From a virus: 33,018 nt of DNA. The stretch is taken from positions 1 through 33,018 of IMG/VR virus record IMGVR_UViG_3300026479_000029; one strand, given 5' to 3'. This document shows, piece by piece, positions 1-33,018 of the stretch. The first letter of the stretch is position 1; each line of letters starts with the position of its first letter. The notes beneath the pieces were generated by a model. It was not told where the DNA came from. It did no database searches and was given only the letters and a program-made list of their open reading frames with translations. A program made the position numbers and the translations under genes.

Positions 1-1248
1 AGAAACAATATTTTCTATAGAATCTAATCTTTCTACAATAGCAGCATATCTATTATTAGCTTGTATTAACAATTCAGTTGCATTTTCAAGAGCAGTTGTT
101 GTGTCCATGAATAAATCCATAGAGAAAGTTGTAAAATCATTTACACTTGTTTCTACACCAACATTATCTAATGAAGAATTAAATTTAAGATTTAATTTTA
201 AAGAAAATGCATTACCATTTAAACCTGTAACCTCGTTCGGTTTAAATTTAATTTGTTCGTTAATTTTAGAACCAGGTCCATAAGCGTCCTGTATATCATC
301 TAAAATTAATATTCCATATAAGTTAGTTGCTCTATTTGCAGAAATAGATTCGCTATAAATATCATAGTATACAAGAATGGCATTAAATGTAAACCTTTGT
401 CCCTTTTTAGCAAAATCTAATAGTGATTCTACTTCAACGTCATTATTAATTTCTTCATATGCAGTTGCATCGAAATTAATTCCAACGCTGTTAGTAGCAT
501 TAGTTTGAATATTATAATAAGCTCCACTACTTGACGTATATTCGTCAACAACAGTATTCATGTTTATGTTTGGATCAGGGTGTAATTGTGCCTCTCTGCC
601 CTCTACATAATCACTTGCATATAATTTTGTTGCAGTCGTATTATAATTTGTTGGTTTAAATAAAACAGTCGGAGTATAACCTACTGAAGTAGGTACATTA
701 ATATAGACTTCATGATACGTGTTACCTTGATATGCAACATCGTTTTCAGCATCTATTGTTCCTAAATATTTAACAACTCTATCGTAGTTATCACTAGCAA
801 ACGTACCATTAACTTTTTCGGTATAATTACCAACAAGTGTCTGGTTAGAATCAGCTGCAATAAAATCTACTGCACCCAAAGAACTTAACCATTTAAAAAA
901 TATCTTTTCAGAATCTGATTGTAATATTATTGGATCATAATCATCGTCTTTTAATAACAGCTCTTCTAAGTTAAGCGCATAATTTTGGAATGTTTGTGCA
1001 AAATCCACATTAGGCATTCCAGCAACATATGCATCACCTGAAGGTTGTTTAAGATTTAATTCAAAATCTATTGTGTTAGAGCCATTAACAGAATCAGTAA
1101 AATCTGGAAGATCTAATAAAGCGTATTTACTAAACTCAAAATTTAAATCTGAACTATTAAAAGCCCTAGTCATGTCTCTCGCAGAAGATGCGAAAGCATA
1201 CATTGTGCCGCCCATTGGCTGCGGTATTCTAACTAGAGGAGTTGCCAT
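1..1248 (-). CDS. Virion structural protein, 3' end outside window (partial)
   Basis: An open frame runs from an ATG at 1248 to base 1 with no stop, giving 416 visible residues that begin MATPLVRIPQ; the C-terminus lies beyond the left edge. The start sits 18 bases after the stop of the short fibre-like gene, in the same direction, so it belongs to the baseplate operon. The visible part is rich in Asn, Thr, Asp and Tyr and looks beta-structured. The last ~35 visible residues (around TALENATELL and IVERLDSIENI) look like the start of a coiled coil. By position after the gp6/gp7-like genes it is probably a tail-fibre, fibre-attachment or outer baseplate protein. I do not recognise the family, so the role is inferred from context and composition only. 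Confidence 0.75.
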   Translation of the reverse strand, partial: MATPLVRIPQPMGGTMYAFASSARDMTRAFNSSDLNFEFSKYALLDLPDFTDSVNGSNTIDFELNLKQPSGDAYVAGMPNVDFAQTFQNYALNLEELLLKDDDYDPIILQSDSEKIFFKWLSSLGAVDFIAADSNQTLVGNYTEKVNGTFASDNYDRVVKYLGTIDAENDVAYQGNTYHEVYINVPTSVGYTPTVLFKPTNYNTTATKLYASDYVEGREAQLHPDPNINMNTVVDEYTSSSGAYYNIQTNATNSVGINFDATAYEEINNDVEVESLLDFAKKGQRFTFNAILVYYDIYSESISANRATNLYGILILDDIQDAYGPGSKINEQIKFKPNEVTGLNGNAFSLKLNLKFNSSLDNVGVETSVNDFTTFSMDLFMDTTTALENATELLIQANNRYAAIVERLDSIENIVS

Positions 1249-1266
1249 CTATTCTTTAAGTTTTGT

Positions 1267-1833
1267 TTATACTATTGTTGTGTTGTGCGATGAGATAATA
1301 TACCATTTATTATCAAAACATCTTAATGTAACTGTTGAGTTTAATCCTTCGAGTGTAATAGATGTAGCACCTAAAGTAGCTCCTGTACCTGATAACACAG
1401 ATTTAGAACTACCGTCAACATTAATAATTGTTACCTCTTGTCCATCTACCGCTTCTGGTAATGTAAAGTGACTATCAATAAAGTAAGTAACCGCAGTTAT
1501 TGAAACTGGTGTAACTTGTGTTGTTGGTGTAGCAGCAGTTCCTAAGACTCCGCTTTTTACTAAATCTCCATCTAATTTTACAGATGAATTAAAAATTGCA
1601 GCAGTGTTAAACGCGGCACCTAAATTATTTACTAATAATAAGTTAGCACCGTTCTGTGTAACAGTTAACGATGAAGTAGATACGCTAGCGACTCCACTTA
1701 AAATTAAGGTAGTTGGGTTTAACAAGGCCGTAACAGATGCTAACTCATCATTTAACAACTCAAAGTTGCTATTGATGATCGGTCTCGATGAAGAAACTGA
1801 ATCAGTTCCTAAAATTTCAGTAATGTTTGCCAT
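1267..1833 (-). CDS. Short fibre-like structural protein
   Basis: This 188-residue protein begins MANITEILGTDSVSSSRPII, followed by NSNFELLNDELASV. That pattern of a small N-terminal motif and a short helix is common at the start of phage fibre and trimeric appendage proteins. The rest is rich in Thr, Val, Ser, Leu and Ala in alternating short strands, as expected for a trimeric beta-rich shaft or tip. It lies between the gp7-like gene, with a 14-base gap, and the partial structural gene downstream. No enzyme motif is visible. A fibre, fibritin-like or decoration role is inferred from composition and neighbours. Confidence 0.6.
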   Translation of the reverse strand: MANITEILGTDSVSSSRPIINSNFELLNDELASVTALLNPTTLILSGVASVSTSSLTVTQNGANLLLVNNLGAAFNTAAIFNSSVKLDGDLVKSGVLGTAATPTTQVTPVSITAVTYFIDSHFTLPEAVDGQEVTIINVDGSSKSVLSGTGATLGATSITLEGLNSTVTLRCFDNKWYIISSHNTTIV

Positions 1834-1847
1834 TTTTATTGTTTTTA

Positions 1848-4592
1848 TTATTTTACTTTTAACATGTTCCTATTTACAAGGTTTTTATTTCCATTTGTAT
1901 CTTCAGTTTCTAGCTGAATATTGTAGTACCCAGGTTCTTTAAAGATATATGTAAGCCACATATTATTATAGTATATATCAGTGATTTTTGGGTTAGTTAT
2001 ATTTGTGATAGTCCATTTAGCATTTTTACTTCCAGGGAATCTAGAAATATCTGTTGAAAATGTAACATGTGTAGATCTTTCAACCTCTGCATAATCATTA
2101 AATACTCTGGTGTCGTCCCATGTTGGATTGTAATGTTGTACGTGAATTTCACCGCTAATATTAGCGTTTGATGAATTATTAATTTTTATTATCGAAGCGT
2201 CTTCAAAATCATAAGTTTTTGAGTATTCTTTTCCTACAACCAATATGAATTTAAAAACATCACTTACATCATTATCGTCAGAATCTTCAAATATTGCGTT
2301 ATAATTAAATTTACTAATAACATAGTCTTCACTTTGTTGTAATTCATTCATTATTTGAGTCCAACCATTTACATCATTAAACGTGGTTGGTGTAGCATTA
2401 ACTATTTGATGAGATCCTGTGCTTATTTCTCCAGTTTTTGGATCTTTATGTGTTATTACTAAGGTATCACCTTGTTGTATATCATTTATTTTGAAACTTG
2501 AAGTTAAATCAGGTCCAACTCTCATGAAATGCCACGCTAAATGCTCAGTGTCTTTCCAATCAAACGTTGATTCGTCCCATGTATATGGTCCAGTAGTTTC
2601 ACTATATGCAGTTTCAGAATAAATATCTAAATACCTACTAACAGTTGAAAATCTAACTCCTTGATCTTCTTCAAAGTGAATGTAATTTGCTCTATCTAAT
2701 GTTAAATAAAGAGTAGCAATATCATCATCGATAGTTGTTACATTATCTTGAGGTTGATTCCAATAACCACCTGATTTTTGCCACGGTAGATTTTTATTAT
2801 CCCATGAATCATCTTCTAACCACTTATAAATACCGTATAATTCTAGATTTTTAAGTTTTACATCTATTAGATCTTTCATTCTATAATGAGATCTGTGCCC
2901 AAAGAGATCATATGTTCTCATCTCGACAGTATATATGTCATCATGTGGTAATATCAATGGAAGAATCAAATAATCATCTATCGCACCCCTATAAGTCTGA
3001 TCATACCCTTTATTTTTACTTGTAATAATCCATTCTATTTCATAAACCCATGCTTTCCACCAATCGTTCCATGTAATTAACAAAGTATCGTTTGGATTGT
3101 GAGCATCTTCCCAAGTAAATTTAGCTTCATCCCAAATATCATCAAATGATTCTGTACCGTCTAATAATACAGGACATCCAATTGGAATGTTAGGGTTATA
3201 AGAATATAATTCTTGATTATGATATGTTTCATAAAACTCTCTAAATATACTCTTTAATTCTGTTCTATTATTTGGGGTTAATGTATGTTCTTGTCCGCTT
3301 TTAGTATTTAAGAATAAATTATAGTTATTAGAATCATCATCTTGATTAAGCGATGGTTTTAAAACCATTGACATATCTTCTATAAATAACTGTCTATCGT
3401 TAGGAAATACATTAAACTTAATATCATGTCCTTCACTAAAGAAATCAATGCCATTTTGAATATTCCATACATTTATATTTCTTTGAGAGAAGTAATCTCC
3501 TTCGGCAGTAATATCTATAATTTTTGCTTGAAGCGGTAAATAATCTTTTTGTAACTTTGCCTTTAAACCATATAGTTTAATAAGTACTTCTTCTGGTGTA
3601 TAATCAAAAACCTCATCAACATTAGGAATATCCCAATGATCAAATGTTCCATTCGGCTCGTTTAATCTATATACAAGACTAAACTTACTAGTTTTTTTCA
3701 TTGTACTAGAAGGCAGTTTAAACGCTAATTTCTTTCTAGTGTTTTCACCCCTAACAGAAGAGTTAGGAACTGGAACTGCAAATAATTTACCAAAGTTCTT
3801 AACAGAATTATTAACATTTAACCAATATTCCTTAAGTGTTATTTTGTCATAACCAAAGAAATCTATTGCATTCAATATTGCTTTATATGTACCAACAAAT
3901 GGTTTTATGTTGTGTAATTCTAAAAGTAATTCCTTTCTTTTCTTATTCAGTAATTTATAATCAGGTGACATTTCACTAATGTCATGATCTTTAAATAACA
4001 TAAAATCAGATTCATCTAATGTAGCTCCAAAGTTTTGAAGAAGAATTTTGGTTCTTTCATCTTCAGCAACTACTTCACCATAAACTTCAATATCTGCTAT
4101 AAGTGTTTTTACACCCGCTGCGCTATGATAAATGTGCAAGTTTCTAACATGTGGTCCAGCTTTTAATGAATTTAACGCTATATTAATTTGAATAGCGGTA
4201 CTATCTTGTTCCCACAACGCCTTAGTACCATCATTAAATACCGCAACTTTACTAAAATCTATTAGATCAATAGTTTGAGATTTTAATTCTTTAATTACTG
4301 GAAGATTTCCAGAATGATCTATATTATATAGTGTAATATCTTTACTACCAAATCTAGTATCTTCACTCCATTCAAATATAAATTTATCGTTATCTGGTGT
4401 TTCAGATACTGGGAAATTTATAATAGGGTCTCCGAATAATTCACACTCTTCTAATATAAATAAATTAATAGTTTCATATAAACCAGCAGAAACCTCAGAT
4501 AAATGCACAGTTCCCTGATAAACATCAGAGTTATCCTTTACGAAGTTTAAATCATATTCTAATCCTTTAAAAAATCTTAAATTATCGTACAT
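1848..4592 (-). CDS. Large baseplate wedge protein, gp7/gpI position, with Ig/PKD-like domains
   Basis: This 914-residue protein follows the gp6-like gene and the small 94-residue gene; its ATG overlaps the upstream stop as TAATG, suggesting coupled translation. In T4 gp7 follows gp6 and in P2 gpI follows gpJ, so the position suggests the wedge component that bridges gp6-like dimers to the fibres. Around residues 229-258 there is a conserved-looking helical segment (KPFVGTYKAILNAIDFFGYD). Two later regions, around residues 490-600 and 810-914, look like Ig/PKD folds: each ends in a strand such as YTVEMRTYDLFG or GYYNIQLETEDTNG. Aromatic residues are frequent. The structural role is fairly safe; the exact gp7 equivalence is an inference from gene order. 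Confidence 0.65.
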   Translation of the reverse strand: MYDNLRFFKGLEYDLNFVKDNSDVYQGTVHLSEVSAGLYETINLFILEECELFGDPIINFPVSETPDNDKFIFEWSEDTRFGSKDITLYNIDHSGNLPVIKELKSQTIDLIDFSKVAVFNDGTKALWEQDSTAIQINIALNSLKAGPHVRNLHIYHSAAGVKTLIADIEVYGEVVAEDERTKILLQNFGATLDESDFMLFKDHDISEMSPDYKLLNKKRKELLLELHNIKPFVGTYKAILNAIDFFGYDKITLKEYWLNVNNSVKNFGKLFAVPVPNSSVRGENTRKKLAFKLPSSTMKKTSKFSLVYRLNEPNGTFDHWDIPNVDEVFDYTPEEVLIKLYGLKAKLQKDYLPLQAKIIDITAEGDYFSQRNINVWNIQNGIDFFSEGHDIKFNVFPNDRQLFIEDMSMVLKPSLNQDDDSNNYNLFLNTKSGQEHTLTPNNRTELKSIFREFYETYHNQELYSYNPNIPIGCPVLLDGTESFDDIWDEAKFTWEDAHNPNDTLLITWNDWWKAWVYEIEWIITSKNKGYDQTYRGAIDDYLILPLILPHDDIYTVEMRTYDLFGHRSHYRMKDLIDVKLKNLELYGIYKWLEDDSWDNKNLPWQKSGGYWNQPQDNVTTIDDDIATLYLTLDRANYIHFEEDQGVRFSTVSRYLDIYSETAYSETTGPYTWDESTFDWKDTEHLAWHFMRVGPDLTSSFKINDIQQGDTLVITHKDPKTGEISTGSHQIVNATPTTFNDVNGWTQIMNELQQSEDYVISKFNYNAIFEDSDDNDVSDVFKFILVVGKEYSKTYDFEDASIIKINNSSNANISGEIHVQHYNPTWDDTRVFNDYAEVERSTHVTFSTDISRFPGSKNAKWTITNITNPKITDIYYNNMWLTYIFKEPGYYNIQLETEDTNGNKNLVNRNMLKVK

Positions 4593-4876
4593 TATTTAGT
4601 TTTCTTTGTGTTTTCGTCAACGGTGTAATTTTTAAAATTATTTAAATATCTTGCACCCTTTAATAAATTCTTTAATGCGTCATCTAAGAATATTAAAAAA
4701 TGTTGCATAGTTTGATTTCTTTGAATGTGACCAGACAAAGACTTACTAATAAATTCTCCTGGAGCCAACTCATCATCGTAGTTAAATCCCGTGTGTAATC
4801 TATCATCCTTTCTAGATTTAGCAGAATCATATCTTCTACGTTGTCTATAGTTAAATAAATTTGTAAATAAACCCAT
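4592..4876 (-). CDS. Small protein between gp6-like and gp7-like genes
   Basis: This 94-residue basic protein has an Arg/Lys-rich N-terminal half (YRQRRRYDSAKSRKDDR) and a helical C-terminal half (FLIFLDDALKNLLKGARYL). It overlaps both neighbours by one base at TAATG junctions, so translation is probably coupled to the gp6-like gene upstream and the gp7-like gene downstream. Such tight coupling suggests a stoichiometric baseplate component or an assembly factor. I do not recognise the family and no catalytic motif is visible. Confidence 0.6.
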   Translation of the reverse strand: MGLFTNLFNYRQRRRYDSAKSRKDDRLHTGFNYDDELAPGEFISKSLSGHIQRNQTMQHFLIFLDDALKNLLKGARYLNNFKNYTVDENTKKTK

Positions 4877-6705
4877 TATTTAAGTGCCTTTCTATTTCCA
4901 GCTTGTACTCTAGTGTATATTGTTCTAGGCACAGGATCTGCTTCAAAGTTTATACTTACCGCAGCTTCAGCGTTAATTAACACATCATCTTCCATAACGT
5001 CACCATCTCTATCTAACCATCCGCCTCTAAAAACAGCAACTTCTTCTTTTTCCATTATAATATCACCCCACTGATCTAATCCTTTTACCTTAGGAGGAAT
5101 AACAGTATTTTCATCAACTGGAACCACCTTTACATCCTCTATTTTCTTAAAGAAAACATATTTTTGTTTTCCATTTCCTACAGTTTCCAGTGTTACTGGT
5201 TCTTGTGGAACCACGGTAGTAGTAATTGATTCATAATAACCAAGTCTTCTTGCTGTTTCTTCTGTCTCTGAAATGAACCTAACATTTACAGCGTCAATAC
5301 CTGCTACTTCTTCTAAGATATAAATAATATCAGACTTAGGCAGTTTATCTCTTCTTGTTATATTTAATAAGTATGTTGACATTCTCTCTCTTACAGCTGT
5401 GTAAATTTCATCCTTAGTATAACCTTCAAAGAATCTAATATTAATATCAATACTATATTTTCTTATCTGTGGCTTAACAAAAACAACTTCAGTTGTTACC
5501 ATTTGTTGGCCGCTATCTTCTAAAACCTTATGCATTGCATCATACTCACCTTGATCAAAGAACATTTCTTCTTGTGGTACAGTAAAGTAATCTTGATTTT
5601 TAGCTAATTTTTTATTAACATCTGGCACCGCAAAAATATAAATAACATTATCATCATCTAAATATTGATCGTCAGTAGTGTTATATGCATCTATGTAAGA
5701 AAACATATTATATCTTGACAAAAAGTATTCATAGTTATCAGGTGTAGCTAATACAAATGATTTACTTGCAAGTGGTGTCATTATTTTTGTAAATTGAGTA
5801 TTCTCTCTATCACTACCCATTTTTGGAGATGAAGTAACAGTTACATCTAAGAATTCATTTAAATCATGTTCTGTTCCATTAGAATCATAACCAGTTGCAT
5901 CCCACTTAATAGTTAGATCAGGTGAATCATCTAAATTACCAGCAATTCCAGAATGTTTTACATATTCCACTTTAATACTAGCACCATTTGGTGGCACCAT
6001 TCCAAAACTTCCATTTCCAAAATAAAGATCTAAACCTCCACTAATACCAGTTTTAATTAAATATGCTTTCTCATCAGATAATAGATCATAAAGAGATTCA
6101 TGCTTTGTCCATTGCTCACCATTAACACTTACAGTAACTTTACTATGATCAGTGATTCCACCAGTATTAATGTTAAATGATTGTAATTTTTCACCATTAG
6201 AAGTCACAGTTTGTGATTCAAATTTACCTTGAATTATTGCACTTTTAAATGCATTATAATTTGTTTTTTCTAATTTAAATAATTCAACAGAATTTAATAA
6301 AGTATACGTCATTCCGTTAGCATCAAATTTAATTTCTGATCTACCATTAATATTTAATAAACTTCCTGCTATTTTTGCCATATCAGCACCAGGTTTCCAT
6401 CTAAATATAATTTCACCAGTAGAAGCAAATCCTCTTGTCGCATCATGACCTGTCAATCTTGACATACCATATATTGATTCCGGTTGCTGTGCAGTATATA
6501 TGTTTTGTTCTACTACAGAATCCTCAATATAATACATAATAAGATCCATCATTTCTGATAGTACAGCTATTATTTGTGCAAACGGTGAAGCTAAAGTAAA
6601 CAAAGTGTTAGCTCTATTGTATACCCTAGAAATATAAGTTCTAGCATCAGCCTTAATAGACTCTGCTCCCGTTCTAATTGTACTTAAAAATTTTAATTCT
6701 GCCAT
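4876..6705 (-). CDS. Baseplate wedge protein, gp6/baseplate J-like
   Basis: This 609-residue protein follows directly after the gp25-like gene, the order W then J in P2. Family members form the inner ring of the baseplate that triggers sheath contraction. Seen in the sequence: an N-terminal helical segment (ADARTYISRVYNRANTLFTLASP), an extended middle beta region, then a stretch typical of J proteins around residues 415-490 with alternating strands and helices (IDINIRFFEGYTKDEIYTAVRERM, then KLPKSDIIYILEEVAGIDAVNVRF). The C-terminal ~110 residues form an extra beta-rich tail. The size is close to T4 gp6. Its stop overlaps the next gene start by one base. The J/gp6 call is well supported by pattern and neighbours; I could not run a profile search. 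Confidence 0.8.
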   Translation of the reverse strand: MAELKFLSTIRTGAESIKADARTYISRVYNRANTLFTLASPFAQIIAVLSEMMDLIMYYIEDSVVEQNIYTAQQPESIYGMSRLTGHDATRGFASTGEIIFRWKPGADMAKIAGSLLNINGRSEIKFDANGMTYTLLNSVELFKLEKTNYNAFKSAIIQGKFESQTVTSNGEKLQSFNINTGGITDHSKVTVSVNGEQWTKHESLYDLLSDEKAYLIKTGISGGLDLYFGNGSFGMVPPNGASIKVEYVKHSGIAGNLDDSPDLTIKWDATGYDSNGTEHDLNEFLDVTVTSSPKMGSDRENTQFTKIMTPLASKSFVLATPDNYEYFLSRYNMFSYIDAYNTTDDQYLDDDNVIYIFAVPDVNKKLAKNQDYFTVPQEEMFFDQGEYDAMHKVLEDSGQQMVTTEVVFVKPQIRKYSIDINIRFFEGYTKDEIYTAVRERMSTYLLNITRRDKLPKSDIIYILEEVAGIDAVNVRFISETEETARRLGYYESITTTVVPQEPVTLETVGNGKQKYVFFKKIEDVKVVPVDENTVIPPKVKGLDQWGDIIMEKEEVAVFRGGWLDRDGDVMEDDVLINAEAAVSINFEADPVPRTIYTRVQAGNRKALK

Positions 6706-6722
6706 TATTTATGTATACTTTT

Positions 6723-7079
6723 TTATAGCATGCTTATTTTTATAGCATATCTACTATCTATCGTAATATCTATGAACGCAATATCTCTAACTTCACCTCG
6801 AACAAAGTCAATGTTCACTTGAACATTGTATTTTGATGCTAATGGGCAATATGCATTAATCTGATCTACTATCACTGATTTAATATTATGTTCACTAGAA
6901 TTGAAATCATATATAAGTGTTTCTAAATCACATCCAAACTTATGATCCCCCATAACTTCACCACTATTAGTGAATAAAATTGTTTGAATCTGTGTGATCA
7001 ACATTTCTATTTCACCATTAGTCTGAACTTGATCTTCGTCGTAATTAGGATCGCTAGGATATTTTATATATAATTCCAT
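6723..7079 (-). CDS. Baseplate wedge protein, gp25/gpW lysozyme-like family
   Basis: This 118-residue protein has the size and layout of the gp25-like family, small wedge proteins that attach to the gp6/J ring and the first sheath disc. Diagnostic features: an N-terminal extended strand, a helix with a Leu/Ile-rich pattern (EIEMLITQIQTILFTNSGEV, residues 23-42), the FG-C-D-L-E-x-L-I-Y-D segment (residues 48-58) in place of the usual FGs.l...lf motif, a helix of the KSVIVDQINAY type, and a C-terminal strand pair ending in DITIDSRYAI. It lies 17 bases before the gp6-like gene. Despite the family nickname, no lysozyme activity is expected. Confidence 0.85.
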   Translation of the reverse strand: MELYIKYPSDPNYDEDQVQTNGEIEMLITQIQTILFTNSGEVMGDHKFGCDLETLIYDFNSSEHNIKSVIVDQINAYCPLASKYNVQVNIDFVRGEVRDIAFIDITIDSRYAIKISML

Positions 7080-7101
7080 TTATTTATTTATCTTCTTTTA
7101 T

Positions 7102-7944
7102 TTATGAATGCATCATCCAATCAACACCTTCGTCTCCTTGAATCTCTTCGTTAATCTCTGATAGCTCATCATCACCCATACTTTTAATGGCATCATAATC
7201 AAAATCAACATTACCAGGAAGGGCAAATTTAAAAATTGCTAATTTAGAACCAATAGATTGTTTTATTTTTGCACTCACATATCTAAAGAATATTTCATCT
7301 GAATATAATGCACAATCAGGGATAGTTTCATATATCTCTAAAATAACATCACCCTTTGGTGTATCACCCATAAATTTTAATTCTCCAGTTAAACTAGAAT
7401 AATGAAATGAAATAGGGTTTTCAAGTATTTGTCTAGACAAATCTGCCATAGAAGCGTTCAATACATAATACTGTAGTTCTTCTGCGGCTTCAGCCATACC
7501 AGAACCTTCATACATTCCTCTAAATAACATTCGCTCCATTGAAAAGTCAGAACCACCTTGGAATCTCACATCCATTCCGCCTCCGCCTCCATTCCAACCT
7601 GAAGCTAAGTCATATAAACCATATACTGAATATACACCTCCACCTCCGTCTGCACTTGGCCCAGGCAACGTAAGTGCTCTGTGGCTTTTAAAGTGTGATG
7701 TACTAAATACACTATTTGGAATATGGTATAAATTTTCTTTTACAGAATATTCATATTTTTTATAAAACCATTTTTTGGCTCTTTTAATTATATTAACAAT
7801 CTCTTTTTGTGGCAAATTAATAGGTACCATACATGCCCCAGTAATATCATCTCCTATTTCTTCTAAAAAAGTATTTAGACAATTTGGATCGAAATTTCTA
7901 CCAGAAGTTAAATCTTGGTTTGAACCGCTTCTAATTTCACTCAT
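7102..7944 (-). CDS. Virion structural protein of unknown class
   Basis: This 280-residue protein begins MSEIRSGSNQDLTSGR and has an N-terminal helical domain (EIVNIIKRAKKWFYKKYEYS, residues 48-67), a Gly-rich middle with two runs of four to five glycines around residues 100-123, and a mixed C-terminal domain ending in an acidic tail (MGDDELSEINEEIQGDEG). Gly-rich loops and the location just before the gp25-like gene suggest a baseplate or connector component. I have an impression that similar proteins occur in other large marine phages but cannot name the family. No enzymatic motif is visible. It starts 1 base after the stop of the amidoligase-like gene. Confidence 0.6.
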   Translation of the reverse strand: MSEIRSGSNQDLTSGRNFDPNCLNTFLEEIGDDITGACMVPINLPQKEIVNIIKRAKKWFYKKYEYSVKENLYHIPNSVFSTSHFKSHRALTLPGPSADGGGGVYSVYGLYDLASGWNGGGGGMDVRFQGGSDFSMERMLFRGMYEGSGMAEAAEELQYYVLNASMADLSRQILENPISFHYSSLTGELKFMGDTPKGDVILEIYETIPDCALYSDEIFFRYVSAKIKQSIGSKLAIFKFALPGNVDFDYDAIKSMGDDELSEINEEIQGDEGVDWMMHS

Positions 7945-7945
7945 T

Positions 7946-9256
7946 TTATTCTCTTATTTTTTTACTTACAACAATCTCAGTATCTTCAAATCTGGCATCT
8001 TTTGTTTTGAAACCCTCTCTGAATATACCTCCAATCATTTTACCTTTAAACATAGTATCTCTACCTGCAACATAACAGTTTATTAATTCACAACTACCAT
8101 GTGTATAACTAGATTCTACTTTTGATTCTTTTACCTTAGTGCCTTTGTATAAACTACCATACATGATAGCAGACCCAGTTATTTCACACCCATAAAAACT
8201 AGAATTAGTTACATTCCCAGCTATTTCACAATCTATAAATTCAAAATCTTCTAATTGATAAACAGTTGGAAACTTTCCATCTTTTATTTGTGTGGCTCCA
8301 TAATTAGAATCATAATTAATTAAGCCGGCAGTCATAGATCCATTTACTATAAGATCTACTACTCTATTCTTAAACCTTTCCCATTGCAATTTAATAATGA
8401 CTGGGTTATCTACTAAATCTACCAATATAGTTATGTCGGGATAATGTTCAGATACCTTAGAGTAGTCCTTTAGTATATCTGAGATAGGTTTATTTTTATT
8501 TAAAATTCTCTGTAATTCTATTTTATTCTCATCATTAAACCTGGAGTCATTACACGAATTCCACATTTGCATTAAAAATCTTTCAGTTAAATAAAGAATA
8601 TCATCTGATTTTTTCTCATAATCAGCTCCACCAATATACCTAAATTCTAAGTAATTCTTTTCTTTTTTGGAAAAATTAATTCCATAATATTTTGTGTCAG
8701 CAAATTTAAAATTGTTTGACGCTATATGATTACCATCAAAATGAAATGCTTCAATTTTTGGCATTACCCATTTTACACTCTTTGCATATGTAGAATTTTC
8801 ACGTTCAGGGAAAAACTTATAGATTTGTTTTTCATCAAATTCTAAAATAAATTTAAGAACATTCATTTTAGAAACAAGATCTTTATCTTCGAGATACTTT
8901 TTATCGAAAGATAAATTTATATGAATTGATGCTCTATCATTAGTATATCCATTTTCAGATATCCATTTTAACATCTTAATAACCACTAATCTGGCATTTC
9001 TATAAGAGATAGGTCCCGTAACCAACTCTGCTAATCCTTTACCACCAGACATATCTGGCTCAATTTTAAATTCTTCAGCAGATGGTACAAAATCAGAATG
9101 GGCTTTATCTTCTAATCTAATCTTTCGATCTAGAAGTTTTTCCAGAGCTTTTCTGGTTACTTCTAGATCGAGGTTAGAATAGAACTCAAACTCAACACCC
9201 ATGAGTGCTGCGTTTAGGATTGATTCTCTCGGAGAATCTATAGTTAATTTTTGCAT
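7946..9256 (-). CDS. Putative amidoligase (GCS-like fold) fused to a C-terminal beta-helix
   Basis: This 436-residue protein shows the motif series of the Amidoligase_2 group of carboxylate-amine ligases: GVEFEF near the N-terminus (residues 20-25), an acidic Glu/Asp pair then ELVTGP (residues 77-82), S-I-H-I-N (residues 110-114), and LEFRYIGG (residues 203-210). In this fold such acidic, His and Arg residues bind ATP, metal and substrate to form amide bonds, often on peptides or cell-wall precursors. From about residue 330 the chain changes to short repeats (EFIDCEIAGNVTNSSFYGC, ITGSAIMYGSLYKG) like a pentapeptide/beta-helix domain. It lies inside the baseplate operon, after the S1-like gene. 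The substrate is unknown; modification of a virion protein or of the host envelope is possible. Confidence 0.6.
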   Translation of the reverse strand: MQKLTIDSPRESILNAALMGVEFEFYSNLDLEVTRKALEKLLDRKIRLEDKAHSDFVPSAEEFKIEPDMSGGKGLAELVTGPISYRNARLVVIKMLKWISENGYTNDRASIHINLSFDKKYLEDKDLVSKMNVLKFILEFDEKQIYKFFPERENSTYAKSVKWVMPKIEAFHFDGNHIASNNFKFADTKYYGINFSKKEKNYLEFRYIGGADYEKKSDDILYLTERFLMQMWNSCNDSRFNDENKIELQRILNKNKPISDILKDYSKVSEHYPDITILVDLVDNPVIIKLQWERFKNRVVDLIVNGSMTAGLINYDSNYGATQIKDGKFPTVYQLEDFEFIDCEIAGNVTNSSFYGCEITGSAIMYGSLYKGTKVKESKVESSYTHGSCELINCYVAGRDTMFKGKMIGGIFREGFKTKDARFEDTEIVVSKKIRE

Positions 9257-9309
9257 ACTAAGATTATGATATTACCGTTTGATTATATATCACACTCTCG
9301 TTGCAATAG

Positions 9310-10596
9310 TTATTGCGGCATCTTTAAAAAGACTTTCATCGAATCAACATCGATTCTTGTAATCTGTACCGTGATTGGGTCACCAGCTTTAAATACGCTC
9401 ATTACTTCTTCACTTAATTCGCTAACATGTAGCAAACCAGTCACTCCATCTTCTATTGTGATAAATAATCCGTAATCCTTTTTAGTTTTAACAGTAGCTT
9501 GTACCACAGAAGGAATTTGATATCTAGAAATAATATCTACCCATGGATTAACAACTATATTTGCCTTTTGAGTTAATGTTATTTTAGTATTACTTATAAT
9601 ATCTTTAACCATAAATGAAATTTCATCACCTGGTTTAATTTCTCTGGCTCTAAACTTGGCTAATGTATCTTCATCTAAATCATTATTATGAATCATACCA
9701 GTTAAACACTTATTAAATTCTACAAATACTCCGTATTTTGCAGTACCCGTAACATTTCCAGTCACTGTTTCACCTTGTGTTTGTTTTAAGTTTTCAATTT
9801 CTCCAGGTATTAAAGCTTGTAAATATTTTCTATGAGAAACTACTAACGTACCTCTATCCGGTGAGAAACTAACAGGAACTACATACATTTCCGTTCCAAT
9901 AATAGAACTAAAGTCATGTAGTTTATTAATTCCAGCTAAAGATCCTGGCATAAAACATTCTATGCCTTGTACCATTACCATATAACCTCCATTTTCAATC
10001 ATATTTGTAACTGTACCGACCCACGCTGTGTTTCCTTCTTCAACTGCAGCTCTAAGATCCATAAACACTTTGTGTTTAACACCACCATTAATACTACCAA
10101 CAATATGTGAGTTTTTACCCAATTGTGTAATTAGTACAGCGGTGTCATCACCTGGTTTTAGCGATTGAATTTCAGCAGGTTCTTTATCATACTTGACGTA
10201 GATCAATTCCCTGTAACCAATATCAACGCTAATAAACTCAGAATTAATTGCATAAATTTTACCTTCATGAATTTCACCAGGATTAATTACAGTCAGTAAT
10301 TGTCCAATACTAGCATCATGTGCAGTAAGCATGTCATACATTTCTTGGGCATAAGATTCCCTAGAGTAGACTTTATCGCCGTCTTTGGTTTTAATGTGTG
10401 GATTTGGTTTTCTTGTTCTTGACGGGCAAGTAGACTCATATGCATCCCACATGAATTCCCCGTTCTCATCATAAAATGCTTGATTAGCATCTTCTTCAAT
10501 TTCTGTGTTTTCGATTTTTACATCTAGTTCTTCAACTACGGTCTCTTTTGGTGTCTTTTCCCCAATTCTGATCCTTTTGTTTTTTTCGTTGTTCAT
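9310..10596 (-). CDS. Protein with four S1 RNA-binding repeats
   Basis: This 428-residue protein has an acidic N-terminal ~95 residues followed by four S1-type OB repeats, at roughly 105-170, 190-258, 275-344 and 362-426. Repeats 3 and 4 are the clearest: GNVTGTAKYGVFVEFNKCLT then GMIHNNDL, and ATVKTKKDYGLFITIEDGVT then GLLHVSEL, each ending in a strand of the VKDIISNTKITLTQK or ITRIDVDSMKVFLK type. Ribosomal protein S1 uses such repeats to hold mRNA at the ribosome; bacterial S1 normally has four to six. Host S1 is usually longer. The gene sits between two virion-type genes and is probably expressed late. It could aid phage mRNA translation or bind nucleic acid in or near the virion. The domain call is strong; the role is inferred. 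Confidence 0.85.
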   Translation of the reverse strand: MNNEKNKRIRIGEKTPKETVVEELDVKIENTEIEEDANQAFYDENGEFMWDAYESTCPSRTRKPNPHIKTKDGDKVYSRESYAQEMYDMLTAHDASIGQLLTVINPGEIHEGKIYAINSEFISVDIGYRELIYVKYDKEPAEIQSLKPGDDTAVLITQLGKNSHIVGSINGGVKHKVFMDLRAAVEEGNTAWVGTVTNMIENGGYMVMVQGIECFMPGSLAGINKLHDFSSIIGTEMYVVPVSFSPDRGTLVVSHRKYLQALIPGEIENLKQTQGETVTGNVTGTAKYGVFVEFNKCLTGMIHNNDLDEDTLAKFRAREIKPGDEISFMVKDIISNTKITLTQKANIVVNPWVDIISRYQIPSVVQATVKTKKDYGLFITIEDGVTGLLHVSELSEEVMSVFKAGDPITVQITRIDVDSMKVFLKMPQ

Positions 10597-10642
10597 TTAT
10601 TTTTATATTAAAGGTGTAACATAATATATATCCTATTATTTT

Positions 10643-12439
10643 TTAGAATACTACAGGAACAATTCCAACCATTGGCACTGGTCCAGCAGGTGTAGGAATT
10701 CCACCAAGATATAATAATTTAAATTCTAATAAGTGTAACATATACGCAGCCGCAACAGCTGTTGAAACTGCTAATGCAGGTGGCATTGGAGCAGGAATAA
10801 CTGAAAATGTTTTCCCGGTATTCCATGCTCTTCTTAAATTCTTAGCCAATCTTTTTTTACCACCATAATAAATTGGAATATAAATTCCAGTAAGTGGAGG
10901 AGGAATCAATGCTGGCAAAGCAGATGGAGATGGTGTAAATGGTTTCACTAAACATGCATACCAATATGCAATAGTTATTTCTGCCATTTCTTCATAAGGA
11001 TCACCACCTGGCCAAGTATAATCTATATTACTATCTTCTTCTGCAGCATCACATTCTTCTGCAGCGGCCTTAGCGTCGATCACTTGTTGTCTTTGAAATT
11101 TAAATATAGTTCCACCTGATGTTGGGTTTATATCAATCACATGTTCAGGTGTTCTAGCGTTGCTCATTGCATTTGGAATTTTGCGCCAACCATTTTTTAA
11201 TTCTTGATCTCTATACTTTGATTTAACCCAATTATTATTTTTTGTAAATTTAGGAGCATTAGTAACAATACCTTCTGCATTTGCACTAAACGATCCGCTT
11301 CTTACACCAGGATACCAACTAAATGTCGCAATAACATGTGATGTTAAAATTTTAGGTCTTTTACTATCAGTTTCGTAATCATATGCAACCTGTATTTTAT
11401 ACCTATTTAGTGGACATTCTAATTCTATAGGCAAAACAATTTCATTAGTGGCATCTTTTTGAATTCTCTGTCTTAGTGCGTTTGTGTTAAAAAATGCACT
11501 TTCAGATTCTTCACCTGGATGTGCATCATGAATTGCTTCAACACATATGCTACTTACATTATTAGCAAGCTGTGTCCAACTATAACCTGCATCTTCAATA
11601 TCACTTCTAGTTTCGTTACTAATATTAGGATATGGTAAACCCGACCAGTTTCCTCCAAATCCACTCGAATTACTATAGTTTTCTGAACCAAGACATGCTA
11701 ACCAAATATAGAATTCCCATTTAGTGTTTACGTTTGTAATACCGCTAAATTGTTGTAATAATCTAGAAGCAAAAAGTTTTTCTAAATCCTCTTGCGATTC
11801 ATCTCCAGTTAAACATGGAAATTCAAAAAATCTAAACTTTTTTAAATCCATAGCAGAATCATTCTTATACTCGTCTATAAACTTACTAAATTTCTTATCT
11901 AATTTCTTTTGTTCCTCAATTGGATCTGGTTCCTCAACTGGATCTGGACAAAAATCAGCATAATCAGGATGTGACTCTTTACCCATTTCAGTTAAATTAC
12001 CATCTTCATCATATTGATCTTGCAATGGAATATCACCCTCTTTTAATAATCGTTCAAATACTAAGCCATAACCTTGTTTTAAAAGAAATTCAGCAGCAGG
12101 ATTATTAGTATGCGTTGCACCAAACGGTGTCATTGCTAAACCTTTTACAGCTTCTAAATATCTTTCAGCAACTCTTACACCAAAATCATATCTTCCACTT
12201 AGAGGTGCAAGATTAATAGCATTTATCATTGCAGTAGGATCTGTTGTTAATGATACGTTTAGTGGATTTCCAGGTTTAATAGATTTTATTAGATCTAAAG
12301 ATGGAGGAAAAATAGGAACTTGATTAACACCAACCTTTGGAAGAGCATATGAAACTATAGCACCACCTGGTTTTGTAAATTCTCGCCCAGCAATATCAGC
12401 TGCTAAATTTGGTATGAATGTTGGCCACAGTGCAGGCAT
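10643..12439 (-). CDS. Large virion-associated protein of unknown function
   Basis: This 598-residue protein begins MPALWPTFIPNLAADIAG. It has a Pro/Gly-rich N-terminal region, a charged helical stretch around residues 165-200, a mixed middle with several Trp and Cys residues, and a C-terminal ~100 residues that are hydrophobic and rich in Pro, Ala and Gly (PSPSALPALIPPPLTGIYIP, then PAPMPPALAVSTAVAAAYML). That tail could insert into or bind a membrane or line a channel, but this is inference. It starts 2 bases after the spike-type gene stop, so it may be delivered with or attached to the spike. I do not recognise the family. A peptidoglycan- or membrane-penetrating tail-tip role would fit the position, but no lysozyme or amidase motif is visible. 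Confidence 0.6.
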   Translation of the reverse strand: MPALWPTFIPNLAADIAGREFTKPGGAIVSYALPKVGVNQVPIFPPSLDLIKSIKPGNPLNVSLTTDPTAMINAINLAPLSGRYDFGVRVAERYLEAVKGLAMTPFGATHTNNPAAEFLLKQGYGLVFERLLKEGDIPLQDQYDEDGNLTEMGKESHPDYADFCPDPVEEPDPIEEQKKLDKKFSKFIDEYKNDSAMDLKKFRFFEFPCLTGDESQEDLEKLFASRLLQQFSGITNVNTKWEFYIWLACLGSENYSNSSGFGGNWSGLPYPNISNETRSDIEDAGYSWTQLANNVSSICVEAIHDAHPGEESESAFFNTNALRQRIQKDATNEIVLPIELECPLNRYKIQVAYDYETDSKRPKILTSHVIATFSWYPGVRSGSFSANAEGIVTNAPKFTKNNNWVKSKYRDQELKNGWRKIPNAMSNARTPEHVIDINPTSGGTIFKFQRQQVIDAKAAAEECDAAEEDSNIDYTWPGGDPYEEMAEITIAYWYACLVKPFTPSPSALPALIPPPLTGIYIPIYYGGKKRLAKNLRRAWNTGKTFSVIPAPMPPALAVSTAVAAAYMLHLLEFKLLYLGGIPTPAGPVPMVGIVPVVF

Positions 12440-12441
12440 AA

Positions 12442-13158
12442 CTACTTATTCTTTTGTTGATACTTAATATGAGAACTTGATAATTTACCTACGGTTGCTG
12501 GTGTAGGTGGCATGGGAGGACCAGATGGTCCAACTCCAGTTGGGTGAATATGTGCATTATAATCATCTAACCATGTTTGTAACCAATCTTGTAAAGATTG
12601 ACCTCTCACTGCTGGCTCTGTTTCATCAGCACCTGGTTCACCTTCATTTGAAACGAATATATCACCGCAGTCTAAGAACATCTTCGCATCTGTGCTTATT
12701 TTAATGAATCCTTCTTCGTCTATCTGTATCATCGGTCTTTCCTTGGCTCCACTCCCTCGAGTAATAACTAAGCCATCTTCAGGTGAATGATATATTCTAA
12801 CATTTCTTTCTGCATCATATACTAAACTAATTACGTCATGTGGTGCATCAGATGCTTCCAATATATCTGTCTTTAAATCTGGATTTTGATCAATCTGAAA
12901 CCAATATTCTGGATGGTATATGTTTCCGTTATCAAATCTAACTGCAACAATATCGCCAACTCTTGGAACAGCATGTGATCCAATTTGATCTCTATTCATA
13001 GGAGTTGCCCATGGAATAGCATCATCTGTCAGTTTATCAAATTTACCATAAACTTTTACGCGACATCTACCATTAAGTAAAGGATCTTCGTTTACTACAA
13101 CTTCTCCTAACCAATGAGTTTCTCTTAGATTATCTTCAACTAATTCTTTATCATTCAT
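12442..13158 (-). CDS. Baseplate spike protein, gp5/gpV OB-fold type
   Basis: This 238-residue protein opens with an OB-fold domain, residues ~15-88, carrying the family pattern LGEVVVNEDPLLNGRCRVKV followed by DDAIPWATPMN and VPRVGDIVAVRFDNGN. Such domains start the trimeric spike at the tip of contractile tails (T4 gp5, P2 gpV). A beta-rich region follows, then near the C-terminus A-H-I-H-P-T-G at residues 202-208 with a Pro/Gly-rich segment, a pattern often seen in gpV/gp45-type spikes. No lysozyme domain is present, unlike T4 gp5, and the shaft is short. It lies directly after the 475-residue tail-tube/baseplate-type gene with a 2-base gap. The call is well supported by motif and context. 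Confidence 0.82.
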   Translation of the reverse strand: MNDKELVEDNLRETHWLGEVVVNEDPLLNGRCRVKVYGKFDKLTDDAIPWATPMNRDQIGSHAVPRVGDIVAVRFDNGNIYHPEYWFQIDQNPDLKTDILEASDAPHDVISLVYDAERNVRIYHSPEDGLVITRGSGAKERPMIQIDEEGFIKISTDAKMFLDCGDIFVSNEGEPGADETEPAVRGQSLQDWLQTWLDDYNAHIHPTGVGPSGPPMPPTPATVGKLSSSHIKYQQKNK

Positions 13159-13160
13159 GC

Positions 13161-14588
13161 TTATGAGTGTACGTTCTCGTTAATGTTATCATCTGGACTA
13201 CTATCAACACCAGGTTCATGAATTCTTCCAGGTGTAATGTTTTGACTTTCTGGTTCTTGTGCAACAGGATCATATACCTTTTGATTAATTGGAAAATCAG
13301 GGGAACTATCTATTCCTGGATCATATACACCAACCGGTGTAATATTCCCATTACTTGGAACATTAGTATTATTTGGATTTAATTGTCCAGCTAAATTTAA
13401 AATAGCATTTACACTTCCTGCTTCTAGCGCACTATTAATATCACTTAAACTTCCTAAGAAACCTGTACTTCCATGTACGTTATCTAATAACAATCCTTTT
13501 ACAGCATCCATGCCTCTATTTGCTAAAGAGGCTGCAGCTCCTGTTAAACCTTCTGGATAAACTCTACCTAAAGGATTATTACCAAATCCTGGTAAACCAT
13601 TTTTTAAATTATTAAATCTATTTACTAAACCACCTGCAAGTCCATTAACTTTATCGCTTATTGCATTTTGTGCAATCGCTAATGGATTAAAAGGCTGATT
13701 AGGATATAAACCATCATCTGGTTTTGCATCCGGAAATAATGGACTTTTTTCTTCTTCTGATATGTTTTCTCCAAACTTAGAACCTGACATAAAGCCAGTA
13801 TTCCAAGTAAATGATACTTTTGGTTTTTTCTTTTCAGGGTTTTTAGATTGATCTGCAAATATGCCAGCAATTGTGTCTATTTGCCATTCACAAAAACCTA
13901 ATTCAAACATAATATGTGGTTTGGCATCAGCAGTATATTGTTTAACTAATGGAGCATCAAACTTACCAGCATTTCTACCAGCTGCAGTTTCATAACCCTT
14001 AGCTCTAGGAATAAGATTAACAGAAGTACCTGCTTCATTACCTGGCATTTCAGCGCCATATAAGTTCAAATCCCTAGCGACCGTACTTTGTTGAAATGTC
14101 CTAACTTCTGAAAGTACAGTCCAAACTCTAAAGTGTCTTAAATTTTTAGGTAAGATTTCTACATATCTTCTAAAATCATAACATGCATTCTTATATAGTG
14201 TCATCAATGCAACTGCAGTTAACTCTACGTTTTCTTCTAAACATTCTATTTCTATCTTAGGAGTTTCTTGTCCTCTAAATGGCTCATCCATTTTACCATA
14301 AGTCTCAACTAACTCTAAACCTGTAACACTTTGCCAAAACCATGGCATTTCTTTATTGATTTTAAAAAGAACCTTTCTAAAATTAGCTAATTTTTTGGCA
14401 TACGTTGTACCCATATTAGCATCTACCATTTTTTCTAGATACTCTTCTGCTGGACCTGCCAATAAAGGAGAATGTTCCCTATCTACACCATCAAACATAA
14501 AGAAAAAACTGAGATAAGTTGGATCTTCACTGATCTTACTTAAAACAGAACCTTTTCTAAACTCGTTAATATGTTTAAAGTCTGACAT
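13161..14588 (-). CDS. Tail-tube/baseplate-associated protein with a duplicated C-terminal segment
   Basis: This 475-residue protein begins MSDFKHINEFRKGSVLSKI. A conserved-looking core around residues 125-170 (TLYKNACYDFRRYVEILPKN, then LRHFRVWTVLSEVRTFQ) resembles segments in tail-tube or tube-initiator type proteins of large phages. Residues ~295-410 are low in charge and rich in Asn, Gly and Leu. The last ~60 residues hold two copies of a ~27-residue unit that starts NITP and contains DPGIDSSPD or EPGVDSSPD. It lies between the hub and spike genes, with gaps of 13 and 2 bases, so it is likely part of the tail tip. The exact role (tube initiator, hub cofactor or tape-associated) is not settled from sequence. 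Confidence 0.6.
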   Translation of the reverse strand: MSDFKHINEFRKGSVLSKISEDPTYLSFFFMFDGVDREHSPLLAGPAEEYLEKMVDANMGTTYAKKLANFRKVLFKINKEMPWFWQSVTGLELVETYGKMDEPFRGQETPKIEIECLEENVELTAVALMTLYKNACYDFRRYVEILPKNLRHFRVWTVLSEVRTFQQSTVARDLNLYGAEMPGNEAGTSVNLIPRAKGYETAAGRNAGKFDAPLVKQYTADAKPHIMFELGFCEWQIDTIAGIFADQSKNPEKKKPKVSFTWNTGFMSGSKFGENISEEEKSPLFPDAKPDDGLYPNQPFNPLAIAQNAISDKVNGLAGGLVNRFNNLKNGLPGFGNNPLGRVYPEGLTGAAASLANRGMDAVKGLLLDNVHGSTGFLGSLSDINSALEAGSVNAILNLAGQLNPNNTNVPSNGNITPVGVYDPGIDSSPDFPINQKVYDPVAQEPESQNITPGRIHEPGVDSSPDDNINENVHS

Positions 14589-14601
14589 ATATTATTTATC
14601 T

Positions 14602-16509
14602 TTATTTTTTTTGCATATTTTGGACGTTAGGGTCTTGTTTCGATGGATCTAAAAATGCTTTAGCTTCATTTACAACTCCGCCCTCATCTAATATTGTATT
14701 TGTTCTAATTCTAGGGTCACCTCTATATACTTCAGCACCACTTGCATCAAATACAACTATTCTCAACATATTACCAGTTATTAATATTTCATATACATGT
14801 GGCGTTGACTCTGGTGTAGGTTCCGGTGTAGGCTCTGGTGTAGGCTCTGGTGTAGGCTCTGGTGTTGGTTCTGGGGTTGGTTCTGGTGTTGGTTCTGGAG
14901 TTGGTTCAGGTGCTGGTTCCGGGCTATTTTCAGCCACATTATCTGCTTTTTCTTCATCAGTAGCATCTTCAAGTCCAGGTGGATTAATTAGATTTTCTGT
15001 TCTTGTTGGCCATTCTCTTCTAAGAAGTATCATTGTTTGTTTTGTGACATCTTCTTCTACTTCATATATAATACTTTCAATTATATAATAACCTGACAAA
15101 AATGAATCTAAAGATTGACTTGGACTATTTTTACCAACATCTGCTAAATCTTCACTAGCTTCTTCCAATCCAAAAGGCTCATCTTTATCCATGCCTAATT
15201 CTTTTTTATCACCTTTAATTCTTTCGTTTTGTTGTATGGCTTTAGGGTTAGTAATATACATTAAAACAGGAATCTTTTGATATTTATATAAAGATGGATT
15301 AAATGAATTTAAAGTAACTTCTAATTTCATTTTTTGTGTTTCAGCCTCATTTTGTGCATTGTGCAATTGTGAAAATGCAGCATTGGGGTGTACGTTACCC
15401 AATCCATCATCACCGGCCTCTTGTCTTCCAATATACTTATATTTGATTTGATCAATATGTCTTTTATCATTTCTATTACCCTTTAGTGGCTCTTCTAATT
15501 CTTTTAAATCATTTCCACCTAAAGACTCTATTCTAAATTCTTGTTTTCTCTCACCAGCATCACCGTTGTTATTATAAATAGTTACTTCTCTGGCATATCC
15601 GTTTTTTGCACTAACATTTGCAGAATTATTTAATATATTAGATTTCTCTATAAATGAACTATTTCCCATAAAAGCAACATGATTTGTCAATAGTAATGGT
15701 ACCTCAATGTCGTTTCCTGTTTTAGCATTTTTTTCAGCATCAGTTGTAGCCACCATTGATTCAGCAGCTGAAGCCAATGATTCAGCAAATTCTTCTATCG
15801 GTGGATTAGGTGAATTAAACAATGCATTTACATCTACGTAATTCATATAGTAGTATGGATCGATCCAAAACTTTTGAAAAGATTCTTCACCTATATAACT
15901 TTCTTTGATTATCTTTTTTATAAAACTAAGATATGGTTCAAACGCCATAATTCTAGACTGTGCATCGTCAGCCGCATCAATATTAGTTGCTAAACCCAAT
16001 TCTAAGTCTCGGGCTACTTCTTCCATATGAGTTAAAGAATCTGCACTTTCAAAATTTCTACAATCTTCGGCCTGCATTCTAGGAATTTTACAAACTCCAA
16101 ATATTTCAAATACAGCAGTTCCAACATTTCCATCTTTTGGGGATTCACAGCTTATAATATCAAAATCCATATGAATAGATTTAAATGTTTCTTGATTTTT
16201 AGAATTTATAAGTATTGTGAAGAAATCACCATCTCTTGGATAACTACCAACTGCAAATTTTCCAGCTTCGTCGCTCAATTCAATTTCACATTCTGGTAAA
16301 TCACCCATTAAATTTAACTCAAAACGTATAACGTCAGTCGGTGCAAATTGATAACCATTAATAAGTATAAATGGTTTAAGAGTTGCAACCATAGTAGATT
16401 GCTTGTACTCTGCCTCGTCTTTCTTTTCTTCAGCAAGTGCATCCATCTTGATCTCAGTTGGCCTAATCGCTGGTTCTACAACTGCTAATATATTGTTAGA
16501 TAATTCCAT
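14602..16509 (-). CDS. Baseplate hub protein (gp27/gpD-like) with EPTP-repeat linker
   Basis: This 635-residue protein has the layout of hub proteins that sit between tube and spike. Residues ~45-175 form a beta-rich domain (LKPFILINGYQFAPTDVIRF, then FFTILINSKN), followed by a hub-like segment with SLTHMEEVARDLELGLATN, then SFIKKIIKESYIGEESFQKF and WIDPYYYMNYVDVNALF, typical of the region where hub proteins form their second tube-like domain. A central beta region ends around residue 505 at MILLRREWPTR. Then comes a linker, residues ~531-570, of eight EPTP units flanked by EPAP and ESTP, and a small C-terminal domain of ~65 residues. Homology to gp27/gpD is judged by pattern only. The linker and extra domain are unusual. 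Confidence 0.65.
   Translation of the reverse strand: MELSNNILAVVEPAIRPTEIKMDALAEEKKDEAEYKQSTMVATLKPFILINGYQFAPTDVIRFELNLMGDLPECEIELSDEAGKFAVGSYPRDGDFFTILINSKNQETFKSIHMDFDIISCESPKDGNVGTAVFEIFGVCKIPRMQAEDCRNFESADSLTHMEEVARDLELGLATNIDAADDAQSRIMAFEPYLSFIKKIIKESYIGEESFQKFWIDPYYYMNYVDVNALFNSPNPPIEEFAESLASAAESMVATTDAEKNAKTGNDIEVPLLLTNHVAFMGNSSFIEKSNILNNSANVSAKNGYAREVTIYNNNGDAGERKQEFRIESLGGNDLKELEEPLKGNRNDKRHIDQIKYKYIGRQEAGDDGLGNVHPNAAFSQLHNAQNEAETQKMKLEVTLNSFNPSLYKYQKIPVLMYITNPKAIQQNERIKGDKKELGMDKDEPFGLEEASEDLADVGKNSPSQSLDSFLSGYYIIESIIYEVEEDVTKQTMILLRREWPTRTENLINPPGLEDATDEEKADNVAENSPEPAPEPTPEPTPEPTPEPTPEPTPEPTPEPTPEPTPESTPHVYEILITGNMLRIVVFDASGAEVYRGDPRIRTNTILDEGGVVNEAKAFLDPSKQDPNVQNMQKK
14801..14920 (-). 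repeat. Ten tandem 12-base units encoding an EPTP linker
   Basis: Ten 12-base units lie in tandem. Eight encode Glu-Pro-Thr-Pro, with one EPAP unit at the N-terminal end and one ESTP unit at the C-terminal end. Three neighbouring units are identical (plus-strand form ggtgtaggctct) and others differ at one to three bases, consistent with growth by slippage. The product is a stiff, extended, acidic Pro-rich spacer between the hub body and a small C-terminal domain. The copy number is likely to vary between related phages. Confidence 0.9.
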
Positions 16510-16517
16510 ATAGTATG

Positions 16518-17408
16518 TTATTTAGAGCAAGGTGCGTCTGGGTTATTTGTTGGATTGTTGTCAGCATTTCCAGGTGCAGTTCCATCGGGTTCATCTCCAC
16601 CTACATTATCAGCAGTGTCTGTTCTTCCACTTCCGCCTCCGTTTCCACTACCTGTTCCATTAGCTGTTCCACTACCCGTTCCACTACCACGTTCAGTTTG
16701 AACTACTCCACTATTTTCAGATAAAAGATCTTCATATAATTTTCCACTTCCGCCTCCGTTTCCACTTCCGCTTCCGTTTCCACTACTGTTTGTTAATTGT
16801 GAATTGTCATTTGCATCTATTATAAGCTCAGCTACAGTTGCTTCTTCATCTGAAGAATTATCAAATTTATCTTGATTTCTAATATCAGATAATATAGAAT
16901 CAACTACGGCATCCGTTTGTGGTCCCATACCAAATCTAATGTTAGAACCATCAAACTCGTAATTTTTTCTACCAACTGGAATAACATTAGGTGGCAATAA
17001 GTTTTCTTTGTTATATTTCTTTTTAAGTGCCTTTAATCTTCTTTGATCAGTTTTACTTAATCGTTTAGTTTTTATAAACTGATTCTTAATAGGATTATCC
17101 TCATACATTTGTGGAGATTCTAATCTAAAATAAGGAATAGTGTCCATAGGAATCCAAAGTTCTTCACCTACGTTAATAGAAAAAGGATCAGAAATACCAT
17201 TGAATTTTAATATAATGTCTAATCCTGAAGTAGTACCATAGTGTTCAGTAGCAATTCTATCAGGTCTTACTAAATCATCATCTTTAACGATATGTTTAGC
17301 AACCATTACATAATCTTCGGGATTTAAACTTCCGAACAACATAGTAGGTTGAGCTAAAAATAATTTACCGTCTCCTATTTTTTTATTTACAAATATTTTA
17401 AATTCCAT
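16518..17408 (-). CDS. LysM/gp53-like baseplate wedge protein with Gly/Ser-rich tail
   Basis: This 296-residue protein has a LysM-like segment at residues 48-88 (RPDRIATEHYGTTSGLDIIL, then KFNGISDPFSINVGEELWIP), the pattern shared by LysM domains and T4 gp53, the wedge component contacting gp6 and gp25. T4 gp53 is about 196 residues; here ~100 further residues follow, rich in Gly, Ser, Asn and Asp with repeated GSGSGNGGGSG-type runs, ending in NNPDAPCSK. The Gly/Ser stretches look like flexible linkers carrying a small segment (LYEDLLSENSGVVQTERGSG) between them. It precedes the hub gene with an 8-base gap. The LysM-like core is clear; equivalence with gp53 is an inference from domain and context. 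Confidence 0.7.
   Translation of the reverse strand: MEFKIFVNKKIGDGKLFLAQPTMLFGSLNPEDYVMVAKHIVKDDDLVRPDRIATEHYGTTSGLDIILKFNGISDPFSINVGEELWIPMDTIPYFRLESPQMYEDNPIKNQFIKTKRLSKTDQRRLKALKKKYNKENLLPPNVIPVGRKNYEFDGSNIRFGMGPQTDAVVDSILSDIRNQDKFDNSSDEEATVAELIIDANDNSQLTNSSGNGSGSGNGGGSGKLYEDLLSENSGVVQTERGSGTGSGTANGTGSGNGGGSGRTDTADNVGGDEPDGTAPGNADNNPTNNPDAPCSK
16625..16766 (-). repeat. Two copies of a 25-base direct repeat in the Gly/Ser-rich tail
   Basis: A 25-base sequence encoding Gly/Ser/Asn residues occurs at 16625-16649 and again at 16742-16766. It contains ccgcctccgtttccac on the plus strand. Further partial copies lie between and beside them. The repeats encode flexible GSGNGGGSG segments of the gp53-like protein and could allow expansion or loss by slippage or recombination. 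Confidence 0.85.
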
Positions 17409-17422
17409 CCTATTAGTTTATT

Positions 17423-19267
17423 TTAACCAGCAGACATATCAGATAATCTACTCATATATGGTTTATTAGCAAGATTTCCTTTTCCAGATTTATCTCCATA
17501 TGCATCCACATTTAACATTGCATCTATGTCTATTCCTTCACCTTCACCCCATTCTGGTTGTAAATACATTCTACCTCGACCAGCATTAAACATAGATTCA
17601 ATATCTGTTTTATCTCTTGGTCTTCCAGGTTTTAAAGTAGTTTCAACTTTCAGTTTAGTAGGAAATCCTTCAAAACCGAGTGGTCCTTCAAATGAAAAAT
17701 TAGTATCTTCTAAACATAAGTTTCCGCATACCATTATAGGATTCATTGGATTACCTATAGTCACATGCCAGTTTCCAGTAGGATCACCTGTTAAAAAAGC
17801 TTTAATTACATCACCACCACTAGGTCCTCCCATCATTTTCATTAAACCTCCACCTACGATATTTTCAAGAATAGAAGAATCACCTAGAATTTTATTAATA
17901 CCTTCACCGTTTTTAATATTACTTGCAGTTTTCTTAAGTTGATCCATAAAATTACCACCCATACCTGCAAGAGTGTCAGCAATAGAACCTAAATAACCAG
18001 CATAATCACCTTTCTCTAATAAAGCCGTATCACCGAATGGCTTTCCAGTTGCACCAGATCCAGAAAATCTAGTAGCTCCTCCCCAAAATGGTGCGTTACT
18101 ATATGTAAGTGCCAATACGTTGGCTAGTGTATCCATAAATGCAACCTTTGGACTAGTACCTGGATATGCCTTTAAGTCATAATGAAATGATAATTTAAAT
18201 TCTTGTTCAAATTTAAGTCCTTTTTCTCTAGCTAGAACTTTATCTATAATATTAAGAGGTCCAAATACTTTATTTGGGTAAGTTTCTTTAGTGTGATCTA
18301 CGTTACCTGCATTTCTAAGTTTTTTAGCTTGAACCGATGTAAAACCATTTAATCCTGATTCAATCGCAGCTCCATATTTACTATTATCAATTGCGGCTCC
18401 AGCTGCACCTCTATCAGATTGTCTTGATTGTGCATCTTGTATTTCTGATTTAGCTTCTTTCCATTGATATCCTGTTGTGAATTTTAATATTTCTTTTAAA
18501 TCATTACCTAAACCTGGAGATAACCACGTCACTGCTCTTGCCAAATCAGGTGCAGAAGAATCTACCTTTTTACCTTTGGTTCCTGCAGTTTTAGGACTTA
18601 ATAAGTCATCACCTACAGGATATGCGAATCTTCTAAGTGTAACTAAATAATCATTAGATATTTGACCATAGTGTTCCATTTGAATAAAATCACTATAACT
18701 ATAAGAGAAGCATGCACCTCCAACAGACTGTGAATACTCTACAATATTTCTTGCTGTTGGATTTTTTTGTAAGTTTTGTGCTAATGCAGCAGTTACTGGT
18801 TTATTATATGTTTTACCATTGTATTCTGTACCAGAGTCTTCTGAAACTGTACCTACCCTGTTTTGATATCTATGTAATGTCCAATTATTAAATAAACTTC
18901 GAGGAGCTTTTCCAAAAGTAACTGTTTCACCTTTGTCTTCATATGTGTCTCCTTTTTCACCGCTCACTACGGATTTTATAGGATATGCTCTGGAATCTAC
19001 ACCTTTTTCAGGATACATTGAACTTCCGCTTTGTGCTTCTCCAAAAACACTTTCTTGACTTAAAGTTGTTTTTCCAGTTCCTTTCTGGTCTGCTGCCGAT
19101 GGTTTAGGAGAATCAAGAGCACCGGATTTTGGTGTTCTAGTTATAACTTCTCTTCCATTTACAGTATCATCATAAAAATATTCAGATACTTCTAAACCTG
19201 TGGTTTTATCAACAACGTTTAAAACCTTCTTAAAAATAAAATTTGCATCATTACCAATTCCAGACAT
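17423..19267 (-). CDS. Large baseplate/tail structural protein
   Basis: This 614-residue protein begins MSGIGNDANFIFKKVLNVVD. The N-terminal ~150 residues are polar and low-complexity. A conserved-looking core follows, with FIQMEHYGQISNDYLVTLRR then FAYPVGDDLL, later EFKLSFHYDLKAYPGTSPKV then AFMDTLANVLALTYSNAPFW, and near the C-terminus GNWHVTIGNPMNPIMVCGNL followed by CLEDTNFSFEGPLGFEGFPT and LKPGRPRDKTDIESMFN. I recall similar segments from tail or baseplate proteins of large phages of marine and gut Bacteroidetes, but cannot name a family with certainty. It opens the baseplate run, 14 bases before the LysM/gp53-like gene. A tube-baseplate junction role is plausible. It has a slightly longer leader (54 bases) than its neighbours, so a promoter could lie there. 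Confidence 0.6.
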   Translation of the reverse strand: MSGIGNDANFIFKKVLNVVDKTTGLEVSEYFYDDTVNGREVITRTPKSGALDSPKPSAADQKGTGKTTLSQESVFGEAQSGSSMYPEKGVDSRAYPIKSVVSGEKGDTYEDKGETVTFGKAPRSLFNNWTLHRYQNRVGTVSEDSGTEYNGKTYNKPVTAALAQNLQKNPTARNIVEYSQSVGGACFSYSYSDFIQMEHYGQISNDYLVTLRRFAYPVGDDLLSPKTAGTKGKKVDSSAPDLARAVTWLSPGLGNDLKEILKFTTGYQWKEAKSEIQDAQSRQSDRGAAGAAIDNSKYGAAIESGLNGFTSVQAKKLRNAGNVDHTKETYPNKVFGPLNIIDKVLAREKGLKFEQEFKLSFHYDLKAYPGTSPKVAFMDTLANVLALTYSNAPFWGGATRFSGSGATGKPFGDTALLEKGDYAGYLGSIADTLAGMGGNFMDQLKKTASNIKNGEGINKILGDSSILENIVGGGLMKMMGGPSGGDVIKAFLTGDPTGNWHVTIGNPMNPIMVCGNLCLEDTNFSFEGPLGFEGFPTKLKVETTLKPGRPRDKTDIESMFNAGRGRMYLQPEWGEGEGIDIDAMLNVDAYGDKSGKGNLANKPYMSRLSDMSAG

Positions 19268-19321
19268 AAATATGAATTTCTTTTTTTATATATATCTACG
19301 TATTATAGTAGGATAATATAT

Positions 19322-19921
19322 TTATACCCATTCAACGTTGTCCATCTCATCGGTATCAGGTCTATATAGTAGATTATCAGACCATTTGTCATCTTTAGGA
19401 TATTTATCTCCTAAAAATTTTTGTAAAGATTTTACGTATTCACCCTTTGTGTGCCAATAAAATTCACCGTTTCTATATGAAGATCTATTTACTAGCTCAT
19501 ATAACTCTTTCAGTTTCATCTCAACATGGAAGGTTTGTATTCTATTAAAAAGATTTTCTTGTTCAACCCGAGTTCTCGTACAGAACACAGAGTCTACTAC
19601 AATCATATATTGTTTCCATTTGGCACCATTGAATATATTGTTCTCAATATCTGCAACTGTAGAATATAAACCTCTTTTTAAATTTATTTTAGTGTCCTTT
19701 CCCTCAAAGTTTTTAATAAATCGTCCACCAAAAAGATTCTTTTTTAAGAAATATACTGGATCATAGAACTTTTTAATTCTAAGTTGATATTGAGGATTTA
19801 CGTCATCAAACTTAACATCATAAATTGTAGCCCTAACAGGAATTAATAAGTTAGGTTGCTGTGTAGTAGAAATAAGGGCATGAATCTGATCACCCTTAGA
19901 AAAGAGTTTGTGTTTAATCAT
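19322..19921 (-). CDS. Unassigned protein upstream of the baseplate genes
   Basis: This 199-residue protein begins MIKHKLFSKGDQIHALISTT. The first ~60 residues look like a small beta barrel (DQIHALISTTQQPNLLIPVR, then ATIYDVKFDDVNPQYQLRIK). The rest is mixed, with many aromatic and basic residues and an acidic C-terminal end (DTDEMDNVEWV). It overlaps the upstream gene by 8 bases, which suggests translational coupling. No catalytic motif is seen. By position among small genes ahead of the baseplate operon it could be an assembly chaperone or minor virion component; this is inference. Confidence 0.55.
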   Translation of the reverse strand: MIKHKLFSKGDQIHALISTTQQPNLLIPVRATIYDVKFDDVNPQYQLRIKKFYDPVYFLKKNLFGGRFIKNFEGKDTKINLKRGLYSTVADIENNIFNGAKWKQYMIVVDSVFCTRTRVEQENLFNRIQTFHVEMKLKELYELVNRSSYRNGEFYWHTKGEYVKSLQKFLGDKYPKDDKWSDNLLYRPDTDEMDNVEWV

Positions 19922-20327
19922 TGTTATCTATGAATCGAACATTGTCAAATTTACTTAAGACGCCTGTTTTTGGAAAGTCGCATCTATTAACCACAAGTAA
20001 ATCTAATTCACAATCTTCTTCAACCATAGAGTTAATAAAGTCTCTGAAACCATTAACGGTATCTGCACTTAAGGATTTAAACATGTAAAGAATTTTAACA
20101 TCATCGCGTTCTTCTTTTTCATCTAAATCCCATAAAACCTTTTGAATACTTTTTCTAATGTATATAGAAATAATAATATTAGAAGGCTCGGCATTATTAG
20201 GATCACTTTTAATCAAACGATTAAATATATCATAATAAGACACTGACAAATCATAGTCACCTTTTTTAGACAACTTATCAAACTCTGTCCTTGTTTTACA
20301 CCAAACTCCTTCTATTTTTACATTCAT
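19914..20327 (-). CDS. Unassigned small protein
   Basis: This 137-residue protein begins MNVKIEGVWCKTRTEFDKLS and has alternating strands and helices: NIIISIYIRKSIQKVLWDLD, DVKILYMFKSLSADTVNGFR and CELDLLVVNRCDFPKTG. The pattern could be a small alpha/beta fold, but no diagnostic site is visible. Its ATG overlaps the stop of the upstream gene by one base (TAATG) and its end overlaps the next gene by 8 bases, so the three genes are probably translated together. The function is unknown. Confidence 0.55.
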   Translation of the reverse strand: MNVKIEGVWCKTRTEFDKLSKKGDYDLSVSYYDIFNRLIKSDPNNAEPSNIIISIYIRKSIQKVLWDLDEKEERDDVKILYMFKSLSADTVNGFRDFINSMVEEDCELDLLVVNRCDFPKTGVLSKFDNVRFIDNND

Positions 20328-20650
20328 TATTTTAACATGGATCCAAGTCTTTTGATTTCTTTCTCTAAGATTTGGATTTTATTTTTAATTTCGTTGTCAG
20401 ACGTACTTATGTGTTGTGCACCCCATCCGACATATATCTGAAGAAGATCATTGTCTAATTCAGTTCCTACGTCCATTCCTAAATCAAATATTAAATCTTT
20501 TAAAAACTTAACTTGATTTGATCTTTTCATTGGCCCTTCAAATTCATAAACTTGACGAGCCTCAAAGTCTTCTCCACCTCCATTGATGTTATCATCTACT
20601 AGTGTTTTTATTACACCATTATCTGCGGGCTCAATACCAATACTTAACAT
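20327..20650 (-). CDS. Unassigned small protein with C-terminal coiled coil
   Basis: This 107-residue protein begins MLSIGIEPADNGVIKTLVDD. A central segment is helical (QVKFLKDLIFDLGMDVGTEL) and the last ~25 residues have heptad-like Ile/Leu spacing (NEIKNKIQILEKEIKRLGSM), suggesting a short coiled coil for oligomerisation. It lies 3 bases after one small gene and overlaps the next by one base. No family is recognised. Confidence 0.55.
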   Translation of the reverse strand: MLSIGIEPADNGVIKTLVDDNINGGGEDFEARQVYEFEGPMKRSNQVKFLKDLIFDLGMDVGTELDNDLLQIYVGWGAQHISTSDNEIKNKIQILEKEIKRLGSMLK

Positions 20651-20653
20651 ATA

Positions 20654-21067
20654 TTATTGTTTTCTAGATGCTAAAGAATCTTTAGCTTTTTTTCTTAATT
20701 CTTTTGCTTCTTTTTTATCATCTTTCCAAGTAGATTTATCTTTTGCAAAGTGAATAGCTGCAGCCTCTTCTAATAATTCAATTTCTTTAGAGTTATATCC
20801 AATTTCATACCATGTTTCTTTCATGCTTTCTAATTTAATCATGAAGTCAGCTTCTAGTTGTTTATCTATAGCTTCCCTTCTTATAGATTGAATCTTTTCT
20901 CCAGTTTTCATATTTTCAGCTCTGAAGTTTGCACGAATAGGATCTAAGAAATTCTTTTTACTAAGATATTTTAATACACCTTGTTGTTTTAATCTGTATC
21001 TACGCTCTCTACGATTAGGAATCGCTTGCGTCTCTGTCTTTTGTGCTTGTGTTGTTTGTTCTTCCAT
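20654..21067 (-). CDS. Unassigned charged helical protein
   Basis: This 137-residue protein is highly charged and mostly helical, with a basic N-terminal patch (NRRERRYRLKQQGVLKYLSK) and a Lys/Asp-rich C-terminus (DKSTWKDDKKEAKELRKKAK). Middle helices carry ESMKETWYEIGYNSKEIELL and EEAAAIHFAKD. The composition would suit a scaffold, chaperone or nucleic-acid-binding role, but there is no specific motif. It overlaps the end of the preceding repeat-containing gene by about 53 bases, which is long for this genome; the N-terminal ~17 residues may therefore not be real, although the next Met is only at residue ~53. Confidence 0.5.
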   Translation of the reverse strand: MEEQTTQAQKTETQAIPNRRERRYRLKQQGVLKYLSKKNFLDPIRANFRAENMKTGEKIQSIRREAIDKQLEADFMIKLESMKETWYEIGYNSKEIELLEEAAAIHFAKDKSTWKDDKKEAKELRKKAKDSLASRKQ

Positions 21068-21614
21068 TATAATAATTATTAATAAATGATTCGATTTGTT
21101 CTTTTAACTGCTCTCTTAGGTTATCTATCTGATCTTCTACGAGCGCTCCAATTTGGCCATTCAAGTCTTTTTTAGTGATGTCCATCTGATCTTTAAGCAA
21201 TGCATATATTTCTTTAGAAGGAATATTAATTTTAACAGGCATAGAAGCTTTGTTTTTTGCACTCATTTTTTTGAGCATCTCTTGCATTACATTAACCTCA
21301 GCTGCTGGTTCTGCATCTCTTTTTGGTCTTACTGGTCTTGCAGCTTCAGGTTCTGCATCTCTTTTTGGTCTTACTGGTCTTGCAGATTCTGTGTTTTCAG
21401 ATACAATTCCACCAAAATCTTTTGCTATTTGATGTGCTTGATCTATATCAGAAGCCGGGAGTAGAAATTCTGTAACAACATTTATGTTACATCTAGTACC
21501 ATCTGTAAATTCTAACCACTGTTTATCTGTTTGAATTTCAGATATCTCTACAACTTCACCTGATCTTTCTGATTTAACCCAAACATAAAATTGATTCGTC
21601 TCTTTTTTACTCAT
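21015..21614 (-). CDS. Unassigned protein with duplicated RPVRPKRDAEP segment
   Basis: I place the start at 21614 (MSKKETNQFYVWVKSERSG), 4 bases after the stop of the upstream gene; an in-frame ATG farther upstream at 21647 would overlap that gene and lacks support. The protein is 199 residues. Residues ~1-70 look like a small beta domain with an SH3-like feel (VWVKSERSGEVVEISEIQTD). Residues 77-103 hold a 14-residue unit, RPVRPKRDAEPEAA, in two copies. The C-terminal part is helical with a likely coiled coil (DLNGQIGALVEDQIDNLREQ, then LKEQIESFINNYYN). The basic/Pro linker joins the two parts. The role is unknown; coiled-coil oligomerisation is likely. Confidence 0.6.
   Translation of the reverse strand: MSKKETNQFYVWVKSERSGEVVEISEIQTDKQWLEFTDGTRCNINVVTEFLLPASDIDQAHQIAKDFGGIVSENTESARPVRPKRDAEPEAARPVRPKRDAEPAAEVNVMQEMLKKMSAKNKASMPVKINIPSKEIYALLKDQMDITKKDLNGQIGALVEDQIDNLREQLKEQIESFINNYYNGRTNNTSTKDRDASDS
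21307..21385 (-). repeat. Two tandem copies of a 42-base unit
   Basis: A 37-base identical block occurs at 21307-21343 and 21349-21385, giving a 42-base period that encodes the 14-residue unit RPVRPKRDAEPEAA. Near-perfect nucleotide identity suggests a recent duplication within the linker of the surrounding gene. Confidence 0.9.
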
Positions 21615-21618
21615 GATT

Positions 21619-21849
21619 TTATTTATTAATATCTGTATCCATTTCATTTTTTACAAATATTTGTTTGTATTCATTATATGCGAAATCTGTAAAAGGTTTA
21701 ATAAATATATGTGATTCGTTTGATCCAATAGTGGCATCAGACTTTTGAAATCGTCTCAGCCAATGTTTACCAAATTCTATTTCACCTAATTTTTCTAGTT
21801 GTTCTTGTAGGCTTTCTACTTCAGGAAGCCATAATTTGTTAAATCCCAT
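21619..21849 (-). CDS. Unassigned small protein
   Basis: This 76-residue protein begins MGFNKLWLPEVESLQEQLEK. It has an N-terminal amphipathic helix (EVESLQEQLEKLGEIEFGKH) and a mixed C-terminal part (NESHIFIKPFTDFAYNEYKQ). It is 10 bases after the lipoprotein gene's stop and 4 bases before the next gene, so it reads as a normal operon member. I recognise no family or site. Confidence 0.55.
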   Translation of the reverse strand: MGFNKLWLPEVESLQEQLEKLGEIEFGKHWLRRFQKSDATIGSNESHIFIKPFTDFAYNEYKQIFVKNEMDTDINK

Positions 21850-21859
21850 TTATTTTATT

Positions 21860-22780
21860 TTAGTTACCTCTTCTAGTATTAGATCCACTTTTTCTAGTTG
21901 TCGTAGTTGGTCTAGAATTATTCGTGGGTCTTGTGTTATTGTTATATGTAGGTCTTGTGTTATTGTTTCTAATTACTGGCCTTGTATTATTCCTAGGTCT
22001 TGTATTATTGTTTCTAATAACTGGTACTCTCGGCTTCTCTCTAATAACCCTAGGTTTTGTATTGTTATTAACTGGTGTGTTTTGATTTAGATATACTCTA
22101 GGTTTTGTATTAGTCCTAGTATTAGTGTTAGTATTGACTCTGGTATTAGTTCTAACTCTTCTATTATTAACTACTTCATTACTAATTGAACCTCTTCGAC
22201 CATTAACACGTACCGTATTTGATCTATTTCTATAGTATGGCACGTTAGTACCTCTATATCTACTATAGAACCCATTGTTCCAGCCCCAGTTATTATAGTA
22301 ACCATTTCCATAATAAACATTGCCCATCCAGTTGTTATATCCCCAACCGTGATTATTCCAACCATAGTAGACTCCATAGCCCCATCTATCATATCCAAAT
22401 GGTGACCATCTATGAGGAGAGCCCCAAGAATTCCAGCCTGTATAACCCCAAGCCCAATCATTCCACATCTGATCTCTATTCCAACTCCAATAATAGTTAT
22501 TCCATCTAGAATCATATCGCCTTCCTAGTAATCTATTATTCCAATCAAACGATCTCGGTTGACTCAAAGCATATCGTGCAAAGTCCAATCTAAAACCTAT
22601 ATCTGTTCTTAATTTATTTCTAAACTGAAATTCACTTAATGTGTCTATCTTAACATCATCTGAAACCACTATATAATTTTCGTCTTCATATATTGGATCA
22701 TGGTTAAGCGTAGACAATTGCCAACTGGCTCCGCATGATGATAACATAATTAACGAGATAATTGCAAGTAGTTTTTTCAT
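21860..22780 (-). CDS. Putative lipoprotein, Trp/Asn/Tyr-rich, flavobacterial type
   Basis: This 306-residue protein starts with a lipoprotein signal: two Lys, a hydrophobic run and the lipobox L-S-S-C at residues 13-16, followed by GAS, so it should be lipidated at Cys16 and exported. Residues ~20-80 form a small globular region (YIVVSDDVKIDTLSEFQFRN). Then come ~110 residues extremely rich in Trp, Tyr, Asn and Gly, and a C-terminal ~110-residue low-complexity tail with Asn/Thr/Arg/Pro repeats (RPRNNTRPVIRNNNTRPTYN). Bacteroidetes genomes carry similar lipoproteins of unknown role, sometimes misnamed prolyl-tRNA synthetase; that resemblance suggests acquisition from such a host. In a phage it might alter the cell surface or block superinfection (inference). 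Confidence 0.75.
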   Translation of the reverse strand: MKKLLAIISLIMLSSCGASWQLSTLNHDPIYEDENYIVVSDDVKIDTLSEFQFRNKLRTDIGFRLDFARYALSQPRSFDWNNRLLGRRYDSRWNNYYWSWNRDQMWNDWAWGYTGWNSWGSPHRWSPFGYDRWGYGVYYGWNNHGWGYNNWMGNVYYGNGYYNNWGWNNGFYSRYRGTNVPYYRNRSNTVRVNGRRGSISNEVVNNRRVRTNTRVNTNTNTRTNTKPRVYLNQNTPVNNNTKPRVIREKPRVPVIRNNNTRPRNNTRPVIRNNNTRPTYNNNTRPTNNSRPTTTTRKSGSNTRRGN

Positions 22781-22791
22781 AATAATAGATT

Positions 22792-24522
22792 TTATTTTAT
22801 AGTCTTAACCCTCTCTGTGAAACTTGGAGGGAAGAATCCTGGTTTATATATCAAACTTCTGAAGCATGCATCTAAAACATAAGTCACTGCCCAATCATTT
22901 TCATTTCTTACAGATCTTCCAACACCTTGCATAATGCTAATTCCAGTTTTCCAATCGTACCACTCATTTGACGTTTGCATTTTAGCTTTAATTAAAGGAT
23001 CACCTAATGATGGGTATGGAACTTTAAAGAATATTTGAAATCTACTTATATCATCCTTTAAATCTAAACCTTCTAATAACGAAGGTCCCATCAATACAGC
23101 ACCTTCTTTCTTTTTAAACAAATCTAACATTACCGATTTCTCTTTGGAGTTTTCATAATCCATAAGTCTAAATGTATGTTTAGAATTTTGTTTTATAAAA
23201 TTAGTAAATGCATAAGATCCAGTATGTATAACACCACGCTGACCTTTATGTTTAGATATAATCTGATCTAAGATTTCTACAACTTTAGGTAAACTTTTTT
23301 CTCTTTCTCTAAACGAAAGCTTATGTCTATTAACAAATACAATAGGAGATTTATCATAATTAAACACATTGTCCATTCTGATAAACTTAGCGTTCTTAAT
23401 TCCCATTATCTTAACAAATGCCTTAGGATCTCCAATAGTTGCACTCATAAAAACTTTAAAGTCAGCCTTCTCATGTAGATATTTATTAATCATTAAACTT
23501 TCTTCTACACACATGAATTTTGCTTCATGTTCGTTTTGATCTAAAACCATTTTATCAATTCCAACTTCTTTGATCAAACTTAAATAATCTTCAACTTTAC
23601 AATGAACGTCCTTAAGTCTATCAAAATGTCCAAATGAAGTTTGCCAATCTTTTGGTACTCCAGTATTTCCGTATCTTCTTTTAGCTAATTTATTAGCAAT
23701 CTTTCTGACTTTACCAAAACCGTGCAATATTCTTTCAAATTCACTCATAGCCGAAAACACATCATGTTTGTCACCTGACATCATTTCATTTACAAGATGT
23801 TGTATTTTATTTTTTGTATATGTGGCTTCTTGAAATCCTTGCTTACTTGCAAATCTATTTAAAGTTACCATTTTGTCTACAATAGTTTGATCTATTCTAG
23901 GGCTAAAATGACTTTGAACTATATCGTCAACTCTATGTGCTTCGTCAAAGAAAACAAAATCACGTTGTTCAAATGGCACTGTTCTTTCTTCTTGTTCCAT
24001 TTTGGCCTCAACATAATTTCTTTGAATTAACCAAAAAGAATAATTTAATAAAGAGATAGGTTGATCTATCGCTCTTCGTCTATTTTGAAGATATTCACAT
24101 GATCCATAACATGATAAAGATTCTGCTTGTTCATATCCCATTCCTTTTAGTTTACAATCTCCGAGGGAAAATGGCAGACCATTAACAGAACATTCATAAT
24201 TATCAACTCCCTTAATTGATGGCCATCGTAATCCATATTTATAAAAGTCAGACTCATATTGATCCTGGAGACTCAGGTCACTAGTTACCATATAGCCTCT
24301 ATTACCAAGTTCTTTTAATACATGTGCTGACCACATAGCTATAAGTGATTTACCAGCACCAGTGGGTGCATCAATGACTAATGTTGATTTTGGATCCTCT
24401 AAATATGTTTCACATATCTTAGTAACAATTTCTCTTTGTCCTTTTCTAAATGTAAAAGATTCTCCAAATACATTTTCGTCTAATGTTTTTTGAATAATTT
24501 GATCTATAGATCGTTCCAACAT
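22792..24522 (-). CDS. DinG/XPD-like superfamily 2 helicase with Fe-S cysteines
   Basis: This 576-residue protein has the full SF2 set: Walker A D-A-P-T-G-A-G-K-S at residues 51-59, DEAH box at 193-196 (FFDEAHRVDD), the late SAT-like motif (FKVFMSATIGDPKAF), and motif VI Q-G-V-G-R-S-V-R at 532-539. Between Walker A and the DEAH box lie four cysteines, C111, C123, C138 and C142, in the place where XPD and DinG helicases bind a 4Fe-4S cluster. It is therefore expected to unwind DNA 5' to 3', with a role in phage replication, recombination or repair. Its start overlaps the dCMP deaminase gene by 19 bases. The helicase call is strong; the exact subgroup is inferred from the cysteines. Confidence 0.9.
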   Translation of the reverse strand: MLERSIDQIIQKTLDENVFGESFTFRKGQREIVTKICETYLEDPKSTLVIDAPTGAGKSLIAMWSAHVLKELGNRGYMVTSDLSLQDQYESDFYKYGLRWPSIKGVDNYECSVNGLPFSLGDCKLKGMGYEQAESLSCYGSCEYLQNRRRAIDQPISLLNYSFWLIQRNYVEAKMEQEERTVPFEQRDFVFFDEAHRVDDIVQSHFSPRIDQTIVDKMVTLNRFASKQGFQEATYTKNKIQHLVNEMMSGDKHDVFSAMSEFERILHGFGKVRKIANKLAKRRYGNTGVPKDWQTSFGHFDRLKDVHCKVEDYLSLIKEVGIDKMVLDQNEHEAKFMCVEESLMINKYLHEKADFKVFMSATIGDPKAFVKIMGIKNAKFIRMDNVFNYDKSPIVFVNRHKLSFREREKSLPKVVEILDQIISKHKGQRGVIHTGSYAFTNFIKQNSKHTFRLMDYENSKEKSVMLDLFKKKEGAVLMGPSLLEGLDLKDDISRFQIFFKVPYPSLGDPLIKAKMQTSNEWYDWKTGISIMQGVGRSVRNENDWAVTYVLDACFRSLIYKPGFFPPSFTERVKTIK

Positions 24523-25010
24523 ATAACTTCATTTACTTCGATACCAGCTTTCTTTAATAATTCTACTCCGCCCATATCTCTATAGTCTTCTGAATAAAAT
24601 ACTCGCTTAATACCTGATTGAATAATTAATTTTGCGCAGTCAAAGCATGGACATGTGGTCACGTACATATCTGCACCCTCAGAAGAAAGTGTAGATTTAC
24701 TGATTTTTGCCAACGCATTTGATTCTGCATGCAATACTTCTCGTTTAGTTACCTCTTTAGAACAACAAACACCTTCACATTCATATCCCTTCTCTATTAG
24801 AATTTGCATATGATCAGGATTGTCTACATATCTGATTTGTTCCTCTTCACAGTCATTATCAAAGTCATATGGCGTACCATTGTAACCCGTTGATATAATC
24901 TGAGTATCTTTTACAATAATACATCCAACGCGTCTACGTTTAGCGTAAGATAATTTGGCTATTTGGTAAGCCATTTGCATGTATATTAATTCTACTGGAA
25001 TTCTAGGCAT
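24504..25010 (-). CDS. Deoxycytidylate (dCMP) deaminase
   Basis: The enzyme converts dCMP to dUMP and so supplies dTMP synthesis for phage replication. Zinc-site motifs are clear: H-A-E (LHAESNAL) and P-C-F-D-C (TTCPCFDCAK), plus a Cys cluster (YECEGVCCSKEV) like the second metal site of phage and ComEB-type enzymes. I place the start at 25010 (MPRIPVELIYMQMAYQIAKL, 168 residues). An upstream in-frame ATG at 25037 would add nine residues, but it lies inside a terminator-like hairpin, and family proteins usually start near the IPVELI segment. The gene overlaps the helicase gene by 19 bases, forming a nucleotide/replication pair. Confidence 0.93.
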   Translation of the reverse strand: MPRIPVELIYMQMAYQIAKLSYAKRRRVGCIIVKDTQIISTGYNGTPYDFDNDCEEEQIRYVDNPDHMQILIEKGYECEGVCCSKEVTKREVLHAESNALAKISKSTLSSEGADMYVTTCPCFDCAKLIIQSGIKRVFYSEDYRDMGGVELLKKAGIEVNEVICWNDL

Positions 25011-25019
25011 ATTGTCTCT

Positions 25020-25057
25020 TAAATAAAAAGGGTCCATGTATTATACATGAACCCTTT
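25020..25057 (-). terminator. Minus-strand terminator hairpin ahead of the dCMP deaminase gene
   Basis: Arms at 25027-25040 and 25044-25057 pair over 14 positions with a 3-base loop; one pair is G-U on the minus strand. On that strand the hairpin is followed by TTTTTATTT, as in intrinsic terminators. It ends the transcript of the acidic repeat gene that stops at 25085, and it overlaps the upstream candidate ATG of the dCMP deaminase. Read-through or a promoter downstream would be needed for the deaminase gene; alternatively the hairpin is a regulatory or processing element. Confidence 0.75.
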
Positions 25058-25084
25058 AAAAAGTTTAATCCGATGATACTTGGA

Positions 25085-25585
25085 TTATTTTGCTTCGTAC
25101 ATTTCTTTAAGCTCATCAATCTTTTTATTATAAGCTTCTTTAATACCGTTTAGACATGCTTCGTACATTTCTTTAGTAAGTCCTTCTCCATGTATCTCAG
25201 CGTTCGCATCTTCTGCTGATTGAGCAACTAATGTTGCAGCTAATACTGCGTTTTCTTTAAGGTATGATTCTACAGTGTGGTCAGGATAGTCATCTTTGTC
25301 ATATTCACATGCTTCTTTGACGGCAGATTCATATGCCTCTGTCATCATTTCTGAAACCGCTTTTGCAACCTCTTCAGTTTCTTCAACTTCTTCAGTTTCT
25401 TCAACTTCTTCAGTTTCTTCAACTTCTTCAGTTTCCGCTTCTTTTTCGTCTTCGTCGTCTTCTTCTACTTCGATTTCATACTCTCCGTCTACTTTGATTT
25501 CGATTTCGTCTTCAGCCAATTTGTCAGTATTTGCTAGATTTTTATTAGCAGCATACTCTTCGAATGATAATATTTTTTTGTCCAT
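25085..25585 (-). CDS. Acidic repeat protein, possible prohead core/internal protein
   Basis: This 166-residue protein begins MDKKILSFEEYAANKNLA; the SFEEYA segment is loosely like the LFESF tag of its upstream neighbours. Residues ~25-72 are almost all Glu, Asp, Val and Thr, including TEEVEE repeats at about residues 51-72. The C-terminal ~90 residues are helical (VAKAVSEMMTEAYESAVKEA, then MYEACLNGIKEAYNKKIDEL). T4 prohead core proteins such as gp67 are small, acidic and Glu/Asp-rich, and are cut up during head maturation; the composition and the neighbouring tagged genes make a similar role possible. This is inference only. A terminator hairpin follows the gene. Confidence 0.6.
   Translation of the reverse strand: MDKKILSFEEYAANKNLANTDKLAEDEIEIKVDGEYEIEVEEDDEDEKEAETEEVEETEEVEETEEVEETEEVAKAVSEMMTEAYESAVKEACEYDKDDYPDHTVESYLKENAVLAATLVAQSAEDANAEIHGEGLTKEMYEACLNGIKEAYNKKIDELKEMYEAK
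25371..25435 (-). repeat. 18-base tandem repeat encoding TEEVEE
   Basis: About 3.6 copies of an 18-base unit (plus-strand form tcttcagtttcttcaact) lie in tandem, with perfect identity over the three full units. They encode EETEEV/TEEVEE repeats in the acidic protein and probably expand or shrink by slippage. Confidence 0.9.
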
Positions 25586-25621
25586 GTTGTGTTGTTGATT
25601 TTTATTATATATCTTAATATA

Positions 25622-26104
25622 TTATAACGTTTCTATTTTGTTGTTTTTCATCCATGCATCTAGTTCTCTTTCTGCTCTGTCGAAAAGTTTATTTCTGTTA
25701 ATATTTAATCCAAATGAATTAAAATAATTTTTCATTAGATAGTACGCAGGTTCTACTGATTCTTCATTAGCAACCATATCGCTAACATGTTTCGAAACTT
25801 CATATGCATAATAGGCTGATTTTTCTGCCATAGGGTTTGTCATAGCATTATAGAATTCTCCACCATAAAATTTACCTACTATATCTCCAAACTTTTGCTT
25901 CATTTCTATCCATGAAATTCCTTCTAATCCAATCCATAATTTAGCTTGAACCGCCTTAGTATCTTTTCTAATAAAACCTTCCTTTGCCATATCCTTAGAT
26001 ATCTCTATGATCTTCTTGGGAATCGGTAGTTTACCGTTATCTTTTTCCCAGTCCTTGATCTCTTTATCATTTACAAATGATTCAAATAATTTAATGTATT
26101 TCAT
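25622..26104 (-). CDS. Protein with MKYIKLFESF tag, otherwise unknown
   Basis: This 160-residue protein starts MKYIKLFESFVNDKEIKDWE. The first ten residues match the tag shared by neighbouring genes, and L-F-E fits the (L/I)-x-E pattern cut by T4-type prohead proteases. The rest is mostly helical, with ELDAWMKNNKIETL at the end and several aromatic residues (AKLWIGLEGISWIEMKQKFG, YYAYEVSKHVSDMVANEE). I recognise no enzyme family. Its neighbours suggest an internal head protein that may be ejected with the DNA, but that is inference. The gap to the upstream gene is 4 bases. Confidence 0.65.
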   Translation of the reverse strand: MKYIKLFESFVNDKEIKDWEKDNGKLPIPKKIIEISKDMAKEGFIRKDTKAVQAKLWIGLEGISWIEMKQKFGDIVGKFYGGEFYNAMTNPMAEKSAYYAYEVSKHVSDMVANEESVEPAYYLMKNYFNSFGLNINRNKLFDRAERELDAWMKNNKIETL

Positions 26105-26108
26105 ATTA

Positions 26109-26795
26109 TTATGCCTTTGATCTTTTTTTAATCGTCTTTAGCTTTGCTTTCAAAGCTAATTGGTTTTTTTGAACAGCTATTTTCATGCCATCAACAGAAG
26201 TTTGTTGCATTTGTGATTTTAACAATGCCGTTTCTATTTTATCAGCTGGTTCTTTTGATTTATCTTTAGACATCTTATTTATTTTCTCAATAAAATCTTT
26301 GTTTTTCTTAGATAAACTCTTTTGTTTTTTAGAAAGATCTTTTATTTTTTCTTTATCTGTTTTTGGTTTACTTTTCTTTTTCTCTAGAATAAATTGATCT
26401 AAAGATAAAACACTAACCATTTCTTCAACTTTACTCATCTTTTTAGATAGTTCCATTGCCCAATCAACTCCTTCATCTCCACCCCATATTAACCAAGAAA
26501 CATAACCTTTATCTTTCCATGGAGTTTCTTTTAATTCAGGTTTAATAGATGAATTTTTTCTATGTCTATTAAATGAAGCCATACGTTTTACTGTATCTCC
26601 AGATATGTTTTCACCTTTAGCTAATTGATGTGCTCTTGCCCAACCAACTGCAGTTCCAGCGTCCACTTCTTCGCGACCATACTTTTCTTTCCAATCGATT
26701 GCCATTTGAGCATTTTTCTTTGCCGCTTCTGGATAATCGCTGTAAGTATCGTCATCTCTGACTTCAGATTCTAAAAACAATTTAATATACTTCAT
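26109..26795 (-). CDS. Tagged protein with conserved phage domain and Lys-rich coiled coil
   Basis: This 228-residue protein starts MKYIKLFLESEVRDDDTYSD, the shared tag with one extra Leu. Residues ~20-125 form a domain I recall from many phage head-region proteins: YPEAAKKNAQMAIDWKEKYG, AVGWARAHQLAKGENISGDT, KRMASFNRHRKN, then WLIWGGDEGVDWA. Its function is unknown to me. Residues ~150-228 are very Lys-rich and helical (KKKSKPKTDKEKIKDLSKKQ), and follow the sequence D-Q-F-I-L-E-K, which matches the (I/L)-x-E cleavage pattern. A basic segment suits binding packaged DNA. The start context ATATATAATACATGAA is shared with the metallopeptidase-like gene. Confidence 0.65.
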   Translation of the reverse strand: MKYIKLFLESEVRDDDTYSDYPEAAKKNAQMAIDWKEKYGREEVDAGTAVGWARAHQLAKGENISGDTVKRMASFNRHRKNSSIKPELKETPWKDKGYVSWLIWGGDEGVDWAMELSKKMSKVEEMVSVLSLDQFILEKKKSKPKTDKEKIKDLSKKQKSLSKKNKDFIEKINKMSKDKSKEPADKIETALLKSQMQQTSVDGMKIAVQKNQLALKAKLKTIKKRSKA

Positions 26796-26798
26796 GTA

Positions 26799-29759
26799 TT
26801 ATATATTTTGTTTTCTGTGTGATTGATCAAAGTAATTCTGTTCCTTTAACCCGTCATCATGACCTTCATCTCTAACTTCTTTAGCGACATCTTTATCAGC
26901 ATCTCCCCAAGTTCCTTTACCTTTTGTTAAAAATGCATTTACTCGAGCATATCCCCATTGTTGTTCAGTTGCACCAGGTCTATGACCAGTTTTCCATGCT
27001 GCCATTCCTCTTCTCATAATAATTCTAATGATACCAATTGGCACACCAGTTTCTTCTGATTTTGTCTTAAGTGCTTTTTCAATTTTAGGATCACTGATTG
27101 GACCTCTATCGCCTTCAGCCTTTTCTAGAATAACACATTCTGCCAATTCTTCCTGAGCAAATGTATTATATTCTTTTGACCATGCCTTCCATTTAGATGG
27201 TCTAGCATAATCAGATAAAATCATATCAATAGCATCTGGTTGAGAAATCTGAGAATTAATATCGTTCCATACTTTATCTGCTAACCATCTACCAGCTTTT
27301 GCGTTTAGATAATATAGCGCTCCAGCATCTGAGAACTTCCAACCCCTTGTCAATATTCCCCATACATCGTTCCATATTTCTTCAATTTCATAAGTGTCCA
27401 TATGAACATCTAGAGTTCCCCAAAAACCATACATTTGATTAATATCATCAGCGTCATATTGTTTTTTCATACCGAATTTAAAATTAGGCACTTTACTTTC
27501 TGTAATTAAATCTTCGTTTAACTTTACTAATAAAGAATTAAAAAATCTGGGTGATAAAGATTCTACGAATCCTCTTTCTTCAGCATCATTCTCTATCCAC
27601 TCTCTGTCTTTAGAAGAAAGTTTTTTATAATCTTTATCAAATCTGTGATGTGCTATTAAATCATAAATATCTTCTAAGTTATAATTACCTTCATTAGCCA
27701 TTTTCATATCGATCCAAACTCTAATAATATCTGCATAATCTTTAGCAGTTAATTTTGTTTTATTACCCCAAGTTGTTCTATCATTAAGATCAAACATCTG
27801 TTTAGCAAACTTATCAATATTACCAGATTTAAAATATATTGTAGCTCTTTGTCTTCCATTATCTAATAATTCCCAAGTTTCTTCTCTATCATCATGTGGA
27901 TCTAATCTCCAACCAGCTGAATGATTTACCCTAATATCACACAAACTTGAATTACTATCAACTTGTACAGTCCAATGACCAGAAGATTGATATGTTTTTC
28001 CTTTAGCATATTTAATCTTTTCTTCATTAACTACTGATTCTTCAAGAGTTGAAACAAAGTCAAATAATATTTTACCTTCTTCTCTACCTCTTAAATCAAT
28101 TAAAAGTTCTTCAGAAGCTGGACCCATGTTTTCCCAACGTTTATCAGTTTTTTGAATTCTTCCTAATTTAGGTTCTTCTTGAAAAACATAAATCATTTGT
28201 AATTTATCTCCTAATCTAACGCCGACGGCATCACCTTCTCTTTTTGAAAAGTAAATATCACCATCATTACCTGGTTTAGAAAAATCAGTTGATGTGTGTT
28301 TAGCTCTTTCGTTAACTACTGATTCATATACTGAATATCCATTGGATCTAGCAAAAACACTAGACTCATCGTTCCATTGTTCTTTAGTACTACTTATTGA
28401 AACTTGCATATAATTCTTTGCACCTAAATCTGGCTGTATAAGAAAAACTAAATCATCACTACCAACATAAAGATCCCAATTTCTACCTGATTTTTGAGTT
28501 AGTAATAATTGAAAATTAGAATCTAATTCATTTTTAAGTTGTCTTGTATTTGGAAAGCTTCCACGACCTGTAGAAAAACCATCTCTGTATTCTAGTTCAT
28601 CTCCAAAAGAAAGTTGATCTACAAATTTTTGTAATCTTTCTTCTTCATCTTTCTCAAAATAAAACTCATTAACTTGAGATTCAGTAAGACCTAATGATTT
28701 ATTAACTAGATCTACAATCACACTAGAGTAATCGTCCTTCAAAGCCCATTTAATTGTTTGACCCTGACTTCTTGCTTTTTTGTTTATCCATTTAAGATGC
28801 GTTGCATCAGTAAGAAACTCGGAAGCTTCTTTTGCAATTCTCTTTGGATCCTTTTTCCATTCTTCAATAGTAGTGCCAAAGTTATTACCGTATGTAGAAC
28901 CATTAGTTCTTTTAAGGTTATTGATTCCACCAATCTTAATGTATATGTCATTATTAATAGGCATTGCTTCAAAGAAAACTACGTCTCTTTCACTTGCATC
29001 ATTTTCTCCAGATACTTGATCAATAGCATAAGTACTATGAACTCTCCATGTAGGTTCGCCCTTTACGTTGTACGGTGCTGAGTGTGTATCTCCACCGAAT
29101 TCAGAAGCTTTTAACTTATATGCTTTAGCTTCAGTAACTACTGATTCTAATATCTTTGAATTTTTATCTATTGAAAAGATAGTTTCCTCTTTTCTTATAA
29201 TAGAAATTCCCTTAAATGTTGGTTTGTTAAAATATTTGTTGTTTCCGTTCTCGTATCTTTTTAATGAAGGGTGATCTGCAAACACACCGCCCGGAATGTT
29301 GTATATAATAGTTCCCTTTGGTAACACTATATTTGTATAATTACCAATTTGAACACCTTCAATATCTTTTTTTAATTTATATTTTCTATTATCTAAAGTA
29401 TATGTACCTCCACTCATAGTACCTGAGTTTGGTCTAAATGTTGCTTCATCCACTGACTCATCTTTTTTATCACCATATAATTCATGATATTTCTTTACAT
29501 GCTTAGATGTTTTAACTTCACCTTTTTCTCTAGCTTCTTTATCACCTGGCATTTCTTTATATGCACTAGAATCATCGTCATCCATGTCTGATTGTTTTTT
29601 TATCTGATCTTTTTTATCTTCAATCTCATCGTCATCTAATCCTCTGTGATATGGTTTTGGACCAGGTTTTGCTTCTGACAAATAGTATGCAGTATACTCT
29701 TCTCTTGTCATGTTTAGTTTTGCGGCTTGCATTCCTAGGAAATCGTTAAAATTGCTCAT
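26799..29759 (-). CDS. Large multi-domain protein, candidate internal-head polyprotein
   Basis: I place the start at 29759 (MSNFNDFLGMQAAKLNMTRE, 986 residues), 10 bases after the upstream stop; an in-frame ATG 75 bases earlier overlaps that gene. A motif recurs between globular segments: ESVDE at 101-105, ESVVTE at 205-210, ESQVNE at 360-365, ESVVNE at 479-484 and ESVVNE at 574-579. YLSE at 26-29, LITE at 751-754 and VILE at 876-879 also fit (L/I/V)-x-E. The same motif type forms the N-terminal tags of neighbouring genes. The last ~100 residues hold a known phage domain (GMAAWKTGHRPGATEQQWGY, then ARVNAFLTKGK; probably DUF5824). The simplest reading is a chain of six to nine segments separated by prohead-protease-like sites. 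Cleavage is inferred. Confidence 0.75.
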   Translation of the reverse strand: MSNFNDFLGMQAAKLNMTREEYTAYYLSEAKPGPKPYHRGLDDDEIEDKKDQIKKQSDMDDDDSSAYKEMPGDKEAREKGEVKTSKHVKKYHELYGDKKDESVDEATFRPNSGTMSGGTYTLDNRKYKLKKDIEGVQIGNYTNIVLPKGTIIYNIPGGVFADHPSLKRYENGNNKYFNKPTFKGISIIRKEETIFSIDKNSKILESVVTEAKAYKLKASEFGGDTHSAPYNVKGEPTWRVHSTYAIDQVSGENDASERDVVFFEAMPINNDIYIKIGGINNLKRTNGSTYGNNFGTTIEEWKKDPKRIAKEASEFLTDATHLKWINKKARSQGQTIKWALKDDYSSVIVDLVNKSLGLTESQVNEFYFEKDEEERLQKFVDQLSFGDELEYRDGFSTGRGSFPNTRQLKNELDSNFQLLLTQKSGRNWDLYVGSDDLVFLIQPDLGAKNYMQVSISSTKEQWNDESSVFARSNGYSVYESVVNERAKHTSTDFSKPGNDGDIYFSKREGDAVGVRLGDKLQMIYVFQEEPKLGRIQKTDKRWENMGPASEELLIDLRGREEGKILFDFVSTLEESVVNEEKIKYAKGKTYQSSGHWTVQVDSNSSLCDIRVNHSAGWRLDPHDDREETWELLDNGRQRATIYFKSGNIDKFAKQMFDLNDRTTWGNKTKLTAKDYADIIRVWIDMKMANEGNYNLEDIYDLIAHHRFDKDYKKLSSKDREWIENDAEERGFVESLSPRFFNSLLVKLNEDLITESKVPNFKFGMKKQYDADDINQMYGFWGTLDVHMDTYEIEEIWNDVWGILTRGWKFSDAGALYYLNAKAGRWLADKVWNDINSQISQPDAIDMILSDYARPSKWKAWSKEYNTFAQEELAECVILEKAEGDRGPISDPKIEKALKTKSEETGVPIGIIRIIMRRGMAAWKTGHRPGATEQQWGYARVNAFLTKGKGTWGDADKDVAKEVRDEGHDDGLKEQNYFDQSHRKQNI

Positions 29760-29769
29760 GTTGTTTTTA

Positions 29770-30225
29770 TTATTTTGGTAATCTAACCATAGTATCTTTA
29801 GTTTGGCTTTTATCTGTATTCTTGACAAAATCAAAGTTTTTATAAAACTTATTTAATCTAGAAATAGAAGTTGCACCAAAATCTTTAGAAGGTGTTAGAT
29901 ATATTTTTAAATTTTGTGTGTCGGCATAGTCAGTAATTCTTGACATAACCTTAGAACCGATTCCTTTATTTCGGTCCTCTTTTTGTATTTTTATTTTACT
30001 AAGTTGTAAGTATTTACCGTTATCATATAAATCTAATTCTATATTGAATTGATCTTCTAATTCCTGTAAGATAAATTGTTCTCCTAAAATAGGTGTATTA
30101 TCATGATTACATTTATGACAAATAAACACATCGTGTCCACCGTCTTCTATTTCCCAAGACCAACCACAGTTATCACAAGATACCTTGTTTGCTGTAAACT
30201 CTTCGAATAGTTTTATGTATTTCAT
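29770..30225 (-). CDS. Tagged zinc-ribbon plus GNAT acetyltransferase-like protein
   Basis: This 151-residue protein starts with the shared tag MKYIKLFEEF. A zinc ribbon follows: C17-x2-C20 and C36-x2-C39 in CDNCGWSWEIEDGGHDVFIC then HKCNHDN, a module I recall from many phage proteins. Residues ~55-150 are a short GNAT fold with strands (KYLQLSKIKIQ), the acetyl-CoA loop R85-N-K-G88-I-G90, a helix (SKVMSRITDYADTQ) and a C-terminal Asn/Phe-rich end (RLNKFYKNFDFVKNTDKS). It may acetylate a protein or small molecule; the target is unknown. If the tag sends it into the head it could act in the host at infection start (inference). It starts 1 base after the upstream stop. Confidence 0.78.
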   Translation of the reverse strand: MKYIKLFEEFTANKVSCDNCGWSWEIEDGGHDVFICHKCNHDNTPILGEQFILQELEDQFNIELDLYDNGKYLQLSKIKIQKEDRNKGIGSKVMSRITDYADTQNLKIYLTPSKDFGATSISRLNKFYKNFDFVKNTDKSQTKDTMVRLPK

Positions 30226-30226
30226 A

Positions 30227-30925
30227 TTAAAATTTAGGTATACCTCCTATTTTTGCTGCTCTTCGTCTCCAAAGATCTAATACTTGTTCTCTTTCTTCGT
30301 CGTTAATAACACCCTGTTCCTGTTGCGTATCTAAATATCTACGAACAGTATCACTCATGTTTTCTTTTCTCTTCTTAGCCTCATATCTTAATCCTTGTAA
30401 ATTAGCATCTACCTCTTTAGGTAACATTAGATATTGAGATTTTGGTAAAAGTCCCATTTTTATATAGGCTCTTAGTTCACTATCGTCTTCATTAGGTTTG
30501 CCGTTTCTGTAATTTCCAGTGTCAATCCCATCTTGTGTAATATGTTCCATTTCATGGCGAACAACATCCGCTAAATGAAAATATACTGTTGACCATTCTC
30601 CTGGAATCCACTCAGGATTTAAAGCAAAGTCTATAATAATATAAGGTGTTTGAAAGTCACCGTGATCATCATCGTCTCTGCCATCGGCACCTGTTGAATC
30701 TAATACTTGAAATCCTTCATATTTTTTATCAATATCAATAGTAGCTTCAATATCAAACTCTAAACCTCTCTCTTCAATTTGGTCTCCATAATTTATTGTA
30801 GCGTTCCCGCCTTTATATGATTTAACCCATTTATTGAATATAGCTTTAGTTAATTTAGAAGCTAATCCGTCATATGCAGATCTTCCTTCACCAATAAAAC
30901 TTTCATATGTTCTAATATGTTTCAT
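30227..30925 (-). CDS. Tagged HExxH metallopeptidase-like protein
   Basis: This 232-residue protein starts MKHIRTYESFIGEGRSAYDG, a variant of the shared tag, where F-I-G-E fits a prohead-protease site. The zincin motif V-V-R-H-E-M-E-H-I-T puts H124, E125 and H128 at the metal site; E171 in LPKEVDANLQGL is a candidate third ligand. An acidic Asp-rich loop lies at residues ~80-90. The C-terminal ~60 residues are basic and helical (YEAKKRKENMSDTVRRYLDT, then LWRRRAAKIGG). It is likely a zinc peptidase, target unknown; the candidate third ligand should be checked by structure. It follows a terminator, so a promoter must lie within the preceding ~40 bases. Confidence 0.75.
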   Translation of the reverse strand: MKHIRTYESFIGEGRSAYDGLASKLTKAIFNKWVKSYKGGNATINYGDQIEERGLEFDIEATIDIDKKYEGFQVLDSTGADGRDDDDHGDFQTPYIIIDFALNPEWIPGEWSTVYFHLADVVRHEMEHITQDGIDTGNYRNGKPNEDDSELRAYIKMGLLPKSQYLMLPKEVDANLQGLRYEAKKRKENMSDTVRRYLDTQQEQGVINDEEREQVLDLWRRRAAKIGGIPKF

Positions 30926-30936
30926 GTATTATATAT
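30921..30936 (-). promoter_or_regulatory. Start-region element shared with the gene at 26795
   Basis: The 16 bases ATATATAATACATGAA (minus strand), spanning the start codon, occur identically here and at 26791-26806, and the core TATAATACATG recurs inside the hairpin near 25037. No Shine-Dalgarno sequence is present. It resembles a -10 box but lies too close to the ATG for a normal leader, so a translation-initiation role is more likely than a promoter. Confidence 0.3.
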
Positions 30937-30963
30937 CATTTAAATTTAACTGCACTTTAAAGC

Positions 30964-30992
30964 AAAAAAAATGAGGTTCGTTAGAACCTCAT
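30964..30992 (-). terminator. Strong minus-strand intrinsic terminator
   Basis: Perfect 9-base arms at 30971-30979 and 30984-30992 (ATGAGGTTC and GAACCTCAT) flank a 4-base loop. On the minus strand a run of seven T follows. It lies 24 bases after the stop of the 81-residue gene and ends the operon containing uvdE. The plus-strand side has only a short T run, so it works mainly for minus-strand transcripts. Confidence 0.9.
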
Positions 30993-31015
30993 TTTCATGG
31001 TTAGTTGAGACTTTG

Positions 31016-31261
31016 TTAACCGTTTACTTGACCGGTTTTGCCTACTTGTGTACCTTCATCGCTATCAACGAAAATTTGATCTAGAACTTCTATATACCCA
31101 TTTGCATCGGCTACTGTTCTTACTAATTTATCCATTTCTTCAATGACTTGTGGGTGTTCACCAATTCCCACTGCATTTTTAGAATACACTTCTAATGTTG
31201 CAATTGCCTCTAATCTCATAGCGACATACTTAGCTCTAAGAGCGTCTACTTTTAAACTCAT
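31016..31261 (-). CDS. Small helical protein of unknown function
   Basis: This 81-residue protein begins MSLKVDALRAKYVAMRLEAI and is almost entirely helical, with an N-terminal amphipathic pattern, a short turn (GIGEHPQ) and a second helix (EEMDKLVRTVADANGYIEVL). It overlaps the end of the membrane protein gene by 4 bases (ATGA junction), consistent with coupled translation, and is followed by a strong terminator. I have the impression that similar short proteins occur in other marine phages, but I cannot assign a function. Confidence 0.6.
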   Translation of the reverse strand: MSLKVDALRAKYVAMRLEAIATLEVYSKNAVGIGEHPQVIEEMDKLVRTVADANGYIEVLDQIFVDSDEGTQVGKTGQVNG

Positions 31262-31464
31262 AATTTGTTGTTATTTAATTCTTTTAATTGATCAATGATT
31301 GTCTGTAATGCACTAAATACGATTGATGCTATCATAAACATCCAAAATCTAGTAGATTCTTGGCCCGCAATTAATGATACAATGGCAAATACCAAGAATA
31401 ATGTTCCTTGTACACCAACTGCTCTGTTAGACAATTTTCTCAATACATTTTTAATTTTTTTCAT
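31258..31464 (-). CDS. Small membrane protein with two transmembrane segments
   Basis: This 68-residue protein begins MKKIKNVLRKLSNRAVGVQG, a basic N-terminus, and has two hydrophobic helices at roughly residues 17-33 and 38-58 with a short polar loop (GQESTR) between them, ending in a charged tail (KELNNNKL). Size, topology and basic N-terminus would fit a small holin or another inner-membrane accessory protein. No lysis enzyme is recognised next to it, so a holin role is only a possibility. It overlaps the helical protein gene downstream by 4 bases. Confidence 0.6.
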   Translation of the reverse strand: MKKIKNVLRKLSNRAVGVQGTLFLVFAIVSLIAGQESTRFWMFMIASIVFSALQTIIDQLKELNNNKL

Positions 31465-31483
31465 ATACTAATTTTTATAATGG

Positions 31484-32416
31484 TTATACTAACTCTAATT
31501 GATATTGTTTCAAATATTTTTGTAGAGCCAATTCTTTTGCTTTTACTTCTAACTCAATATCCAGATACAGGCCATATGTTTCTATATACTCATAAATATA
31601 ATCTGCATGCGCACGCTTATTCGTTTGAGTCTCGTCTTCATGTAATTGTTGACATGAAGAATAATGCACTAATTGTTTGATACCTTTTGGCCATGATTTA
31701 GCTGCAAGTTTAAGTGCTTCTTCTTGCGATAATACACCTGGATGGCACCAATGGTGATGATAATCAAACGTGATAGGAACACCAACTTTACTGAATACGC
31801 CTTCGTATAGATCTTCAGTCGTGTACTGACTTTCTTTGTCATCGTTTTCTACAACTAATCGAGTACGTACAGAATCGTCAAGTAATTTGAAATTATCCAC
31901 AAATCTTTGCATTGCTTCTTCTTTACCACCTTGTGTGGTATTGACATGTATATTGATTGGTGCAGAGTGATCTCTTGGTAAACCAAGTAAATCCATAATT
32001 TCACCATGTTTGTTGAGATCAATAATACATTTGTCAACTACTCGTTGTGTAAGCGATGCCAATACATCGAATGGGCCAGGGTGGAATGTCAAACGTTGGC
32101 CATTATCCATTGCAATTTTACCAGCACCTTTAAGAACATTCACAATTTTATTGTAATCTGGTAAATCAGACAATTCATACTCGCTCATCCATGGAAACAT
32201 GTCAGAACTAATACGAAAGAGTTTGATGCCATTACGATTATTCCAATTAATTACTTTAACTAAATCTTTTACATTTAATAATGCAAGCTCTGATGCATAC
32301 TCAATACCTTTAGCTGCAAACGTACGTTTAATCATGCTACGATTAGTAGTAACTTTTTCAGATTTCTGTAAAGTAGTATTGATACAACAATATCCGTAAT
32401 TATTTGTTTTTTCCAT
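31484..32416 (-). CDS. uvdE: UV damage endonuclease (UvdE family)
   Basis: This 310-residue TIM-barrel enzyme nicks DNA next to UV photoproducts such as pyrimidine dimers and starts an excision route independent of UvrABC. Family motifs are present in order: GYCCINTTL at residues 8-16, RISSDMFPW at 68-76, FHPG at 111-114, NIHVNTTQGG at 155-164, VVENDD at 188-193, the metal-binding DYHHHWCHPG at 218-227, and VHYSS at 250-254. Conserved His, Glu and Asp residues for the metal cluster are all visible. Length is normal for bacterial UvdE. A phage in sunlit water would gain from repairing its genome early in infection. Its start overlaps the upstream membrane protein gene by 17 bases. Confidence 0.95.
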   Translation of the reverse strand: MEKTNNYGYCCINTTLQKSEKVTTNRSMIKRTFAAKGIEYASELALLNVKDLVKVINWNNRNGIKLFRISSDMFPWMSEYELSDLPDYNKIVNVLKGAGKIAMDNGQRLTFHPGPFDVLASLTQRVVDKCIIDLNKHGEIMDLLGLPRDHSAPINIHVNTTQGGKEEAMQRFVDNFKLLDDSVRTRLVVENDDKESQYTTEDLYEGVFSKVGVPITFDYHHHWCHPGVLSQEEALKLAAKSWPKGIKQLVHYSSCQQLHEDETQTNKRAHADYIYEYIETYGLYLDIELEVKAKELALQKYLKQYQLELV

Positions 32417-32603
32417 TTATATAGTTTATTATAAAGTTAATAGTAAGTAGTACCAAATATGCTGGCCAAAAGAGACCCACTAAAATTCTTTCTAGCATAT
32501 TAAATCTTAAATCCTCTCTGTCTATTGTAGAAATTAAGAAATCATATAGTGCATTTACAATGACACCATATAAAAGATAATATGAAAGTGTGTTAATAGT
32601 CAC
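32400..32603 (-). CDS. Small membrane protein
   Basis: This 67-residue protein has hydrophobic helices at roughly residues 7-25 and 40-61 (RILVGLFWPAYLVLLTINFI), joined by a charged loop (STIDREDLRFNMLE). No signal for export or lipidation is seen. It overlaps the start of uvdE by 17 bases and may be expressed together with it. The function is unknown. Confidence 0.55.
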   Translation of the reverse strand: MTINTLSYYLLYGVIVNALYDFLISTIDREDLRFNMLERILVGLFWPAYLVLLTINFIINYINGKNK

Positions 32604-32621
32604 TTAAGTTATATGTGGTTT

Positions 32622-33018
32622 TTATGAATTGTTTAATTGTTCCCAGTTTAAATACCTTTCCCAATTATGTTCTTTAATTAATTTTGTCCAAAGCTTGATG
32701 TATTTTCTTTCTTTGGGTTTTAGAATATGTCGAGGTTGTTCGTTAACAAACATTTGCATTTTTTCTGGATCAAACTTTTTACCTAACGCAATACTTTTAC
32801 ATTTAAAATATAAATCTCTAGTGCTGCCATCAAATATTTCCATTATATCTGACACTTCTTCTTTTGTCATGTCAAATTCCTTAGCTAAATCTTCAGCTAA
32901 TTTCCAAAGAAGTTTTTGCTCTGTTTCTAAATGATTTTTCATCATAATAGCTTTACGCTTATTATATTGTTTTCTATCATAATCTATAGCTTCAATTAAA
33001 GTTTCACCATTTAACCAA
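32622..33018 (-). CDS. Unassigned protein, 5' end outside window (partial)
   Basis: The frame ending at 32622 stays open through the right edge: codons upstream of the in-frame ATG pair at 32940-32945 read W-L-N-G-E-T-L-I-E-A-I-D-Y-D-R-K-Q-Y-N-K-R-K-A-I in a normal coding style. So the real start is probably beyond base 33018, and the 107 residues after the ATG are only the C-terminal part. Visible features are helices (TEQKLLWKLAEDLAKEFDMT, EEVSDIMEIFD) and a basic/aromatic end (RKYIKLWTKLIKEHNWERYL). I do not recognise it. Confidence 0.6.
   Translation of the reverse strand, partial: WLNGETLIEAIDYDRKQYNKRKAIMMKNHLETEQKLLWKLAEDLAKEFDMTKEEVSDIMEIFDGSTRDLYFKCKSIALGKKFDPEKMQMFVNEQPRHILKPKERKYIKLWTKLIKEHNWERYLNWEQLNNS

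Follow-up and report, generated by a model that had tools for sequence, protein, structure and literature searches.

Protein P0001, an uninterrupted reading frame of 986 aa that begins at ATG on the minus strand of the window (the whole 33,018-nt stretch of viral DNA analyzed here), is very probably a polyprotein of recombining cassettes that is packaged in the phage head and processed by a protease. The case is built from sequence: repeated spacers, the exchange of whole modules at those spacers, hydrophobic enrichment at P3, conservation of silent positions, and a prohead protease in related phages. With somewhat less assurance, we lean toward a further reading, in which one short coding repeat does double duty, as a double prohead-protease site in the protein and a homogenized recombination joint in the DNA; the phages would so have an open-ended array of injected proteins into which new ones can be plugged.

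As we picture it, P0001 would be the precursor of several small head-destined proteins, corresponding to T4's internal proteins but made as one polyprotein. The chain would be taken into the prohead core by an N-terminal capsid-targeting tag, and the gp21-type protease of the lineage would cut each spacer (hydrophobic-x-E, cut, SVV[TN]E, cut, [AGS]). Up to about nine pieces would be freed, packaged and then injected with the DNA, and some may have an anti-defense role. Short-homology recombination at the spacer DNA (GAATCAGTAGTTACTGAAGCT) would add cassettes, remove them or exchange them between phages, and a new module would thereby arrive in frame and flanked by cut sites.

Table 1. Features of P0001 and neighboring genes (window coordinates; residues are those of P0001)
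Feature	Coordinates	Strand	Basis or remark
Candidate cassette polyprotein P0001, 986 aa	26799..29759	-	
Residues 1–29: N-terminus MSNFNDFLGM, then first candidate cut YLSE29 before AK	29673..29759	-	L071 module edge
Spacer 1, ESVDE, residues 101–105	29445..29459	-	Motif and module edge
Spacer 2, ESVVTE, residues 205–210	29130..29147	-	Motif and comparison with relatives
Exact DNA consensus GAATCAGTAGTTACTGAAGCT at spacer 2	29127–29147	-	
Spacer 3, ESQVNE, residues 360–365	28665..28682	-	DNA breakpoint with L002 and L003
Spacer 4, ESVVNE, residues 479–484	28308..28325	-	DNA breakpoint with L003
Spacer 5, ESVVNE, residues 574–579	28023..28040	-	DNA breakpoint with L002 and L003
Degenerate edge MANE690, next residue G	27690..27701	-	Spacer in L008 and L012
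Double hydrophobic-x-Glu site KLNE749/DLITE754, then S	27498..27521	-	Tag-like match in L155
Site ILE879, then K	27123..27131	-	L071 spacer ESNINE
Module M06, residues 106–204	29148..29444	-	In 29 loci; folded core, mean pLDDT 81
Module M05, residues 211–359	28683..29129	-	89–95% identity in five other aligned contexts
Module M41, residues 366–478	28326..28664	-	
Module M33, residues 485–573	28041..28307	-	L003 lacks M33, exactly spacer to spacer
C-terminal module with DUF5824 (PF19141), residues 880–986	26802..27122	-	
Single tagged gene	26109..26795	-	Homologue of internal polyprotein module in L010, L012, L071
Single tagged gene MKYIKLFESF	25622..26104	-	Homologue of C-terminal polyprotein module in L010, L012, L071
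Single tagged gene MKYIKLFEEF	29770..30225	-	51-residue stretch also inside L071 polyprotein, 43% identity
Single tagged gene MKHIRTYESFIGE	30227..30925	-	No match among polyprotein set

Spacers in P0001

The spacers, with the residue that follows each, read ESVDEA (101), ESVVTEA (205), ESQVNEF (360), ESVVNER (479) and ESVVNEE (574). Translation and shuffling confirm this observation, first made in an earlier note on this DNA. The strict form, ES.?V[TN]E, occurs four times in P0001 against a mean of 0.0035 and a maximum of one in 2000 residue shuffles; the looser form, ES.?[VIL].E, occurs five times against a mean of 0.16 and a maximum of two. The (L/I)-x-E site is at chance level, 11 against 10.0 expected, with 11 or more in 829 of the 2000 shuffles, and so the additional sites that the note had pointed to, at residues 26–29, 751–754 and 876–879, carry no weight by count alone. 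Relatives support them as module edges, by one locus each: the L071 alignment to P0001 begins at residue 28, a tag-like sequence in L155 ends at the equivalent of residue 754, and the L071 spacer lies just ahead of the equivalent of residue 880. An edge that the note had missed, E690 (KMANE), is occupied by a spacer in two other loci.

Exchange of modules among relatives

Three metagenomes supplied the contigs (L001, L002 and L003) that carry P0001 or close variants of it. Compared with the window, L002 and L003 have whole modules replaced or absent, and the DNA breakpoints fall at spacers or within a few codons of them. In a set of 89 ORFs—134 before redundancy (over 85% coverage at 93% identity) was removed, and not 89 independent polyproteins, since at least three are protease-scaffold frames (L215, L216, L221) and others may be pieces of one protein from overlapping contig stretches—364 of 470 internal DNA alignment ends lie at a spacer, against a mean of 83 (sd 17, maximum 143) in shifted controls. 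For internal protein alignments, 288 of 473 ends do so against a null of 96 (sd 14). These ends and breakpoints place the motifs at module boundaries, as had been proposed, and show that the spacers delimit exchangeable modules.

The modules keep varied company. Among the 65 module families with at least two members, clustered by reciprocal coverage, 40 have more than one left neighbor and more than one right neighbor; a first clustering, which over-chained, was replaced by this one. Chains in the polyprotein set hold several different domains in mosaic architectures, and three contigs of 234–236 kb share the same seven spacers. A scan of cellular genomes returned 41 stretches (L172–L212, excluded from all polyprotein sets); about 15 of them would be chance by a hand estimate, and no host is proposed from them.

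The spacer as a probable joint in DNA and site in protein

Silent positions within the spacer are mostly conserved. TCA is used in 141 of 178 cases, GTA in 119 of 133, GTT in 155 of 178, ACT in 90 of 96 and GCT in 86 of 116, against backgrounds of 0.37–0.52 for the five codons. The spacer is conserved as DNA, and appears to mark recombination joints. The comparison of homologues proposed in the earlier note came out in its favor, the motif being conserved between modules of different families. By eye, the spacer contains an imperfect palindrome with 6-bp arms.

In the protein, L, I or V occupies position -2 of the spacer's first Glu (P3) in 126 of 225 cases against 42 expected, and none of the remaining seven positions upstream is enriched. 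Each spacer can so be read as two hydrophobic-x-Glu sites, a putative double cut. Both the joint and the double cut are additions to what had been proposed before. The T4 protease prefers L or I at P3; the second site of the spacer has V. Control Glu-Ser pairs outside spacers also have raised L/I/V at P3 (175 of 419), which may point to degenerate sites or to a signal of lower specificity.

N-terminal tags

The tagged neighbors reported earlier are real: four tag-like N-termini—MKYIKLFESF, MKYIKLFLES, MKYIKLFEEF and MKHIRTYESF—can be read beside P0001. The T4 capsid targeting sequence has aromatics at positions 4 and 7, a hydrophobic residue at 8 and Glu at 10. The neighbors and many tag-like starts fit this pattern; P0001 itself fits at F4, F7 and L8, and has M10 where T4 has Glu. 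In T4, residues 4, 7, 8 and 10 are the positions that matter, according to PMC9026906. Among 180 tag-like starts, 99 carry a Glu three residues beyond the second aromatic or Leu, and in 90 of these 99 P3 is I, V or L (V in 31). The 51-residue stretch of the gene at 29770..30225 looks, by eye, like a zinc ribbon.

Some modules that follow a spacer in one phage come immediately after a T4-like targeting N-terminus, F-x-x-F-[IVL]-x-E, in another. Twenty-four modules or families were found both internally and directly after a short N-terminal sequence, and a 234-kb contig carries an island of tagged genes together with polyproteins. For a set of modules, then, spacer ends and tag ends are shown by their sequences to be equivalent. 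The modules common to the two contexts bear out the suggestion that tagged proteins have been joined head to tail, and support the interpretation of P0001 as an internal-head polyprotein.

Might the spacers be recombination joints and flexible linkers only, in a chain that stays intact as a multidomain protein of the polyvalent type, in the virion or the cytoplasm? Silent-site conservation needs a DNA-level cause, which protease specificity does not supply, and the N4 virion RNA polymerase, an intact multidomain injected protein, is packaged unprocessed, as summarized in PMC5512222. Linkers of this sort sit poorly, however, with the P3 hydrophobicity, which precedes the repeated DNA and recurs above expectation in different modules, and with the finding that the joint falls where targeting-type tags would be processed. 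We consider an intact chain unlikely, if not negligibly so.

Prohead protease, head genes and folds

A gp21-type protease was found in 17 of the 34 records searched, the colinear relative G005 among them, and in 9 of the 11 records of at least 100 kb reached via a spacer or module; G004 and G005 are one phage. G005 has both the Peptidase_S77 protease and the Gp23 capsid. The protease that the earlier reading presupposed is present in the lineage; it was not matched in the window contig or in its 88-kb twin (which also gave no Gp23 capsid match), both of which are fragments.

In G026 and G007, polyproteins adjoin genes for the portal, the protease or the major capsid protein. That they generally lie next to the protease was considered and rejected: in none of 80 protease-centered loci is there an ORF with at least two strict spacers within 10 kb. 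One strict spacer occurs in 10 of the 80 (6 with the motif reversed), and only 6 of 19 protease-lineage records contain the strict DNA spacer. From the 80 loci and 19 records, the spacer system is patchy and mostly does not adjoin head genes. Matches to the T4 late-promoter pattern are at chance in the window, 10 against 8.0.

Spacers outside folds, as expected of linkers, are found for M06, the one module modeled well, whose flanking spacers lie at low-confidence ends outside the folded core. The full-length model (32-row alignment, without rows badly aligned or replaced, including L071:1049-1276, L071:2954-3298, L155 and L164) has a mean pLDDT of 40 and is useless except for M06 and part of the C-terminal module. 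A fold search with M06 found nothing in the PDB at E 0.001, and one match in a viral library, an uncharacterized protein of Virus NIOZ-UU157. PHROGs and Pfam gave almost no matches to the polyproteins; in P0001 and eight polyprotein ORFs of related loci, its twin in L001 included, DUF5824 is the only Pfam match above the curated cut-off, with no known polyvalent effector or LPD domain and no embedded peptidase domain. P0001 matches seven records of named phages (HTVC008M twice, Melnitz-type four, Phage C48C1), only at residues 832–970. The repeated spacer is absent from HTVC008M and Melnitz proteins above 400 aa, apart from one ESSLIE in Melnitz, and three other polyproteins had no tblastn match among named phages. 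The phage that bears P0001 is marine.

The prohead protease might cut the chain as a sacrificial core or scaffold, whose fragments leave the head like those of T4 gp22, gp67 and gp68. T4 gp21 degrades core proteins into small peptides, as PMC9958956 describes, and the polyproteins beside head genes in G026 and G007 would suit this role. Core proteins are expected to be conserved rather than swapped, whereas these modules are diverse and exchanged, some exist as single tagged proteins, and M06, as modeled, is folded; we give the idea little credence. A general domain-linker habit or assembly chimerism, with no functional spacer, is scarcely credible: metagenomic contigs can be chimeric, but the same architectures recur in independent samples (the three 234–236 kb contigs; L001, L002 and L003), and breakpoints fall at spacers far more often than in shifted controls.

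Comparison with known systems

The T4 internal proteins are among the closest parallels to P0001, read as a processed, packaged polyprotein. IPI, IPII, IPIII and Alt, which gp21 processes, have a short N-terminal tag with aromatics three apart and then hydrophobic-x-Glu, as many tag-like starts here do, and the lineage, like T4, has a gp21-type protease (Peptidase_S77) and a gp23-type capsid. According to PMC3012670, the internal proteins of T-even phages are varied defense proteins that share only a conserved targeting sequence. Each T4 internal protein is encoded by a gene of its own and bears its own targeting sequence; here many modules form one fusion behind a single start, separated by cut-type spacers.

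Many domains per chain and mosaic architectures also characterize the polyvalent proteins of phages and conjugative elements. Iyer et al. (2017, PMC5512222) predict that these are delivered with DNA, compare them with eukaryotic RNA-virus polyproteins, and propose that an embedded metallopeptidase releases parts. The P0001 spacer is instead a recurring site such as a separate prohead protease would cut, and P0001 has no Pfam peptidase. Head proteins of SPN3US and phiKZ are cut after Glu at a short motif, with several cuts in long propeptides (PMC5694885, PMC10052503); the cuts described there remove propeptides, whereas the sites in P0001 separate different exchangeable modules. T4 remodels its gene content under defense pressure via short-homology recombination and segmental amplification, and its IPIII affects host range (eLife 2022, PMC9391042). 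The T4 homologies did not form a dedicated repeat, in contrast to the repeated coding spacer conserved here at silent sites.

Implications

If the spacers delimit pieces that are freed and packaged, dozens of small uncharacterized families (65 families) are predicted to be injected, possibly anti-defense, proteins. Head-packaged proteins can act as a first wave against host defenses and, in most phages, are not known. Such proteins could be listed by reading spacers, and any cassette that recombined in would automatically be targeted, released and packaged. P0001 and its relatives would then be the phage equivalent of viral polyproteins processed by a maturation protease, and in-frame exchange of modules would be built in.

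The phage and its candidate polyprotein

The window comes from a myophage. Its long ORFs lie nearly all on the minus strand, and its gene content includes baseplate wedge and hub proteins, a helicase, a dCMP deaminase, UvdE and one match to a head-tail adaptor. The repeated ESVVNE-type motifs that the earlier note had seen in the 986-aa protein P0001 are genuine, with a count far above chance; the broader (L/I)-x-E class, which it had also listed, is not above chance by count. The small genes on either side are tagged, as had been claimed: they begin with N-termini resembling the T4 capsid-targeting sequence, such as MKYIKLFESF and MKHIRTYESFIGE. We call the motifs spacers and the stretches between them modules, among them M06 (residues 106–204) and M05 (residues 211–359). 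Modeled alone, M06 is predicted with a pLDDT of 81 and with its flanking spacers at low-confidence ends, consistent with these two spacers lying outside a small domain.

Features of the window and of contig G007
Location	Strand	Feature	Observation
26799–29759	-	P0001, 986 aa	Start ATG at 29759
29127–29147		Spacer	Core, as in the spacer consensus, holds imperfect palindrome TCAGTA-GT-TACTGA
26109–26795		Gene	77% identity to a module, internal or C-terminal, in L010/L012/L071 polyproteins
25622–26104		Gene	37–40% identity to a module, internal or C-terminal, in L010/L012/L071 polyproteins
21860–22780		Gene	Lipoprotein-like start by eye (MKKLLAIISLIMLSSCG), then long N/R/T/Y/W-rich low-complexity stretches; no match in PHROGs or Pfam
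14602–16509		Baseplate-region protein	(PTPE)n repeat close to C-terminus
9310–10596		Gene among tail genes	Several S1 RNA-binding repeats by eye; no match in PHROGs
L018:2714–3400		G007 ORF between capsid gene and polyprotein	Glycosyltransferase-like by eye
L020:10666–12414		G007 polyprotein past capsid gene	Long GTSGKDK repeat in last part

Spacers as module edges

Searching viral contigs with P0001 gave 12 loci. One, in an 88-kb twin of the window (L001), matches at 100%, and two more (L002 and L003) match over the full length; the other nine hold one or a few pieces only, with best segments of 81–92%, most commonly at about residues 205–369. The ORFs at loci matching P0001 are chains of other modules joined by the same type of spacer. 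At the DNA level, L002 matches the window at 95.7% identity over nt 1–1082 of the gene and at 96.8% from nt 1719 on; in the gap, which holds spacers 3 and 5 (residues 360 and 574), blastn matches the spacers only. Identity to L003 is 93.3% up to residue 214, four codons beyond spacer 2; a different module then replaces residues 211–359, identity is 96.0% over nt 1077–1452, from spacer 3 through the end of spacer 4, and residues 485–573 are absent, the match restarting at spacer 5. Replacements and loss alike have their breakpoints at or near spacers, which, as the earlier note had supposed, mark the edges of modules.

The architecture extends well beyond these relatives. The DNA pattern GARTCNGTNGTNAMNGARGCNAAR, with third positions degenerate, found at least 119 stretches, each locus being selected by one spacer with a TCN serine, a mild bias. 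A looser text pattern, cellular loci excluded, gave 134 ORFs with at least two spacers, or 89 once near-identical ones were collapsed, at least three of these being protease-scaffold frames. Among the 89, internal alignment ends fall at a spacer in 288 of 473 cases for protein (500 shifted controls: mean 96, sd 14, maximum 141) and in 364 of 470 for DNA (shifted controls: mean 83, sd 17, maximum 143); since alignment pairs are not independent, these counts give direction and size rather than exact probability. The ORFs contain 227 internal modules, of median length 77 aa, and 65 module families with at least two members by reciprocal coverage, 40 of which have at least two different neighbors on each side.

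The earlier note had likened P0001 to tagged proteins joined head to tail, and the wider comparison agrees. M06 occurs in 29 loci, in some behind a spacer, in others directly behind a start such as MKKIKLFEEFIAE, MKRIKLFEEFVTE or MKHIKTFEKINE, and in several with neither spacer nor tag start intact. Altogether, 24 modules or families were found both in chains and directly after N-termini of up to 40 aa, some of which are not tag-like. Seven ORFs, of which three closely resemble one another, carry an entire tag mid-protein, methionine included (e.g. MKTKFIYESFSEFVENKLNE), which looks like a whole gene fused in.

Spacers conserved as DNA

Codon use in 178 distinct spacer contexts is strongly skewed. 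Serine is TCA in 141 of 178 (background 0.37), or in 141 of 175 TCN codons (background 0.49, p 1e-17); one valine is GTA in 119 of 133 (background 0.42) and the other GTT in 155 of 178 (background 0.50); threonine is ACT in 90 of 96 (background 0.52) and alanine GCT in 86 of 116 (background 0.43). The spacer N (AAT/AAC) and K codons have no skew. Strongly conserved residues of the M06 family have top-codon fractions of 0.64–0.91; spacers that join different modules therefore resemble each other roughly as closely as positions in a single family do. The mismatch count per 18 nt is 1.99 for spacers of the same ORF versus 2.56 between ORFs (0 of 1000 permutations). The degenerate 18-nt pattern occurs in 9 of 11 records, and the pattern read backwards in none of the 11. 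The favored silent codons are what make the palindrome of the spacer core possible.

Spacers as candidate processing sites

In the T4 targeting sequence as dissected by Mullaney and Black and described in PMC9026906, residues 4 and 7 serve targeting and residues 8 and 10 processing. Here, 99 of 180 tag-like starts, a few of them probably not genuine tags, have Glu three residues past the second aromatic or Leu; at P3 these carry I in 36 cases, V in 31, L in 23 and another residue in nine. Two residues before the first Glu of 225 spacers, L, I or V occurs 126 times (expected 41.8, p about 9e-36); across -8 to -1, all upstream of the repeated spacer DNA, no other position shows an excess. The spacer thus reads as hydrophobic-x-E↓S-V-V-[TN]-E↓[AGS]-K, a candidate double site. 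At P1', A, G or S stands in 181 of 225 spacers, yet this residue lies within the repeated DNA. Elsewhere in the spacer-bearing proteins, Glu-Ser pairs have L, I or V at -2 in 175 of 419 cases, and may be degenerate sites. A text pattern returned the start at 7 of 12 protease loci (five LLILE, two LLIVE) and a KLYE[DE]A near residue 45 at 9 of 11 capsid loci; both fit hydrophobic-x-Glu and are putative cleavage sites.

Protease, capsid and genomic context

A gp21-type prohead protease, the kind of enzyme proposed to cut P0001, is present among related records: G005, which is colinear with the window (homologues for 16 of 20 window proteins tested) and represents one phage with G004, carries both Peptidase_S77 and the major capsid protein Gp23. 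Peptidase_S77 scored above cut-off in 3/8, 10/17 and 4/9 records of three sets, the second picked by hand and mostly long, the third being eight of the 29 M06 contigs plus LR756500.1, picked for its capsid protein; Gp23 was found in 3/8 and 8/17. Leaving LR756500.1 aside, the protease is present in 9 of the 11 records that reach 100 kb (absent from G010 and G028) and in 7 of 22 shorter ones. G010 (175 kb; L067, L090), a long contig with several spacers, yielded neither Peptidase_S77 nor Gp23, and may be part of a larger genome or have a diverged head module. The protease domain lies within a 570–831-aa open frame in 13 of 17 Peptidase_S77 records (L013–L015, L215–L222, L265, L261), the remainder being scaffold-like (coiled coil) by eye; G013, G025, G026 and G030 have short frames (197–205 aa). 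The protease lineage is common, a relative being encoded by 577 of 600 stretches among the matches listed.

In G026, portal and protease genes flank a polyprotein, each separated from it by one other ORF; in G007, a polyprotein is the second ORF past the capsid gene; and in G044 (234 kb), two polyproteins, of 9 and 3 spacers, stand among eight tagged genes, as counted by eye. Within 10 kb, none of 80 protease-centered loci, over 20 of which share an identical protease sequence, has an ORF with two or more strict spacers; a one-spacer ORF occurs in 10, versus 6 for the reversed motif. The strict DNA spacer occurs in only 6 of 19 protease-lineage records, and relatives G005 and G034 have variant spacers. 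The spacer system is therefore patchy.

Spacers occur in contigs of 234–236 kb, and so these may be jumbo phages. Among the best 15 of 1491 matches, the G007 major capsid protein is closest (50%) to that of a 462-kb uncultured phage, followed by Prevotella Lak phages. Aquatic moraphages, as described in a 2025 paper, are jumbo phages with predicted Bacteroidota hosts and a prohead core protein protease.

Movement of modules

No description of this arrangement was found in the portions of the literature surveyed, which covered few subscription papers and took in parts of T4 reviews, SPN3US papers, a jumbo-phage overview and a T4 evolution paper. The nearest published concept there is that of polyvalent proteins, as set out in PMC5512222.

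The remaining proteins are mostly colinear. Among 42 G001 proteins that are 150 aa or longer and have a homologue, 7 were flagged against G003 and 7 against G002: P0001 in both comparisons, the second polyprotein (765 aa) in one, and otherwise large proteins at 79–87 kb of G001, a repeat-bearing baseplate-region protein, and short or acidic ORFs. M05 is 92% identical in L004–L007, and in G007 only P0001, among 20 window proteins, has a homologue, via M05 at 89%. In colinear G005, untagged proteins have about 29–71% identity to their window counterparts. Taken together, these identities indicate that modules move horizontally.
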